A stretch of 64,000 nucleotides of DNA from Microbacterium proteolyticum. Its GTDB lineage: Bacteria > Actinomycetota > Actinomycetes > Actinomycetales > Microbacteriaceae. The stretch spans positions 2,604,001-2,668,000 of the forward strand of contig NZ_JAUSZZ010000001.1 of the NCBI RefSeq assembly GCF_030818075.1. Direction: 5' to 3'. The notes beneath the pieces were generated by a model. It had not been told where the DNA came from. It did no database searches and saw only the letters and a list, made by a program, of their open reading frames with translations. Below, piece after piece: positions 1 to 64,000 of the stretch; position 1 is the stretch's first letter, and each line of letters opens with the position of its first letter. Position numbers and translations under genes: made by a program.

Positions 1-769
1 CGACGAGGGGCACGGGGTCGGCCCCGGATGCCAGCGCGTGGCGCAGCGCGAGCAGTGCGGGGCCGTACTGGCCCGCGATGGCCGTGTCGGCCACGGTGAA
101 CGCCGAGGTCTCGACGCGACCGCCGTAGTAGCGCTCGACGGTGCGTTCGTCGATGTCGCCGGGGACGTCGGCGATGAGCTGCTGGCACGCGGCGGCGAGC
201 TCGGTGAGGTCGTCGGCGAAGGCGGAGACGAGAGAGCGCAGGGCCACCGGCGCGATGCGCTTCTGAGCGGCCTTGAACTCGCCGACGGCGAAGTCGAAGC
301 GGTCGGAGTCGCGCTTGACGGCGGGGCACGCGATCTCGATGCCGCCGCCCTGGCCGGATCGAATTCCGTCGAGCAGCTTCTTGCCCCGGACGCTCGCGCC
401 CGTATGGCGCAGCACCACGGTCGCGCCGTCCTGCGTCTGCGACAGGTACGACACGGCCTCGTTGAGGAAGGTGTCGCTGCACTTCTCGACGCCGCTGACA
501 CGAACCAGGCGCGGCTCGCCGAAGAGCGACGGCGAAGTGACCGCCAGCAGCGTTCCGGCCGCGTAGTCGTCCGCACGGATGTCGGTGACTTCGAGGCTCG
601 GGTCTTCGCTCTTGAGCATGGCGCGGATGCCGGCGGTCGCACGCTCGGCGCAGACTTCTTCGGGACCGGAGATGAGCACGATCGGCGCCGGCTGGGGGCT
701 GCGCCACGACACCTGCGGGATGGCCGACTTCGCCTTCGCGGGGGCTGCGCGTCGAGGGGCCGGGGTCAC
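1..769 (-). CDS. holA: DNA polymerase III delta subunit (3' end outside window)
   Basis: Delta subunit of the clamp loader, which opens the beta sliding clamp during DnaN loading. About 256 N-terminal residues are visible; the C-terminus lies beyond base 1. The protein opens with a basic Ala/Pro/Lys-rich tail, then IVLISGPEEVCAERA, the strand-loop region at the start of the HolA AAA-like domain, followed by the expected SLFGEPRLVRVSGVEK segment. The GTG start at 769 is chosen because a TAGGCT box lies 6 nt upstream, which fits a leaderless transcript. It lies directly downstream of comEC, the usual actinobacterial comEA-comEC-holA order. The -10 box overlaps the comEC stop codon, so holA may have its own promoter. 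Confidence 0.9.
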   Translation of the reverse strand, partial: MTPAPRRAAPAKAKSAIPQVSWRSPQPAPIVLISGPEEVCAERATAGIRAMLKSEDPSLEVTDIRADDYAAGTLLAVTSPSLFGEPRLVRVSGVEKCSDTFLNEAVSYLSQTQDGATVVLRHTGASVRGKKLLDGIRSGQGGGIEIACPAVKRDSDRFDFAVGEFKAAQKRIAPVALRSLVSAFADDLTELAAACQQLIADVPGDIDERTVERYYGGRVETSAFTVADTAIAGQYGPALLALRHALASGADPVPLV

Positions 770-775
770 TCCCCC

Positions 776-781
776 AGCCTA
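776..781 (-). promoter_or_regulatory. -10 box of holA (leaderless type)
   Basis: TAGGCT on the minus strand, six bases before the GTG start of holA. Its last three bases are also the TAG stop codon of comEC. No good -35 is visible. Confidence 0.45.
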
Positions 782-3127
782 CCGACCGGTTCCGACATCG
801 ACCGGGGCGGCGGACGCAGCCGCTCCGACATGCTCCCGCCAGAGGGTCAGCCGACCCTCGCCGTCGAGCCAGACGGCCAGGGCGCCGTCGCCGTCGGTGC
901 GCCCGATGGCGGTGCCGATGGCCGTCAGCATCGCCAGCAACTTTCCGGTGGGGTGTCCGTAGCGGTTGTCGGCGCCCACGCCGATGAGACCGACGGCGGG
1001 GTGCAGCTCCCGGTACAGGTCGGCATCCTGATCGGCGCTGCCGTGGTGCGACACCTTCACCACCTGCACGCGCGGAACATCCACGCGTCGGCGCAGAGCG
1101 GCCTGCGCTTCCTGTCCGAGGTCGCCGAGCATCACGGTGCGAGGGAAGCCCGCGCCCACGACGTCGATCGCGACGCTCGCGTCGTTGCCGGGCTCGGCGC
1201 GCGGCGGCGGTCCCAGCGCCTGCCAGTGGGTCGTGCCGAGCGCACCACCCGTCCCGGTCGTGGCCTCTTCCAGATGCGCACCGCCCGCGTGCAGGCGGTC
1301 GAGCAGCCTCGCGTCGGCCGCGCCGTCGACGGGACCGTGCACCACGAGCGCGGTGCGCCCGATGACGGCGGGCGTTCCCCCGACGTGGTCGAGGTCGAAG
1401 TGGGTCAGCACGAGCAGATCGAGGCGGCCGACGCCGAAGCGGTCGAGGCAGCGCGTGAGCGCCTCGGGTTCGGGTCCGGTGTCGACCAGCGCCACCGCGC
1501 CCCCCGATCGCCAGAGGGTGGCGTCACCCTGGCCGACGTCGCACATCGCGATCTGCCACGCCGACGGAACGGTCAGCGGCCCCGCGACCGTCCGAACGGC
1601 CGTCTGCGCCAGGACGACGCCGAGGGCCACCGCGGTCGTGAGCGCGGCGACCAGGGTGGTGCGCGGCAGACGTCGCGGACGGATGACGGCGACCGCGATG
1701 GCACCGCCCAGAAGGGCCAGGAGCCCCGCCCCCGCCGGTCCATCCGGCCAGGGGAGGTTCTGTGCGCCGATACCGGCGGTCGTGTGCGCGACGGCCGCGA
1801 TCCACGCGGCGGGTACCCACGCGAGGGCGGTGAGTCCGTCGCGCAGCCACGGGAACGGTGCGATGCACGCGAGCGCTCCGGCGATGGTCGCCGGCGCCGC
1901 CGCAGGGTCGGCCACCAGGTTGGCCGCGACGCCGAGCAGGGGCACGTGCGGGTCGATCAGCACGATGAGGGGTCCGCACACCACTTGGGCGGACGTGGGA
2001 ACGGCGAGGGCGAGCGCGAGAGCGCGCGGCATCCATCGCTGCAGCCCGGCGGCGAGGGGGCGCGCCAGCACGAGCAGCGCGCCGGTGGCCGCCGCTGACA
2101 GCGCGAAGCCGAGCGATCGGCTCAACCACGGATCGAGCACGAGCAGCACGGTGACCGCCAGCGACAGCACCGCGACCCCGATGGCGGGCCTGCCGAGTGC
2201 GAGCGCCAGCATCGCCACGAGGGCCATCGCCGCAGCCCGGATGACGCTGGGCTCGGGGGTCACCAGGGCGACGAAGGCCGCGAGCACGATGATCGCTCCC
2301 CCGACGCGGACCGCCCGGCGTGCACCGCACAGCGCGAACAGCGCAAAGGCGGCACCGACGACGATCGCGCAGTTGGCACCGGAGACCGCGGTGAGATGCG
2401 ACAGGGAGGACGCAGTCATCGCCGTCTCCGTCGCGGGGTCGAGGCTCGACGTGTCGCCGACGGCGAGCCCGGGGACCAGCCCGGCTCCCGGCTGCGGCAG
2501 GCCTCGCGTCGACGCCACGAGACCGTCGCGAACACTCTCCAACCACGCCCACACGCCGCCCGGCTCGGCGGCCGCGACCACCTCGTCGGCCCGCACCACG
2601 AGGGCCGCACGCTCGCCCGACGCCGCCGGAACGGCCCGCCCCGACAGCTGCACCGCGCTTCCCATCCCGGCGCGCGACAGCGCGGCTCTCCCCTCCGCGT
2701 CGACGAGCACCCGAGCCGGCACCGCCCCGGTGACCGTCGCATCGCCCGCCCGCACTGTCGAGGCCACCGCGTCGAACCACGCGCCCCCGTCGGCGGAGCC
2801 GTCGATGCGGCCGGTGACCGTCACGTCGAGTTCGAGGTGGCGACCCCCTTCCGCCTGCAACGCAGCGATCTGGCTTCGGACGGGGGCGAGGGATGCCACG
2901 GTCCCCGCTGCTGCCGCGCTGCACGCCAGTGCGACGGCCACCACGGCGAGCACCGGCCGCCGCCACCGCACCAGGACGGCGGTGGCGATGCACGACAGGA
3001 CCCCCAGCAGGACGGCGAGCAGGATGGCATCCGGGACGCACGTCGCCAGGCCCGCGGCCGCCCAGGTCGTCGCCGCGACCGAGACCGGTCGGAGCGCCCG
3101 TCGCCGCAGAGCGCGTCGCGTGCTCAT
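779..3127 (-). CDS. comEC: ComEC/Rec2-type DNA-uptake channel
   Basis: Polytopic membrane protein of 782 residues that in competent bacteria carries single-stranded DNA across the membrane. An N-terminal helix pair and OB-like region (about 30-190) precede the Competence domain with many hydrophobic helices (about 220-500, including the VSGANCAIVVGAAFALFAL region). A C-terminal metallo-beta-lactamase-like domain carries HFDLDHVGG near residue 575 and VSHHGSADQD further on. The ATG at 3127 overlaps the comEA stop as ATGA, so the two are translationally coupled; in-frame starts further upstream would lie inside comEA and are rejected. Competence in Microbacteriaceae is little studied, so the DNA-uptake role is inferred from the family. 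Confidence 0.92.
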   Translation of the reverse strand: MSTRRALRRRALRPVSVAATTWAAAGLATCVPDAILLAVLLGVLSCIATAVLVRWRRPVLAVVAVALACSAAAAGTVASLAPVRSQIAALQAEGGRHLELDVTVTGRIDGSADGGAWFDAVASTVRAGDATVTGAVPARVLVDAEGRAALSRAGMGSAVQLSGRAVPAASGERAALVVRADEVVAAAEPGGVWAWLESVRDGLVASTRGLPQPGAGLVPGLAVGDTSSLDPATETAMTASSLSHLTAVSGANCAIVVGAAFALFALCGARRAVRVGGAIIVLAAFVALVTPEPSVIRAAAMALVAMLALALGRPAIGVAVLSLAVTVLLVLDPWLSRSLGFALSAAATGALLVLARPLAAGLQRWMPRALALALAVPTSAQVVCGPLIVLIDPHVPLLGVAANLVADPAAAPATIAGALACIAPFPWLRDGLTALAWVPAAWIAAVAHTTAGIGAQNLPWPDGPAGAGLLALLGGAIAVAVIRPRRLPRTTLVAALTTAVALGVVLAQTAVRTVAGPLTVPSAWQIAMCDVGQGDATLWRSGGAVALVDTGPEPEALTRCLDRFGVGRLDLLVLTHFDLDHVGGTPAVIGRTALVVHGPVDGAADARLLDRLHAGGAHLEEATTGTGGALGTTHWQALGPPPRAEPGNDASVAIDVVGAGFPRTVMLGDLGQEAQAALRRRVDVPRVQVVKVSHHGSADQDADLYRELHPAVGLIGVGADNRYGHPTGKLLAMLTAIGTAIGRTDGDGALAVWLDGEGRLTLWREHVGAAASAAPVDVGTGR

Positions 3128-3756
3128 ACGCGCACCAGATCGCGGAGCGCGGCGAGCATCTTCTCGCCGATCCCCGGCACCGACTGCAGGTCGTCGACGC
3201 TGGTGAACCGGCCGTTCGTCTCGCGCCACTCGATGATGCGGTCGGCCATGGCGGGACCGACGCGCGGCAAGGTGTCGAGCTGCTCGCGCGTCGCCGTGTT
3301 GAGGTCGATCAGCCCACCGGACGCGGATCCGTCGTCGCCGGCTCCCCCGGGCTCGGACGTCTCGGCCCCGACCACCGGTACGACGATCTGCTCGCCGTCG
3401 GCGACCGGCCGAGCGAGGTTCACCCCGTCGCGGTCCGCATCGTCGGCGAACCCACCGGCCTGGGCGATGGCGTCGGCCACCCGGTCGCCGGCGTCGAGGC
3501 GATAGAGCCCCGCCTCTTTAACCGCGCCGGCGACGTGGACGTACAGCCCCGCCTCCGCGAGCGGTGGGGGCACGGAGGAGGCCGTGGAGACGGGCTCCAC
3601 GACCTCGGCCCCCGTCGCCCCGCGCAGCATCCCGATCCCGACGGTCACCGCGAATGCGAGGAGGACGATCACGATGACGGCCCCGATGCCCAGCCGCGCG
3701 CGGGGCGGCAGGTGCTCGCTCGCCGCGGCGGAAGGTGCAGGAGAAGTCTCGGTCAC
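3124..3756 (-). CDS. comEA: ComEA-type helix-hairpin-helix DNA-binding protein
   Basis: Membrane-anchored DNA receptor of the competence system, 210 residues. A single hydrophobic helix (about 22-45, IVIVLLAFAVTVGIG) is followed by an SLBB-like domain (LYVHVAGAVKEAGLYRL) and a C-terminal pair of helix-hairpin-helix motifs (LIDLNTATREQLDTLPRVG and VDDLQSVPGIGEKMLAAL). This is the standard actinobacterial ComEA layout. The GTG start at 3756 has TAACGT exactly 6 nt upstream, so the mRNA is probably leaderless. It overlaps comEC by four bases. Outside competence, this protein could simply bind DNA at the envelope. Confidence 0.92.
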   Translation of the reverse strand: MTETSPAPSAAASEHLPPRARLGIGAVIVIVLLAFAVTVGIGMLRGATGAEVVEPVSTASSVPPPLAEAGLYVHVAGAVKEAGLYRLDAGDRVADAIAQAGGFADDADRDGVNLARPVADGEQIVVPVVGAETSEPGGAGDDGSASGGLIDLNTATREQLDTLPRVGPAMADRIIEWRETNGRFTSVDDLQSVPGIGEKMLAALRDLVRV

Positions 3757-3762
3757 GCCTCG

Positions 3763-3768
3763 ACGTTA
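3763..3768 (-). promoter_or_regulatory. -10 box of the comEA-comEC operon
   Basis: TAACGT on the minus strand, six bases before the comEA GTG start, matching the TANNNT-N6-start pattern seen at many genes here. Confidence 0.45.
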
Positions 3769-3931
3769 GGAAGATCGGTCTCGCCCGCGGGGCCACTCGA
3801 GCCCATTCCGTGCGCGACGAGCGCGATGTGCCCGCTGGGGAGAAGACGCATGGGCGGATGGCGACGGCGGCTACGCGTCGAGCCGACGCGACGGGAGCGC
3901 GTACTCCCTCGCCGTCTGACAGCCGAGAACA

Positions 3932-3983
3932 CCGGATGCCACGCCCTCGACCCTCCGCAGAGAGCCGGAGACGTGGCATCCGG
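3932..3983 (-). terminator. Hairpin after leuS built from inverted GGATGCC motifs
   Basis: CCGGATGCCACG (3932-3943) and CGTGGCATCCGG (3972-3983) form a perfect 12-bp stem around a 28-nt loop, nine bases beyond the leuS stop codon. There is no clear U-tract. The placement suggests a terminator or 3'-end stabiliser. The stem contains the over-represented heptamer GGATGCC in both orientations. Confidence 0.55.
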
Positions 3984-3992
3984 CTTCGACGC

Positions 3993-6566
3993 TTACTTCG
4001 TCGAGAAGCTGACCACCTTCGGCGGGCGCACCACCGCGCGGACGATCTCACGATCGCCCAGCGCTCGGCGCACTTTCTCGTCGCCGCGGGCGAGCTTCTC
4101 GAGCTCGTCGGCGCCGATCTTGGCCGAGACCTCGAGGGTGCCGCGCACCTTGCCGTCGATCTGCACGACGGCCACGACGTTGTCTTCGACCAGCAGGGTC
4201 GGGTCGGCCTGACGCCAGGTCACCAGCCCCACGAAGCCGTCGTAGCCCAGCGTCTGCCACATCTCTTCGGCGGTGTGCGGGGCGAACAGGTCGAGGGTCA
4301 TCGCGATGACCTCGGCGGCCTCGCGAACGGCCGGGTCGCTCGTACCGGCGGAGCCGTCGATGGCCTTGCGGGTGGCGTTGACCAGCTCCATCAGGCGCGC
4401 GACGACGACGTTGAACTTCGTCTGCTCGATGAGGTTCGGGGCCTCGGCCAGCAGGCGGTGCGTCGCGCGGCGGAGGGCCTTGTCGCCCTCGGCCCACACG
4501 ACATCGGTCTCGCTGTCGACGTCGTGCGCGATGCGCAGGGCGCGGGCGAGGAACTTCGCCGCACCGGTCGTGGAGACGTCGTTCCAGTCCTTGTCGTCTT
4601 CCACCGGGCCGGCGAAGGCGAGCGCGACGCGCAGGGCGTCGGCGCCGTGGGCGTCGAGCTCCTCCTGGAACAGCACCAGGTTGCCCTTGCTCTTCGACAT
4701 CTTCGCGCCGTCGAGGATGACCATGCCCTGGTTGATCAGGCTCGAGAAGGGTTCGGTGAACTCCACCAGGCCCATGTCGAACAACGCCTTGGTGATGAAG
4801 CGGGCGTACAGCAGGTGCAGGATCGCGTGCTCGACGCCGCCGATGTAGAAGTCGACCGGGCCCCACTTCGCCGCCTCGCGGCCCGAGAACGCCTCGGTCT
4901 CGCTCTTCGGCGACAGGAAGCGCAAGTAGTACCAGGAGCTGTCGACGAAGGTGTCCATCGTGTCGGGGTCGCGCAGCAGCGTCTGCCCCGTCTCGGGGTC
5001 GGTCACCTGCACCCACTCGGTCGCCGCGCCCAGGGGCGACGTGCCCTTGGGCTTCAGGTCGAGACCCTCGACCGACGGCAGCACGACCGGCAGCTGGTCG
5101 GCCGGGACGGGCGTGATCGACCCGTCCTCGCCGTGCAGCATCGGAATCGGCGTGCCCCAATAGCGCTGGCGCGAGATGAGCCAGTCGCGCAGGCGGTAGG
5201 TCTTGGCGGCGCGGCCGACGCCCTTGGCTTCGAGCTCCTCGATGATGCGCGCGATCGCGTGGCGCTTGGACAGACCGTTCAGCGAACCCGAGTTCGTCAT
5301 GCGGCCGTCACCGGTCAGGGCGATTCCCGTCTTCGCCGGATCGAGGTCGTCGAGATCGCCGAACGGATCGATCGGCACACCGTTCTCGTCGAGCTCGATC
5401 ACGGGGATGGAGCCCGTCACGGGAGCGTTGGTGTCGACGACCACCTTGACGGGCAGGTCGAACGCGCGGGCGAAGTCGAGGTCGCGCTGGTCGTGCGCGG
5501 GCACGGCCATGACGGCGCCGTGACCGTAGTCGGCCAGCACGTAGTCCGCAGCCCAGATCGGCAGCTTCTCGCCGTTGACGGGGTTGATCGCGTAGTGGCC
5601 GAGGAACACGCCGGTCTTGGGGCGGTCGGTGGCCTGACGCTCGATGTCGGTCGCGCGCTGCACCTGCGCGAGGTACGCCTCGAACGTCTCGCGCACACCC
5701 TGATCGGCGGATGCCGCCAGCTCGGCCGCGAGGTCGGACTCGGGCGCCACGACGAAGAACGTCGCCCCGTGCAGCGTGTCGGGGCGGGTGGAGAAGACCG
5801 TGATCTTCTCGTCACCGCCCTCGATCTCGAACTCGATGTCGGCGCCGACCGAGCGGCCGATCCAGTTGCGCTGCATCTGGATGACCTTGCTCGGCCAGAA
5901 GCCTTCGAGCTGGTTCAGGTCGTCGAGCAGGCGGTCGGCGTAGTCGGTGATGCGCAGGAACCACTGGGTCAGCTTCTTCTTGACCACGACGGCGCCGCTG
6001 CGCTCCGACGTGCCGTCGGGCAGCACCTGCTCGTTGGCGAGCACGGTCTGGTCGACCGGGTCCCAGTTGACCAGAGCGTCTTTGCGGTACGCCAGGCCCT
6101 TCTCGTACAGCTTCTGGAACAGCCACTGGTTCCAGCGGTAGTACTCGGGGTCGCTGGTGTGCAGCACCCGGCTCCAGTCGAACGAGACGCCGTAGTCCTT
6201 CAGGCTCGCCTTCTGCTGGGCGATGTTGGCGTAGGTCCACTCGACCGGGTCGGCACCGCGCTTGATGGCGGCGTTCTCGGCGGGCAGGCCGAACGAGTCC
6301 CACCCGATGGGGTTGAGCACGTTGTAGCCGCGGTGACGCCAGAAACGGGCCACGATGTCGGAGTAGAGGTAGTTCTCGGCGTGCCCCATGTGCAGGTCGC
6401 CCGAGGGATACGGGAACATCGCGAGCACGTACTTGCGGGGGCGGGTGTCGTCGTCGCCGCCGGCGCGGAACGGGTCTTTGTCGGCCCACGCCTGCTGCCA
6501 CTTCGCCTGGATGGCGTGGGTGTCGAAGCCACCGTCGCGGGCGTCGGGTGCGGAGTTCTGAGACAC
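3993..6566 (-). CDS. leuS: Leucyl-tRNA synthetase
   Basis: Charges tRNA-Leu with leucine in the cytoplasm. The 857-residue class I synthetase has the HIGH signature as HMGH near residue 59 ([20 protein letters not shown]), the inserted CP1 editing domain (about 230-430, including the [13 protein letters not shown] loop and [13 protein letters not shown]), KMSKSKGN near residue 622, and an anticodon-binding C-terminal region. The GTG at 6566 (VSQNSAPDA) is preferred. Longer in-frame starts run antisense into the next gene and carry no conserved sequence. It is followed by a GGATGCC hairpin. Confidence 0.97.
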
Positions 6567-6631
6567 GGGAAAAGCCAATCGTGTGAGTCGGGAGGCCACG
6601 AGGCCAGCGTCCAGGGTATCGGACCCGCACC

Positions 6632-7870
6632 TCACCACCCGGGCGGGACCTCGGCACCGAGCGCGGCGAGGGGGGCGCGCGCCTTGATGCCGACCTCCGC
6701 GACCTCGGATGCCGCGACCGACCGCCACGTGATCCCTCCCCCGGCGCCGACGTAGGCGGCATCCGGTTCCACGACGATGCTGCGGATCACCATCGCGAGA
6801 TCCGCCGAGCCGTCGTCTCCGATCCAGCCGAACGCGCCCGAGTAGAGCCCGCGCGGAGCGGCTTCGAGGTGGGCCAGGATCTGCATCGCGGATTCCTTCG
6901 GCGCCCCCGTCATGCTGCCCGCGGGGAACGCGGCCTCCAGCAGCCCGCCGACGGTCGTGCCGGGCAGGAGCCGTCCCGACACCTCGCTCACGAGCTGGTG
7001 CACGTGCGGATAGCTCTCCACCTCGAGCAGGCGGTCGACGCCCACCGTCGACGGCTCGCAGACCCGCGAGAGGTCGTTGCGCATGAGGTCGACGATCATG
7101 ACGTTCTCGGCGCGCTCCTTGGCATCCGATCGCAGGTCGTCGGCGAGCGCCGCGTCGCGCACCGGATCGGCCGCGCGAGGGCGGGTGCCTTTGATCGGGT
7201 GCGTGTGCACGGCACCGCCGCGCACCTCGAGGAAGCGCTCGGGCGATGCGCTCACCAGGGTCGTGTCCCCGATGCGGACGAAGCCGGCGTGGTGAGACGT
7301 CGAGCTGCGGCGAAGGCGACGGAAGACCGCGAGCGCATCCACCGCCCCGGGAACGGTGAACCGGGTCGTGAGGCACAGCTGATACGCGTCGCCCTCCCGG
7401 ATGCGCTCGCGGCACGCGGCGATGAGCTCGGCGTAGCGTTCGGGGGTGACGCGGGCGGATGCCACGCCGCGGTCAACGGCGGGGGCGACGTCTCGGGGCG
7501 CGGGGGCGTCGGCGATGCGCTCGGCGAGGGCCGGGTCGCCGACGGCGTACGCCTGCCGCGACGCGTGGTCGAAGGCGAGCATCGCGTCGACGCGCAGCCA
7601 TGACCCTTCGCCCTCGTACGTACGCCAGCCGACCCATCCGCCGCGGAACGGACCGCCTTCGCCTCCACGGGCACCGGATGCCGCGGCATCCTGCTGCATC
7701 GGGCGGGACGACGCGTCGAGGTGCCCCGTGCCCATCCAGCTCCACCCCGTCTGCGCGTCCACGCCCGCATCGAGCCAGAACGCCTCGGGGGCGCCGGCGA
7801 ACAGGTGCAGGAACGCCGCTTCGGGGTCGACCCACGCGGCGCGGGTGAACGAGGGGGCGGAGTGCGGCAC
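6632..7870 (-). CDS. pabB: Aminodeoxychorismate synthase component I-like chorismate-binding enzyme
   Basis: Predicted to aminate chorismate to 4-amino-4-deoxychorismate for folate synthesis, working with a PabA glutaminase encoded elsewhere. The 412-residue protein has a degenerate N-terminal half and a complete chorismate-binding domain: the CLTTRF segment (about 160), [11 protein letters not shown] (about 225), NDLSRVC and the [14 protein letters not shown] active-site loop (about 315-330). Anthranilate synthase TrpE and isochorismate synthases share this domain, but the short N-terminus and KGTRPR favour PabB. The GTG start at 7870 has TAGCCT six bases upstream. A folC gene lies about 21 kb away in the window. 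Confidence 0.82.
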
Positions 7871-7876
7871 GCTCCC

Positions 7877-7882
7877 AGGCTA
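7877..7882 (-). promoter_or_regulatory. -10 box of pabB (leaderless type)
   Basis: TAGCCT on the minus strand with six bases (GGGAGC) to the GTG start. It is separated by 17 bases from the divergent -10 box of the dedA gene. Confidence 0.4.
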
Positions 7883-7899
7883 GGGGTGGCGCGCGGCTC

Positions 7900-7905
7900 T
7901 AGGCT
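7900..7905 (+). promoter_or_regulatory. -10 box of the dedA-like gene
   Basis: TAGGCT with seven bases to the GTG start at 7913. Confidence 0.4.
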
Positions 7906-7912
7906 GACGGGG

Positions 7913-8593
7913 GTGAACGAGATCCTCACGTGGCTGCTCGACGTCGTCCAGAACGTCGACCCCGTGCTGCGCACCGTCATCGCCGGCATCGCGGTCATGC
8001 TCGAGACGAGCGTGCTGGTCGGGCTGATCGTGCCCGGTGACACGATGGTGATCGTCGCGGGGACGGCCGTGGGATCGCCCCTCGAGGGCGTCGTCCTCGC
8101 CGCGGCCATCGTGGTGGGTGCACTCGTGGGCGAGAGCCTCGGCTTCTGGCTCGGCCGGTACTTCGGCCCGCGCATCCGCGCGTCGCGACTCGGTCAGAAG
8201 CTCGGTGAGCGCAACTGGGCGCGCGCCGACCGGTATCTGCGTCGCCGCGGCGGACTGGCCATCTTCCTGTCGCGATTCCTCCCCGTACTGCACTCCCTCG
8301 TCCCCCTGACCGTCGGGATGAGCGGGTACAGCTACCGGCGCTTCCTCGCCTGGACCACGCCCGCCTGCGTCATCTGGGCGGGGCTGTACGTCTCGGTGGC
8401 CGCCACCGCCGCGGGCACCTACCGCGAGCTCGCGGATCAGCTCCACTACGCGGGGTATGTCTTCGTCGGCATCCTGGTGGTCTTCCTCGTTCTGGTGTTC
8501 GTCGGCAAGAAAGTCATCGAACGCGCGGAAAGACGTCATCTGGCCGATGACGTCCAGCCCCTCGAACCCGCGGACGGCGACGTGAAAGACTGA
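7913..8593 (+). CDS. DedA family membrane protein
   Basis: DedA/VTT-family integral membrane protein of 226 residues. Members act in undecaprenyl-phosphate or phospholipid recycling and envelope homeostasis. It has the re-entrant segment IVPGDTMVIVAGTAVGS (about 40-57), the conserved FLSRFLPVLHSLVPLTVGMSG region (about 120-140) and two further C-terminal hydrophobic helices. The start is GTG 7913, seven bases after a TAGGCT box; upstream in-frame starts lie in the antisense strand of pabB. The stop is six bases before the next gene, an App1-like phosphatase, so the two probably form one envelope-lipid operon. Confidence 0.88.
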   Translation: MNEILTWLLDVVQNVDPVLRTVIAGIAVMLETSVLVGLIVPGDTMVIVAGTAVGSPLEGVVLAAAIVVGALVGESLGFWLGRYFGPRIRASRLGQKLGERNWARADRYLRRRGGLAIFLSRFLPVLHSLVPLTVGMSGYSYRRFLAWTTPACVIWAGLYVSVAATAAGTYRELADQLHYAGYVFVGILVVFLVLVFVGKKVIERAERRHLADDVQPLEPADGDVKD

Positions 8594-8598
8594 GGCCG

Positions 8599-9639
8599 AT
8601 GCCTCGTTCTTCTCGCGCCACTCGCGCCAAGGTGCTCTGGTTCGCCCGACTGGAGCGCCGCTTCCACCGGTGGCGTGAACGGCGTGCCCGTGCACGCGGC
8701 CTCCGCCCCGCCGTCGTCGGCTTCCCCGGCTACGGCACCCAGGAATGGGTGCGCGTCCTCGGACGCGTGCTCATCGCTCCGCCGCTCAAACGCACCTCGA
8801 CCGGGGAGTTCGCGAGCCTGCGCGGCTGGCGGAGTTTCGCCGCCGTGCCCGTCGGCTTCGCGCAGGTCGAGGTCGTGATCGACGGCGTCACGCACAAGGT
8901 CTCCGCCGACCGCGGCGGCGTGATCGACGCGAAGCTCCCCGCCGGTCTCGCACCCGGGTGGCAGACGGTCACGATGTCGGTCGAGGGCAGCGAGCCCACC
9001 GAGACCCGCGTGTTCATCGTGGGCGCCGACGTGCGCTTCGGCATCGTGAGCGACATCGACGACACCGTCATGGTGACGGCCCTCCCCCGGCCTCTGCTCG
9101 CGGCCTGGAACTCGTTCGTGGTCGACGAGCACGCCCGTCAGCCGGTGCCCGGCATGGCGGTGATGCTCGAACGCATCACGCGTGAGAACCCCGGCATCCC
9201 CGTCATCTACCTCTCCACCGGGGCGTGGAACGTCGCCCCGACGCTCACGCGGTTCATGCGCCGCCACCTCTTCCCGGCAGGGTCCTTCCTGCTCACGGAC
9301 TGGGGTCCCACGCACGATCGCTGGTTCCGCAGCGGCCGCGATCACAAGGAGCTGAACCTCCGCCGCATCGCCGACGAGTTCCCGCAGGTGAAGTGGCTGC
9401 TCGTCGGCGATGACGGCCAGCACGATGACGCCATCTACACCGGCTTCGCGATCGAGCGGCCGCAGAGCGTCGCCGCCGTGGCCATCCGCCGCCTCCTGCC
9501 CGCCGAGGCCGTGCTCGCCGGTGGCCGCACGGTCGTCGACGATCACTCCGCGGCCGAGGTGCCCTGGGTGACCGGGTCGGACGGGGCGGCGCTGCTCGAT
9601 CGCCTGCAGGACGTCGGGGTCGTCGCGCGCGACGCCTGA
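8599..9639 (+). CDS. App1-like (DUF2183) phosphatidate phosphatase domain protein
   Basis: 346-residue protein of the App1/DUF2183 family, whose yeast founder dephosphorylates phosphatidate. The catalytic HAD-type DxDxT signature is visible as VSDIDDTV at about residues 150-157. A phosphatase-core motif YLSTGAWNV and the acidic GDDGQHDDAIY follow. The N-terminal 130 residues form the beta-rich DUF2183 leader domain. No signal peptide is obvious, so it is probably cytoplasmic or membrane-associated. It sits six bases downstream of the DedA gene; together they suggest phospholipid or carrier-lipid turnover. The substrate is not established for bacterial members. Confidence 0.85.
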   Translation: MPRSSRATRAKVLWFARLERRFHRWRERRARARGLRPAVVGFPGYGTQEWVRVLGRVLIAPPLKRTSTGEFASLRGWRSFAAVPVGFAQVEVVIDGVTHKVSADRGGVIDAKLPAGLAPGWQTVTMSVEGSEPTETRVFIVGADVRFGIVSDIDDTVMVTALPRPLLAAWNSFVVDEHARQPVPGMAVMLERITRENPGIPVIYLSTGAWNVAPTLTRFMRRHLFPAGSFLLTDWGPTHDRWFRSGRDHKELNLRRIADEFPQVKWLLVGDDGQHDDAIYTGFAIERPQSVAAVAIRRLLPAEAVLAGGRTVVDDHSAAEVPWVTGSDGAALLDRLQDVGVVARDA

Positions 9640-9800
9640 CCGTGGTTCGGCGCATCTCGGGCTGAGAGTGCGCGGGTCCCGGAGGTCGCGCGGGCGGTTC
9701 CGGATGCGGCGGCGGTTCCGGATGCCGCTGCGTCCCCGGATGCCGGGGGCACGGGCACTCGACCACCGCGGTGCAGCGGCCCGATGTCGGACGGTGCGCG

Positions 9801-9806
9801 TACGGT
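9801..9806 (+). promoter_or_regulatory. -10 box of the SRAP gene
   Basis: TACGGT with six bases (GGAGGC) to the ATG at 9813; GGAGG could also act as a very close ribosome-binding site. The 173-base gap before it holds three tandem partial copies of a CGGTTCCGGATGC-like motif (about 9697-9750). Confidence 0.4.
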
Positions 9807-9812
9807 GGAGGC

Positions 9813-10523
9813 ATGTGCGGTCGATTCGTCGTGGCCAACGTGGCATCCGAGCTCGTCGGGGTTCTGCGCGTCGATGTCGAGGCCGATGAGCTGCCTCCGC
9901 CGTCGTACAACATCGCCCCCACGTCGCAGGTGGGCATCGTGCTCGACTCGATCAAGAGCGAGCCGCCCGTGCGCCGGCTCGAGGTCGCGCGGTGGGGCCT
10001 GGTGCCGGGCTGGGCGAAGGACGTCAAGATCGGCGCGCGGGCGTTCAACGCGCGCTCCGAAGAGGTCGAAGACAAGCCGATGTTCCGCAACGCGCTGATC
10101 AAGCGGCGGGCCGTGATCCCGGCATCCGGGTACTACGAGTGGAAGACCACCGAGGCCGGCAAGACCCCGCACTACATCCACCCCGCCGATGGGTCGCCGC
10201 TGTTCTTCGCCGGCCTCTACGAGTGGTGGAAAGACCCTGCGCTCGCCGACGACGACCCCGCGCGGTGGGTGCTGAGCTGCACGATCCTCACGCGCGACTC
10301 GATCGGGCGGCTGGGGTCGATCCACGACCGCATGCCGCTGTTCATGGACCCCGATTTCGCCGATGCCTGGCTCGACCCGACCACCGAGAACGTCGGCGAC
10401 ATCCTCGACGCGGCGATCGACGCCGCGCCCGACGTCGCCGAGACACTCGACGACCACGTGGTGTCGCCCGCTGTCGGCAACGTACGCAACGACTCCCCCG
10501 ACCTCATCGACGAGGTCGGGTGA
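9813..10523 (+). CDS. SRAP (HMCES/YedK) abasic-site DNA-protein crosslink protein
   Basis: SOS-response-associated peptidase family, 236 residues. The protein must begin MCGRF because the catalytic Cys2, freed by removal of the initiator Met, forms a thiazolidine link to abasic sites in single-stranded DNA. This fixes the start at ATG 9813 rather than in-frame starts upstream. Other family residues are visible: the Asn of SYNIAPT, the Glu of SGYYEWK and the His of IHDRMPLF. The role is shielding ssDNA abasic sites at replication forks. It overlaps a putative alkylbase glycosylase gene by four bases (GTGA), suggesting a coupled DNA-repair operon. Confidence 0.93.
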   Translation: MCGRFVVANVASELVGVLRVDVEADELPPPSYNIAPTSQVGIVLDSIKSEPPVRRLEVARWGLVPGWAKDVKIGARAFNARSEEVEDKPMFRNALIKRRAVIPASGYYEWKTTEAGKTPHYIHPADGSPLFFAGLYEWWKDPALADDDPARWVLSCTILTRDSIGRLGSIHDRMPLFMDPDFADAWLDPTTENVGDILDAAIDAAPDVAETLDDHVVSPAVGNVRNDSPDLIDEVG

Positions 10524-11428
10524 CGACGCTGACCGCCGGCCGGACGCTGACGCGGGCGCAGTGGACGTTGGCGGCCGCTGTGCACGCGGAGCGCGCCGAC
10601 GCCCTCACTGCGGAGCATCGCGCCCGCGCGAGCCGCGCCGAGAAGCATCCGGTCGAGGACTTCCTCTTCACCTACTACTCCTACAAGCCCGCGATCCTGC
10701 GGAGGTGGCACCCCGGCCCCGGCGTCGTCCTGGAGCAGGCGGAGGAGCGCGTCGGCTGGCGGTGGTACCGCGCCGACGGCGATGACGTTCACGTGGATGC
10801 CGGGCGCTTCCGGACCGAGCGCGGTTCGCTGTACCGGGGGGTGCTGAACCTGCTGCGGGCCACGCTCGGGCGTCCGGCGCAGTTCGGCTGCTTCGGACTG
10901 CACGAGTGGGCGATGGCCTACCGCGCCGACGAGGTGCGCCATGCGGTGCCGCTGCGCCTCGGCCGGTCCGGCACCGACGCCGTCGTCGAGGCGCACGACC
11001 TCAAGTGCACGCACTTCGACGCGTTCCGGTTCTTCACACCCGAGGCCGTGCCCCGCAACCGGCGACCGCTCTCCCGCGACAGCCAGGTCGAGAACGAGCA
11101 GCCGGGGTGCCTGCACGCCGGCATGGATGTCTACAAGTGGGCGGTGAAGCTCGGGCCTCTGGTCCCCGGGCCGCTGCTGCTCGACGCGTTCGAACTCGCG
11201 CGAGACATCCGGACGCTCGACATGGAGGCGTCTCCGTACGATCTGTCGGCCTGGGGCTATCGCGCGGTCCCGATCGAGACCGCCGAGGGTAAAGCGGAAT
11301 ACGTCACCCGCCAGCGGGCGCTCAGCGAGCGCGGACAGGTGCTCCGTCGAGCCGTGGTCGACGCCGTCGCAACCGAGGACGACACGCCCGGCGCGGCTGA
11401 TTTTTCGCCCGCACGATTCGTGTTGTAA
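10520..11428 (+). CDS. Putative 3-methyladenine DNA glycosylase
   Basis: 302-residue protein of an actinobacterial family commonly annotated as 3-methyladenine DNA glycosylase. Family-typical stretches are HPVEDFLFTYYSYKPAILRR (about 40-60), FGCFGLHEWAMAYR (about 120) and GCLHAGMDVYKWAVKLGPL (about 195). No helix-hairpin-helix or other glycosylase active-site motif can be identified, so the activity is taken from the family name and is unproven. It starts at GTG 10520, overlapping the SRAP stop codon (GTGA), which supports a shared repair context. The stop lies 40 bases before tRNA-Ala. Confidence 0.72.
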   Translation: MTTLTAGRTLTRAQWTLAAAVHAERADALTAEHRARASRAEKHPVEDFLFTYYSYKPAILRRWHPGPGVVLEQAEERVGWRWYRADGDDVHVDAGRFRTERGSLYRGVLNLLRATLGRPAQFGCFGLHEWAMAYRADEVRHAVPLRLGRSGTDAVVEAHDLKCTHFDAFRFFTPEAVPRNRRPLSRDSQVENEQPGCLHAGMDVYKWAVKLGPLVPGPLLLDAFELARDIRTLDMEASPYDLSAWGYRAVPIETAEGKAEYVTRQRALSERGQVLRRAVVDAVATEDDTPGAADFSPARFVL

Positions 11429-11468
11429 GCTCATGGAGTTGCCTCAAACGGGGCAGACAAAAGAAAAC

Positions 11469-11541
11469 GGGCCTGTGGCGCAGCTGGTAGCGCACCTGCA
11501 TGGCATGCAGGGGGTCAGGGGTTCGAGTCCCCTCAGGTCCA
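11469..11541 (+). tRNA. tRNA-Ala (anticodon GGC)
   Basis: A 73-nt cloverleaf: acceptor GGGCCTG/CAGGTCC, D-arm GCGC/GCGC, anticodon stem CCTGC/GCAGG with loop ATGGCAT (anticodon GGC), and T-arm AGGGG/CCCCT with loop TTCGAGT. The discriminator is A. CCA is not encoded. Confidence 0.96.
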
Positions 11542-11550
11542 CCCAGAGAG

Positions 11551-11576
11551 AAAGCCTCCGCTTCGGCGGAGGCTTT
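11551..11576 (+). terminator. Intrinsic terminator after tRNA-Ala
   Basis: Perfect 11-bp stem (AAAGCCTCCGC / GCGGAGGCTTT) closed by a TTCG tetraloop, ten bases after the tRNA, followed by a weak T-rich run (CGTCGTTTCG). Confidence 0.85.
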
Positions 11577-11603
11577 CGTCGTTTCGAGATCGCGGCGGTC
11601 CCG

Positions 11604-11647
11604 GTCCCTTCGCCGGGCTCCCGGTCCCTTCGACAGGCTCAGGGACC
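11604..11647. repeat. Dispersed 25-bp palindrome, one full and one partial copy
   Basis: The full copy (11623-11647) has arms GGTCCCT and AGGGACC around TCGACAGGCTC. A broken copy, GGTCCCTTCGCCGGGCT, starts near 11603. It belongs to the same family as the copies at 27357, in ileS, in the ileS leader and at 51514. Confidence 0.85.
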
Positions 11648-11758
11648 TCACGGCGCGCCGCGTCAGGGCTCCCGGCGCACCGAGAGGTCGAGCCGCCGGG
11701 GCGTTCGACGCCGCGCGGGCGTGGGTGACATGGCATCCCTCCCCCGTCATGCCCGAAG

Positions 11759-11795
11759 GCGCGGACGCCCCTCGACGCTAGAGGGACGTCCGCGC
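11759..11795 (-). terminator. Terminator of the MHS transporter gene
   Basis: A 15-bp stem with one mismatch (GCGCGGACGCCCCTC / GAGGGACGTCCGCGC) and a 7-nt loop, starting nine bases past the transporter stop on the minus strand. Confidence 0.7.
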
Positions 11796-11803
11796 GGGCG
11801 GGG

Positions 11804-13168
11804 TCAGCGCGAGGCGACCGGCACGCGGGTCTTCGCGCTCTGCGCCTCGCGCATGACGAGTTCGTCGTCGAGCCAGTTCGGCGCCTTGTTGCGCAGGGCG
11901 AAGATGTACACGGCGAGCGAGGCCGCGATGATCACGGTCACGTAGACGATGAACAGCGGCACCTGTTCGGCGCTCTGCGCGCCGGCGTACAGCAGGGGCG
12001 CCGTGCCGCCGAAGAGGGAGTTCGCGAGCGCGTAGCCGAGGCCCACACCGAGAGCGCGCACGTGCGTCGGGAACAGCTGCGCCTTCACGAGCGCGTTGAT
12101 GGAGGTGTACCCGGTCAGGATGACGAAACCGCCCAGCAGGATGGCGAAGGCCGCGAACTCGTTCGTCTGCTGCGGCAGCATCGTGATGAGGAACCACGTG
12201 TACAGCACGCCGCCGACCCCGAAGAACACCAGCAGGGTCTTGCGCCCGACCTTGTCGCTGAGCCAGCCGCCCAGGGGCTGCATGAGCATGAGCGCCGTGA
12301 GCGCGATCAGGTTGATGACGGTGCCGGTGACGACGTCGCCGCCCGAGAAGGCCGTCTTGACGATGTTCGGACCGGTGACGGAGTAGGTGTAGAACGCCAC
12401 CGTGCCACCCGCCGTGACGGCGAAGCACAGCAGCAGCGGACGCCAGTTGTTCACGAACAGGTCGCGCAGCGAGCCGGAGTCCTTCGAACGGCCCGATTTC
12501 GTCTCGTCGATCACGCTCATCTCAAGCGACTCGTCCATGGTGCGTCGCATCCAGAACACGGCGACCGCGGCGACGCCGCCGATGGCGAAGGCGACGCGCC
12601 AGCCCCACGACGTGATCGCCTCTTCGGGCAGCGTGAGAACCATGATCAGCAGCGTCGTCTGCGCCAGGACGTGGCCACCGACGAGGGTGACGTAGTGGAA
12701 CGACGACAGGAAGCCGCGGCGACCCGGCATGGCCGCCTCCGACATGTACGTGGCGCTGGTGCCGTACTCGCCGCCGGTGGCGAATCCCTGCAGGAGACGG
12801 GCGAAGACGAGGATGACGACGGCCCCGGCGCCGATCATCTGCGCCGTGGGCGCGAAGGCGATGATCAGGGAGCACAGCGCCATGAGCGAGACCGAGACGG
12901 TCAGAGACAGACGGCGACCGTGGCGATCCGCGAAACGCCCGAAGAACCACGAGCCGATGGGGCGCATGAGGAAGGTGACTGCGAAGATCGCCCACACGTA
13001 GATGGTCGAATTCTTGTCGTCGGCGCTGAAGAACTGCGACTCGAAGTAGACCGCGAAGACGGAGTAGACGTAGACGTCGTACCACTCGACGAGGTTGCCC
13101 GCCGAGCCCTTCAGCGTGTTCGAGATCGATCGCCGCATGCTCGTGGGGATCGTTGTCGTCGTTGACAT
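11804..13168 (-). CDS. MFS transporter of the metabolite:H+ symporter (MHS) family
   Basis: Inner-membrane secondary transporter of 454 residues with about 12 hydrophobic helices. The N-terminal SAGNLVEWYDVYVYSVFAVYF and the loop FGRFADRHGRRLSLT are diagnostic of the MHS family, which imports carboxylates such as 2-oxoglutarate, citrate or dicarboxylates and also osmolytes. The substrate is not readable from the sequence. Two adjacent ATG codons (13171 and 13168) could start it; 13168 gives better spacing to GGAA. It is divergent from a response regulator / histidine kinase / TAXI operon with a tandem CCTTACAT site between them, so it is a plausible regulatory target. Confidence 0.85.
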   Translation of the reverse strand: MSTTTTIPTSMRRSISNTLKGSAGNLVEWYDVYVYSVFAVYFESQFFSADDKNSTIYVWAIFAVTFLMRPIGSWFFGRFADRHGRRLSLTVSVSLMALCSLIIAFAPTAQMIGAGAVVILVFARLLQGFATGGEYGTSATYMSEAAMPGRRGFLSSFHYVTLVGGHVLAQTTLLIMVLTLPEEAITSWGWRVAFAIGGVAAVAVFWMRRTMDESLEMSVIDETKSGRSKDSGSLRDLFVNNWRPLLLCFAVTAGGTVAFYTYSVTGPNIVKTAFSGGDVVTGTVINLIALTALMLMQPLGGWLSDKVGRKTLLVFFGVGGVLYTWFLITMLPQQTNEFAAFAILLGGFVILTGYTSINALVKAQLFPTHVRALGVGLGYALANSLFGGTAPLLYAGAQSAEQVPLFIVYVTVIIAASLAVYIFALRNKAPNWLDDELVMREAQSAKTRVPVASR

Positions 13169-13283
13169 CATGATTCCGATCTGTCGAAGAAGTGTCGTGG
13201 TCTGCACCGCTGCCGCTTCGCATCCCGGCGGCATCGCGGGGTCGGTGTCATCCTGCCCCGCATCCGCCCCGACCCGGCGCGAT

Positions 13284-13302
13284 CCTTACATCCGCCTTAC
13301 AT
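13284..13302. promoter_or_regulatory. Tandem CCTTACAT repeat, likely response-regulator operator
   Basis: CCTTACAT occurs at 13284-13291 and again at 13295-13302, exactly 11 bp apart. One-turn direct repeats are the usual DNA target of OmpR/PhoB-family regulators. The site lies between the divergent MHS gene and the response-regulator gene. The binding protein is inferred. Confidence 0.5.
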
Positions 13303-13343
13303 TGCCCTCCGTCTCGTCCTCGGACGCGGGAGGAACGGATGCC

Positions 13344-13349
13344 TACGAT
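13344..13349 (+). promoter_or_regulatory. -10 box of the response-regulator operon
   Basis: TACGAT with six bases to the ATG at 13356. It lies 41 bp downstream of the tandem CCTTACAT site. Confidence 0.45.
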
Positions 13350-13355
13350 GAACTC

Positions 13356-14012
13356 ATGCACGTACTCGTGGCCGAGGACGACGGCTCCGTCGCCGGCGCT
13401 CTCGTCTCGGCGCTCCAGCGCGCCGGACACGCGTGCACCCGCGTCGCCCGCGGCAGCGACGTCCTGCTGCGACACCACGACGCGCAGGTGGTGCTGCTCG
13501 ACCTCGGACTGGAAGACATGGACGGTCTCGACGCCCTGCGGCAGCTGCGGGCGGTGAGTCAGGTTCCGGTGATCGTCGTCACGGCCCGCGGGGACGAACG
13601 CTCCACTGTGCGCGCACTGTCGCTCGGCGCCGACGACTACCTCGTCAAGCCGGTCCGCCTGCATGAGCTGCTGGCGCGCCTGCTCGCGGTCACCCGGCGG
13701 TACACCCCACCGGAGCACCGCACACGACTGCACGTGGGGTCCCTCGACATCGACCTCGATGCCCGACGCGTCCGGGCGGTCGACCGTGAGGTGGCGCTCA
13801 CGCCGAACGAGTTCGGCATCCTGTTCTCGCTCGCTCGGCGCGCGGGGCAGATCGTCAGCCGTCAGCAGGTGCTCGACGAGGTGTGGGGCGATGCGTACGC
13901 GACCTCGTCGCGCTCGTTCGACGTGCATCTGGGACAGCTCCGTCAGAAGCTGCCCGAGGTGACGATCACGACGGTCCGCGGCGTCGGCTATCGACTCGAG
14001 GATGCCGGGTGA
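13356..14012 (+). CDS. OmpR/PhoB-family response regulator
   Basis: DNA-binding response regulator, 218 residues. The receiver domain (1-115) has the acidic pair E7-D8/D9, phospho-acceptor Asp49 (VVLLDLGLEDMDG), a switch Thr (VVTARGD) and Lys98 (DDYLVKPV). A winged-helix DNA-binding domain (about 125-218) ends TVRGVGYRLEDAG. The start at 13356 matches the canonical MHVLVAEDD opening and follows a -10 box by six bases. It overlaps the kinase gene by four bases (GTGA). Neighbours suggest control of carboxylate transport, as in TctDE-type systems, but the signal is unknown. Confidence 0.93.
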   Translation: MHVLVAEDDGSVAGALVSALQRAGHACTRVARGSDVLLRHHDAQVVLLDLGLEDMDGLDALRQLRAVSQVPVIVVTARGDERSTVRALSLGADDYLVKPVRLHELLARLLAVTRRYTPPEHRTRLHVGSLDIDLDARRVRAVDREVALTPNEFGILFSLARRAGQIVSRQQVLDEVWGDAYATSSRSFDVHLGQLRQKLPEVTITTVRGVGYRLEDAG

Positions 14013-15397
14013 GACTCCGCGTCCTGCTCCCTCTCCTCGTCTTCGGCTTGATCGCGGTGATCGCGGTGCTCATCCCCGCCGCGCAGTCGATCGCCGACTC
14101 CCGGACGCAGCAGATCGCCCTTCAACGCACCGCGGCGCTCGATCACGTGGTGCAGCGTGCGAGAACCGCCCTCGTGCAGGATGATGGCGACGGGCTGCAG
14201 GGATACGTGGAACGCTTCCACGCGGTCTACGGCGAGTCGGTGCTCGTGCTCGACGCGGACGGGGATGCCGTGGCGTCCGCCGGCGACCTCTTGCGCGACG
14301 CGCGCGTCGACGAGCTCGTCACCGCGGCCTCCCGCGCCCTGCCGCAGCTCTCGCTCCCTCGCGTCTCGCCATGGGGACCGAGCACCTCCCTGGTGGCCGT
14401 TCCTGTGATCGCCGCGGGCGACCTGTCGGCGGGCGTGGTCGTGCTCGCCGTCGACCTGCGCGACGGACAGGCGGACGTGTCCCGCGCGTGGGCGGTGATC
14501 GTGATGGTCGGGGTGCTGCTGTTGAGTGCGCTGATGGCGGCGTCTGTGCTGTGGACGCGCTGGATCCTCCGCCCGGTGCGCGCGCTCGACGCCGCCGTCG
14601 CCGACGTCACCGCCCACCGCGACCCCCCACCGCTGCGCCCCTCGGGACCGCCGGAGCTGCGGCATCTGAGCCGCGCGTTCGTCGCCATGGCGGACGAGGT
14701 CGAGACGAGTCTGGAGCAGCAGCGCGGCTTCGTCGCCGACGCCTCGCATCAGCTGCGCACGCCGCTCGCGGCGATCCGGCTGCGCGTGGATGCTCTGGCG
14801 CGCGACGGAGAGACCGCCGACGATCTCGCCGCGGTCGACGACGACCTCGACCGTCTGGAGTACACCGTGAATCGGATGCTGACCCTCGCGAACGCGGAGC
14901 ACCGTGCGTCGGCGCAGTCGCAGGGTCGCGACGACGCCCGCGACGAGGGCGCTCCGCGGGAGTGCACGGTCACCGCGGCCGAGCTCGCGGCGCGTCACCA
15001 GGACCGTCTGCGGTCCGCCGGGCAGACCCTCGTGGCCGTGCCGGGCGCAGCCGTGACGATCCCCTGCGGGCGCGCCGACCTCGACGAGATGGTGGATGTG
15101 CTGCTCGACAATGCGGCCAAGTACGCCGGCCCCGCGGCGGAGGTGCGTGTGACCCTCGCGCAGGATGCCACCGGCATCCGGCTCCTGGTCGAAGACTCCG
15201 GGACGCGATTGACGGACAGAGACCTCGCCCACATGGGCACCCGCTTCTGGCGTGCCGGCCGCGAGGCGACGCCCTCCGGGACGGGGCTCGGCCTTGCGAT
15301 CGTCGCGCAGCTGATGCGCGCCGCGGGCGGGCGGCTCGACCTCGCACGCTCTGCTCTCGGCGGACTCGCGGCCCGACTGGTGTGGGAGCGACCGTGA
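14009..15397 (+). CDS. Sensor histidine kinase
   Basis: Membrane histidine kinase of 462 residues, cognate to the preceding regulator. TM1 covers about 4-25 and TM2 about 161-184, enclosing an extracytoplasmic sensor domain of about 135 residues. A HAMP linker follows, then the HisKA box DASHQLRTPLAAIRLRV with phospho-acceptor His247 and an HATPase domain with N box (LLDNAAKYA), a G1-like segment and GTGLGLAIV. The GTG start at 14009 overlaps the regulator's stop. The gene in turn overlaps the TAXI lipoprotein gene by four bases, so all three are probably made in linked amounts. Confidence 0.93.
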   Translation: MRLRVLLPLLVFGLIAVIAVLIPAAQSIADSRTQQIALQRTAALDHVVQRARTALVQDDGDGLQGYVERFHAVYGESVLVLDADGDAVASAGDLLRDARVDELVTAASRALPQLSLPRVSPWGPSTSLVAVPVIAAGDLSAGVVVLAVDLRDGQADVSRAWAVIVMVGVLLLSALMAASVLWTRWILRPVRALDAAVADVTAHRDPPPLRPSGPPELRHLSRAFVAMADEVETSLEQQRGFVADASHQLRTPLAAIRLRVDALARDGETADDLAAVDDDLDRLEYTVNRMLTLANAEHRASAQSQGRDDARDEGAPRECTVTAAELAARHQDRLRSAGQTLVAVPGAAVTIPCGRADLDEMVDVLLDNAAKYAGPAAEVRVTLAQDATGIRLLVEDSGTRLTDRDLAHMGTRFWRAGREATPSGTGLGLAIVAQLMRAAGGRLDLARSALGGLAARLVWERP

Positions 15398-16329
15398 CGT
15401 CGCTCACTCGGCGCGGGTTCCTCTGGGCGGGCATGGCCGCGGGAGCGCTCGGTCTCGCCGGCTGCTCCCCCGCTCCGCCTCGCAGGCTGATCCTCGGGTG
15501 CGGCGAGCCCGGCGGCAGCTATCTGCAGTTCGGCGAGCTGCTCAGCTCGGTGGCCCGCGATGCTGGCGGGGTCGAGATCACCGCCCTCGCGACCGAGGGC
15601 AGCGTCGAGAACATCGCTCTCCTCGGCGCCGGGAGGGTCGACCTCGCGCTCTCGCTCGCCGACTCCGCCGCGGTGGCGGCGACGCGCGACGACCTCGTCG
15701 CCATCGGACGGGTGTATCAGAACTACCTGCAGTGCATCGTGCGCTCGGCCAGCGGTCTCACCTCGCTGGCCGACCTGGCGGGGCGAGTCGTCTCGCTGGG
15801 CGCGCCCGGATCGGGGGCTGCGGCCACGGCGAGTCGGCTTCTGGATGCCGGGGGCCTGTCGACTGCAGCGACACCTCCGGTCACGATCGAACGGACATTC
15901 CGCGAGGCGGTCGTCGAGCTGGAGCAGGGCCGCATCGACGCGGTGTTCTGGTCGGGAGGGATCCCCACGCCCCAGATCGCGGAGCTCGCCGCCCGGACCT
16001 CGATCAGGGTCCTCGACACCACGTCGGCCCTCCCCGAGCTGCTGACGGGCTACCCCGGCGCGTACGCGGCCACCACCATCCCGGCGGGGGTGTACGGCGC
16101 CGACTCCCCCGTTCCCGCCATCGGAGTCGCCAACCTGCTCCTGGCGTCCTCCGATCTCGACGACGACCTCGCGCGGCGCCTGGTGGACGTGCTCATCGAT
16201 GACGCCGCCCGTCTCGTGCCGGCCGGCTCCCTCGGCATCCAGTACCTGACCCCGGCGAGTCTGATCGACACGGTTCCCGTGCCGCTGCACCCGGCCGCCG
16301 AGCGGCGCTACCGCGAGCGCTACGGCTGA
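15394..16329 (+). CDS. TAXI-family solute-binding lipoprotein
   Basis: 311-residue extracytoplasmic binding protein of the TAXI (TRAP-associated) family. It begins with a twin-arginine-like signal (TRRGFLWAGMAAGALG) ending in lipobox LAGC, so Cys24 is probably lipidated. The mature part has the TAXI features CGEPGGSYLQFGELL, a VENIALLGAGRVDLALSLAD strand-turn and a late SVPAIGVANLLLASS-like segment. No TRAP membrane subunits are encoded nearby. Instead the gene overlaps a histidine kinase gene and faces an MHS transporter. This suggests it presents ligand to the kinase rather than feeding a TRAP permease; that role is inference. Confidence 0.87.
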   Translation: MTSLTRRGFLWAGMAAGALGLAGCSPAPPRRLILGCGEPGGSYLQFGELLSSVARDAGGVEITALATEGSVENIALLGAGRVDLALSLADSAAVAATRDDLVAIGRVYQNYLQCIVRSASGLTSLADLAGRVVSLGAPGSGAAATASRLLDAGGLSTAATPPVTIERTFREAVVELEQGRIDAVFWSGGIPTPQIAELAARTSIRVLDTTSALPELLTGYPGAYAATTIPAGVYGADSPVPAIGVANLLLASSDLDDDLARRLVDVLIDDAARLVPAGSLGIQYLTPASLIDTVPVPLHPAAERRYRERYG

Positions 16330-16351
16330 CGACCTCGCCGGGAGACGGCGA

Positions 16352-16380
16352 ACGCCCCCGGCCGACAAGGCCGAGGGCGT
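16352..16380. terminator. Bidirectional terminator between TAXI gene and rsfS
   Basis: A 12-bp stem with one mismatch (ACGCCCCCGGCC / GGCCGAGGGCGT) and a 5-nt loop, between two converging genes. Confidence 0.7.
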
Positions 16381-16393
16381 ACGAGACGGACGA

Positions 16394-16771
16394 TCAGTCG
16401 GTCGTCGCGGGCGTGGGGATCTCCAGCGGAACGACGGGGCAGTCCTTCCACAGGCGCTCCAGACCGTAGTAGACGCGCTCCTCCTCGTGGAACACGTGGA
16501 CGACGAGGTCGCCGAAGTCGAGGAGCACCCACCGGGACTCCTGTCGCCCCTCGCGCCGCAGGCGCTTGTGACCCGCCTCGAGCAGCTTCTCCTCGACTTC
16601 GTCGGCGATCGCGGCGACGTTGCGTTCGTTGCGACCCGTGACGAGGAGGAACACGTCGACGAGAGGGAGGGGCTCCGACACATCGAGGGCGATGAGATCG
16701 TCGCCACCCTTGGCGTCGGCGGCGAGAGCGGCGATCTGCGCCATCTCTTTGCCGTTGGTGCTGGTGGTCAT
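16394..16771 (-). CDS. rsfS: Ribosome silencing factor RsfS
   Basis: 125-residue RsfS/Iojap protein that binds ribosomal protein L14 on the 50S subunit and blocks subunit joining under starvation. Typical segments are DVSEPLPLVDVFLLVTGRNERNVAAIADEVE and WVLLDFGDLVVHVFHEEERVYYGLERLW. The ATG at 16771 overlaps the stop of the upstream membrane-protein gene (ATGA); MAQIAALAADAK at residue 10 is an alternative start. It is the last gene of the proB-proA-nadD-rsfS stretch, the usual actinobacterial order, and ends just before a bidirectional terminator. Confidence 0.95.
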   Translation of the reverse strand: MTTSTNGKEMAQIAALAADAKGGDDLIALDVSEPLPLVDVFLLVTGRNERNVAAIADEVEEKLLEAGHKRLRREGRQESRWVLLDFGDLVVHVFHEEERVYYGLERLWKDCPVVPLEIPTPATTD

Positions 16772-17826
16772 CGGAAAACTCCTGTCGTGAAGGCGAGGCC
16801 GAGGGTCACGGCCACCCCCAACGCGAGAACGCCCGTGGTGATGATGAGGGCGATGAGGAGCTTGCTCCCCTTCTCGGGTGCCGGGGGGCGGATGATCTCG
16901 CCGGGTTGCTTGACGGTGCTGATCGCGGCGCTCGCGGCGATCGGTGTGGGCGACGAAGCAGCGGGAAGCTCTCCGTCGAGGAGGACCGCGTCGACATCGC
17001 GGCCATCGGTGGTACCGGGGGCGTGACCGACCGAGCCGAGGCCGGCCGGCAGATCGAAGGTACCCGTGATCATGATCTCGCCGGTGGCGTTGACGGGACC
17101 CACCAGGGGGGCGCCCGTGGGGGTCTGCGAGAGGATGAGGGAGTTGGGCGTCGTGACCGCTCCCGTCGCGCCGGTGTTGCGCGCGAGCAGCTGATCGAAC
17201 GACGGCGGGAGCGCGACGCCGGGAGTGGGACCGTCGAGCAGCTCGGAGCCGAGGGCGGGATTGACCACCGACGGGGCGGGCGCCTCGGTCGGCGGGTTCT
17301 CCTCGGCGGCCGCGGGGCGGAAGATGGCCGGCTGCACGTCGTCGTCGACGGGTGCCGCCGAGCCGCTGCGGGGCTGCGCGACGTCGAGGTCGGGGCTGAT
17401 GACCGGAACCGACGCCGTCCGGATCTTCTCCTGCGCGCGCACCTGCCGGCGCGTGAGGCCGGCGACACCGAGGTCGGGGGCGGCGTCGCCGTAGGAGCTG
17501 GCGGCGGCGGGCGACGAGGTCGTCCGATCCTCCTCGGCCGGACGCTCCTCCGCCGCCGGGGCGGCCTGCTCATCGGCGGGCGCGGGGGCGACCGGGGCCG
17601 GGAACTCCTCCGCGGGCGCGTTCTCCTCCGCGGCGGCCGGCAGCGCCTCGATGAGCGCGGGGGCCTGCGACTCGGACGAGGCGGAGACCTCGGCTTCCGG
17701 CGCCGGGGCCGTGGCATCCGGTGTCTCGATCTGCGGCGTGATGATCGGCGTGGCGCCGGTCTGACGCAGCTCGCGCAACTGACGGCGGGTCAGCGGGGGC
17801 GTCGCGGGGGTGTCGGACGTGCTCAT
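16768..17826 (-). CDS. Uncharacterised Pro/Ala-rich single-pass membrane protein
   Basis: 352 residues, with no enzyme domain recognised. It carries two similar short motifs, [20 protein letters not shown] (from 12) and [12 protein letters not shown] with a following VPVISP (from 124). These are separated and followed by long acidic Pro/Ala/Glu-rich disordered stretches. A single hydrophobic helix near the C-terminus (about 325-348) would leave the bulk of the chain on one side of the membrane. Both ends overlap neighbours by ATGA (nadD upstream, rsfS downstream), so it is translated in step with them. The duplicated LTRRQ(L/V)R motif may be a docking or nucleic-acid-binding element; this is speculation. 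Confidence 0.8.
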
Positions 17827-18419
17827 GCTGTGCTCCGGTAGAGATGGTGCTTCGCGATGTACTGCACGACGCCGTCGGGCACGAGGTACCACACCGGGTG
17901 TCCTCGGCGCACGCGGGCGCGGCAGTCTGTGGACGAGATCGACAGGGCGGGGATCTCCAGTTGACTCACGTTCTCGGACGGGAGTCCTTCGGTGTTCAAG
18001 ACGTGGCCGGGACGCGAGACGGCGACGAAGTGCGCCAGATCCCACAGCTGCTGATGGTTGCGCCAGCTGAGGATCTGCGCGACCGCGTCGGCCCCGGTGA
18101 TGAAGAACAGCTCGGCGCCCGGGCGCTGCTGCTGCAGATCGCGCAGCGTGTCGATCGTGTAGGTCGGGCCCTCGCGGTCGATGTCGACCCGACTGACGGT
18201 GAACTGCGGATTGGATGCCGTGGCGATCACCGTCATGAGATAGCGGTGCTCGCTCTCGGTGACGTCGTCTTTCTGCCACGGTCGACCCGTGGGAACGAAG
18301 ACGACCTCGTCGAGGTCGAACGACTGAGCGACTTCGGACGCGGCGACCAGGTGACCGTGATGGATGGGATCGAACGTCCCACCCATGACCCCGATACGAG
18401 GGGCGCGCGTCACCGACAT
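17823..18419 (-). CDS. nadD: Nicotinate-nucleotide adenylyltransferase
   Basis: Transfers AMP to nicotinate mononucleotide, the penultimate step of NAD synthesis. The 198-residue protein has the nucleotidyltransferase signature [15 protein letters not shown] at about 14-28 and the late [13 protein letters not shown] (SSTxxR-type) motif. ATG 18419 starts the conserved region directly after a short [10 protein letters not shown] leader. The stop overlaps the next gene (ATGA). Order proA - small membrane protein - nadD - rsfS is typical of the family. Confidence 0.96.
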
Positions 18420-18429
18420 ACGGTCGGCC

Positions 18430-18654
18430 TCAGTGGCCGTGCGCCTCGGGGACGGGCGTGCCGTGCTTCTGAGCGTAGGCCTCGGCCTTGTGGGCGTGAC
18501 GGTTGGCCACGTTGCGATACGACAGCGTGACCAGGCTCAGCAGGACGAAGACCACGAACGCCACCGCACCGATCCAGAAAGTCTCGGCCTGCACGTTGCC
18601 GCCGTGGTGACCGCCCTCTTCAGCAGCGTGGGCGAGAAGCGTGGCGAAAGTCAT
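18430..18654 (-). CDS. Small His-rich membrane protein
   Basis: 74 residues with a single transmembrane helix (about 26-48, [21 protein letters not shown]). It is flanked by His-rich ends: [10 protein letters not shown] before the helix, and [14 protein letters not shown] and a terminal HGH after it. A GGAG ribosome-binding site lies about six bases before ATG 18654. It sits between proA and nadD, a position where actinobacteria often carry a small conserved membrane protein. The histidines could bind a metal ion, but no function is known. Confidence 0.75.
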
Positions 18655-18704
18655 CAGTACTCCGTTCGAGTGGTCTGCGCGGCGCGCAGTGCCATTTTAG
18701 GCGG

Positions 18705-19964
18705 TCAGGCGCGGACCTGGCCGTCACCGCGCCCGAGCCACTTGGTGCTCGTCAGCTCGGCGAGCCCCATGGGTCCGCGTGCGTGCAGTTTCTGCGTCGA
18801 GATGCCGACCTCGGCTCCGAAGCCGAACTCGCCGCCGTCGGTGAACCGCGTCGACGCGTTGACGAGGACGACGGCGGAGTCGACCTCGGCCAGGAAGCGG
18901 TCGGCCGCGGCCTGATCGGCCGTGATGATCGACTCGGTGTGGTGCGTCGAGTATCGGCGGATGTGCGCGAGGGCGTCGTCGAGGTCGTCGACCACGCGCA
19001 CCGCAAGATCGAGCGTGCCGTACTCGCGTGACCAGTCGTCGTCGGTCGCGGCCACGACGCGCTCGTCGTGAGCGCGGGTCGCCTCATCGCCGTGCACGGT
19101 GACACCGGCGTCGGAGAGGGATGCCAGGAGCTCCGGCAGCAGACGGTCGGCGGCCCCGCGATGCACGAGGACGGTCTCGACGGCGTTGCAGACGCTCGGG
19201 CGCTGCACCTTGGCGTTGAGCACGATGTCGCGCGCCCAGTCGTCACGCGCGCTGGCGTCGAGGTACACGTGCACCACGCCCGCGCCGGTCTCGATGACCG
19301 GAACGGTGGACTCGGTGACGACGGTCTCGATCAGCGACGCGCTCCCGCGCGGCACGAGCACATCGACGAGGCCGCGCGCGTTCATCAGCGCGCGAGCACC
19401 GTCGCGGCCGAAGTCGTCGACGCTCTGCACCGCCTCCGGCGACACGCCCTGAGCCTGCAGGGCGTCGCGCATGACCGAGACGAGCACGGCGTTCGTGCTC
19501 TGGGCCGCCGACCCGCCGCGCAGGACCACGGCGTTGCCGGAGCGGAGGGCGAGCGAGGCGATGTCGACCGTCACGTTGGGCCGCGCTTCGTAGATGGATC
19601 CGACGACGCCGAACGGGACCGCGACCTTCGTCAGCGACAGGCCGTTGGGCAGCGTGCGCTCGTCGAGCACGCGGCCGACGGGGTCGGGCAGCGCGGCGAC
19701 GGCGCGCACGGCCGCCGCCAGCGCGGTCACGCGAGTGGCGTCGAGGCGCAGACGATCGAGGAGGGCCTCTCCGATGGCATCCGCCCGTCCGCGTTCGAGG
19801 TCGACGGCGTTGGCGGCGACGATCTCGTCGGACGCCGCCACGAGCGCATCGGCCACGGCGACCAGCAGAGCCGTCTTCTGCGCGGCGTCGAGCAGAGCGA
19901 TCTCACGCGCCGCGTCTTTCGCCAGGCGCAGGCGCTCATCGACGGAGGAGGCGATCACGGTCAT
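18705..19964 (-). CDS. proA: Gamma-glutamyl phosphate reductase
   Basis: NADPH-dependent reduction of gamma-glutamyl phosphate to glutamate semialdehyde, the second step of proline synthesis. 419 residues, full length for ProA. Family stretches include GVVGSIYEARPNVTVDIASLALRSGNA (about 120-145) and the catalytic-Cys region KVQRPSVCNAVETVLVH (about 255). The start is ATG 19964, four bases after the proB stop, so proB and proA are co-transcribed. Confidence 0.97.
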   Translation of the reverse strand: MTVIASSVDERLRLAKDAAREIALLDAAQKTALLVAVADALVAASDEIVAANAVDLERGRADAIGEALLDRLRLDATRVTALAAAVRAVAALPDPVGRVLDERTLPNGLSLTKVAVPFGVVGSIYEARPNVTVDIASLALRSGNAVVLRGGSAAQSTNAVLVSVMRDALQAQGVSPEAVQSVDDFGRDGARALMNARGLVDVLVPRGSASLIETVVTESTVPVIETGAGVVHVYLDASARDDWARDIVLNAKVQRPSVCNAVETVLVHRGAADRLLPELLASLSDAGVTVHGDEATRAHDERVVAATDDDWSREYGTLDLAVRVVDDLDDALAHIRRYSTHHTESIITADQAAADRFLAEVDSAVVLVNASTRFTDGGEFGFGAEVGISTQKLHARGPMGLAELTSTKWLGRGDGQVRA

Positions 19965-19968
19965 GCGC

Positions 19969-22702
<2,734 letters not shown>

Positions 22703-22720
22703 CTCTGCGTCTCCTGGCTC

Positions 22721-23029
22721 TTACTTGATGCCGGTGATCTTGACGCGCGTGAGGTCCTGACGGTGGCCCTGGCGCTTCTTGTAGCCGGTCTTGTTCTTGA
22801 ACTTCTGGATCACGATCTTCGGACCGCGCTCCTCGCCGAGCACCTCGGCCGTGACCGAGACGTTCGCGAGCTTGTCGGCGTCGGTCGTGACCGCGTCGCC
22901 GTCGACGAACAGGACGGCGGGCAGCTGGATGCTCTCGCCGACCTTCGCCTTCTGGCGGTCGAGCACGACGACCGTGCCGACCTGGACCTTCTCCTGGCGG
23001 CCGCCGGCGCGCACAACTGCGTAAACCAC
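22721..23029 (-). CDS. rplU: 50S ribosomal protein L21
   Basis: 102-residue L21, a 23S rRNA-binding protein. The conserved opening [21 protein letters not shown] and the ending [22 protein letters not shown] fix the GTG start at 23029; longer in-frame starts would translate the leader. It is the first gene of rplU-rpmA-obg-proB-proA. A sigma-70-like promoter lies about 150 bp upstream, leaving a leader with small hairpins such as GGGTC-ATCA-GACCC (about 23082-23095). Confidence 0.96.
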
Positions 23030-23175
23030 TTCACACCTGTTTCGTTCGGGAGCGCGGGGCTCCGGTTGTCTGATGACGTTGGGAGGGTCTGATGACCCAA
23101 GTCTCGGTACGATCCGGCCGACGAAAGTCAGCGGGGTCTCGCCCCCGAAGGGCGGACGCGACGCACCAAGGGTCA

Positions 23176-23204
23176 AGTTTAGCTCACCGGGCGGCATCCG
23201 GCAA
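23176..23204 (-). promoter_or_regulatory. rplU: Promoter of the rplU-rpmA-obg-proBA operon
   Basis: Minus-strand TTGCCG (23199-23204) and TAAACT (23176-23181) are separated by 17 bp. Transcription would start near 23169, giving a leader of about 140 nt before rplU. Confidence 0.5.
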
Positions 23205-23229
23205 AAGCATCCGACCCGCGTGTCGAGCA

Positions 23230-23235
23230 TAGGAT
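23230..23235 (+). promoter_or_regulatory. -10 box of the DUF4031 gene
   Basis: TAGGAT with six bases to the ATG at 23242; no ribosome-binding site is present, so the mRNA is probably leaderless. Confidence 0.45.
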
Positions 23236-23241
23236 CATCCG

Positions 23242-23517
23242 ATGGCGATCCTCATCGACGACCCGCAGTGGCCGGCGCACGGCCGACTCTGGGCGCACCT
23301 TGTGAGCGACAGCAGCCTCGACGAGCTGCACGCCTTCGCCGCCTCCGCCGGCATCCCCCGCCGCGCCTTCGATCGCGACCACTACGACGTGCCCGACGAA
23401 CGGCACGCGCATCTCGTCGCCGCCGGCGCCGAGCACGTCGGCGGCAAGGAGCTGGTGCGGCGTCTGCGCGCTTCGGGGCTCCGCGTCACCGCGCGCGAGC
23501 GTCGCGCCGGCGCCTGA
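23242..23517 (+). CDS. DUF4031 domain protein
   Basis: 91-residue single-domain protein of the DUF4031 family: [20 protein letters not shown] at the N-terminus, then [33 protein letters not shown]. The conserved Asp and His residues (DDP, H13, DRDHYD, DERH) hint at metal or phosphate binding, but no function is established. It is monocistronic, divergent from rplU and convergent with rne. The last 35 bp of the gene are partly duplicated downstream. Confidence 0.85.
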
Positions 23518-23625
23518 GCACCGCGGTGTCGGCGGCGCGTCAGCGCGAGCGAGCGCCGCACCTGAGCACCGTGCGGCCGGCTGCGCGTCACCGCATGTGA
23601 GCGTCGCGCCGGCGGCTGAGCACCG
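23483..23625 (+). repeat. Degenerate duplication of the 3' end of the DUF4031 gene
   Basis: The segment GCGTCACCGCGCGCGAGCGTC at 23483 and onward through TGAGCACCG recurs at about 23585-23625 with a few substitutions. A more degraded copy lies between them (23540-23575). The period is roughly 100 bp with an inner partial period near 50 bp. Confidence 0.6.
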
Positions 23626-23687
23626 CGCGGCGCCGGGATCGCCGCCCGTCGGGGGACGGAGGGCGGATCCCGGTGCTCCGCTCGGGG

Positions 23688-26405
23688 TCAGGCGTCGGTG
23701 GGCGGCTGGGCGTTGACCGGGGTGCCGGTGAGGGCGGCCGTGGTGACACGGCGACGCGAGCGGCCCTGACCGGGTGCCTTGGGCTCCGGAAGCGCCTCGA
23801 GCACGGATTCGAGCAGCGCGTCCTTCTCGGTGCGCGGCGCCCGGGGCTCGCGCTTCTTGCGAGGACGCTTCTCGCGCGCCGGTGCCGGTGCCTCGGCCTC
23901 GGGCTTCGCCTCCAGCACGGCCTCGACGGATGCCACCACCGCGGCCTCGACGACGGCGGGGTCGTCGAGGGTCGGCTTGACCGTGGATGCCGCGATCTGC
24001 GCGAGCGCGGACTTGACGCCCTCGGTGATCACGTGCGTGCCGCCGTTGGCCGCCGACGAGCCGTTCTGAGCGGTGTGGGCCGCCGACGCGGGAGCCGCGT
24101 TCGACGCGCCGCCGTTGCTGCCGCGACCACGCCGGTTCGATGACCCGCCGTTGCCGTTGCCATTGCCGTTCGTGGCGCCGGTCCGGTGCTTGACGACGGG
24201 GTCGTGGTGCACGATCACACCGCGACCCGCACAGACCTCGCATGCCTCGCTGAAGGTCTCGAGCAGGCCGAGGCCGAGCTTCTTGCGGGTCATCTGCACG
24301 AGGCCGAGCGAGGTGACCTCGGCGACCTGGTGCTTCGTGCGGTCGCGGCTGAGGCACTCGATGAGGCGGCGCAGCACGAGGTCGCGGTTTGTCTCGAGCA
24401 CCATGTCGATGAAGTCGACGACGATGATGCCGCCGATGTCGCGCAGGCGCAGCTGGCGCACGATCTCTTCCGCCGCCTCGAGGTTGTTCTTCGTGACGGT
24501 CTCTTCGAGGTTGCCGCCCGAACCGACGAACTTGCCGGTGTTGACGTCGACGACGGTCATGGCCTCGGTGCGGTCGATCACGAGCGACCCGCCGGAGGGC
24601 AGCCAGACCTTGCGGTCGAGCGCCTTCTCGATCTGCTCGGTCACGCGGAACGCATCGAAGGGGTCCTGCTCGCCCTCGTACTTCTCCACGCGCTCCAGCA
24701 GGTCGGGGGCGACGCCCTGGAGGTAGTTCGAGATGGTCTGCAGTGCCTCATCGCCCTGGATGAGCATGCGGGTGAAGTCCTCGTTGAAGACGTCGCGCAC
24801 GATCTTCACGAGCAGGTCGGGCTCGGAGTGCAGCAGGGACGGCGCCTGGATCGTCTTCACCTGGCTCGACACGTGCTCCCACTGCGAGGTGAGGCGCTGC
24901 ACGTCGAGGGTCAGCTGCTCTTCGGTGGCGCCCTCGGCGGCGGTGCGCACGATGACGCCCGACGACTCGGGGAGCACCTCTTTGAGGATCTTCTTCAGAC
25001 GCGCACGTTCGGTGTCGGGGAGCTTGCGCGAGATGCCGTTCATCGTGCCGTTGGGCACGTAGACGAGATAGCGGCCGGGGAGCGAGATCTGGCTCGTGAG
25101 TCGCGCGCCCTTGTGTCCGACGGGGTCTTTGGTGACCTGCACGAGCACGCGGTCGCCCGACTTCAGGGCCAGCTCGATGCGCCGCGGCTGATTGTTGGTC
25201 TCGACGCCGTCCCAGTCGACCTCGCCGGAGTACAGCACCGCGTTGCGTCCGCGGCCGATGTCGACGAACGCGGCCTCCATGCTCGGCAGCACGTTCTGCA
25301 CACGACCGAGGTAGACGTTTCCGATGAGGGAGGCGTCCTGGTTGCGGGCGACGTAGTGCTCGACCAGCACGTTGTCTTCCAGCACGGCGATCTGGATGCG
25401 GCCCGCCTTGGACCGCACGACCATGACGCGGTCGACGGCCTCGCGACGGGCGAGGAACTCCGCCTCGGTGACGACGGGGCGGCGGCGGCCGGCCTCGCGG
25501 CCGTCGCGGCGGCGCTGCTTCTTGGCTTCCAGGCGCGTGGAGCCCTTGATGCGCTGCGGCTCGGTGACGACCTCGACGACGCGCTGGCGCACGGGCGCGA
25601 CCGGGGCGTCGTTCTGCTCGGCGGGGGTCGCGTCGGATCCGCCGCGGCGACGGTTGCGACGGCGGGCGCCGGCCGCGCCCCGTTCGACGGGGCCGTCGTC
25701 GTCGCGGTCGTCGCGGTCGTCGTACGACTCGCGCGCGGGCAACGGCGGCAGCTCGGGCGCGTAGAAGTGCAGCGCGGTCGACACGGCCGACACGAAGTTC
25801 TCGGGCAGCAGGCCCAGCGAGACGGCGGTCGGACGGGCGGGCTTCTCCGGCTCGGCGGGTGCTGCGGGCTCTGCCGCCGCCTCGGGCTCGGGAGCAGCCT
25901 CGGGCTCGGAAGCGGCCTCGGGCTCAGGCTCGGAAGCCGCCTCGGGCTGGGAAGCCCCCTCGTGCTCAGGAGCGGATTCCGGGACGACAGCTGCATCGGC
26001 GTCTGCGGCGACGGGCGAGGCGGCGTCTGCCGGCTCATCCGCCGTGTCCCCGGCCTCGGCCGTTCCATCCGAGTCGGCCGGGGCGGTGGCGTCGTCGGCG
26101 CCGGATGCCACAGGAGCGGCCTCGCCCTCGTGGGCGGGCTCCCCGACGACTTCGGCATCCGACGACGCCGGTGCGCTCTCCGCCGTCGCCTCCGCGTCGT
26201 CGACCGTCAGCACCGCGGGCGCATCGGTGTCGTCCGCGGCGGCCAGTTCGGCATCCTGGACCGCGGCCTCTTCCTCATCGACGGCGGGGACGTCGGCCTC
26301 GACCGGCGACTCGGCCGCGTCGATCGACGTCTCCGACGACGGCGTCTCGGGAGTGTCGCCCGGCGTCTCTTCGGCGGGGATCTGTTCGTCTGTCACATCG
26401 GCCAT
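23688..26405 (-). CDS. rne: Ribonuclease E/G
   Basis: Endoribonuclease that initiates mRNA decay and processes rRNA/tRNA precursors. 905 residues. A long acidic, Ala/Pro/Glu-rich disordered N-terminal region (1-270) is followed by Arg-rich islands typical of actinobacterial RNase E. Then come the S1 domain (YLGRVQNVLPSMEAAFVDIG), the catalytic acids in VVDVNTGKFVG and GGIIVVDFIDM, and the zinc-link-type CEVCAGRG. A short basic C-terminal tail follows. The start is ATG 26405, preceded by AGGGAG ten bases upstream; an earlier in-frame ATG would add a basic leader without conservation. It is followed downstream by rplU-rpmA, as in many actinobacteria. Confidence 0.94.
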   Translation of the reverse strand: MADVTDEQIPAEETPGDTPETPSSETSIDAAESPVEADVPAVDEEEAAVQDAELAAADDTDAPAVLTVDDAEATAESAPASSDAEVVGEPAHEGEAAPVASGADDATAPADSDGTAEAGDTADEPADAASPVAADADAAVVPESAPEHEGASQPEAASEPEPEAASEPEAAPEPEAAAEPAAPAEPEKPARPTAVSLGLLPENFVSAVSTALHFYAPELPPLPARESYDDRDDRDDDGPVERGAAGARRRNRRRGGSDATPAEQNDAPVAPVRQRVVEVVTEPQRIKGSTRLEAKKQRRRDGREAGRRRPVVTEAEFLARREAVDRVMVVRSKAGRIQIAVLEDNVLVEHYVARNQDASLIGNVYLGRVQNVLPSMEAAFVDIGRGRNAVLYSGEVDWDGVETNNQPRRIELALKSGDRVLVQVTKDPVGHKGARLTSQISLPGRYLVYVPNGTMNGISRKLPDTERARLKKILKEVLPESSGVIVRTAAEGATEEQLTLDVQRLTSQWEHVSSQVKTIQAPSLLHSEPDLLVKIVRDVFNEDFTRMLIQGDEALQTISNYLQGVAPDLLERVEKYEGEQDPFDAFRVTEQIEKALDRKVWLPSGGSLVIDRTEAMTVVDVNTGKFVGSGGNLEETVTKNNLEAAEEIVRQLRLRDIGGIIVVDFIDMVLETNRDLVLRRLIECLSRDRTKHQVAEVTSLGLVQMTRKKLGLGLLETFSEACEVCAGRGVIVHHDPVVKHRTGATNGNGNGNGGSSNRRGRGSNGGASNAAPASAAHTAQNGSSAANGGTHVITEGVKSALAQIAASTVKPTLDDPAVVEAAVVASVEAVLEAKPEAEAPAPAREKRPRKKREPRAPRTEKDALLESVLEALPEPKAPGQGRSRRRVTTAALTGTPVNAQPPTDA

Positions 26406-26738
26406 GTCGGGGTTTCTCCCTGGCCGGGCGACACCGCGCGTCGCCCGACGAAATCTCATGCGGCGCCGCACCCGGCGGGCCGCGAACTCATTCGGTCTGC
26501 AGCAGGCCTGCGGCTCGTGCTGCGAAGGGCGGTCGTCGCCCGAAGTCTTCTGGGTGATGTTCCTGCGGCGCGGCCGCGGTCACATCAGCCTTCATTATCG
26601 CACGGACCGGCGTCGCGGCCAGCGGATGCGTCCGTTCGCCCTCCGCGGAACCGGTCTGCTCGGTGTGCACCGGCCGCGCACCGACAGGGATGCCGGGTGT
26701 TCAGCGCGCGGAAAAGTGGGCGGTGGCACAATCGCGAC
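26406..26738. other. rne / VKOR intergenic region and rne leader
   Basis: 333 bases between divergent genes. On the minus strand an extended -10 (TGC-GATAAT, 26594-26602) would give an rne leader of about 180 nt; long leaders are used by RNase E in other bacteria for autoregulation. A 60-codon minus-strand frame inside it has no recognisable features and is not called as a gene. Confidence 0.5.
26594..26602 (-). promoter_or_regulatory. rne: Extended -10 promoter of rne
   Basis: TGCGATAAT on the minus strand, with only a weak -35 (CTGGCC) 17 bp upstream. Confidence 0.45.
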
Positions 26739-27335
26739 ATGAGCGAACACGTCACCGCCCGCCGCCCGACCGTCGTGGCGGTCTGGCTCGTCTTCGCCGG
26801 CATCGTCGGCTGGTGGGCGGCGTTCTCGCTGACGATGGAACGCTTCCACCAGCTGCAGAACCCGGGTCAAGCGGCATCCTGCGACTTCAGCGTGCTCGTG
26901 CAGTGTTCGACGAATCTCCAGTCGTCGCAGGGTGCGGTCTTCGGCTTCCCCAACCCGATCATCGGACTCGCCGCATGGGTCGCCCCGGTCGTGGTGGGCA
27001 TGGCGCTGCTGGCGGGCGCGCGGTTCGCGCGGTGGTTCTGGGCGTTGTTCTGGCTCGGGTTCGCCTTCGCCCTGACGTTCGTGATCTGGCTCATCGCGCA
27101 GAGTCTGTTCGTGCTGGCGACCCTGTGCCCCTGGTGCATGGTGACGTGGTCGGTCGTGATCCCGTCGTTCTTCGTGGTGACGCTGCATGTTCTGCGCGAG
27201 GGTGTCATCCCCTCGGTGCGGGTCCGAGAGGTGGCGGACCGCCTCTTCGTGTGGGTGCCGCTGATGACGATCGTCGCGTTCGCCGTCGTCGCGGTGCTGG
27301 CGCAGGTGCGCCTGAACGTTCTCGCGCAGTTCTGA
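26739..27335 (+). CDS. Vitamin K epoxide reductase (VKOR) family protein
   Basis: 198-residue membrane quinone reductase that reoxidises a DsbA-like thioredoxin during extracytoplasmic disulfide formation. Visible are the loop cysteine pair in CDFSVLVQCS (about 47-56), the active-site CPWC (about 128-131) in a membrane helix, the family Ser/Asn-rich segment FGFPNPIIGLAAW and about five hydrophobic helices. ATG 26739 follows the -10-like CACAAT by six bases. No DsbA partner is encoded alongside; in other actinobacteria it may be fused or distant. Confidence 0.92.
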   Translation: MSEHVTARRPTVVAVWLVFAGIVGWWAAFSLTMERFHQLQNPGQAASCDFSVLVQCSTNLQSSQGAVFGFPNPIIGLAAWVAPVVVGMALLAGARFARWFWALFWLGFAFALTFVIWLIAQSLFVLATLCPWCMVTWSVVIPSFFVVTLHVLREGVIPSVRVREVADRLFVWVPLMTIVAFAVVAVLAQVRLNVLAQF

Positions 27336-27356
27336 TCCCGCGGGTTCGACGGCCGA

Positions 27357-27381
27357 GGTCCCTGGGCTTGTCGAAGAGACC
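27357..27381. repeat. Degenerate copy of the dispersed 25-bp palindrome
   Basis: GGTCCCTGGGCTTGTCGAAG followed by AGACC: arms GGTCCC/GAGACC around a GCTTGTCGA core. Located 22 bases after the VKOR stop. Confidence 0.6.
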
Positions 27382-27448
27382 GTTCGCGCGCGTCGGGTCC
27401 GAATTCGGCGGTCTGCGCGCGCTCCGCCCGCCCCGGGTGCGACTGCCC

Positions 27449-27790
27449 TGACCGACTTCGTGCCCTCAGCGCCTGCGACGTCGGACGCCGTGCATGACCT
27501 CAGCGATGTGCATGAGCTCCGCCCGACGGCCCCGGATTGCCACTGACCTCAGGCGCATCACTGACTTCATGCCCTCAGCCCCCGCGACGTCAGACGCCGT
27601 GCACTACCTCAGCGATGTGCATGAGCTCCGCCCGACGGCCCCGGATGCCACTGACCTGAGACGCATCACTGACTTCGTGCCCTCAGCGGCCCCGCGACGT
27701 CGGACGCCGTGCACAACCTCAGCGATGTGCATAAGCTCCGCCCGACGGCCCCGGATGCCGCTGACCTGACGCGCATCGCTGACTTTGTGC
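27449..27790. repeat. Three tandem copies of an approximately 109-bp repeat
   Basis: GACTTC(G/A)TGCCCTCAG recurs at 27454, 27563 and 27671, and a fourth unit begins at 27781 (GACTTTGTGC) before decaying. Each unit contains CCTCAGCGATGTGCAT and, about 50 bp on, its imperfect inverted counterpart (CGCATCACTGAC), so each can fold. Open frames across the array reflect repeat composition, not genes. The whole 27336-28040 interval holds no credible gene. Confidence 0.85.
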
Positions 27791-27994
27791 GCAGGGCTTC
27801 AGCGGTTCCCGCCATCCCCGCCCGCGGATACCAGGGACCTGGCGCAGATGGACGATCCCGCGCCGGAGGTCTCCACGCCGGGCGAGTCCGCGTGTCATCT
27901 CACAGGTTCACTGACTCTCAGCCCGAAACCGTGGGCGCTCCTCACCTCGCGCACATCGCAGACCCCGCGCCCGCCGGTCGCCCTGCGCACCGAC

Positions 27995-28027
27995 GAAGGC
28001 CGCCACCCTCACGGGGTGACGGCCTTC
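27995..28027 (-). terminator. Terminator of ndk
   Basis: A 14-bp stem with one wobble/mismatch (GAAGGCCGCCACCC / GGGTGACGGCCTTC) and a 5-nt loop, 13 bases past the ndk stop. Confidence 0.75.
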
Positions 28028-28040
28028 ACGGCATCCGGAA

Positions 28041-28457
28041 TCAGGCGAACCAGATCGCCAGCTCGCGCTCGGCGGACTCGACGCTGTCGCTGCCGTGGAC
28101 GAGGTTCTGCTGCACCTTCAGGCCCCAGTCGCGGCCGAAGTCGCCGCGGATCGTGCCGGGGGCGGCGGTGGTGGGGTCGGTCGTCCCAGCCAGTGCGCGG
28201 AAGCCCTCGATGACGCGGTTACCGGCGAGGCGGATCGCGACGGAGGGGCCCGAGAGCATGAACTCGAGGAGCGGTTCGTAGAACGGCTTTCCCTCGTGCT
28301 CGGCGTAGTGCTGCGCCAGGGTCTCGCGGTCGGGCTCGACGAGGCGGATGTCGACGAGGGCGTAGCCCTTCGCCTCGATGCGCGCCAGGATCGCACCGGT
28401 CAGTCCGCGGGCGACGCCGTCGGGCTTGACCAGGACGAGGGTCTCTTCGGTGGCCAT
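28041..28457 (-). CDS. ndk: Nucleoside diphosphate kinase
   Basis: Phosphorylates NDPs to NTPs through a phospho-histidine. 138 residues, family-typical. It opens ETLVLVKPDGVARGL and has conserved GPSVAIRLAGNRVIEGFRALAG and TIRGDFGRD, with the C-terminal active-site region shortened to NLVHGSDSVESAERELAIWF (catalytic His in LVHGSD). A GGAGAA ribosome-binding site precedes ATG 28457. It follows the DUF4233 gene by three bases in an ileS-folC-DUF4233-ndk operon. Confidence 0.97.
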   Translation of the reverse strand: MATEETLVLVKPDGVARGLTGAILARIEAKGYALVDIRLVEPDRETLAQHYAEHEGKPFYEPLLEFMLSGPSVAIRLAGNRVIEGFRALAGTTDPTTAAPGTIRGDFGRDWGLKVQQNLVHGSDSVESAERELAIWFA

Positions 28458-28460
28458 GGG

Positions 28461-28874
28461 TCATTCTCCGTTCGAGAGGTCGGGGTCGGCGGCGAACCGG
28501 GCGTTGCGTCGGTCGAGCGCCGCTCCCTTGATCGTCGCATACGCCCACATGCCGCCGAAAATGACGGCCACGACGGCGAGGGCGGGAACGAGCAACCCGC
28601 CGAGGAGCAGGACGACCTGCAGCGCCCAGCCGGTAATAATCGCCCACCGGTGGCGCAGCAGTCCCGACACCGCGACCATCGCGACCGCCATCACGACACC
28701 GCCGACGATCCCCCACCACGGCTCGATGCCGAACGGCAGCGCCTTGAGGCCGTACACGACGAGCCCGCCGAGGAAGACGACGATCGACTCGAAGCCGAGC
28801 ACGACGGCGCCGAGCGACTCCAACGCTCCGCGCTGACGACGGCGGCGTGGAACCCGGGGCTCGCGCGGACTCAC
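28461..28874 (-). CDS. DUF4233 membrane protein
   Basis: 137-residue protein of the actinobacterial DUF4233 family. A basic N-terminal tail (PREPRVPRRRRQRG) precedes about four hydrophobic helices (LGAVVLGFESIVVFLGGLVVYG, IVGGVVMAVAMVAVSG, IITGWALQVVLLLGG, LAVVAVIFGGMWAYA). Its function is unknown. The GTG start at 28874 overlaps the folC stop (GTGA). DUF4233 genes are typically wedged between folC and ndk, as here. Confidence 0.88.
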   Translation of the reverse strand: MSPREPRVPRRRRQRGALESLGAVVLGFESIVVFLGGLVVYGLKALPFGIEPWWGIVGGVVMAVAMVAVSGLLRHRWAIITGWALQVVLLLGGLLVPALAVVAVIFGGMWAYATIKGAALDRRNARFAADPDLSNGE

Positions 28875-30223
28875 GCCTGCCACCCGGCCTTCCAGTCCTC
28901 GAGCTCCGACAGGCGCAACGCCTCTCCGGCGAGTACGACGCTGCCGGCGACGACCACGGCGCGCCGGTCGGACTCGGCCGCCCACGCGCGGGCCGCGTCG
29001 GCTGCGTCTTCGAGCGTCGGGTGCACGGTGACGGGCAGATCCGCGGCCTCGGCCACGTCGGCGATCGCGTCGGGATCGGTGGCGCGGTCGCTGTCGGGTG
29101 CGGTGGCGAACACCCGCGCGACGGCGGGGACGAGCGCCGACATGATGCCGGCGGCATCCTTCCCGTCGAGGATGCCGATCACGGCGCCCCACTCGTCGAT
29201 GTCGAAGGCCTCGTCGAGAGCGGCGACCAGCGCGCGGGCGCCGTGCGGGTTGTGTGCGGCGTCGACGAGCACGGTCGGAGCGGTGCCGACGAGCTGCAGG
29301 CGACCGGGCGAGGTGGCGGTGCCGAGGCCGTCGGCCACCACGTCGGCGGCGAGGGGCTGCGTCCCCCCGCCGATGAGCGATTCGACGGCGGCGACGGCGA
29401 GGGCGGCGTTGTGTCCCTGGTGGGCGCCGTACTGCGGCAGGTAGAGCTCCGCGTACGTTCCCGCGACGCCCCGGATGGTGAGCTGCTGCCCACCCACCGC
29501 GAGGGTCTGCGCCTCGAGACCGAACGCGGAGCCTTCCACCGCGATCGTCGCGTCCTCCTTCTCGGCGCGGGCGCGGATGACGCGGAGGGCCTCCTCCGGC
29601 TGCGCGGCCGACACGACGGCGGCGCCCGGCTTGATGATCCCGGCCTTGACCGTGGCGATCTCGGCGACCGTCGAGCCCAGCCTGTCGACGTGGTCGATGT
29701 CGATGGGGGTGAACACGGCGACGTCGCCGTCGGCGGTGTTCGTGGAGTCCCACTCCCCGCCCATGCCGACCTCGAGCACGAGCACGTCGATCGGCGCGTC
29801 CGCGCACGCGACGAAGGCGAGGACCGTCAGTAGCTCGAAGAACGTGAGCGGAGCGTCTCCGGATGCCGCGAGTTCAGCATCCACCATGTCGACGAACGGC
29901 TGGATCTCGTCCCACGCGTCGGCGATCGCGGCATCCGACACGGGCTCTCCGTCGATGAGGATGCGCTCCGTGAACCGCTCGAGGTGGGGGCTGGTGAACA
30001 GCCCCGTCCGAAGCCCCATCGCGCGCAGCAGGCTCTCGATCATGCGGCTCGTCGAGGTCTTGCCGTTCGTTCCGGTGACGTGGATCACGCGGTACGTGCG
30101 CTGCGGGTCGGCGAGCAGCTCGAGCACGCGGCGCGTGCGCTCGACGCGCGGCTGGACCCACTGCTCGCCCTGGCGTTCGAGCAGCGCGCTGTAAACGGCG
30201 TCGGCTCTCGTACGGTCGCTCAT
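28871..30223 (-). CDS. folC: Folylpolyglutamate synthase / dihydrofolate synthase
   Basis: Adds glutamate to dihydropteroate and extends folate polyglutamates. 450 residues of the Mur-ligase fold: P-loop [19 protein letters not shown] (about 47-65), Mg-binding [31 protein letters not shown] (about 165) and [16 protein letters not shown] (about 318). The start at ATG 30223 overlaps the ileS stop by ATGA, tying its translation to ileS, so the T-box upstream of ileS may also affect folC. The preceding pabB supplies an earlier folate step. Confidence 0.96.
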
Positions 30224-33200
30224 GCGGTGCCTCCGATGCGGGCGACGGCGACGGTGACCGCTCCGACGTTCGCGTAGGTCTTGGCGGCGATCTGCGTCTC
30301 GTACTCGGCGGGCAGGGCCGCGCCGCGCTCGATGAGTCGGCCCTGCGGACCGGCCAGCACGACCGCCTCCGCCAAGGTCTCGGATGCCACGCCCGCGACC
30401 TCGAACGCCTGGGCCACGGCCTGCGCGTCGGCGTCTTCGACGAACGTCAGCGACAGGAAGATGCGGTCGCTCACGTCGAAGCCGGCGGCCTTGCGGGTGT
30501 CCTGGATGCCGCGGACCATGTCGCGCGCCAGGCCCTCGGCCTCGAGTTCGGGCGTGGTGACGGTGTCGAGCAGCACGAAGCCGCCGCTCGACAGCACGGC
30601 CAGCGCCTCGCCTTCGGGGCGACCGGCGGTCTCGACGACGAGGTCGTACTCGGCGGGCTCCAGCGGGATGCCACCGGCGACGACGCGACCGTCGACCTCG
30701 CTCCAATCGCCCTCACGGGCGGCCTTGATGGCCTGCTGCACCTGCTTGCCCAGGCGCGGGCCCGCGGCGCGGGCGTTCACCGAGAGGCGGTGGGTGATGC
30801 CGTACTCCCCCGCCGTGCCGTCCTGCAGAGCCACCTGCTCGATCGTCTTGACGTTGAGCTCCTCGCGCAGGATGTCGTCGAACTGCGCCAGGCCCGCGGC
30901 GTCCGGGGTCACCACCGTCAGACGCGGCAGCGGCAGGCGCACGCGCTTTCCCTCTTTCTTGCGCAGGGCGTTGGCGACGCTCGAGACGTCACGGACCGTG
31001 TCCATCGCGGTACGGATGTCTTCGGCAGCCGGGAACACCGAGGCGTCGGGCCAGTCCTCGAGGTGCACGCTGCGACCGCCCGTGAGGCCCTGCCACACGC
31101 GCTCGGAGACGAGCGGGATGAGCGGGGCGGCGACGCGGGTGAGCGTCTCGAGCACGGTGTAGAGCGTGTCGAAGGCCTCGCGGCTGGTGGGATCGTCGGT
31201 CACGCCCACCCAGAAGCGGTCGCGCGAACGGCGGATGTACCAGTTGGTCAGCACCTCGGCGAAGTCGCGCAGGCGCTCGGCCGCGGTCGTGGAGTCGAGG
31301 CCCTCGAGGTCGGCGGCGACGCCCTTCACGAGGTCACCCGTCAGCGCGAGGATGTACCGGTCGAGCACATCGGTGGAGTCGGTGCGCCATTCGGCGACAT
31401 AGCCGTCCGGGCCGGAGGCTTCGACAGGCTCAGCCACCGGCGCTGCGGAGGTCCCTGAGCTCGTCGAAGGGACCGGGACCCCCGGGAGCCCGGGGCCGGA
31501 GGCTTCGACAGGCTCAGCCACCGGCGCGGGCTCAGCCGCCGGCGCTGATGCGTTCGCGTAGGTCGCGAAGAAGTACCACGCGTTCCACAGCGGCAGCAGG
31601 AACTCGCGCACGCCGGAGCGGATGCCCTCTTCGGTCACGACGAGGTTCCCACCCCGTAGAACGCTCGAAGACATGAGGAACCACCGCATGGCATCCGAAC
31701 CGTCGCGGTCGAACACCTCACGCACGTCGGGGTAGTTGCGCAGCGACTTCGACATCTTCTGGCCGTCGTTGCCGAGCACGATGCCGTGGCACGACACGCC
31801 GGTGAAAGCGGGGCGGTCGAACAGCGCGGTCGAAAGGACGTGCATGACGTAGAACCAGCCGCGGGTCTGTCCGATGTACTCGACGATGAAGTCGGCGGGC
31901 GCGTGCTCGTCGAACCACTCGTGGTTCTCGAACGGGTAGTGCACCTGCGCGAACGGCATCGAGCCGGAGTCGAACCACACGTCGAGCACGTCCTCGATGC
32001 GGCGCATCGTGGACTGGCCCGTCGGGTCGTCGGGGTTGGGGCGCGTGAGGTCGTCGATGTAGGGGCGGTGCAGGTCGACCTCGCCGTCGGCGTTCACCGG
32101 GAGGCGGCCGAAGTCGGCCTCCATCTCGGCGAGCGAGCCGTACACGTCGACGCGCGGGTAGTTCGGGTCGTCGCTCTTCCAGACCGGGATCGGCGAACCC
32201 CAGTAGCGGTTGCGGCTGATCGACCAGTCGCGCGCGCCCTCGAGCCACTTGCCGAACTGGCCCTCCTTGACGTTCTCGGGCACCCAGGTGATCTGCTGGT
32301 TGTTCGCCAGCAGGTCGTCCTTGATGTCGGTCACGCGCACGAACCAGCTCGACACGGCCTTGTAGATGAGGGGGTTCCGGCAGCGCCAGCAGTGCGGATA
32401 CGAGTGCTCGTACGACGCCTCGCGCAGCAGCCGGCCCTCCTGCTTCAGCAGGCGGATGAGGGGGCGGTTGGCATCCAGCCACAGCTCCCCCGCGACGTCG
32501 GTCACGGCCGACAGGAACCGACCGCCGTCGTCGAGCGAGATGATCGTCGGCAGTCCCGCGGCATCCGCGAGGCGCTTGTCGTCTTCACCGTAGGCCGGGG
32601 CCTGGTGCACGATGCCGGTGCCGTCCGAGACCGTGACGTAGTCGTCGACGAGGATCTTCCAGGCGTTGCCCGTCCCCCACGTGTCGGCGTCGGCGTAGTA
32701 GTCGAAGAGGCGGTCGTACGACACGCCCTCGAGCTCGGCGCCCAGGATCGTCGTCTGCACGGCCGCGCGGGCGGCATCCGCACTCTCGTACCCCAGGTCC
32801 TTGGCGTAGTTCGGCAGCAGGTCTTCCGCCAGCAGATAGCGGTGCGCGACGGCCTCGAACGCCTCGTCGGGCGTGCCGTCGGGCGTGGTGTGCACGTCGG
32901 CGGCGCCGTTCGGGCCGCCCTCGATCACGGCGTACCGGATGCCGGGACCCACCGCGAGAGCGAGGTTCGTCGGCAGCGTCCACGGGGTCGTCGTCCAGGC
33001 CAACGCCCGGACGCCGGTGAGGCCGAGCGCCTCGGCCTTCGCGCCGACGAGCGGGAAGGTGACGGTGACCGAGGGGTCTTGTCGCATCTTGTAGACGTCG
33101 TCGTCCATGCGCAGCTCGTGCGTCGACAGAGGCGTCTCATCGCGCCAGCAGTACGGCAGCACGCGGTAGCCCTCGTACGCGAGGCCCTTGTCGTGCAGGG

Positions 33201-33789
33201 TCTTGAACGCCCACAGCACGCTCTCCATGTAGGTCGTGTCGAGCGTCTTGTAGCCGCGCTCGAAGTCGACCCAGCGGGCCTGACGCGTGACGTAGTCCTG
33301 CCACTCGCGCGTGTACTCGAGCACCGACTCGCGGGCCTTGGCGTTGAAGGTCGCAACCCCCATGCGCTCGATCTCGTCCTTCTCGGTGATCCCGAGCTGC
33401 TTCATCGCCTCGAGCTCGGCCGGCAGGCCGTGGGTGTCCCAGCCGAAGACGCGGTCGACCTTCTTGCCCCGCATGGTCTGGAAGCGCGGGAACACGTCCT
33501 TGGCATAGCCGGTGAGGAGGTGGCCGTAGTGCGGCAGGCCGTTCGCGAACGGCGGGCCGTCGTAGAACACCCATTCCTCGGCGCCCTCGCGGTTCGCGAT
33601 CGATGCGCGGAAGGTGTCGTCTTCGGCCCAGAACGCGAGCGTGTCGTTCTCGATCTGGGGGAACCGGGGGCTGGGGACGACGGATGCCGTGGACGCGGCG
33701 CCCTGCGCGGACGCCGAGGTCGCGGCATCCGGGGTCGCGTTCGACGCATCGGCGGCGGGGCCGAAGGATGAGGGGCGAGGGTAGGTCAT
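30220..33789 (-). CDS. ileS: Isoleucyl-tRNA synthetase
   Basis: Charges tRNA-Ile; 1,189 residues, large even for the actinobacterial type. A 40-residue Ala/Ser-rich leader precedes HYGH (about 88, [19 protein letters not shown]), the CP1 editing domain with [11 protein letters not shown], the KMSKS loop [11 protein letters not shown] (about 680), an anticodon-binding domain and a C-terminal domain. Residues about 756-792 are an Ala/Pro/Val-rich insert ([10 protein letters not shown] twice, with VPSTSSGT between) encoded by copies of the genome's dispersed palindrome, in frame. A T-box leader lies upstream. It is co-transcribed with folC, DUF4233 and ndk. Confidence 0.96.
31414..31522. repeat. 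Three palindromic repeats inside the ileS reading frame
   Basis: Copies at 31414-31438 and 31498-31522 have core GGCTTCGACAGGCTCAGCC, and one at 31450-31474 has arms GGTCCCT/AGGGACC. The two outer copies are 84 bp apart, a multiple of three, and the insert keeps the frame. It lies between the catalytic core and the anticodon-binding domain. Confidence 0.85.
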
Positions 33790-34016
33790 GTCACTCCGCG
33801 GGTCGAGGTCTGCTCGCCGGGACGATCCATGCGGACCGCGGTACCACCCTGCATTGCGCCGGACCCTTCGACGAGCTCAGGGGCCGATGCCGCTCTCACT
33901 GCGGCTGTGACGGGCCTGACCCGCGCGGTTCTACTTGTCCGGTCCCTGAGCGTGTCGAAGGGCCGGACGTTCTTCCGCGAGCTCCCCGGTGATGGCCGGA
34001 TCGGTGCTGATGACTC
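33787..34016 (-). promoter_or_regulatory. ileS: T-box riboswitch leader of ileS
   Basis: The minus strand carries AGGGTGGTACCGCGG (33836-33850), the near-invariant T-box bulge sequence, about 47 nt before the ileS start. Further upstream lies a stem-I-like region (about 33970-34016) with ATCACCGGGGAGCTCGCGGA, where ATC could be the isoleucine specifier. Actinobacterial ileS T-boxes sense uncharged tRNA-Ile and control translation initiation; the GGAG before ATG 33789 would be the sequestered site. Stem I and the T-box are pushed apart by a pair of palindromic repeats. Confidence 0.85.
33861..33964. repeat. Inverted pair of dispersed palindromes inside the T-box leader
   Basis: One copy at 33861-33885 (GGACCCTTCGACGAGCTCAG and onward) and an oppositely oriented one at 33941-33964 (GGTCCCTGAGCGTGTCGAAG and onward). 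The two can pair with each other over about 21 bp with few mismatches, looping out about 55 nt. Confidence 0.8.
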
Positions 34017-34024
34017 GATTCTAC

Positions 34025-34066
34025 GCCGTCCCGTCGACACGGCGGCTGCCATGTCGACGGGACGGC
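34025..34066. repeat. Perfect 15-bp inverted repeat upstream of the ileS leader
   Basis: GCCGTCCCGTCGACA and TGTCGACGGGACGGC flank 12 bases, between the ileS leader and the divergent transporter gene. It may be an operator, a hairpin in the leader RNA, or a mobile palindrome. Confidence 0.75.
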
Positions 34067-34120
34067 GGGAATGCGGGGCCGGGCGCGGAGGTTTCTGGAC
34101 TCGTGCCAAGATCGACTCCC

Positions 34121-35425
34121 GTGACTTCCGCTCCCCCCGCTTCCCGGTCGACCCCGACTGCGCCCGCACGCCGCGTCGCGTGGGCGTCGATGATCGGCAC
34201 CTCGCTCGAATCCTTCGACTTCTACGTCTATGCCTACTTCGCCGCGTTCTTCGTCGGCCCCCTGTTCTTCGAACCACTCGGAGAGGTCGGCTCGACCCTG
34301 GCGTCGTTCTCGACCATCGCTCTCGCCTTCGTCGTCCGCCCGATCGGAGCGGTCATCTTCGGGCACATGGGCGACCGGCTGGGTCGCCGCGCGACGCTGC
34401 TGTGGACGGTGGCCATCATGGGCGTCGCCACCGGCCTGATCGGGGTGCTGCCCACCTATGCGCAGGCCGGCTGGTTCGGGGCCGCGCTACTGCTCGTCCT
34501 GCGCATCGCCCAGGGTCTGTCGCTGGGTGGCGAGTGGGGCGGTTCGATCCTGCTGGCGACGGAGCACTCCAGCCCCGTCAAGCGCGCGTTCTACGCCGCG
34601 ATCCCCCAGCTCGGCTCGCCCGTCGGCTCGATCCTGTCCGCCGCCGTCTTCATCGCGATGACGGCGATCCTGCCGGCCGACCAGCTCGCCGAGTGGGGCT
34701 GGCGCATCCCGTTCCTGCTCGCGCTCCCGCTTCTGCTCGTCTCCTTGTACCTGCGGTGGTCCATCGACGAGACGCCCGTCTTCGAAGACGTCGTCGCCTC
34801 CGGTCGCCGTGACCGCCTGCCCGTGCTGGCGATGTTCTGCGCCCGTCCGGTCGCGGTCGTCCTCGCCATCGGTGCGGCGCTTCTCGGCATCGGGTCGTAC
34901 TCGCTGATGAACACCTACACGATCAACTATGGCGTGGCGCAACTCGGGTTCAGCTTCCAGGACCTCCTGGTCGCGACGACGATCGGTGCCCTGCTCCAGC
35001 TGGTCACGGTTCCGCTCTTCGGCGCGTGGGCCAGTCGGATCGGCTCGGCGAAGGTCGTCGCGTGGGGCGCCCTGGGCACCCTGCTCATCACGTTCCCGAT
35101 GTACTACTTGCTGCAGTTCGCGACCTTCCCGATCCTCGTCGCGACGATGATCGTCGGCGGCATCCTCCCGACGATGTCGTGGGCCGCACTCGGCGGTCTG
35201 ATGAGCGACCTCTTCCCGGACCACTTCCGCTGCTCCGCGCTGTCGCTGTCGTACGCCTTCGCCGCGACCATCTCGGGCTTCGTCCCGCTGGTGACCGCGG
35301 CCCTGGGCACGGCGACGGCCTTCGCGTGGTGGCATCCGGGTGTCGTGCTCGCCGCGCTGTCGGCGGTGACGCTCGTGGCCGCATGGGCGGCGTCGCGCCG
35401 CCGTGCCGAGGTCGCCGGAGCGTAA
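34121..35425 (+). CDS. MFS transporter of the metabolite:H+ symporter (MHS) family
   Basis: Inner-membrane transporter, 434 residues and about 12 helices. It has the MHS opening RVAWASMIGTSLESFDFYVYAYFAAFFVG, the loop FGHMGDRLGRRATLLWTV and the signature GLSLGGEWGGSILLATEHSS. It is a distant paralogue of the transporter at 11.8 kb; the substrate is not predictable. The GTG at 34121 is the best start, because upstream codons would translate the palindrome at 34025. It is monocistronic and divergent from ileS. Confidence 0.85.
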   Translation: MTSAPPASRSTPTAPARRVAWASMIGTSLESFDFYVYAYFAAFFVGPLFFEPLGEVGSTLASFSTIALAFVVRPIGAVIFGHMGDRLGRRATLLWTVAIMGVATGLIGVLPTYAQAGWFGAALLLVLRIAQGLSLGGEWGGSILLATEHSSPVKRAFYAAIPQLGSPVGSILSAAVFIAMTAILPADQLAEWGWRIPFLLALPLLLVSLYLRWSIDETPVFEDVVASGRRDRLPVLAMFCARPVAVVLAIGAALLGIGSYSLMNTYTINYGVAQLGFSFQDLLVATTIGALLQLVTVPLFGAWASRIGSAKVVAWGALGTLLITFPMYYLLQFATFPILVATMIVGGILPTMSWAALGGLMSDLFPDHFRCSALSLSYAFAATISGFVPLVTAALGTATAFAWWHPGVVLAALSAVTLVAAWAASRRRAEVAGA

Positions 35426-35562
35426 GCGGGGGCCCCACGCGCCGGGCGAAGCCTCAGCTCACTCATGTGCACCCGTTCCGTCGCAATACGGCGATGACGA
35501 CGGAGTGGCTGCGAATCGCCGAGGTCGCGCACCCCCCGCCGACGCCGCGCCGCCCCTCCCGG

Positions 35563-35568
35563 TATCGT
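35563..35568 (+). promoter_or_regulatory. valS: -10 box of valS
   Basis: TATCGT about 62 nt before the valS ATG, which has its own GAGGAG ribosome-binding site. No T-box sequence is seen in this leader. Confidence 0.35.
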
Positions 35569-35630
35569 GGATGCCATACCCATCAGGCACGCTCACACAG
35601 TGCCGCCCATATCGCTCGAGGAGTACCCCC

Positions 35631-38198
35631 ATGGCCACAATTCCCGATAAGCCCGCCCTGGAAGGCCTCGAGCAGAAGTGGGATGCCGCGTGGAACGAGC
35701 GCGGCACGTACGTGTTCGACCGCCTCCGCGCCGCCGAGGCCGGCCGTCAGGGCGTCTACTCGGTGGACACGCCGCCGCCGACGGCATCCGGGAGCCTGCA
35801 CATCGGTCACGTGTTCTCGTTCACCCACACCGACGTGAAGGTGCGCTTCGAGCGCATGCGCGGCAAGACGGTCTTCTACCCGATGGGCTGGGATGACAAC
35901 GGCCTGCCCACCGAGCGCCGCGTGCAGAACTACTACGGCGTGCGCTGCGACCCCTCGCTCCCCTACGACCCCGACTTCACCCCGCCGTTCGCGGGCGGTG
36001 ACAACAAGAGCAGCAAGGCCGCCGACCAGGTGCCCATCAGCCGCCGCAACTTCATCGAGCTGTGCGAGCGGCTGACGATCGAAGACGAGAAGCAGTTCGA
36101 AGAGCTGTTCCGCGAGCTGGGGCTCAGCGTCGACTGGACGCAGACGTACCGCACCATCTCCGACGACTCGATCCGCACGAGCCAGCTGGCGTTCCTGCGC
36201 AACATCGAGCGCGGCGAGGCCTACCAGGCGCTCGCGCCGACGCTGTGGGACGTGGACTTCCGCTCGGCGATCGCGCAGGCCGAGCTCGAAGACCGCGACC
36301 AGCCCGCCGCCTACCACCGCGTCGGCTTCGCGAAGACCGACGGTTCGGGCGACGTGTTCATCGAGACGACCCGCCCCGAGCTGCTGCCGGCGTGCGTGGC
36401 CCTGGTCGCCAACCCCGACGACGAGCGCTACCAGCCGCTGTTCGGCTCGACCGTGCGCACGCCCCTCTTCGACGTCGAGGTGCCGGTGCTCGCCCACCCG
36501 CTCGCGCAGAAGGACAAGGGGTCGGGCATCGCCATGATCTGCACCTTCGGCGACGTGACCGACATCATCTGGTGGCGCGAGCTGGACCTTCCCAACCGCA
36601 CGATCATCGGCAAGGACGGCCGCATCGTCGCCGACGCCCCCGATGTGATCGTGACGGATGCCGCGAAGGCGGCGTACGTCGAGCTCGCGGGCAAGACGGT
36701 GTTCAGCGCCAAGAAGCGCATCGTCGAGCTCCTGCAGGAGTCCGGCGCCATGGAGGGCGCCCCCAAGCCCTTCACCCACCCCGTGAAGTTCTTCGAGAAG
36801 GGCGACCGGCCGCTCGAGATCGTGTCGACGCGCCAGTGGTACATCCGCAACGGCGCACGGGATGCCGAGCTTCGCGAGCGCCTGATCTCGCTCGGTCGCG
36901 AGATGTCATGGCATCCGGATTTCATGCGCGTGCGCTTCGAGAACTGGACAAACGGCCTCACCGGCGACTGGCTCGTGTCGCGCCAGCGCTTCTTCGGCGT
37001 GCCGATCCCGGTCTGGTACGCGCTCGACGAGCACGGCGAACGCGACTACGACCGCGTGCTGACGCCCGACCTCGCCTCGCTGCCCGTGGACCCAACGACC
37101 GACGTGCCCCCGGGCTACACCGAGGACCAGCGGGGCGTTCCGGGCGGCTTCGACGCCGAGCGCGACATCCTCGACACGTGGGCGACGTCGTCGCTCACCC
37201 CGCAGCTGGCCGGCGGCTGGCAGCGCGATGAGGAACTGTGGAACCTCGTGTCGCCGTTCGACCTGCGTCCGCAGGGGCAGGACATCATCCGCACCTGGCT
37301 CTTCTCGACCATGCTGCGCAGCGCCCTCGAAGATGACCGGAGCCCCTGGTCGGATGCCGCGATCTCGGGCTTCATCGTCGACCCCGACCGCAAGAAGATG
37401 TCGAAGTCGAAGGGCAACGTCGTCACGCCCGCCGACATCCTCAAGCAGCACGGCTCGGATGCCGTGCGCTACTGGTCGGCCTCCAGCCGTCTGGGCACCG
37501 ACGCGGCGTTCGACCCGCAGAACCCGACGCAGGTGAAGATCGGCCGGCGTCTCGCGATCAAGCTGCTGAACGCCGCGAAGTTCGTGCTGTCGTTCCCCGT
37601 GCCCGAGGGCGCCGAGGTCACGCACGCGCTCGACGCGTCGATGCTCGCGACCCTGGATGCCGTCGTGCGCGACGCCACCGCCGCCTTCGAGGCGTACGAT
37701 CACGCGCGCGCGCTCGAGATCACCGAGTCGTTCTTCTGGACGTTCTGCGACGACTACCTCGAGCTGGTCAAGGAGCGCGCGTACGACCAGACCGATGTCG
37801 GGCAGGCCTCGGCGGCTCTCGCCCTGCGCACGGCGCTGTCGACGCTCGTGCGCCTGTTCGCACCCGTGCTGTCGTTCGCGGCCGAAGAGGTGTGGTCATG
37901 GTTCGAGGAGGGCTCGGTGCACACCGCCGCGTGGCCCGAGCCGCTCGGTATCCAGGGCGACCCGGCTGTGCTCACCGCCGTGAGCGAGGCGCTCATCGGC
38001 ATCCGTCGCGCCAAGACCGAGGCCAAGGCCTCGCAGAAGACGCCGGTCACCTCGCTGACCGTGTCGGGTCCCCGCGTCGAGGCTCTTCGCCTCGCCGAGG
38101 GCGACCTGCGCGCCGTCGGACGCATCGAGACGATCTCGTTCGCCCCCGCCGACACCACCACCGTCACCGACATCGTGTTCGCACCCCAGGAGGACTGA
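35631..38198 (+). CDS. valS: Valyl-tRNA synthetase
   Basis: Charges tRNA-Val; 855 residues. HIGH is intact (PPPTASGSLHIGHVFSFTHTD, about 57), followed by an editing domain containing TTRPELLPACVALVANPDD and [16 protein letters not shown] (about 588). The C-terminal coiled coil is missing or very short. This matches a class of actinobacterial ValRS with NGLPTERRVQNYYGVRCDPSLPYD after the HIGH region. ATG 35631 has GAGGAG nine bases upstream. The stop overlaps the next small gene (TGATG). Confidence 0.96.
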   Translation: MATIPDKPALEGLEQKWDAAWNERGTYVFDRLRAAEAGRQGVYSVDTPPPTASGSLHIGHVFSFTHTDVKVRFERMRGKTVFYPMGWDDNGLPTERRVQNYYGVRCDPSLPYDPDFTPPFAGGDNKSSKAADQVPISRRNFIELCERLTIEDEKQFEELFRELGLSVDWTQTYRTISDDSIRTSQLAFLRNIERGEAYQALAPTLWDVDFRSAIAQAELEDRDQPAAYHRVGFAKTDGSGDVFIETTRPELLPACVALVANPDDERYQPLFGSTVRTPLFDVEVPVLAHPLAQKDKGSGIAMICTFGDVTDIIWWRELDLPNRTIIGKDGRIVADAPDVIVTDAAKAAYVELAGKTVFSAKKRIVELLQESGAMEGAPKPFTHPVKFFEKGDRPLEIVSTRQWYIRNGARDAELRERLISLGREMSWHPDFMRVRFENWTNGLTGDWLVSRQRFFGVPIPVWYALDEHGERDYDRVLTPDLASLPVDPTTDVPPGYTEDQRGVPGGFDAERDILDTWATSSLTPQLAGGWQRDEELWNLVSPFDLRPQGQDIIRTWLFSTMLRSALEDDRSPWSDAAISGFIVDPDRKKMSKSKGNVVTPADILKQHGSDAVRYWSASSRLGTDAAFDPQNPTQVKIGRRLAIKLLNAAKFVLSFPVPEGAEVTHALDASMLATLDAVVRDATAAFEAYDHARALEITESFFWTFCDDYLELVKERAYDQTDVGQASAALALRTALSTLVRLFAPVLSFAAEEVWSWFEEGSVHTAAWPEPLGIQGDPAVLTAVSEALIGIRRAKTEAKASQKTPVTSLTVSGPRVEALRLAEGDLRAVGRIETISFAPADTTTVTDIVFAPQED

Positions 38199-38446
38199 TG
38201 CAACTCGGAACCCGTTGGACCGCCCGCGAGCTGCCGCCGAAGGCCGTTCCCGAGGCGCTGCACGCCCAGATCGCCGCGGTCGAGGCCGCCCTCACGCCCG
38301 ACGGCCTGAGCGCCCCGGCCCCGCGATGGACGCTGACGTTCCTCGAGGGTCGTCCCGTCGCCGAGCTCGACACCGGGGTCATCGTGACCCAGGATGCCGC
38401 CGGCGAGGTCGTCGTTCGCTACGACGACGACGACGAGTTCGCCTGA
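38198..38446 (+). CDS. Small protein coupled to valS
   Basis: 82-residue soluble protein (MQLGTRWTARELPPKAVPE start, VVRYDDDDEFA end). No known domain; a predicted alpha/beta fold with the central TLTFLEGRPVAELDTGVIVTQD strand region. Its ATG shares a base with the valS stop (TGATG), so translation is coupled. It is probably conserved only in close relatives. A 33-bp tandem repeat array begins about 25 bases after its stop. Confidence 0.75.
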   Translation: MQLGTRWTARELPPKAVPEALHAQIAAVEAALTPDGLSAPAPRWTLTFLEGRPVAELDTGVIVTQDAAGEVVVRYDDDDEFA

Positions 38447-38469
38447 GCCGCACGAAGACGTCGCGGGTC

Positions 38470-38811
38470 CGCCGCCCCGAGTGGCGGACCTGCGACGCGG
38501 GACGGCGGGCCGAGTGGCGGACCCGCGACGCGAGACGGCGGGCCGAGCGGCGGACCCGCGACGCGGGACCGCGAGCCGGGTGGCGGACCCGCGACGCGAG
38601 ACGGCGGGCCGAGTGGCGGACCCGCGACGCGAGACGGCGGGCCGAGTGGCGGACCCGCGACGCGAGACGGCGGGCCGAGTGGCGGACCCGCGACGCGGGA
38701 CGGCGGGCCGAGCGGCGGACCCGCGACGCGGGACGGCGGGCCGAGCGGCGGACCCGCTACGCGGGACGGCGGGCCGAGTGGCGGACCCGCGACGCGGGAC
38801 GCAGGCCGCGT
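38470..38811 (+). repeat. Tandem array of ten 33-bp units
   Basis: GTGGCGGACCCGCGACGCG and its variants recur every 33 bp at 38481, 38514, 38547, 38580 and so on to 38778. Differences between units are confined to a few positions (GTGG/GCGG, GAGAC/GGGAC). As 33 is divisible by three and the array lacks stops, it opens false reading frames on both strands. No gene is called in 38447-38936. Confidence 0.93.
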
Positions 38812-38924
38812 CCGAACCGTGCTCGGCTCTTCGCTCCGGCGGAGACGTGGGCTGCGTCGCCTGACGCGTGTCCGACCGTGGCTGTCGGACGCTCCGCGCC
38901 CGACACCGGGCGGAGACGGCGGCC

Positions 38925-38930
38925 TAGGCT
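38925..38930 (+). promoter_or_regulatory. -10 box of the M3 peptidase gene
   Basis: TAGGCT with six bases (GGGACG) to ATG 38937. Confidence 0.45.
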
Positions 38931-38936
38931 GGGACG

Positions 38937-40988
38937 ATGACGGAAGCCGTGATCAATCCCCTCCTCGCGCCGCCCTCGCTCCCCTACGACCTCCCGCCCT
39001 ACGGTCGTATCCGCGCCGAACACTATCTGCCTGCTTTCGACGCGGCCTTCGCGGCGCAGCGCGCCGAGGTCGACGCGATCACCTCGCAGACCGAGCCCGC
39101 GACGTTCGAGAACACCCTCGTGGCGCTGGAGCGCAGCGGTGAGCTCCTCGGCCGGGTGTCGCGCACGTTCTACACCGTCACCGGGGCCAATGGCACGGCC
39201 GAGATCCAGGGAATCGAAGAGCAGCTCGCGCCGCTCATGTCGGCGCACCGGGATGCGATCCAGCTCGACGCCGCGCTATACGCCCGCGTCTCCGCCGTCC
39301 ACGAGCGTCTCGACGACCTTGACCTGGATGCCGAGAGTCGCTACCTCGTCGAGCGTCACCACCGCGAGATGTCACTGTCGGGCGCCGGCCTCGATGACGA
39401 GCAGAAGCAGCGACTCACCGATCTCAACCAGCGGCTGTCGGTGCTGACGACGACGTTCGAGAAGAACCTGCTCGCCGACACCAACGACCTCGCGGTCGTC
39501 TTCGACGACGCCGCGCAACTCGACGGCCTCAGCGACGGCGAGCTCTCGGCCGCGGCCCAAGCGGCCACCGCCCGCGGCCTCGACGGACGCTACGTCGTCA
39601 CACTCACGCTGTACACCGGTCACCCCTACCTCGCCTCGCTGACGAACCGTGAGAGCCGCCGTCGCCTGCTCGAGGCCTCCCGCGTGCGCGCCCGGCGCCA
39701 CAACGCCGACGACAATCGCCCGGTGCTCACCGAGATCGTTCGCCTCCGCGCCGAGCGCGCGGCGCTGCTCGGATACCCGTCGCACGCGGCCGCCGTGCTC
39801 GCCGACCAGACGGCAGGATCGCCGGATGCCGTGCACGACCTCCTCCGACGGCTCGCGGTGCCCGCGGCCGCCAACGCGCGCGAGGAGCAGGCTGCTCTTC
39901 AGCAGATCGCCGATGCCGACGGCATCCGGATCGAGGCGCACGACTGGGCCTTCTACACCGAGAAGGTGCGGGCGCAGCAGTACGACCTCGACCGGGCCGC
40001 CCTCCGGCCGTGGTTTGAAGCCGAGCGGGTGCTGCGCGACGGGGTCTTCTTCGCGGCGGAGCAGCTCTACGGCATCCGGATCACCGAGCGTCACGATCTG
40101 CAGGGGTACCACCCCGACGTGCGCGTCTTCGAGGTGCACAATGACGACGGCAGCGAGCTGGGCCTGTTCCTGCTCGACCTGTACACGCGCGACACGAAGC
40201 GGGGCGGGGCATGGATGAACTCCCTCGTCACCCAGTCCGAGCTGCGCGGCACGGCGCCGGTCGTCGTCAACAATCTCAACGTGAACAAGCCCGCGCCGGG
40301 CACGCCGACCCTGCTCACCCTCGATGAGGTGACGACGCTGTTCCACGAGTTCGGTCACGCGCTGCACGGTCTGTTCGCGACGGTCACGTACCCGCATTTC
40401 GCCGGCACCGCCGTGCATCGGGACTTCGTCGAGTTCCCCAGCCAGGTGAACGAGATGTGGATTCTCTGGCCCGAGATCCTCACGAACTACGCGCGGCACA
40501 TCGACTCCGGCGAGCCCCTCCCGGCCGATGTCGTCGAGCGGCTGCACGCGTCGGAGGCTTTCAACCAGGGCTTCGCCACGAGCGAGTACCTCGCGGCATC
40601 CTGGATCGACCAGGCGTGGCACGGCCTGTCCGTTGACGAGGCGTCGGCTGAGATCGACGTGGCCGCCTTCGAGGCGGCGGCGTTGGCCGACATCGGCCTC
40701 GACAACCCGGCCGTTCCCACGCGGTATTCCTCCACGTACTTCGCGCACGTGTTCTCAGGCGGCTACAGCGCCGGGTACTACTCCTATATCTGGAGCGAAG
40801 TGCTCGACGCCGACACCGTGGACTGGTTCCGCGAGAACGGCGGCCTCACCCGGGCGAACGGCGACCGGTTCCGCGAGCGCCTGCTGGGCGTCGGCGGTTC
40901 CGGCGACCCGCTGGCGGCCTACCGCGATTTCCGGGGTCGGGATGCCGACATCCAGCCGCTCCTGGAGCGGCGGGGCCTCGCGGGCTGA
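38937..40988 (+). CDS. M3-family metallopeptidase (peptidyl-dipeptidase Dcp type)
   Basis: 683-residue cytoplasmic zinc oligopeptidase. The active site is LFHEFGHALHGLF (HExxH, about residues 470-474), with the third ligand Glu in DFVEFPSQVNEMW about 25 residues later. The substrate-binding YSAGYYSYIWSEVLDAD (about 602) is the Dcp/THOP signature. It removes dipeptides or cleaves short peptides produced by ATP-dependent proteases. ATG 38937 lies six bases after TAGGCT, so the mRNA is probably leaderless. It is convergent with a GNAT gene. Confidence 0.95.
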   Translation: MTEAVINPLLAPPSLPYDLPPYGRIRAEHYLPAFDAAFAAQRAEVDAITSQTEPATFENTLVALERSGELLGRVSRTFYTVTGANGTAEIQGIEEQLAPLMSAHRDAIQLDAALYARVSAVHERLDDLDLDAESRYLVERHHREMSLSGAGLDDEQKQRLTDLNQRLSVLTTTFEKNLLADTNDLAVVFDDAAQLDGLSDGELSAAAQAATARGLDGRYVVTLTLYTGHPYLASLTNRESRRRLLEASRVRARRHNADDNRPVLTEIVRLRAERAALLGYPSHAAAVLADQTAGSPDAVHDLLRRLAVPAAANAREEQAALQQIADADGIRIEAHDWAFYTEKVRAQQYDLDRAALRPWFEAERVLRDGVFFAAEQLYGIRITERHDLQGYHPDVRVFEVHNDDGSELGLFLLDLYTRDTKRGGAWMNSLVTQSELRGTAPVVVNNLNVNKPAPGTPTLLTLDEVTTLFHEFGHALHGLFATVTYPHFAGTAVHRDFVEFPSQVNEMWILWPEILTNYARHIDSGEPLPADVVERLHASEAFNQGFATSEYLAASWIDQAWHGLSVDEASAEIDVAAFEAAALADIGLDNPAVPTRYSSTYFAHVFSGGYSAGYYSYIWSEVLDADTVDWFRENGGLTRANGDRFRERLLGVGGSGDPLAAYRDFRGRDADIQPLLERRGLAG

Positions 40989-40996
40989 CGCGCGGA

Positions 40997-41030
40997 GCGG
41001 CAGGCACGCTCCCCCAGCCGTGTCTGCCGC
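40997..41030. terminator. Bidirectional terminator between M3 peptidase and GNAT genes
   Basis: A 12-bp stem with one G-U pair (GCGGCAGGCACG / CGTGTCTGCCGC) and a 10-nt loop between converging genes. Confidence 0.7.
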
Positions 41031-41031
41031 G

Positions 41032-41547
41032 TCAGCTCTCGACGCGGTATTTGAAGCCGATGTGCGAGTCCCGGAAGCCCAGTCGCGTGTAGAAGCGGTG
41101 GGCGTCGACGCGCGCCGCGTCAGACGTCAGTTGTACGAGCGTCGTCCCGGTCGCCGGCGCGGCCACATCCATGACCCACCGCATGAGCGCGCTGCCGATG
41201 CCGCCGGAGCGCACGCGCGATGACACCCGTACGGCCTCGACGAGCAGGCGTGTGGCGCCCTGGCGAGCCATTCCCGGAATGACGGTCAGCTGGAGCGTAC
41301 CGACCAGCACGCCGTCGGCGTCGTCGACCACGAGGAGGTCGTTGAGCGGCGCATCGAGCACGCTTCGCAGGGCCGTCTCGTAGGTCGCTTCGTCTGCGGC
41401 GTCGGCGCGGTCCCCGCGCGCGGAGCTGATCGGGTCGTCGGCGAGGAGCGCCATCAGCGCGGGGAGATCGGCCGGGGTGGCCCGGCGCACGGTGAGGTCT
41501 CCGAACCGAGCGATCAGGCGCGTGGGGAGTTCGAGGTCGGCGAGCAT
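41032..41547 (-). CDS. GNAT-family N-acetyltransferase
   Basis: 171-residue acetyl-CoA-dependent acetyltransferase of unknown substrate. Motif A is visible as VSSRVRSGGIGSALMRWVMDVA (about 108-130, RxxGIG), with the preceding strand LLVVDDADGVLVGTLQLTVIPGMARQGATRLLVEAV. The C-terminal HRFYTRLGFRDSHIGFKY closes the fold. ATG 41547 lies six bases after CAGAAT on the minus strand. A possible small membrane-protein gene overlaps its start region. Confidence 0.9.
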   Translation of the reverse strand: MLADLELPTRLIARFGDLTVRRATPADLPALMALLADDPISSARGDRADAADEATYETALRSVLDAPLNDLLVVDDADGVLVGTLQLTVIPGMARQGATRLLVEAVRVSSRVRSGGIGSALMRWVMDVAAPATGTTLVQLTSDAARVDAHRFYTRLGFRDSHIGFKYRVES

Positions 41548-41708
41548 GATCCGATTCTGCCCCGCCCGGTTGAGAGGGTCCCGCGCCCGTAGAGGGCGGG
41601 GCCGAGCTCGATGGCTGAGCCGGCGCCGCTATGGACGAGGAACGCCAGTCCCCCGACGGCCATCGCGGCGACGATCACGAAAAGCGCGACGCTGCGGCGG
41701 GGACGCAC
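41514..41708 (-). CDS. Possible small membrane protein (unconfirmed)
   Basis: A 64-codon frame from GTG 41708, between clpX and the GNAT gene. It encodes a basic start (VRPRRS), a hydrophobic helix VALFVIVAAMAVGGLAFLVHSG and a polar tail. Third codon positions are GC-rich, as in real genes here. It runs into the GNAT start by 34 bases, and no good ribosome-binding site is seen. It could be a real micro-gene or chance. Confidence 0.35.
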   Translation of the reverse strand: MRPRRSVALFVIVAAMAVGGLAFLVHSGAGSAIELGPALYGRGTLSTGRGRIGSCSPTSNSPRA

Positions 41709-41727
41709 GGTATGCCGCCGTCGCCTC

Positions 41728-42996
41728 TTATGCGCTCCGCCGCTTCTGCGCCAACACGATGGTCGGCTGCGCGCCGTCTTCGACCGCGGCGCGCGTGATG
41801 ACGACCTTGGCGATGTCGTCGGACGAGGGCACGTCGAACATGATGGGTCCAAGGACGTCTTCGAGGATCGCCCGCAGGCCGCGCGCGCCGGTCTTGCGCA
41901 GCACGGCGAGGTCGGCGATCGCGCGCAGGGCGTCCTCGTCGAACTCCAGCTGCACCCCGTCGAGCTCGAACATGCGCTGATACTGCTTGACCAGGGCGTT
42001 CCGCGGCGCGGTGAGGATCTCCATCAGCGCCTCCTGATCGAGGGGCGAGACGGATGCCACCACGGGCAGACGACCGATGAACTCGGGGATGAGGCCGAAC
42101 TTGTGCAGGTCTTCCGGCAGCGCCTCGCTGAAGAGGTCGGGCGCGTCCTCCTTGCGCTGCAGCGGCGCGCCGAAGCCGACGCCGTGCTTGCCGACGCGGG
42201 CGGAGATGATCTCCTCGAGACCCGCGAACGCGCCGGCCACGATGAACAACACGTTCGTCGTGTCGATCTGGATGAACTCCTGGTGCGGGTGCTTCCGGCC
42301 GCCCTGCGGCGGCACCGACGCGACGGTGCCTTCGAGGATCTTCAGCAGCGCCTGCTGGACGCCCTCGCCCGAGACGTCGCGCGTGATCGAGGGGTTCTCC
42401 GCCTTGCGGGCGATCTTGTCGACCTCGTCGATGTAGATGATGCCGGTCTCGGCGCGCTTGACGTCGAAGTCGGCTGCCTGAAGGAGCTTGAGAAGGATGT
42501 TCTCGACGTCTTCGCCGACGTATCCGGCCTCGGTGAGGGCCGTGGCATCCGCCACCGCGAAGGGGACGTTGAGACGCTTGGCCAGCGTCTGTGCGAGGTA
42601 CGTCTTGCCGCAGCCGGTGGGCCCGAGCAGCAGGATGTTGCTCTTGGCGATGTCGATCTCTTCGGCGCGGGCCTCGGCGGGCTGCAGCGTGCCGTGGGCG
42701 CGGACGCGCTTGTAGTGGTTGTAGACGGCGACGGCGAGAGCACGCTTCGCGGGCTCCTGACCGACGACGTACTCCTCGAGGAAGGAGAAGATCTCGCGGG
42801 GCTTGGGGAGATCGAACTCGGCGACCTCGCCGGCCGAGGACTCGGCCATGCGCTCTTCGATGATCTCGTTGCACAGCTCGACGCACTCGTCGCAGATGTA
42901 GACCCCGGGACCGGCGATCAGCTGCTGCACCTGCTTCTGGCTCTTGCCGCAGAAGGAGCACTTGAACAGGTCGGCGCTCTCACCGATGCGTGCCAT
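41728..42996 (-). CDS. clpX: ATP-dependent Clp protease ATP-binding subunit ClpX
   Basis: AAA+ unfoldase that feeds ssrA-tagged and other substrates to ClpP1P2. 422 residues. The N-terminal zinc-binding domain has Cys13/Cys16 and Cys35/Cys38; then come Walker [16 protein letters not shown] (about 118), Walker [14 protein letters not shown], the ClpP-binding loop and the sensor region. ATG 42996 is chosen because AGGAGG lies seven bases upstream and MARIGES is the family start. A TAGGCT -10 box lies about 45 bp upstream. The order clpP1-clpP2-clpX is conserved, but clpX is separated from clpP2 by about 280 bp. Confidence 0.97.
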
Positions 42997-43039
42997 GCCG
43001 GTTCCTCCTGTCACCCCGGCCCCCGCCGGTGTGTAGACG

Positions 43040-43045
43040 AGCCTA
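43040..43045 (-). promoter_or_regulatory. clpX: -10 box of clpX
   Basis: TAGGCT on the minus strand about 43 nt before the clpX ATG; the leader contains AGGAGG. Confidence 0.4.
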
Positions 43046-43144
43046 ACCCGAGCCCGTACATTGCGAGGGCATTTGCGCGCCTCGCCGCGTCATGATCGCC
43101 CACGGCGAAGCCCGGCATCCCCTCTCCTGCCTCTTCCCTTGCGT

Positions 43145-43200
43145 GAGTCGCCGACATCTGTCGATCTGCGCGGGTCATCGGCGACAGTTTTCGGCGACTC
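43145..43200. repeat. 56-bp palindromic element between clpX and clpP2
   Basis: GAGTCGCCGA (43145-43154) and TCGGCGACTC (43191-43200) are perfect inverted ends. An inner inverted pair CTGTCGAT / ATCGGCGACAG lies between them. No coding potential. Confidence 0.7.
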
Positions 43201-43228
43201 AGACACGAGCACGGCCGGAGAACGACGA

Positions 43229-43260
43229 AGCCCCGCAGACCGAAACGGGTCTGCGGGGCT
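43229..43260 (-). terminator. Terminator of the clpP1-clpP2 operon
   Basis: Perfect 13-bp stem (AGCCCCGCAGACC / GGTCTGCGGGGCT) with a 6-nt loop, 18 bases past the clpP2 stop, followed on the minus strand by TTCGTCGTTC. Confidence 0.85.
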
Positions 43261-43278
43261 GGTGGTGGCGCGAGCGCG

Positions 43279-43941
43279 TCAGGCGGTGAGGGCCGCCGGA
43301 ATGCGCTTGCGGGTCGTGAGCACCTGGTCGACGATGCCGTACTCCAGTGCCTCCTGGGCCGAGAGGATCTTGTCGCGGTCGATGTCCTTGTTGATCTTCG
43401 CGACGTCCTGGCCGGTGTGGCGCGCCATGGTCTCTTCGAGCCACGTGCGCATGCGGAGGATCTCCTGCGCCTGGATCTCGATGTCGGACGCCTGACCGTG
43501 ACCGGCCTCGCCCATGGCGGGCTGGTGGATCAGGATGCGGGCGTTCGGCAGGGCGAGACGCTTGCCGGGCGCGCCGGCGGCCAGGAGCACGGATGCCGCG
43601 GACGCCGCCTGACCGAGCACGACGGTCTGGATCTGCGGCGAGACGTACTGCATCGTGTCGTAGATCGCCGTCATGGCCGTGAACGAGCCACCGGGCGAGT
43701 TGATGTACATGATGATGTCGCGGTCGGGGTCCTGCGACTCGAGGACGAGCAGCTGGGCCATGACGTCGTCGGCCGAGGCGTCGTCGACCTGGACACCCAG
43801 GAAGATGACGCGGTCTTCGAACAGCTTGTTGTACGGGTCCTGGCGCTTGTAGCCGTAGGCCGTGCGCTCTTCGAACTGGGGCAGAACGTAGCGGCTGCTC
43901 GGCATGTGGGCTGCGGCGCCGCCGAAGGTGGGGATGTTCAT
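43279..43941 (-). CDS. clpP2: ATP-dependent Clp protease proteolytic subunit 2
   Basis: Serine peptidase subunit of the ClpP1P2 tetradecamer. 220 residues. The catalytic Ser is in GQAASAASVLLAAG and the catalytic His in [34 protein letters not shown] forms the oxyanion region. The N-terminal MNIPTFGGAAAHMPSSRYVLP is removed in related enzymes on activation. ATG 43941 has AGGAAAGGA upstream; an earlier in-frame ATG lies inside clpP1. It follows clpP1 by 22 bases. Confidence 0.96.
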   Translation of the reverse strand: MNIPTFGGAAAHMPSSRYVLPQFEERTAYGYKRQDPYNKLFEDRVIFLGVQVDDASADDVMAQLLVLESQDPDRDIIMYINSPGGSFTAMTAIYDTMQYVSPQIQTVVLGQAASAASVLLAAGAPGKRLALPNARILIHQPAMGEAGHGQASDIEIQAQEILRMRTWLEETMARHTGQDVAKINKDIDRDKILSAQEALEYGIVDQVLTTRKRIPAALTA

Positions 43942-43963
43942 GTCGGTGTCCTTTCCTCTCGAC

Positions 43964-44548
43964 TTACGCCGCGGTTCCGCCGCCGCCGGTGACGTCGGTG
44001 GCGTGCTCGCGCATGTGATCGACGAAGCCGTACTCGAGGGCTTCCTGGGCGGTGAACCAGCGGTCGCGGTCACCGTCGGCGTTGATCTGCTCGACGCTCT
44101 TGCCGGTCTGGTTGGCCGTGATCTCGGCCAGACGACGCTTCATGTCGAGGATGAGCTGCGCCTGCGTCTGGATGTCGCTCGACGTTCCGCCGAAGCCGCC
44201 GTGCGGCTGGTGCAGCAGCACGCGCGCGTTGGGCGTGATGTAGCGCTTGCCCTTGGTGCCGCTGGTCAGCAGCAGCTGGCCCATCGACGCGGCCATGCCG
44301 ATACCGACGGTGACGATGTCGTTCGGCACGAACTGCATGGTGTCGTAGATCGCCATGCCGGCCGTGATCGAGCCGCCGGGCGAGTTGATGTAGAGGTAGA
44401 TGTCCTTCTGCGGGTCCTCTGCAGCCAGCAGGAGGATCTTGGCGCAGATCTCGTTGGCGTTCTCGTCACGCACCTCCGAACCGAGCCAGATGATGCGGTC
44501 CTTCAGCAGCCTGTCGAAGACGCTCGTTGCCATAAGGGGTTCGGGCAT
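43964..44548 (-). CDS. clpP1: ATP-dependent Clp protease proteolytic subunit 1
   Basis: 194-residue ClpP1, partner of ClpP2 in the heteromeric actinobacterial protease. The catalytic Ser lies in [14 protein letters not shown], the His in [11 protein letters not shown], and [20 protein letters not shown] is present. The start MPEPLMATS at 44548 follows GAGGAG by five bases; an upstream ATG at 44575 lacks a site. A minus-strand TAGATT (44578-44583) is a likely -10. Actinobacterial clpP1P2 is often activated by ClgR, but no convincing ClgR box was seen. Confidence 0.96.
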
Positions 44549-44577
44549 TGGTGCTCCTCTTCCGGTGATCTGCAACG

Positions 44578-44583
44578 AATCTA
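44578..44583 (-). promoter_or_regulatory. clpP1: -10 box of clpP1-clpP2
   Basis: TAGATT on the minus strand, 29 bases before the clpP1 start; the -35 is weak. Confidence 0.35.
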
Positions 44584-44626
44584 CCGGCGGGCCACGGGGC
44601 GGGATGCCGTGTTCGCCGCGGGCGGA

Positions 44627-45115
44627 TCAGCGCGCCTCGTCGGCGATTTCTCGCGCGTATCCCGTCACCGACCGGGTATAGCGGGGAAGGTGCGGGGCGA
44701 GGGTTTGCAGGGCGATGGATGCCGCCCGCCCGGGCTCCCCGTTCGACACCAGCGCGAGGGCGTAGAAGGCCGCCGCCGCGTCGTGCAGCGGGCCGCGGGG
44801 CTCGCGCTCGTACTCCGCGCGCAGCAGCGCGAGGGCCTCGTCGGTCTTGCCGAGGTTGCGGATCGTGCTCGCGAGCTGAATGGTCGCCTGAGTGCGTCGA
44901 TCGTCGTCGAGGCCGCGCGCGAGCGCGCGTCGGTAGATCGGCTCCGCCTCCTCTTCGAGCCCCGCGGAGTCCCGGGCACCCGCACGCTCGAACAGCGCGA
45001 CCGCGTCATCCGCCGGCCGCTCTTCGGCCAGCGCGTCGATCCGCGCGATGACCTCGGCCGGGTCGAGGCCGTCGTCGGCCCACACGGCATCCACTCTTTC
45101 CTGCCAGTCGCTCAT
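44627..45115 (-). CDS. Tetratricopeptide-repeat protein
   Basis: 162-residue all-helical protein. Helix pairs PAEVIARIDALAEERPADDAVALFERAGARDSAG, EEEAEPIYRRALARGLDDDRRTQATIQLASTIRNLG and TDEALALLRAEYEREPRGPLHDAAAAFYALALVSNG read as TPR-type repeats. It is probably a scaffold; the partner is unknown. The GGGAGAGGGA site precedes ATG 45115. It lies between tig and clpP1 on the same strand, a position that suggests but does not prove a link to protein quality control. Confidence 0.85.
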   Translation of the reverse strand: MSDWQERVDAVWADDGLDPAEVIARIDALAEERPADDAVALFERAGARDSAGLEEEAEPIYRRALARGLDDDRRTQATIQLASTIRNLGKTDEALALLRAEYEREPRGPLHDAAAAFYALALVSNGEPGRAASIALQTLAPHLPRYTRSVTGYAREIADEAR

Positions 45116-45195
45116 CGAAGTATCCCTCTCCCCCTCATCGTCTTTCCATCGCCGACTTGTCGACGTTCAACCCGCCCCGCGCCCCAACACGTCGC

Positions 45196-45686
45196 TGACT
45201 TGCGCCTTATGCACGCGCGAAGCCCCGCCGCACGGACATTCGGCGCAAGTCACCGGCCCCCTTTCGCCGGCACACCCGCGCACCCCGCTGACTTGCGGCA
45301 TGTGTACACCAAAAGCGCCTCCGCGCGTGCATAAGGCGCAAGTCACCATGTCGGCGCCACCCACGCCTCCGCGCCACCGCCACGCGGGCAGCACCGACTC
45401 CCGTGCACCTCGGTGACTTGCGCCTTATGCACGCGCGAAGCCCCGCCGCACGGACATTCGGCGCAAGTCACCGGACCGGAGGCGCCGGCACCCCCGCACC
45501 CCGCTGACTTGCGCCTTATGCACGCGCGAGGCCCCGCCAGACGTACATTCGGCGCAAGTCACCGTGTCGGCGCCACCCACGCCTCCGCGCCACCGCCACG
45601 CGGGCGGCAGCGACACCCGTGCACCCCGCTGACTTGCGCCATATGCGCGCGTGAAGCCCCGCCGCACGGACATTCGGCGCAAGTCA
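45196..45686. repeat. Higher-order array of five 57-bp palindromic units
   Basis: Units at 45196-45252, 45289-45345 (inverted), 45414-45470, 45505-45561 and 45630-45686 are each 57 bp. They are bounded by TGACTTGCGCC and GGCGCAAGTCA, an 11-bp inverted repeat. Spacers alternate: about 35 bp (containing GCCGGCACMCCCGC) and 68 bp (containing GTCGGCGCCACCCACGCC), so units plus spacers repeat with a period of about 217 bp. The 45116-45750 interval holds no gene. The short reading frames found in it are translations of the repeats. Confidence 0.92.
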
Positions 45687-45750
45687 CCGTCTCGGAGGCG
45701 CCGACACCGCCAGCTGAGCGACGACCGCCGACAGCAGAACCAGGGACGAC

Positions 45751-45784
45751 GAAGGGGGCGGATGCCGTAGCATCCGCCCCCTTC
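45751..45784 (-). terminator. Terminator of tig
   Basis: Perfect 15-bp stem (GAAGGGGGCGGATGC / GCATCCGCCCCCTTC) with a CGTA loop, nine bases past the tig stop. The stem contains GGATGC in both orientations. Confidence 0.88.
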
Positions 45785-45792
45785 TTCACGAC

Positions 45793-47250
45793 TTACTCGC
45801 TGTCGGCGGCCTTCTTCTTGGCCGGCGCGCGCTTCTTGGCGGGGGCCTTCTTGGGGGCCTCCTCGGCGGGCGCCTCTTTAGCCTCGATGACGGCGTCGGC
45901 GTCAGCCGCGGCATCCGCGATCTCCTGCGCCTCTTCGACGACCTCGTCCTCGGCGTCGGTGGGCTCCTCGCCCTCGACGGCGACGAAGCCGGTCAGGTCG
46001 ACGGGCTTACCGTTGGTGTCGACGACGGTGACCTTGCCGAGCGCGATGGCGAGGGCCTTGTTGCGGGCGACCTCACCGACGAGCTGAGGCAGCTGGTTGC
46101 CCTGCTGCAGCGCGTTCACGAAGTCCTGCGGCGCCATGTTGTACTGCGCGGCCGACTGGATGAGGTACTGGGTCAGCTCGTCCTGCGACACCTGCACGTT
46201 GGCGTCTTCGGCGATCTTGTCGAGCACCATCTGCGTGCGGAACTGCTTCTCGCTCGCCTCGGTCACCTCGGCGCGGTGCTCGTCGTCTTCGAGGCGGTTC
46301 TCGCCCTCGAGGTGGTTGTGCACCTCGTCCTCGATGAGCTGCGGCGGGACGGGGATCTCGACGGCCTCGAGCAGCGCCTCGATGAACTTGTCACGCGCGG
46401 CGGCGCCCTGCGTGAACACCGACTGCTGCGAGACGCGCTCGCTCAGCGATTCGCGCAGCTCGGCGATGGTGTCGAACTCGGATGCCATCTGGGCGAAGTC
46501 GTCGTCGGCGTCGGGCAGCTCGCGCTCCTTGACCGCCTTGATGGTGACCGACACCTCTGCCTCTTCGCCGGCGTGGTCGCCGCCGACGAGCTTGGAGCGG
46601 AAGGTGGTGTCCTCGTCGGCGGTGAGCGACTCGATCGCTTCGTCGATGCCCTCGAGCAGTTCGCCCGAACCAATCTCGTACGACACGCCCTCGGCGCGGT
46701 CGATCTCGTTGCCGTCGATGGTGGCGACGAGGTCGAGCTCGACGAAGTCACCGGTCTTGGCGGGGCGGTCGACGGTCACCAGGGTGCCGAAGCGCGCGCG
46801 CAGGCGGTCGAGCTCGGCGTCGATGCCGGCTTCGTCGGCCTCGACGGCATCCACGGTCACGGTGATGGTGTCGTACGCGGGGAGGTCGAACTCGGGACGC
46901 ACGTCGACCTCGACGTCGACGACCAGGTCGCCGGAGAAGTCCTTCAGCTCGGGCAGCTCGACGATCTCGGCGCTCGGACGGCCGATGACGCGGAGCTCCT
47001 GGGCCTCGACGGCCTCGCGGTAGAACCCGTCGAGACCCTCGTTGACGGCGTGCTCGATGACAGCGCCGCGACCCATGCGCTGGTCGATGATGGGAGCCGG
47101 CACCTTGCCCTTGCGGAAGCCGGGGATCTGGACGTCCTTTGCGATGTGCTCGTAGGCGTGGGCGATGCTCGGCTTGAGCTCGTCGGGCGAGACCGTGATG
47201 TGGAGCTTCACCCGGGTCGGGCTGAGCTTCTCGACGGTGCTGTTGACCAT
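45793..47250 (-). CDS. tig: Trigger factor
   Basis: Ribosome-associated folding chaperone, 485 residues. The ribosome-docking signature GFRKGKVP lies at about 44-51. An FKBP-like peptidyl-prolyl isomerase domain (about 155-240, [12 protein letters not shown] and [17 protein letters not shown]) and a helical C-terminal domain follow. A Lys/Ala-rich tail ([19 protein letters not shown]) extends past the usual end, as in other actinobacterial trigger factors. ATG 47250 has GAGGAG about ten bases upstream. It is upstream of clpP1-clpP2-clpX on the same strand, the usual quality-control neighbourhood, but separated by its own terminator and a repeat array. Confidence 0.96.
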
Positions 47251-47323
47251 GCGGTTCGTTCTCCTCGTGTGGCCCGCGCGCACGCGGGGGCCGGCTAGGC
47301 CTGTGGTCTGTGGGGCCGTGACG

Positions 47324-47397
47324 TCGGGGCGACAGGATTTGAACCTGCGGCCTCCCGCTCCCAAAGCGGGCGCTCTACCAAGCTGAGCTACGCCCCG
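47324..47397 (-). tRNA. tRNA-Pro (anticodon TGG)
   Basis: A 74-nt cloverleaf on the minus strand: acceptor CGGGGCG/CGCCCCG, D-arm GCTC/GAGC, anticodon stem CCCGC/GCGGG with loop TTTGGGA (anticodon TGG), and T-arm GCAGG/CCTGT with TTCAAAT. CCA is not encoded. It lies 73 bases upstream of tig on the same strand. A TAGACT box (47437-47442) is a possible promoter. Confidence 0.96.
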
Positions 47398-47568
47398 GGG
47401 CGGCGCGCGGCACGCGCCGACGAAACGACCTGTGGAAGTCTAGTCGATCGGCCTGGCCGCGCAGGTCTTGACGTCAGCCCCCGAGCGCCCCGGCGTTCGC
47501 AGCACCTCGATCGGTGCCGTAGAGTGGAGGCATTCGAGTTCGTCATCCGCCTCAGGATGCCGAAATTC

Positions 47569-47639
47569 GGGGCTGTAGCTTAGTGGTAAAGCCTCTGTCT
47601 TCCAAACAGATGATGCGAGTTCGATTCTCGTCAGCCCCT
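47569..47639 (+). tRNA. tRNA-Gly (anticodon TCC)
   Basis: A 71-nt cloverleaf: acceptor GGGGCTG/CAGCCCC, D-arm GCTT/AAGC, anticodon stem TCTGT/ACAGA with loop CTTCCAA (anticodon TCC), and T-arm GCGAG/CTCGT with TTCGATT. CCA follows directly at 47640-47642. A TAGAGT box (47520-47525) with TTCGCA 18 bp upstream is a possible promoter. Confidence 0.96.
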
Positions 47640-47656
47640 CCATCCGCTCCTGCGAC

Positions 47657-48010
47657 TCAGACCGCCGCCCGGAACGCCTCCGGCAGCACGACGTTGTCGC
47701 CGGCATCCACGAAGAAGCCCGCCACCTGTTCCGGGCGATACCCGGCGATGCCGCACCCCACCTCGGTGACGAGGAAGCGCAACTCGGGGTGCTCCGCGGC
47801 GAAGGCGACGAACCGCCGCGCCTGCTCCTCGAACACGGCGAGCCCCGACATCGTGTCGATGCCGTACGACTGCCCCTGCAGACCCTCGCTCTGGCCCCAC
47901 ACGGCGCCGAAGCGGTCGTACGCGAAGCGGGCTGCACCGCCTCCGTGCGCGCCGGAGGCGTTCGATCCGAAGACGAAGATCTCGCCCGGCTGCAGCGACG
48001 TGATGTGCAT
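47657..48010 (-). CDS. Small phage-type protein with VFGSN-GxHGxGAA motif
   Basis: 117 residues. The N-terminal LQPGEIFVFGSNASGAHGGGAARFAY is typical of a family found mainly in phage and prophage genomes (A1S_2505-like non-structural protein), with later FLVTEVGCGIAGYRPEQVAGFF. The fold resembles macro-domain-like ADP-ribose binders; ligand and function are unknown. The start at ATG 48010 lies six bases after TAGGCT. The gene ends 17 bases from the 3' end of tRNA-Gly, a common integration site, so it may be a remnant of an integrated element. Confidence 0.75.
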   Translation of the reverse strand: MHITSLQPGEIFVFGSNASGAHGGGAARFAYDRFGAVWGQSEGLQGQSYGIDTMSGLAVFEEQARRFVAFAAEHPELRFLVTEVGCGIAGYRPEQVAGFFVDAGDNVVLPEAFRAAV

Positions 48011-48016
48011 GGCGTG

Positions 48017-48022
48017 AGCCTA
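48017..48022 (-). promoter_or_regulatory. -10 box of the VFGSN-motif gene
   Basis: TAGGCT on the minus strand with six bases (CACGCC) to the ATG. Confidence 0.45.
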
Positions 48023-48050
48023 CGGACGCCGTCGCACCCCGCAAGGGGGT

Positions 48051-48593
48051 TCACTCGTCGGCGACCACCGCCTCACGGTGCCGCGCGCTGTGGGCCAGGT
48101 AGGTCTGGGCGTTCCGGAGGATCTTCTCCCGCTCCTCGTCGGTGAGTGCCCGCCGCACCTTGGCGGGGACGCCGGCGACCAGCGAGCCCGCCGGGACCAC
48201 TGTTCCCTCGAGCACGACCGCTCCCCCGGCCACGAGGCATCCTGGTCCGATCTCGGCGCCCGAGAGCACGACGCTGCCCATGCCGATCAGCGACCCGTCG
48301 CCGATGGTGCACCCGTGCACGACGGCGTTGTGACCCACCGACACGTCGGCCCCGATGCGCACCGGTCGTCCGGCGTCGACGTGCACCGAGACGTTGTCTT
48401 GGAGGTTGCTGCGCGGGCCCACGTGAATGGGCGCGCTGTCGCCGCGGAGCACCGCGTTGTACCAGACGCTCGCACCCTCACCGAGGTGCACCTCGCCCAC
48501 GATCCGGGCACCGGATGCCACGAACGCGTTCGCGGCGACGACAGGCGCCGCATCGGGGAGGGCGAGCAGGGCGGCATCCGGGGCGATCGTCAT
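48051..48593 (-). CDS. Gamma-class carbonic anhydrase-like hexapeptide-repeat protein
   Basis: 180-residue left-handed beta-helix protein of the gamma-carbonic-anhydrase/PaaY-like family. Hexapeptide turns run from RIVGEVHLGEGASVWYNAVLRGD to AEIGPGCLVAGGAVVLEGTVVPAGSLVAGVPAKVRRAL. The zinc-ligand histidines are in position: NVSVHVDAGRP, VSVGHNAVVHGCTIGD. It may hydrate CO2 or be an acyl-transferase relative; many such proteins are inactive. ATG 48593 lies six bases after TAGGGT. It is divergent from dps across a region with iron-box-like sequences. Confidence 0.88.
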   Translation of the reverse strand: MTIAPDAALLALPDAAPVVAANAFVASGARIVGEVHLGEGASVWYNAVLRGDSAPIHVGPRSNLQDNVSVHVDAGRPVRIGADVSVGHNAVVHGCTIGDGSLIGMGSVVLSGAEIGPGCLVAGGAVVLEGTVVPAGSLVAGVPAKVRRALTDEEREKILRNAQTYLAHSARHREAVVADE

Positions 48594-48599
48594 GCGCCG

Positions 48600-48605
48600 A
48601 CCCTA
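48600..48605 (-). promoter_or_regulatory. -10 box of the gamma-carbonic-anhydrase-like gene
   Basis: TAGGGT on the minus strand with six bases (CGGCGC) to the ATG. Confidence 0.45.
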
Positions 48606-48637
48606 CCCGGGTGCGCCGACATCGCCCCCGACGAAGG

Positions 48638-48681
48638 TGAGGATTGCCTATTCACCAGGTATTTAGCCGAGCCTCATCTTG
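48638..48681. promoter_or_regulatory. Probable DtxR/IdeR-type iron boxes upstream of dps
   Basis: TGAGGATTGCCTATTCACC (48638-48656) and TTAGCCGAGCCTCATCTTG (48663-48681) each match about 11-12 of 19 positions of the DtxR-family consensus TTAGGTTAGCCTAACCTAA, including its GCCT core. The second ends just before the dps -35. Two adjacent half-good sites are typical of iron-regulated genes; the assignment is by resemblance. Confidence 0.45.
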
Positions 48682-48682
48682 C

Positions 48683-48710
48683 TTGCGGAATGCTCCCACG
48701 TGAGTAGCGT
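48683..48710 (+). promoter_or_regulatory. dps: Promoter of dps
   Basis: TTGCGG (48683-48688), 16-bp spacer, TAGCGT (48705-48710). The leader of about 35 nt carries AAGGAG before the ATG. Confidence 0.45.
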
Positions 48711-48751
48711 TGCATCCATCGAGACTTCGAACGTCGCCTAAGGAGCAAAAA

Positions 48752-49237
48752 ATGAGCACCGTTCAGACCCCCGCCGCCACCACCGTCGACCCGACCATGG
48801 CCGCCGGCACCGCCCAGTTCCTCTCCCCCGTCGTCATCGGCCTCGAGGCGCTCGTCGTCAACGGCAAGCAGGCCCACTGGCACGTGCGCGGCTCGAACTT
48901 CATCGGCGTGCACGAGCTGCTCGACACGGTCGTCGCTCACGCGCAGGACTGGGCCGACCTGGCCGCCGAGCGCATCGTCGCCCTGGGGCTGCCGATCGAC
49001 TCGCGTCTGTCGACCGTCGCCGCCAAGGCCAAGGCCACCGAGGTGCCCGCCGGCTTCGCACAGTCCGACGTCGTCATCCGTGCCGTGATCGCCGACATCG
49101 ACGCCGTTCTGATCGACATCGAGGCCGCCATCGAGGGCCTCGACGAGATCGACATGTCGAGCCAGGACGTCGCCATCGAGATCAAGCGCGGCCTCGACAA
49201 GGACCGCTGGTTCCTCTTCGCGCACCTCGCCGCGTAA
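48752..49237 (+). CDS. dps: Dps-family ferritin-like DNA-protection protein
   Basis: 161-residue Dps: a dodecameric mini-ferritin that oxidises and stores iron and can coat DNA. Ferroxidase ligands are in the expected positions, GKQAHWHVRG (His pair) and VHELLDTVVAHAQDWADLAAERI (Asp/Glu), followed by two further helices. The N-terminal 25 residues are a flexible Thr/Ala-rich tail without the Lys/Arg cluster typical of DNA-binding Dps. ATG 48752 has a strong AAGGAG site. Iron-box-like sequences upstream suggest iron-dependent control. It ends at a GC-rich terminator. Confidence 0.95.
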   Translation: MSTVQTPAATTVDPTMAAGTAQFLSPVVIGLEALVVNGKQAHWHVRGSNFIGVHELLDTVVAHAQDWADLAAERIVALGLPIDSRLSTVAAKAKATEVPAGFAQSDVVIRAVIADIDAVLIDIEAAIEGLDEIDMSSQDVAIEIKRGLDKDRWFLFAHLAA

Positions 49238-49250
49238 GCGTTCTCTTCCC

Positions 49251-49282
49251 GACGGGGGCGGTGCTTCGGCGCCGCCCCCGTC
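49251..49282 (+). terminator. Terminator of dps
   Basis: A 14-bp stem with one G-U pair (GACGGGGGCGGTGC / GCGCCGCCCCCGTC), TTCG tetraloop, followed by GTCGTCTGTCC; 13 bases past the stop. Confidence 0.82.
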
Positions 49283-49302
49283 GTCGTCTGTCCGCGCATA
49301 TT

Positions 49303-49367
49303 CGCGTGAGGGGTCAAGGATCGTCGCCGAGCGGACTCCTGGGCGACACTTCTTGACCCCTCACGCG
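49303..49367. repeat. 65-bp palindromic element with 16-bp inverted ends
   Basis: CGCGTGAGGGGTCAAG (49303-49318) and CTTGACCCCTCACGCG (49352-49367) are perfect inverted copies. An inner GTCGCC/GGCGAC pair also inverts. It lies between converging dps and amidohydrolase genes and could double as a terminator. Confidence 0.8.
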
Positions 49368-49374
49368 TGAGAGC

Positions 49375-50868
49375 TCAGGCGCTGTGCGTCACACGACCGG
49401 CGAGGAGAGTCGTGCGCACGGGCATGGCGCGGAGGGATCGTTCGTCGGCGGTCAGAGGGTCAGCGTCGACGATGACGAGGTCGGCGAGGGCCCCGGGGGC
49501 AATCTCGGCGGGAGCGGTCGACCCGCCGACGGTGGATGCCGCGATGGCGGTGCCGATGTCGACCCGCTGATGCGGCTGCCAGGCGTCGCGGCCGTCGCGC
49601 GTGCGGAACACCGCCGAGGCCATCGCGGCCCAGGGGTCCAGCGGCGCGACCGGGGCGTCGGACCCGAAGCGCACGTTCGCGCCGCTGTCGACCAGGGCCC
49701 GCAGCGGGTAGGGCTGTGCGGACTGCGCGGCCCAGATGGCATCCGTCATGTCGCGGTCGTCGAGCGCATGCTCGGGCTGCACGCTCGCCGCGACGCCGAG
49801 GCGGGCGAAGCGTGGGATGTCGGCGTGCGCGACGAGCTGCGCGTGCTCGATGGTGCCCACGGCGCCGGTGAGGGCGTACGCGTCGAGCGCGTGCGCGTTC
49901 GCGACGTCGCCGATGGCGTGGATGGCGCACTCCAGTCCGGCCGCGGTGGCGCGCGTCATCATGTCGACGAGGTCGTCGGGAGCGACCGTCAGCAGACCGC
50001 GGTTGTGCGGATCGCCGGGATAGGGGTGTGCGCACGCGGCGGTGCGGGTTCCGAGCGACCCGTCGGTGATGGCCTTGAGCGGCCCGACGCGGACGAGGTC
50101 GTTCGTCGCTCCGCGCACGACGTCGCCGGTGCGGAGCCCCTCGGCGATCGCCCGCTCCAGATGTTGCGGGTAGGTGCCGTACGACACGCGCAGGGTGTCG
50201 AACCCTCGCGCGGCGCGGCGTTGCCACGGCTCGTCGTTCCAGGTCATGTCGAGGTCGACGACGCCGACGATCCCCCGGGCGGCAGCGGCGCGTGCCATGC
50301 GGTCCACGGCGCGGTCGGCGACGTCGGGCTCCACGGCGTTCAGCCGCCGTGAGATCTCGAACGCGTCCTCTTCGCGCAGAACCCCGGATGCCGTGGGCTC
50401 GAAGCCCTCGCGACGGAAGGCGGCGCTGTTCATCCAGACGCTGTGCACGTCGGCGTTGATCAGGTACGTCGGAACACCGCCGCTGGCGGCATCCAGCAGC
50501 TCCAGGGTCGGCTCATCGGGCCAGAGCCCGTCGCGGAAGCCGGAGCCGATGCGGCATCCGTCGCTCGCCGCCGTCGCGCCCATGACAGCGGCAGCCTCAC
50601 GCGCGGAGGCGATGTCACCCAGCGGCACGCGATCCGCGACGAGCGCCCATTGCAGCACGTGCACGTGGTGGTCCCACAGCCCGGGCAGGAGCCAGCCGCC
50701 GTCGCCGTCGATCACGAGACCGGTCGGGCGGAGGTTGCCCGTCGGGGCGATGTCGGCGATGCGGCCCTCGGAGATCACGATGTCGACCGGCTCGTCGGTC
50801 GGCAGGAACTGCCGGCCGGGCCCGGCGACGCGCACCGCACGGATGAACCGCGCCGTCTCCCCGATCAC
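49375..50868 (-). CDS. Amidohydrolase family protein (YtcJ-like)
   Basis: 497-residue metal-dependent hydrolase of the amidohydrolase superfamily. The N-terminal beta-sandwich leads to GWLLPGLWDHHVHVLQWAL (HxH metal ligands, about 68-73), then IHAIGDVANAHALDAY and IEHAQLVAHADIPRF later, and SDAPVAPLDPWAAMASAV (catalytic Asp) near 415. The substrate is unknown; YtcJ relatives cleave N-acyl or carbamoyl bonds. The ATG at 50868 overlaps the stop of the PaiB gene (ATGA), so the two are co-translated. Confidence 0.88.
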   Translation of the reverse strand: MIGETARFIRAVRVAGPGRQFLPTDEPVDIVISEGRIADIAPTGNLRPTGLVIDGDGGWLLPGLWDHHVHVLQWALVADRVPLGDIASAREAAAVMGATAASDGCRIGSGFRDGLWPDEPTLELLDAASGGVPTYLINADVHSVWMNSAAFRREGFEPTASGVLREEDAFEISRRLNAVEPDVADRAVDRMARAAAARGIVGVVDLDMTWNDEPWQRRAARGFDTLRVSYGTYPQHLERAIAEGLRTGDVVRGATNDLVRVGPLKAITDGSLGTRTAACAHPYPGDPHNRGLLTVAPDDLVDMMTRATAAGLECAIHAIGDVANAHALDAYALTGAVGTIEHAQLVAHADIPRFARLGVAASVQPEHALDDRDMTDAIWAAQSAQPYPLRALVDSGANVRFGSDAPVAPLDPWAAMASAVFRTRDGRDAWQPHQRVDIGTAIAASTVGGSTAPAEIAPGALADLVIVDADPLTADERSLRAMPVRTTLLAGRVTHSA

Positions 50869-51488
50869 GGCCGTACCCGCGCGTCCGCCGCCCGCCGCAT
50901 CTCCGCTGCGAGCTCGGGGTTGGTCATCGAAAGACCGGCGATCACCGTCTCGACGACCTCGGCGGTCTTGTTCTGACTGAGCTTACGCTTGGCGGTGACG
51001 TGCGTCGGCGTCAGACGGAAGCCGACGGTTCCGCGCTCCAGCCGCTCGACGAACGCCGCGTCGTTCGGCAGCGTGTACAGCCCGCGGGCGTCGTCGCCGT
51101 CACCCTCGAACCGGGCGACCAGGCGTTCCAGAACGCGCAGGTTCTCGTCGGGCGTGAGCAGTTCCGGGATGCCGGACAGGTGCGCCGAGACGAAGTTCCA
51201 CGTCGGCACCGCGGGAACGTCGCCGTACCAGCGGGGCGTGACGTAGCCGTGCGGCCCCTGCACGACCACCAGCAGTTCGCGTTCGCCGAGCCCGAGGATC
51301 GCGTCGTCGGGCTTGCCGACATGACCGACGATGGTGAGGTCGTCTCGCTCGTCGTCGAGCATGATCGCGTAGTGCGATGCCACGAGGCCGCTGTCGGTCT
51401 GGCTGACGAGGGTGACCCAGGGGTGATGTTCGATCAGCCGGCGGATCTCGCCGACATCGGTCATCGCGAAGCTCGGATTCTGACGCAC
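50865..51488 (-). CDS. PaiB-type FMN-binding protein
   Basis: 207-residue protein of the PaiB / FMN-binding negative transcriptional regulator family with a split-barrel flavin fold. HYAIMLDDERDDLTIVGHVGKPD, VVVQGPHGYVTPRWYGDVPAVPTWNFVSAHLSG and VTAKRKLSQNKTAEV are family hallmarks. In Bacillus, PaiB affects sporulation and protease genes; in actinobacteria the role is unclear, and it may be an oxidoreductase. The GTG start at 51488 lies six bases after TAGGCT. It is the first gene of a two-gene operon with the amidohydrolase. Confidence 0.9.
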   Translation of the reverse strand: MRQNPSFAMTDVGEIRRLIEHHPWVTLVSQTDSGLVASHYAIMLDDERDDLTIVGHVGKPDDAILGLGERELLVVVQGPHGYVTPRWYGDVPAVPTWNFVSAHLSGIPELLTPDENLRVLERLVARFEGDGDDARGLYTLPNDAAFVERLERGTVGFRLTPTHVTAKRKLSQNKTAEVVETVIAGLSMTNPELAAEMRRAADARVRP

Positions 51489-51494
51489 CGGATC

Positions 51495-51500
51495 AGCCTA
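51495..51500 (-). promoter_or_regulatory. -10 box of the PaiB-amidohydrolase operon
   Basis: TAGGCT on the minus strand with six bases (GATCCG) to the GTG start. Confidence 0.45.
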
Positions 51501-51513
51501 GATCGCCGGTGCC

Positions 51514-51646
51514 GGTGGGTTCGACGGGCTCAGCCGCCCCCGCGCGAGATCTCTAAGCCTGCCGAAGGGACCAAGGCCCGGCGTGTCGGTGGCTTCGACG
51601 GGCTCAGCCACCCCCGCGCAAGGTCCCTGAGCCTGTCGAAGGGACC
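51514..51646. repeat. Two paired copies of the dispersed palindrome
   Basis: A composite of two palindromes occurs twice. GGTGGGTTCGACGGGCTCAG (from 51514) is followed by a diverged partner (51547-51572). GGTGGCTTCGACGGGCTCAG (from 51588) is followed by GGTCCCTGAGCCTGTCGAAG (from 51622). The two composites are about 74 bp apart. No gene lies in this gap. Confidence 0.85.
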
Positions 51647-51656
51647 GGGCCCCTAC

Positions 51657-52646
51657 TCACGCCTGGCAGTTGGGACACCAGTAGAGCTTGCGCCCCGCCG
51701 CCTCTTCCATCAGTACCGTCGTGCCGCACACCCGGCACGGCAGTCCCGCGCGGTGGTAGACCCAGTGCCGGTCGTCGCGATGGGCCATGGCGCGGCGGTA
51801 CGCCTCGGGGTCGAGGTCGTCCATCGTCATCATCTGTCCGGTCTCGACGCCGATCGGCAGCAGCCGCGCCCAGTCGCGCCAGATGCCGCGCACCACTTCT
51901 TCGGGCACGTCACGGCCCGGCGTGTGCGGGTTCTGACGCGCACGGAACAGCAGCTCGGCGCGGTAGACGTTGCCGATGCCGCTGACCACCGCCTGATCCA
52001 TCAGCAGCAGCCCGATCGCCGTGGGCTTCTTCTTCACCGTCGCGGTGAAGCGCTCTTCGCCGTCGGTGACGTCGTCGACCAAGGGGTCGGGCCCGAGCTT
52101 TGCGATCGTGGCCACGACCTCGTCGGGCGTCTGCAGCACGCACGCCGTCGGGCCGCGCAGATCGGCACACGTCGACTCGGTGAGCAGGCGCAGGCGCACC
52201 GCCCCGACGACCGGCGGCGGCCACTCGGTCTGCTCCTCGAGCCCGGTGGTCTGCTCCGACATGCGCACACGCGCACGCCGCGGGGCGCCGATCGAGCTGA
52301 GGGAGTTCTCGCCGGCGGCATCCAGGATGGGGTCGTCGACGACGGTGCCCCGCTGATTCGTCTGCCCCATGCGTCCGTTCGACGACGCGATCGTCGCATC
52401 GACCGACACCTCGCCCGAGAAGTCCCATGCGCCGTACATGCCCAGGTGCACCCGCAGCCAGACGTCGCCGTCGAAGCGCAGGAACATCTGCTTCGCCACG
52501 GCGCGCACCTCGAGCGCCTCGCGACCGTCGATCACCGCAGCGCCTTCGACGAAACGGCCCTGGGGACTGGATGCCGCAACGGCGCGGCCGACGATGTTGC
52601 GGTCGAACTGCCGGGCGATGCGGTGAACGGAATGCCCTTCGGGCAT
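51657..52646 (-). CDS. Fpg/Nei-family DNA glycosylase/AP lyase
   Basis: 329-residue oxidised-base repair enzyme. Catalytic Pro2-Glu3 are at the start (MPEGHSVHRIARQFD), the helix-two-turn-helix spans about 200-240 (DQAVVSGIGNVYRAELLFRARQNPHTPG), and the zinc finger is CRVCGTTVLMEEAAGRKLYWCPNC (Cys-X2-Cys, Cys-X2-Cys). PEGH and overall length indicate the actinobacterial Nei2-like branch, acting on oxidised pyrimidines or single-strand lesions. Its ATG overlaps the rpiB stop by one base. Confidence 0.92.
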   Translation of the reverse strand: MPEGHSVHRIARQFDRNIVGRAVAASSPQGRFVEGAAVIDGREALEVRAVAKQMFLRFDGDVWLRVHLGMYGAWDFSGEVSVDATIASSNGRMGQTNQRGTVVDDPILDAAGENSLSSIGAPRRARVRMSEQTTGLEEQTEWPPPVVGAVRLRLLTESTCADLRGPTACVLQTPDEVVATIAKLGPDPLVDDVTDGEERFTATVKKKPTAIGLLLMDQAVVSGIGNVYRAELLFRARQNPHTPGRDVPEEVVRGIWRDWARLLPIGVETGQMMTMDDLDPEAYRRAMAHRDDRHWVYHRAGLPCRVCGTTVLMEEAAGRKLYWCPNCQA

Positions 52647-53188
52647 CAGCCTGCCTCGGGGTCGAAGGAGTCGCTCGCGTCGGTCGTGGGACTCTCGGCG
52701 CGGCCGGCGCGCGGATCGGGCAGCAGCACCCCGTCCTGCTCGTAGGCGGCGAGCTGACCGATGCGGCGGGCGTGACGCTCGTCACCGGAGAACGGGGTGC
52801 TGATGAAGCGGTCGATGAACGAGGCGGCATCCTCGAACGAGTGCTGACGGGCACCGATCGAGATGACGTTGGCGTCGTTGTGCTCGCGGGCGAGCTCGGC
52901 GGTCGAGAGGTTCCACACCAGGGCGGCGCGCACGCCCAGCACCTTGTTGGCGGCGATCTGTTCGCCGTTGCCGGACCCGCCGAACACGACGCCGAGGGCT
53001 TCGATGCCTTCGGCCTGGTCACGGACGACCGCCTGTGCCGCGCGGATGCAGAAGGCCGGGTAGTCGTCGAGCGGGTCGTACTCGATCGGGCCGTGGTCGA
53101 TCACCTCGTGCCCCTGTGCGGCGAGGTGGTGCTGGATCTGGGTGGAGAACTCGAGACCGGCGTGATCGGTGCCGATGTGAATGCGCAT
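52646..53188 (-). CDS. rpiB: Ribose-5-phosphate isomerase B
   Basis: Interconverts ribose-5-phosphate and ribulose-5-phosphate in the pentose-phosphate pathway. 180 residues of the LacAB/RpiB fold: MRIHIGTDHAGLEFS, VVFGGSGNGEQIAANKVLGVRAALVWN, EHNDANVISIGARQHS. As in mycobacterial RpiB, a Glu (GNGEQIAANK) replaces the catalytic Cys of E. coli RpiB. A C-terminal extension (about 30 residues, AGRAESPTTDASDSFDPEAG) exceeds the usual length. It overlaps the nei gene by one base. Confidence 0.95.
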   Translation of the reverse strand: MRIHIGTDHAGLEFSTQIQHHLAAQGHEVIDHGPIEYDPLDDYPAFCIRAAQAVVRDQAEGIEALGVVFGGSGNGEQIAANKVLGVRAALVWNLSTAELAREHNDANVISIGARQHSFEDAASFIDRFISTPFSGDERHARRIGQLAAYEQDGVLLPDPRAGRAESPTTDASDSFDPEAG

Positions 53189-53232
53189 GAGGGAATCCTA
53201 TTGAGCAAGCCCGACATCACGGGCGCCGATGA

Positions 53233-53268
53233 CGATGCCGCCCGCCCCGCGAGGAGCGGACGGCATCG
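53233..53268 (-). terminator. Terminator of hemH
   Basis: A 13-bp stem with one mismatch (CGATGCCGCCCGC / GCGGACGGCATCG) and a 10-nt loop, seven bases past the hemH stop. Confidence 0.65.
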
Positions 53269-53275
53269 CAGAAGG

Positions 53276-54463
53276 TCAGGGGCGAAGACCCGCCGCCACC
53301 GGCTTGAAGCCGGCGCGGATGTTCTCGCAGCATCCCGGGCGGCACACGTCGTACCAGGGGCCGAGGTCGGTCAGGTGCGGACGCTCCGACGCGGGGGTGC
53401 CCTTCAGCCGCTCCTCGACCAGGTCGATCAGACCCGAGACGTACGCCGGATCGATGCCGGGCGTCGGGGTGCGCACGGCCTTGATACCGGCTTCTTCTGC
53501 GGCCTCCATCGCTTCGGTGTCGAGATCCCAGAGCACCTCCATGTGATCGCTGACGAAGCCGAGCGGCACGATGACGACCGCCTCGGCACCGCGGCCGGGG
53601 AGCTCGGCGATGACGTCGTTGACGTCGGGCTCGAGCCACGGCTGCGTGGGCGGGCCCGAGCGCGACTGGTAGACGAGCTCCCATTCGACGTCGGCGACGG
53701 CGGCGGCCACCTCGGCCATGACGAACGCGGCGACGGCCTTGTGCTGGGCGGCGTAGGCGCCGCCGTCGCCGAAGTCGACGTCGCGGGGGCCGGAGCGTTC
53801 GGCGTCGGCGGTGGGGATGGAGTGGGTGGAGAACAGCACGCGGATCTTCTCGGGCGCGATGCCCTCCGCGACGAAGGCGGACACGGCATCCGTCACGCCC
53901 GAGACGAACGTCGACACGAAACCGGGGTGGTCGAAGAACTGCCGCACCTTGTCGATGGTCACCGTCTCGCCGAGCCCGGTCGCCTCGAGCACGCGCGCGT
54001 AGTCCTCGCGGTACTGGCGGCAGCTCGAGAACGAGCTGTAGGCGCTCGTCGCGATCGCGAGCAGCGTGGTGTCACCGGCCTCGGCCGCCTCGGTGACGGC
54101 CTCTTCGAGGTAGGGCTCCCAGTTGCGGTTGCCCCAGTACACCGGAAGACCCAGGCCGCGCTTGGCGATCTCCGCCTCCAGCGCCGCCTTGAGCTCGCGG
54201 TTGTGCTGATTGATGGGGCTCACACCGCCGAAGTGACGGTAGTGGTGGGCGACCTCTTCGAGCCGCTCGTCGGGGATGCCGCGGCCACGGGTGACGTTGC
54301 GCAGGAACGGGATGACGTCATCCTGCCCCTCGGGACCGCCGAAGCCGGCGAGGAGGATGCCGTCGTACGCCACCGGCGTCTCGACCCACTTCGGGCCGGA
54401 CTTCGCCGCGGGCGACGCGTAGAGGACGGTGTCGGTGGTGGAATCCGTGTCGGTCGTGCTCAC
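53276..54463 (-). CDS. hemH: Ferrochelatase (coproporphyrin-III type)
   Basis: Inserts iron into a porphyrin; in Gram-positive bacteria the substrate is coproporphyrin III. 395 residues. Landmarks are YDGILLAGFGGPEGQDDV, HYRHFGGVSPINQHNRELKAAL (metal-site His) and LFSTHSIPTADAERSG. Cys residues at SSCRQYRED and near the end in DVCRPGCCENIR match the [2Fe-2S] ligand pattern of actinobacterial ferrochelatases. The GTG at 54463 has GGGAGG eight bases upstream. It is divergent from pepN, downstream of which no heme genes follow. Confidence 0.95.
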   Translation of the reverse strand: MSTTDTDSTTDTVLYASPAAKSGPKWVETPVAYDGILLAGFGGPEGQDDVIPFLRNVTRGRGIPDERLEEVAHHYRHFGGVSPINQHNRELKAALEAEIAKRGLGLPVYWGNRNWEPYLEEAVTEAAEAGDTTLLAIATSAYSSFSSCRQYREDYARVLEATGLGETVTIDKVRQFFDHPGFVSTFVSGVTDAVSAFVAEGIAPEKIRVLFSTHSIPTADAERSGPRDVDFGDGGAYAAQHKAVAAFVMAEVAAAVADVEWELVYQSRSGPPTQPWLEPDVNDVIAELPGRGAEAVVIVPLGFVSDHMEVLWDLDTEAMEAAEEAGIKAVRTPTPGIDPAYVSGLIDLVEERLKGTPASERPHLTDLGPWYDVCRPGCCENIRAGFKPVAAGLRP

Positions 54464-54515
54464 GCACTCATCCTCCCACCTGCCCGATAGGCCTGGACGC
54501 GCGGTATCTCGTCAC

Positions 54516-54521
54516 TAGGCT
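54516..54521 (+). promoter_or_regulatory. pepN: -10 box of pepN
   Basis: TAGGCT about 93 nt before the pepN start; a leader of about 87 nt would carry GGGAG at 54603. Confidence 0.35.
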
Positions 54522-54614
54522 TATGTGGTTGTCATCGTCGCCGTCGAGTCCGTCGCCATCCGCGCCACCCGCATCGTCCGCGTCGATCCGCCCCTCATCC
54601 CCGGGAGAACGCCA

Positions 54615-57164
54615 GTGCCAGGAGAGAACCTCACCCGCATCGAAGCGCAGGAGCGGCGCGCCGTCGTCGATACGCACGCCTACGACGTGCAGCTCGACCT
54701 CACCCGCGGCGACGAGGTGTTCGCCTCGCGCACGGTCGTCACGTTCGCCGCCACCGAGGGCGCGTCGACGTTCATCGACCTCGTCGCCCGCGAGGTGCAC
54801 AGCGTCACGCTGAACGGCCGCTCGCTCGAGCCCGCCGACGTCTTCGCCGACTCGCGCATCGCGCTCGAGGGCCTGGCATCCGAGAACGAGCTCATCGTCG
54901 AGGCCGACTGCGAGTACACGAACACCGGCGAGGGCCTGCACCGCTTCGTCGACCCCGTCGACGGCGAGGTGTACCTCTACTCGCAGTTCGAGGTGCCCGA
55001 CTCGCGGCGCGTGTTCACGGTCTTCGAGCAGCCCGACCTGAAGGCCGAGTTCACGTTCTCGGTCACCGCACCCGCGCGTTGGAAGGTCATCTCCAACTCC
55101 CCCACCCCCGAGCCCGTCGCGGTCTCCGACGACACCGCCCGCTGGGACTTCCCCGCGACGCCGCGCATCTCGTCGTACATCACCGCGCTCATCGCGGGTC
55201 CGTACGAGTCGACGTTCTCGGAACTCACGAGCGCCGACGGCCGCGTCATCCCCCTCGGCGTGTTCGCCCGCAAGAGCCTGTGGCAGTACCTGGATGCCGA
55301 CTACGTCTTCGACAAGACGCGTCAGGGCTTCGCGTACTACGAGGAGAAGTTCCGCTTCCCCTACCCCTTCGCCAAGTACGACCAGCTCTTCGTCCCCGAG
55401 TTCAACGCGGGCGCGATGGAGAACGCCGGCGCGGTGACCTTCACGGAGACCTACGTGTTCCGGAGCAAGGTGACGGATGCCGTGAAGGAGCGCCGCGTCG
55501 TCACGATCCTGCACGAGCTGGCGCACATGTGGTTCGGCGACCTCGTCACCATGAAGTGGTGGAACGACCTGTGGCTGAACGAGTCGTTCGCCGAGTGGGC
55601 CTCCACCATCGCCACCGCCGAGGCCACCGAGTGGGAGGCCGCCTGGACGACCTTCAACGCGATGGAGAAGACCTGGGCGTACCGTCAGGACCAGCTGCCC
55701 TCGACCCATCCCGTCGTCGCCGAGATCAACGACCTCGAAGACGTGCAGGTCAACTTCGACGGCATCACCTATGCCAAGGGCGGCTCCGTGCTCAAGCAGC
55801 TGGCCGCTTGGGTGGGCATCGAGCAGTTCTTCGCCGGCGTCGCCGCGTACTTCCAGAAGCATCAGTGGTCCAACACCGAGGTGGGCGACCTGCTCACCGA
55901 GCTCGAGACGACGAGCGGTCGCGACCTCGGCGACTGGGCGAAGAAGTGGCTCGAGACGGCGGGCGTGAACACCCTGACGCCGTTGATCGAAGAGGGCGCC
56001 GACGGCACGATCTCGCGCTTCGCCATCGTGCAGACGGCGCCGAGCGACTACCCCACCATCCGCCCGCACCGCCTCGGCATCGGGTTCTACTCCGTGAACG
56101 ACGCCGGAGCGCTCGAGCGTGTGCACAGCATCGAGCTCGACGTCGACGGCGACCGCACCGAGGTACCGGAGCTGCGTGGCATCCGTCGCCCCGACCTCGT
56201 GCTCCTCAACGACGACGACCTCGCCTATGCGAAGATCCGCCTCGACGAGCGCTCGCTGGCCACGGCCATCGCGCATCTGAAGGACATCTCCGACCCGCTG
56301 GCCCGCTCGCTCGTCTGGGGTGCCGCGTGGGACCAGACTCGGGATGCCGAGGCCTCGGCGACCGATTACCTCGATCTCGTACTGAAGAACATCGGATCCG
56401 AGACCGAGTCGACGACGGTGCGCACCACCCTCGCGCAGCTGCAGCTCGCGGCCAACTCGTACGTCGCCCCGGCGACGCGCGACGCCGCCCGGGCACGTGT
56501 CGCAGACGGGCTGTGGGACCTGGCGCAGGCGGCGGAGGCCGGAAGCGACAGCCAGCTGCAGTTCGTCACGGCGTTCGCCTCGGCGGCATCCACCCCGGCG
56601 CACGCCGAGACCGTGAAGGCCGTGCGCGACGGATCGATCGCCCTCGACGGGTTGACCATCGACACCGACCTGTCGTGGCAGCTGCTCATCTCGCTCGCTG
56701 CGGCGGGAGTGGCGACAACGGCCGACATCGAGGCCGCACGCGCTGCCGACAACACCGCGAAGGGCGGCGAATTTGCCGCCACGGCCCTCGCGGCGCTGCC
56801 CTCGCACGACGCCAAGCAGAAGGCGTGGAGCTCGCTGATCGACTCGGACGACGCGCCGAACACGATCGTGCGCGCCACGGCCGCCGGCTTCACGCACCCC
56901 GCCACGGTCGACGTGCTCGCCGACTTCGTCGAGCCGTACTTCGCCATGCTGCTGCCGATCTGGGAATCGCGCAGCTACCAGATCGCGAACTACCTCATCG
57001 TGGGTCTGTACCCCGCGGCCCTCGCGAACACCTCGCTGCGCGACGCCACGCGCGCGTGGCTCGCGGCGCACACCGACGCGCCGCCGGCGCTGCGTCGCCT
57101 CGTCGGTGAGAACCTCGCCGGCGTCGAGCGGGCCCTCTCGGTACAGGAGCGCGACGCGCAGTAG
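54615..57164 (+). CDS. pepN: Aminopeptidase N
   Basis: M1-family zinc aminopeptidase, 849 residues, cytoplasmic. The exopeptidase motif GAMEN lies at about residues 258-262 and the zinc site at about 297 (HELAHMWFGD with Glu 18 residues on in LNESFAEW). A long helical ERAP1-like C-terminal domain follows. GTG 54615 with GGGAG eight bases upstream begins VPGENLTRIEAQER, the usual actinobacterial start; an upstream GTG would add 30 unconserved residues. It supplies free amino acids from peptides made by Clp and other proteases. Confidence 0.96.
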   Translation: MPGENLTRIEAQERRAVVDTHAYDVQLDLTRGDEVFASRTVVTFAATEGASTFIDLVAREVHSVTLNGRSLEPADVFADSRIALEGLASENELIVEADCEYTNTGEGLHRFVDPVDGEVYLYSQFEVPDSRRVFTVFEQPDLKAEFTFSVTAPARWKVISNSPTPEPVAVSDDTARWDFPATPRISSYITALIAGPYESTFSELTSADGRVIPLGVFARKSLWQYLDADYVFDKTRQGFAYYEEKFRFPYPFAKYDQLFVPEFNAGAMENAGAVTFTETYVFRSKVTDAVKERRVVTILHELAHMWFGDLVTMKWWNDLWLNESFAEWASTIATAEATEWEAAWTTFNAMEKTWAYRQDQLPSTHPVVAEINDLEDVQVNFDGITYAKGGSVLKQLAAWVGIEQFFAGVAAYFQKHQWSNTEVGDLLTELETTSGRDLGDWAKKWLETAGVNTLTPLIEEGADGTISRFAIVQTAPSDYPTIRPHRLGIGFYSVNDAGALERVHSIELDVDGDRTEVPELRGIRRPDLVLLNDDDLAYAKIRLDERSLATAIAHLKDISDPLARSLVWGAAWDQTRDAEASATDYLDLVLKNIGSETESTTVRTTLAQLQLAANSYVAPATRDAARARVADGLWDLAQAAEAGSDSQLQFVTAFASAASTPAHAETVKAVRDGSIALDGLTIDTDLSWQLLISLAAAGVATTADIEAARAADNTAKGGEFAATALAALPSHDAKQKAWSSLIDSDDAPNTIVRATAAGFTHPATVDVLADFVEPYFAMLLPIWESRSYQIANYLIVGLYPAALANTSLRDATRAWLAAHTDAPPALRRLVGENLAGVERALSVQERDAQ

Positions 57165-57177
57165 TCCGTCGCTCACC

Positions 57178-57209
57178 TGATCGCCCTCTCCCTCGGGAGG
57201 GGGCGATCA
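57178..57209 (+). terminator. Terminator of pepN
   Basis: A 14-bp stem with one T-G pair (TGATCGCCCTCTCC / GGAGGGGGCGATCA), 4-nt loop, followed by GTCGTTT; 13 bases past the stop. Confidence 0.82.
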
Positions 57210-57281
57210 GTCGTTTCCGGATCATCCCTTCGGCTCGACCGGTCATCCTCCGGGGGGACGACGCGACCCGAGGCCGCTTCC

Positions 57282-57287
57282 TAGCGT
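57282..57287 (+). promoter_or_regulatory. -10 box of the ABC transporter operon
   Basis: TAGCGT with seven bases to the ATG at 57295. Confidence 0.4.
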
Positions 57288-57294
57288 GGGATGC

Positions 57295-58210
57295 ATGATC
57301 GTTGCAGACAATCTCACCAAGCGGTACGGCGCCAAGACCGCGGTCGACGGCGTCTCGTTCACCGTCGCCCCCGGACGGGTGACCGGGTTCCTCGGTCCGA
57401 ACGGCGCGGGCAAGTCCACGACGATGCGCATGATCGTCGGTCTCGACCGGCCCACGGCCGGGCGCGTCACCGTCGGCGGCCACGACTACCGGCACCTGCG
57501 CTCGCCCCTCACCGAGGTGGGTGTGCTGCTCGACGCCAAGGCCGTGCACACCGGGCGTTCGGCGCGGAACCATCTGCGCGCGATGGCGGCCACCCACGGG
57601 ATCGGTCGTGCCCGGGTCGACGAGGTCATCGAGGTGACCGGCATCGGCTCGGTCGCGGGCAAGCGCGCCGGCGGCTTCTCGCTCGGCATGGGCCAGCGCC
57701 TCGGGATCGCCGCCGCTCTCTTGGGCGACCCCCACACGCTCATCCTCGACGAGCCGGTCAACGGCCTCGACCCCGAGGGCGTGCGCTGGGTGCGCCAGTT
57801 CGTGCGTCATCTCGCCGCGGAGGGGCGGACGGTCCTGCTGTCGAGCCACCTCATGAGCGAGATGTCGCAGACCGCCGACCACGTGATCGTGCTCGGCCGC
57901 GGCCGGGTGCTGGCCGACGCATCGCTGTCGGACCTCGTCGGATCGTGGACGTCGACGACGCTGGTCGTGCGTTCACCCCGCCTGTCGGATCTCGTGGCGG
58001 CCCTGCAGATCCCGGATGCCACCGTCTCGGCGCTCGAACCCACCCGGAGCGGCGCAGATCACGGGGGTCACGGCCCAGACCATCGGCGACCTCGCCGCCC
58101 GGCACGGCATCCCTCTCTACGAGCTCACGCCGCGAAGCGGCTCGCTCGAAGACGCCTACCTCGCCCTGACCGACGACTCGGTCGAGTACAAGACCAAGGA
58201 GATCGCATGA
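57295..58210 (+). pseudogene. ABC transporter ATP-binding protein gene with an apparent single-base insertion
   Basis: ATPase of an exporter of the CcmA/NatA class. MIVADNLTKRYGAKTAVDGV opens the domain; Walker A FLGPNGAGKST, signature FSLGMGQRLGIAAALL and Walker B LILDEPVNGLDP are intact. After SALEPT a one-base insertion, most simply in the CCC at 58043-58045, shifts the frame. The other frame carries the expected C-terminus (QITGVTAQTIGDLAARHG to EDAYLALTDD and stop at 58210). As written the frame runs straight into the permease gene, making a 565-residue fusion. It is the second such case in the window, so a sequencing error is suspected. Confidence 0.83.
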
Positions 58211-58992
58211 CCTCTCTCGCTCCTGCTCCCGCCCGCACCACCGCCTACCGGCTGAGCTTCGTCCACCTCCTCCGCAGTGAAGCGATCAAGGTGCTCACGC
58301 TGCGGTCCACGTGGTGGTCGCTCGGTCTCACCGCCGTCCTCTCCCTCGGCGTGTCCCTTCTCATCGCCGCCGCCTCCACCGGTTTCGACGGCTTCCCCGC
58401 GGCGAACGTCGTGCTCATGCCGACGCAGTTCACGATGCTGGTGGCGGGGATCCTCGGCGCCATCGTCATCACCGGCGAGTATTCGACCGGGATGATCCGG
58501 TCGACCCTCGCGGCCCAGCCGCGTCGCGGTGCGGTGCTGCTGGCGAAGGCCGTCGTCGTCTCGCTCGTCATGGCGGCCACCACCGTGGTGATCTACGCCG
58601 CGGCGATCCTGATGACCGCTCCCCTGCTGCCGGCAGGCATCGACTGGTCCGATCCGGCGCAGTCCGCGGTGCCGCTGCTGTACGGCGTGCTGTCGATGGT
58701 GGTGTTCACCCTCATCGGGCTGGGACTGGGATTCATCATCCGGGCGGGGGCCGGCGCGATCGCCACCACGGTGGGCGTGCTGTTCGTCCTCCCGATCGTC
58801 GTGTCGCTGTTCACGTTCGGCGGCCCCGACTGGCAGTGGCTCGTCGACCTGGGGGCCTACCTGCCGTCGAGCGCGGCCTCGAACCTGACGACTCCGGGTG
58901 CGGAAATCGGCGACAGCCTTCTTACTCTCCTCGCGTGGGGCGCGGCGCCGCTGCTCCTCGGGTGGGTTGCGCTGCGGTCACGAGACGCCTGA
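58207..58992 (+). CDS. ABC transporter permease
   Basis: 261-residue membrane subunit of the exporter whose ATPase is encoded just upstream. Six hydrophobic segments are visible, from LGLTAVLSLGVSLLIAAAST, TQFTMLVAGILGAIVITGEYSTGMIRSTLA (the EYSTG/RSTL pattern of ABC-2 type permeases) to LLTLLAWGAAPLLLGWVAL. ATG 58207 overlaps the proper ATPase stop as ATGA. No substrate is predictable; such pairs often export small molecules or antibiotics. Confidence 0.88.
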   Translation: MTSLAPAPARTTAYRLSFVHLLRSEAIKVLTLRSTWWSLGLTAVLSLGVSLLIAAASTGFDGFPAANVVLMPTQFTMLVAGILGAIVITGEYSTGMIRSTLAAQPRRGAVLLAKAVVVSLVMAATTVVIYAAAILMTAPLLPAGIDWSDPAQSAVPLLYGVLSMVVFTLIGLGLGFIIRAGAGAIATTVGVLFVLPIVVSLFTFGGPDWQWLVDLGAYLPSSAASNLTTPGAEIGDSLLTLLAWGAAPLLLGWVALRSRDA

Positions 58993-59016
58993 CCTTCTCC
59001 ACAGCCCCGTCACCGA

Positions 59017-59055
59017 ACGGATGCCTCGACGCTCAGCCGGCGCCGAGGCATCCGT
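59017..59055. terminator. Hairpin of inverted GGATGCC motifs between ABC permease and mscS
   Basis: ACGGATGCCTCG (59017-59028) and CGAGGCATCCGT (59044-59055) form a perfect 12-bp stem with a 15-nt loop, 24 bases past the permease stop and just before the mscS -10 box. No T-run follows. Confidence 0.6.
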
Positions 59056-59058
59056 CGT

Positions 59059-59064
59059 TACGCT
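59059..59064 (+). promoter_or_regulatory. -10 box of mscS-glbO
   Basis: TACGCT with seven bases (GGAAGGG) to ATG 59072; GGAAGGG could also be a ribosome-binding site. Confidence 0.4.
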
Positions 59065-59071
59065 GGAAGGG

Positions 59072-60292
59072 ATGTCAGTTCTCGCCGAAGCCACCCCCAC
59101 CCCGACACCGACCCCCGCGCCCACCGATATCACGAGCCTGGACACCTGGGCCTGGTTCGGGGGCAAGCTGCTCGACTTCGGCGGCACGATGCTGCAGGTC
59201 CTCGGGATCATCATCGGTGTCGCCGTCGCCGCGTGGATCCTGCGCGTCGTCATCCGCCGCGTCGTCGACCGCATCGTGAACGGCGCCAAGGTCAAGGCCC
59301 GCGTCGACGACACGCAGGCTCTCGATCGGTCGCCTCTCAGCGCCGTCCGTCTCGTGCAACGCACACGCACGCTCGGCACGATCCTGCAGAACATCGTCAA
59401 CGTCGTCCTGGTGATCGTCTCGCTCGTGTGGATCGCGGGTATCGTCGCGCCCGACGCGCTGGCATCGCTCACCCTCCTCACCGCTGCCGTCGGCGCCGGT
59501 CTCGGCTTCGGCGCGCAGAACATCGTCAAAGACGTCCTGAACGGCATCTTCATCGTCGCCGAAGACCAGATCGGCATCGGCGACGTCGTCGACCTCGGTC
59601 TTGCCACCGGCATCGTGGAGTTCGTCAGCGTCCGCATCACCCACGTACGCGACGTCAACGGCACGCTCTGGTACGTGCGCAACGGCGAGATCACCCGCAT
59701 CGGCAACATGTCGCAGGGCTGGTCGCGCGTCATCATCGACCTCGCCGTCCCGGTGGACGCCGACCTCGACGAGGTCGAGAAGGCCATGCTGGCCGCCGCG
59801 AAGAACATGGCCAAAGAGAACAAGTGGCGCTCGCGCATCATCGAACAGCCCGAGATCTGGGGCCTGGAATCGATCGGCGGCGACGCGCTCGTCATCCGCC
59901 TCGTCATGAAGACGCGCTCGAGCGCGAAGGACGACGTCGCGCGTGAGCTGCGTGCCCGTCTCAAGCGCGCGATCGACGAGCTGGGGATCTCTCTGCCGCA
60001 CCTCAACTCCATCGTGCTGACCGGGGCCGAGGGCGCACAGAGCGTCCGCGGTGCGCATCCGCCGAAGACGAAGGAGACTCCGGTCGCTGCGGATGCCGCC
60101 CGCCCGGTGTGGAAGCCCCGCCGGCGCAGCAAGCCTCTCGCCTCCGCCACGCCCGCAGACGAGGGCGAGTCCGAACCGCGGAAGAAGACCGTCCGCGACG
60201 CGGCGCCCACCACGACGGTCGATCTCCCCGCGGGCGGCACGCCCAAGCCCACGCCTCCGGCCGTCCGCGCCGACGAGGAAGGCACGACATGA
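59072..60292 (+). CDS. Mechanosensitive ion channel of the MscS family
   Basis: 406-residue channel that opens on membrane tension to relieve osmotic shock. A Thr/Pro-rich tail is followed by a first helix (GTMLQVLGIIIGVAVAAWIL, about 43-62), a second (IVNVVLVIVSLVWIAGIVAP) and the pore helix with LLTAAVGAGLGFGAQNIVKDVLNGIFIVAEDQIGIGDVVDL (about 133-173). The cytoplasmic cage domain ends in an extended, basic Pro-rich tail. Its stop overlaps the glbO start (ATGA). Confidence 0.93.
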   Translation: MSVLAEATPTPTPTPAPTDITSLDTWAWFGGKLLDFGGTMLQVLGIIIGVAVAAWILRVVIRRVVDRIVNGAKVKARVDDTQALDRSPLSAVRLVQRTRTLGTILQNIVNVVLVIVSLVWIAGIVAPDALASLTLLTAAVGAGLGFGAQNIVKDVLNGIFIVAEDQIGIGDVVDLGLATGIVEFVSVRITHVRDVNGTLWYVRNGEITRIGNMSQGWSRVIIDLAVPVDADLDEVEKAMLAAAKNMAKENKWRSRIIEQPEIWGLESIGGDALVIRLVMKTRSSAKDDVARELRARLKRAIDELGISLPHLNSIVLTGAEGAQSVRGAHPPKTKETPVAADAARPVWKPRRRSKPLASATPADEGESEPRKKTVRDAAPTTTVDLPAGGTPKPTPPAVRADEEGTT

Positions 60293-60738
60293 CCGAGCCC
60301 GTGAGTTTCTACGACCAGGTCGGGGGGATGGACACGTTCCGCCGACTCGTCGACGCGTTCTACCGCGGCGTCGCCTCCGACGAGGTGCTCAAGCCCATGT
60401 ACCCCGAGGAGGACCTCGGACCCGCCGCCGAACGTCTCACCCTCTTTCTGGCGCAGTACTGGGGCGGGCCCACGACCTACGGCGAGACGCGCGGCCACCC
60501 GCGTCTGCGTATGCGTCATCTGCCGTTCCACGTCGACCCCGACGCCCGTGACCGCTGGCTGCGGCACATGCGGGCGGCGGTCGACGAGATCGCCCTTCCG
60601 CCCGCGTTCGAGGCAACGCTGTGGGACTACCTCGAGCGCGCCGCGTACGCCATGGTCAACACGTTCGAACCCCGCGGGATCGGTCCGCAGCAGAACGGCC
60701 GTCCCGACACCGGGCTCCCGGTGCGCGCGGCCGAGTGA
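60289..60738 (+). CDS. glbO: Group II truncated hemoglobin
   Basis: 149-residue heme globin of the trHbO class. FYDQVGGMDTFRRLVDAFYRGV, LFLAQYWGGPTTYGETRGHPRLRMRHLPFHVD (proximal His in RMRHLPF; distal-site Tyr/Trp typical of group II) and RWLRHMRAAVDEI are all in place. Members bind O2 and NO and may detoxify NO. The ATG at 60289 overlaps the mscS stop (ATGA). The last 13 codons and the stop belong to the first unit of a 66-bp tandem repeat, so the C-terminus differs from relatives. Confidence 0.94.
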   Translation: MTEPVSFYDQVGGMDTFRRLVDAFYRGVASDEVLKPMYPEEDLGPAAERLTLFLAQYWGGPTTYGETRGHPRLRMRHLPFHVDPDARDRWLRHMRAAVDEIALPPAFEATLWDYLERAAYAMVNTFEPRGIGPQQNGRPDTGLPVRAAE

Positions 60739-60898
60739 GCGCCGACCGGCGCCGCGGGTGACCGTCGTCCCGACACCGGGCTCCCGGTGCGCGCGGCCGA
60801 GTGAGCGCCGACCGGCGCCGCGGGTGACCGTCGTCCCGACACCGGGCTCCCGGTGCGCGCGGCCGAGGGAGCGCCGACCGGCGCCGCGGGTGACCGTC
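60701..60898 (+). repeat. Three tandem 66-bp copies of the glbO 3' end
   Basis: GTCCCGACACCGGGCTCCC recurs at 60701, 60767 and 60833 with near-identical 66-bp units. The first unit contains the glbO stop (GAGTGAGCG). The same TGA is kept in the second copy and changed to GGA in the third. Confidence 0.93.
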
Positions 60899-60994
60899 TG
60901 ACACGACCTGCCCGCCGCGCAGCCCTCGCGGGCGTCGGGGAATACGCGGAGCGCCGTGGACGAGACAGGGCCCACGGCTCCGGTCGGCGAAGAA

Positions 60995-61825
60995 TCAGCG
61001 ACCGAGGAAGTCGCCGAAGCCCGGGATGTCGAGGTTCGACAGGCTCTCCCCGAACCCGCTGATGTGGTCTCCTGCGCCGGTGACGGCATCCTGCGCGCCA
61101 CTTGCCCAATCGCCGGCGGCGCCCTCCGCGAGGCTGGCGAGGTCGACTCCGGATGCCAGGCCCTCCAGGTCCACGCCGTCGGCGAGCCCCGCGAAGTCGA
61201 CGCCCAGCTCGCCGGCCTGCGCCAGCAGGGGCGCGGCGACGGCGCTCACGACGGCTCCGCCCGCGACGGCAGCGAGGAGGCCGCCCGCCCCGACGACGCC
61301 CGCGCCGATGAGGCCGCCGCGCCCGGCGCGCGCCAGGAGCGTCGACATGCGCCCCGGGCGCGCGGCTTCCGCACGCGCCGCCGTCCGCGCGAGATCGTCG
61401 GCGCTGTCGGAGCGGGGGCGCTCGTGCGGTGCGAGGTCGGCATCCATCCGCTCCCGCACGTGGGCGCGCTGTGCGGGAGTCAGGCGCGCGAAGGCCTCGC
61501 GGTGCATCTGCTCCACGCGGTCGGGATCGGCGGTGCGCAGCAGGTAGTCGTATCGCGCGATCGCGGCGCGATCATCGGCGGAGAGGGTCGACGTGCCGGG
61601 GGTCGCGGGCGGCGCGTAGCGGCCGCGTGACGGGGTCGCCGCAGCGGCGGGCGGTGTCGGCGACGAGGGAGAACGACGATCGCCGGTCACGGCGTCGGCG
61701 GCGGAACGCACCATGTCACGCCAGTCCGAGCCCCCGCGACCGGCAGCGGGACGCGACGGAGACGAGGACGACGCCTTGTCGACGGCCTTGGAAGCGAGAA
61801 CGAACAGACGGGAGAACGAGACCAC
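60995..61825 (-). CDS. Uncharacterised actinobacterial membrane-associated protein
   Basis: 276 residues. After a disordered Ser/Pro-rich N-terminus, the segment ALSADDRAAIARYDYLLRTADPDRVEQMHREAFARLTPAQRAHVRERMDADL (about 78-130) is a conserved helical module. It is found in actinobacterial proteins, some of which are labelled cation-transporting ATPase without catalytic motifs. A Gly/Ala-rich hydrophobic region (LLARAGRGGLIGAGVVGAGGLLAAVAGGAVVSAVAAPLL) and a tail of LADGV/LASGV/LAEGA repeats follow. GTG 61825 has GAGAGG seven bases upstream. Function unknown. Confidence 0.75.
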   Translation of the reverse strand: MVSFSRLFVLASKAVDKASSSSPSRPAAGRGGSDWRDMVRSAADAVTGDRRSPSSPTPPAAAATPSRGRYAPPATPGTSTLSADDRAAIARYDYLLRTADPDRVEQMHREAFARLTPAQRAHVRERMDADLAPHERPRSDSADDLARTAARAEAARPGRMSTLLARAGRGGLIGAGVVGAGGLLAAVAGGAVVSAVAAPLLAQAGELGVDFAGLADGVDLEGLASGVDLASLAEGAAGDWASGAQDAVTGAGDHISGFGESLSNLDIPGFGDFLGR

Positions 61826-61997
61826 GGGGATACCTCTCGACGGGCAGCACGCAGCTGCGGCGTCAAGGTCTCCTCCGCCCGGAACGGACCGATGCACCCG
61901 GAGACCAGCCGTGGCCTCGTGATGACGGATGCATCGCGACGGGAGTACTCCCCTTGCTGGTCTTCAGCGTATGGCGTCCACCTATGCGCTTGCTGGA

Positions 61998-62666
61998 TCA
62001 GCCGCCGGTGGCCCGCACCGCCGTCAGACCTGAGCGCACCGGCCCCCGCACGAGCACGTGACCACGGCTGAGGGTCACACGCGTCCACGCGCCGCTCGTC
62101 CTGACCGTGGCCGACTCCCCGCCGGCGATGAACCCCAGCGCGAAGGCTGCGAAGGCGGTGCCGAGCGGCAGCCCGCCCAGCGCCTCGTCCGGCTGTCCCC
62201 ACACCTGCGCGCGGACGACGCGCACGACGTCCTCCCCCGCGTTCGCCGGCAGGGCGTCGGCGACGGCGGCGACGCCGTACTGGGCTCGGGATGCCAGCAC
62301 GGCCGCGTCGATGGCATCCGTCTGCGTCCAGCCGCTCCGCGGTGGAGAGATGCCCGCCCAGGCGGGCGAGGAGGCCGTCTCGGGGAGCACGACCGCCTGC
62401 GCGTCGTCGGGGGCGGGAAGCAAGGCGGCGGCATCCACGACGAGATCGCATTCGAGCTCGGGATCGATGGCCGACACCCGTAGTCCCAGCACCGTGGGCG
62501 TGGTGTCGAAGAGGCCGCGGGGCGCGAGCGGCGCCGCGGTCGAGACGAGCACCCCCGCGTCGGCCCGCAGCCGTACCGTCCCGTCGCCCAGTCGGATCGC
62601 GCGGGACGCGAAGGTGAGCAGGTCGGCTGCCGCCTGCGGATCGGGGAACAACAGACGCGCGGACAC
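61998..62666 (-). CDS. Uncharacterised actinobacterial protein
   Basis: 222-residue protein, with no domain recognised. The opening RLLFPDPQAAADLLTFASRAIRLGDGTVRLRADAGVLV reads as an alpha/beta domain. Later DALPANAGEDVVRVVRAQVWGQPDEALGGLPLGTAFAAFALGF looks amphipathic. GTG 62666 lies seven bases after TAGTTT on the minus strand, so the mRNA is probably leaderless. It is divergent from tesB; many actinobacteria have an unannotated gene in this position. Confidence 0.75.
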   Translation of the reverse strand: MSARLLFPDPQAAADLLTFASRAIRLGDGTVRLRADAGVLVSTAAPLAPRGLFDTTPTVLGLRVSAIDPELECDLVVDAAALLPAPDDAQAVVLPETASSPAWAGISPPRSGWTQTDAIDAAVLASRAQYGVAAVADALPANAGEDVVRVVRAQVWGQPDEALGGLPLGTAFAAFALGFIAGGESATVRTSGAWTRVTLSRGHVLVRGPVRSGLTAVRATGG

Positions 62667-62671
62667 CCGCC

Positions 62672-62679
62672 CTAAACTA
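62672..62679. promoter_or_regulatory. Overlapping divergent -10 boxes
   Basis: Plus-strand TAAACT (62672-62677, 41 nt before tesB) and minus-strand TAGTTT (62674-62679, seven bases before the divergent gene) share bases. Only one direction could be served at a time. Confidence 0.4.
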
Positions 62680-62718
62680 CCAAGCGGTGCGGACCTGCCG
62701 TACCGGAACGGAGACGAC

Positions 62719-63588
62719 GTGGCCGACGCCCCCGACCCCGTGGCGTCGTTGCTCGCGGTTCTGGACCTGCGCGATGCCGGAGCCCGGACCACCGAGGACA
62801 TCTTCACCGGCGTCTCGCAGCCCATGCCGTTCGGGCGCGTGTACGGCGGTCAGGTGCTCGCACAGACCATCGTCGCCGCATCGCGCACCCTGCCGCCGGA
62901 GCGCACCGTCCACTCGATGCATGGATACTTCCTGCGCCCCGGCGACCCTGCGACCGGCATCACGTTCTCGGTCGACCGGATCCACGACGGTCGCTCGTTC
63001 TCGACGCGCCGCACGCAGGCGTTCCAGGCGGGTGTACCGATCTTCTCGATGATCGCGTCCTTCCAGGACGAGGATCCCGGTCTCGAGCACGCGGAGCCCA
63101 TGCCGGACGGCATCCCGCAACCGGAGGAGCTCCCGCCGTTCGACCCGACGGGCCTGCATCCCCTCAGCCGCCGGATGTTCTCGGAGCAGCCCGTCGACGT
63201 CCTCCACGTCCCGTCACCGCTCTACCGCTCCGTCGAGGGCCCCCACGTGCCACGTCAGGCCGTCTGGATGCGCGCGCGTCGCGCCCTGCCCGACGACCCC
63301 GCGGTGCACCGCGCCGCGCTGGCGTACCTCAGCGACCTCACGATCCAGGAGTCCATTCTGCGCGCGCACGGTGTGGCCTGGAGCACCGCGGGGCTCAAGG
63401 TCGCGAGCCTGGACCACGCGATGTGGTGGCACCGCCCCGCCCGCGTGGACGAGTGGCTGCTGTACGTGCAGGAGTCGCCGAACGCGCGCGGCGGCCGCGG
63501 CCTGTCGACCGGTCGGATGTACACGCGCGACGGCGCCCTCGTGGCCAGCGTGGCGCAGGAGGTCATGGTGCGCGTGCCGCGGGACTGA
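62719..63588 (+). CDS. tesB: Acyl-CoA thioesterase II (TesB family)
   Basis: Hydrolyses acyl-CoA to free acid and CoA. 289 residues with two hotdog domains. First domain: GRVYGGQVLAQTIVAASRTLPPERTVHSMHGYFLRPGDP (about 37-75) with RSFSTRRTQAFQAGVPIFSMIASFQ. Second: MWWHRPARVDEWLLYVQESPNARGGRGLSTGRMYTRDGALVASVAQEVMVR with the catalytic Asp/Gln/Thr region. GTG 62719 has CGGAG six bases upstream. It is followed by an antisense hotdog thioesterase gene. Confidence 0.95.
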   Translation: MADAPDPVASLLAVLDLRDAGARTTEDIFTGVSQPMPFGRVYGGQVLAQTIVAASRTLPPERTVHSMHGYFLRPGDPATGITFSVDRIHDGRSFSTRRTQAFQAGVPIFSMIASFQDEDPGLEHAEPMPDGIPQPEELPPFDPTGLHPLSRRMFSEQPVDVLHVPSPLYRSVEGPHVPRQAVWMRARRALPDDPAVHRAALAYLSDLTIQESILRAHGVAWSTAGLKVASLDHAMWWHRPARVDEWLLYVQESPNARGGRGLSTGRMYTRDGALVASVAQEVMVRVPRD

Positions 63589-63815
63589 GCCGCACGCCCG
63601 TGCCGCGATGAGTTCTGGCGAGCCGGAGCGCCGGCAACAGGTGACGAGGCCTCGGAGATCACTCGTCGGCCCCATCTCGCGGACGGTTCCGGACCGCAGC
63701 CTGCGGGGCGGAGCGAGCGCCCCTGCTGCGCAACACGTCGAGGGACGTCTCAGGACCCCGGGGCGGATGCCGCGACGCGCGGCGGACGCGAACGGCCGGC
63801 GGGTGCGCCGTGCGA

Positions 63816-64000
63816 TCAGGCCCGGGTGGTCCGGCGGCGATAGTCGATCGGGTCGCCCGTGACGGGCGCCCATGCATCGCGTTCCGCCGCGCTCCAGCGG
63901 ATCGGACGTCCGCTGGCGGTGTCGACGAGGACCACCACCACCGTTGCGCGGGCGTAGAGCACCGGGTCCGCGTCGCCGGCGGGGCTGAACACCTCGAAGC
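63816..64000 (-). CDS. Hotdog-fold acyl-CoA thioesterase (5' end outside window)
   Basis: C-terminal 61 residues of a minus-strand gene that continues past base 64000: FEVFSPAGDADPVLYARATVVVVLVD, then TASGRPIRWSAAERDAWAPV ending DYRRRTTRA. The LYARATVVVVLVDTASGRP strand and basic tail match small 4HBT/YbgC-type thioesterases. The interval 63589-63815 holds no gene or obvious hairpin. Confidence 0.7.
   Translation of the reverse strand, partial: FEVFSPAGDADPVLYARATVVVVLVDTASGRPIRWSAAERDAWAPVTGDPIDYRRRTTRA

Follow-up and report, generated by a model that had tools for sequence, protein, structure and literature searches.

The window, a 64,000-nucleotide stretch of the Microbacterium proteolyticum genome, contains an array of five 57-bp palindromic units between two minus-strand genes, one of which we take to be tig, encoding trigger factor. 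The features of this region are as follows.

44627–45115, minus strand: 162-aa gene beyond the array (open reading frame and gene call), the anchor for the orthologous site in relatives
45196–45252, no strand: unit 1, 57-bp palindromic element of family 1; single-strand DNA fold z-scores −3.9 and −4.0 for the two strands
45273–45704, plus strand: higher-order tandem duplication, 2 × 216 bp, each copy with two units and their spacers; 86% identity between copies
45289–45345, no strand: unit 2, 57 bp; left end TGACTTGCGGC; orientation of the right half opposite to that in unit 1
45414–45470, no strand: unit 3, 57 bp; matches unit 1 at every position (57/57)
45505–45561, no strand: unit 4, 57 bp; 53/57 to unit 1
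45630–45686, no strand: unit 5, 57 bp; 54/57 to unit 1
45748–45787, minus strand: GC-rich hairpin 3′ of tig, resembling an intrinsic terminator by eye
45793–47250, minus strand: tig (open reading frame and gene call)

All five units of a first-pass annotation, made from the letters alone, were confirmed in length and position. The ends it assigned to every unit are exact in nine of ten cases (TGACTTGCGCC/GGCGCAAGTCA), the left end of unit 2 being the exception. Its inverted unit proved to be inverted in part: the right 27 bp of unit 2 show 96% complementarity to unit 1's left end, but the whole unit matches unit 1 at 42 of 57 positions in either direction. The alternation of the spacers was borne out by measurement (36, 68, 34 and 68 bp, with a start-to-start period of 216–218 bp), as was the contrast drawn with CRISPR, since the spacers are duplicated along with the units and are not unique. 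The array had been placed before tig, which holds in forward coordinates; given the strand of tig, it actually lies 3′ of that gene and its terminator-like hairpin, and 5′ of the 162-aa gene. In relatives too, palindromes sit just past the tig hairpin.

The units might have been no more than a local duplication with no other copies in any genome, a reading refuted by copies throughout this genome and in relatives. The 11-mer TGACTTGCGCC occurs 88 times in the 3.77-Mb genome versus 2 for the reversed pattern, and the 57-bp pattern (20 fixed bases, at most two mismatches) 108 times versus 0, which excludes a chance origin. By eye, the consensus reads TGACTTGCGCC-nn-ATG-nn-CGC, about 15 free bases, and then the reverse complement. 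The window and 20 other genome stretches hold 86 units in 23 clusters, counted on the fixed 57-bp frame of the scan; an earlier scan open to lengths of 30–89 bp returned 57 bp for every unit found. In the stretches read, units with zero to five mismatches numbered 52, 24, 8, 1, 1 and 1, beyond which counts merge with background; with so steep a drop, few decayed units are present there. Twenty of the 23 clusters are intergenic and three lie within predicted open reading frames. Ten of the 20 intergenic clusters separate convergent genes and two divergent genes, an excess of convergent pairs over a background that itself includes the arrays (10/20 versus 23/94, P = 0.025). Units inside an S-adenosylhomocysteinase-like frame (G000:788430-790145, L013; G000 being this genome) repeat with a period of 93 bp, and those inside a xanthine-dehydrogenase-like frame (G000:500906-503938, L011) with one of 84 bp, both multiples of three.

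Family 1 was found in 10 of 98 genomes, this one included, all of them Microbacterium (0 of 39 outside the genus), with 66 copies in M. enclense NIO-1002 (G058), 59 in G044, 15 in G007, 6 in G028 and one or two in five others. Outer ends are 0.89–0.92 identical between arrays within G000, G058 and G044, and 0.93–0.94 in two genomes carrying a second palindrome family (family 2, below), values inflated because the units were located by their ends. Centres compared between arrays are slightly above shuffled sequence (0.42 versus 0.38 in G000), so that recent copy-and-paste is not seen outside arrays; units within arrays are far more alike, centres too (0.86). The suggestion that palindromic units were amplified together with their flanks was upheld at an orthologous locus with near-identical flanks, where this genome has five copies of a unit plus 26-bp spacer (L018) and Microbacterium sp. 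SORGH_AS_1204 a single unit (L047).

Elsewhere on the chromosome, palindromes of this kind adjoin genes for small nucleases. Three such genes are encoded by this genome.

G000:C1:3371387-3372337, minus strand: partner nuclease of family 1 (P0001), 316 aa, PF18741/DUF559 type
G000:1589434-1590384: family-2 paralogous nuclease; flanked on the 3′ side by two family-2 palindromes of 58 bp, one supplying the stop codon
G000:3564751-3565710: third nuclease (L191); 76-bp GAACTCCGGAG-ended palindromes, two of them upstream, a third reaching across the frame's 3′ end

Upstream of P0001 lie one degenerate and three good family-1 units, and a further unit overlaps the stop, a single TGA both ending the gene and opening that unit. 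Domain matches and a Vsr-type fold place the protein with PF18741/DUF559, the matches of P0001 being E = 2.8e-7 and 30.9 bits for PF18741 (below the 38.2 cut-off) and 17.2 bits for DUF559 (below 20.6); the paralogue L192 exceeds the latter cut-off with 22.2 bits, and the protein database entry of P0001 lists PF18741. The fold of the nuclease matches 3r3p and 1cw0, and structure comparison shows it to be that of the homing endonuclease I-Bth0305I; Foldseek gave no match for the nuclease at E ≤ 0.001. A structural match to AbiEi has an rmsd of 4.0. By sequence, AbiEi was matched by L191 only, and weakly (PADLOC); for the other two nucleases of this genome PADLOC gave a marginal ZorE match for one and nothing for the other, and NCBIfam supplied no name for any of four nucleases. 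The active-site columns are conserved.

The closest homologues of P0001 among 149 genomes are in G058 (77%), G007 (73%), G044 (62%), G052 (54%) and G028 (53%), all family-1 carriers and including the four relatives richest in copies. With nine carriers among 58 relatives, such an agreement of the top five has P = 2.7e-5, shared ancestry not removed. Identity to the SORGH_AS_1204 nuclease is 95% as against 73% for G007, marking these as distinct genomes. TGACTT palindromes adjoin the nuclease gene in G058, G007, G044, G028, G052, G176, G140 and G104, at both flanks in some genomes and, in G058 and G044, seen at one, while drifted palindromes such as TCACTTGCGCTGAACGTACG adjoin it in G152, G051, G125 and G049. 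Presence or absence of PF18741 was discarded as a predictor: the domain was found in 58 of 59 genomes, and therefore only the subfamily is informative. Carriage of the system by phages or plasmids was likewise rejected, as no phage record matched the nuclease, the five plasmid records were all below 60% identity, and the exact 57-bp pattern was absent from viral contigs.

A second enzyme–palindrome pair emerged at the tig site itself. Judged by eye at 15 loci, this site holds family 1 in three, another palindrome in eight and neither in four; the other palindrome is mostly of the form TGAGTGTCC...GGACACTCA (family 2), 57 bp long where measured. In relatives (L080–L094), the site between tig and the 162-aa gene, just 3′ of the terminator-like hairpin, looks like a preferred landing place. 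One locus (L084, in G044) has a tandem repeat around CTCGCTGAGAGCGACCGC between the tig stop and the hairpin, of a kind that differs from the 57-bp units.

Family 2 occurs in 19 of 149 genomes with up to 63 copies (reversed control, 0). When 148 relatives were searched with the family-2 paralogue, the ten best all carried family 2 (18 carriers, P = 4e-11), and in 15 of the 17 top loci, its own included, the palindrome stands on both sides of the gene, in two of these as GAGAGTCC. Copies adjoining the nuclease are often 58 bp, not 57 bp. The agreement has exceptions. G010 and G012, with one copy each, have no close intact nuclease; in G053 (36 copies) the nuclease match is truncated, and in G102, G109 and G143 the best match contains an in-frame stop. 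The best homologues in G112 (eight copies) and G123 (one copy), both at 44%, lie beside palindromes other than family 2 (GTCCCACTT in G112). Conversely, G050, G179, G136 and G018 have good homologues and no match to the family-2 pattern, variant palindromes flanking the genes. The genomes with interrupted or truncated nucleases (G053:C65:26475-27165, G109:C1:2538012, G143:C135:89 and G102:C11:279421) keep 10–36 palindromes; the palindromic elements may thus outlive the enzyme. A family-2-like palindrome also lies downstream of L191. The three nuclease paralogues of this genome adjoin three different palindromes.

Outside Microbacterium, 11 of 20 small PF18741 genes share a sequence of at least 16 nucleotides between their flanks versus 4 of 300 permuted pairs; these 20 were hand-picked for short open frames, the order-wide search having returned mostly long multidomain PF18741 proteins. 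In another genus a 55-bp palindrome with half-sites spaced by 36 bp is repeated in G067, G085 has a variant of it, and it adjoins the nuclease in G067 and G192; four of eight genomes searched gave no match and G234 gave one.

The association was measured against ordinary genes in 70 nuclease loci, which are not a random draw (the 30 best matches, 38 further listed ones and two own paralogues). Palindromes stand on both sides in 16 of the 70 versus 1 of 43 control genes, and on any side in 45 of 70 versus 15 of 43; 25 of the 70 have none at the thresholds set. Both flanks share a sequence of at least 16 nucleotides in 23 of 66 nuclease loci (four with a short flank left out) versus 0 of 43 controls and 16 of 400 permuted flanks. 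Counted by eye, 39 of 97 rows, in which three loci appear twice, have a strong palindrome (score ≥13) no more than 250 bp from the stop codon, versus 1 of 43 controls; lowering the score to 9 gives 71 of 97 versus 16 of 43. The element's own TGA is the stop codon in 12 of the 29 family-1 and family-2 loci with a readable stop.

Left and right half-sites resemble each other more at the same gene than between loci, both in a set of nine loci (0.79 versus 0.63, n = 9, P = 0.0009, with L130 and L133, which have one side without a convincing palindrome, included) and in family 2 (0.89 versus 0.78, n = 15, P < 5e-5; 15 of the top 17 loci, leaving out L283, with palindromes on one side, and L296, at a contig end). 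Seven of 30 loci (L127, L128, L129, L131, L133, L134 and L135) agree in the length and order of their neighbouring genes, and co-occurrence of nuclease and palindrome partly reflects shared ancestry. The palindromes thus bracket the nuclease gene, track its homologues across species, change in step with it and have counterparts for the paralogues. We therefore regard the units of the array as probably being scattered copies of the palindromic element cognate to an endonuclease of the PF18741/DUF559 type, which the chromosome encodes elsewhere.

Other explanations were weighed against this one. The units had been suggested to encode structured RNAs, and they could be RNA hairpins or bidirectional terminators selected at the 3′ ends of genes. 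Stable folds (z from −3.4 to −5.7 in five of six strands tested, −1.6 in the sixth) and the preference for convergent gene pairs speak for this. In a covariation test, however, three of four genome sets gave no excess over shuffling: in G000, G058 and G044 a unit's two halves resemble each other no more closely than halves drawn from separate units, an argument against base pairing in an RNA. Ten units of G028, G052 and G049 made up the fourth set, which exceeded shuffles at columns 8–14 (P = 0.002), although not over columns 8–28. Orienting units by their G-rich centre did not clearly improve pairing, positions 12–13 and 17–18 are frequently unpaired, sites between divergent genes and inside open reading frames occur, and Rfam returned only microRNA models, far under gathering scores. 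As it also leaves the pairing with a nuclease unexplained, we consider an RNA function very improbable. At position 17 of family 1, one half tends to T and the other to C (3 of 21 alike in G000 versus 43% expected), a bias absent in G044; it gives each unit a polarity and, if folded, a T–G pair. Vsr is known for T–G mismatches.

The AbiEi-like part of the nuclease might instead autoregulate through the palindromes beside its own gene, the dispersed copies being regulatory or decoy sites on which the nuclease is inactive and which spread by other means. The nearness of palindromes at both flanks in many loci would suit such a role, and PMC7319586 describes AbiEi and Rv2827c as binding inverted repeats within their own promoters. 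Yet the elements also occur regularly where the nuclease gene ends, forming its stop codon in 12 of 29 loci, convergent sites far outnumber divergent ones among the intergenic clusters, and the active-site columns are kept; we hold regulation to be unlikely. Less likely still is that the nuclease is a homing-type passenger among pre-existing palindromes with another function and another binding protein. It does share the fold of I-Bth0305I, but the palindrome sequence shifts with the nuclease clade, left and right copies shift jointly, and three paralogues lie beside three different palindromes. In the seven loci with common neighbours the gene looks vertical, not invading. Homing by an EDxHD enzyme destroys the target through insertion of the gene into it; no such event was seen, and palindromes lie on both sides of the gene. 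Mobilization of REP/REPIN elements by RAYT (TnpA-REP) has the least to recommend it and is hardly credible. The outward form is alike, with extragenic palindromes, arrays, an inverted unit and an enzyme gene bracketed by repeats (PMC8266576). Nevertheless, the REP-associated (RAYT/Y1) transposase gene that the first-pass annotation advised looking for is lacking: Y1_Tnp (PF01797) was found in one of 59 Microbacterium genomes (G041), which has no units, and neither in G000 nor in the nine other family-1 carriers. None of 86 units has the tetranucleotide GTAG, the most frequent REP tag, within 8 bp, and 5 of 86 have CGTC there, fewer than expected at random (0.12 per unit).

Nuclease and palindrome are thus seen to be paired, to co-occur and to change in concert, the units to have a fixed length and the arrays to grow by tandem duplication; how the pair might work is suggested by these observations. 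The nuclease would act as a dimer, in keeping with the remark that the units could bind a dimeric protein. Its AbiEi-like N-terminal part may read the outer ~11 bp of each half-site and inner contacts ATGnnCG, with two Vsr/EDxHD nuclease domains facing each other across the unconserved ~15-bp centre, which would account for the rigid 57-bp length. The geometry would suit a dimer cutting a long pseudo-palindromic target, as an EDxHD homing endonuclease does. Nicking or cutting would occur near the centre, and its substrate might be restricted to a special form, an extruded hairpin for example: cutting of ordinary duplex at more than 100 intact host sites should be lethal, and a special substrate or tight control must therefore be assumed. 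Repair of the cut or nick could then expand arrays by tandem duplication and homogenize them, and repair-driven spread could seed or maintain copies in tolerant intergenic sites. Overall, the system would work like a REP/TnpA-REP pair with an unrelated enzyme.

That comparison marks both likeness and difference. According to PMC8266576 and PMC3116915, REP/TnpA-REP systems have many extragenic palindromes, arrays and an enzyme gene in immediate proximity, which is mostly single-copy, gives no evidence of mobility and co-evolves with the palindrome. Many extragenic palindromes, an adjoining enzyme gene and enzyme–palindrome co-evolution are found here as well; the enzyme, by contrast, is a Vsr/EDxHD-type nuclease with an AbiEi-like part and not a Y1 HUH transposase, the units lack a GTAG tag, and each family has a nearly constant unit length (57 or 58 bp here, and 55 bp for a family of other bacteria). 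Since the defining enzyme and tag are lacking despite the behavioural features (PMC8266576), we do not file the system as a REPtron. Unlike I-Bth0305I and other EDxHD/Vsr-like homing endonucleases, the gene is chromosomal, its own genome contains many intact palindromes, the rest of the protein is AbiEi-like and no phage record matched; and unlike the AbiEi/Rv2827c antitoxins, the AbiEi-like part is fused to a nuclease. The C-terminal domain matches the MTES_1575_REase (PF18741) and DUF559 families, the former described in PMC3710099 as a novel Vsr REase, but its founding protein is long and multidomain and the nucleases here are small. Among the top-ranked matches in open-licence literature, DUF559/PF18741 nucleases were nowhere linked with palindromes, which is not proof of absence in print.

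The evidence points to an undescribed kind of repeat system, with REP/RAYT-like behaviour and an unrelated enzyme. A broader proposal, to which we give somewhat less than an even chance, is that the small nucleases of the PF18741/DUF559 type make up, together with their palindromes, an ancient and self-maintaining class found across the actinobacteria, with several independent pairs per genome, in which a dimer recognizes and cuts, and thereby amplifies and homogenizes, its own ~55–58-bp palindromes, which colonize intergenic sites and change with the enzyme: a nuclease-driven counterpart of the REPtron. In the literature examined, the enzymes known to be dedicated to extragenic palindromes are Y1 transposases; were an unrelated class to prove outwardly alike in behaviour, such pairing would have arisen more than once. 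Many genes annotated as 'DUF559' or 'endonuclease domain-containing' would then gain a predicted DNA target, readable from their own flanks, and natural enzyme–site pairs of long specificity would become testable. The system also opens the question of how a DNA-binding domain and more than 100 dispersed sites change together.
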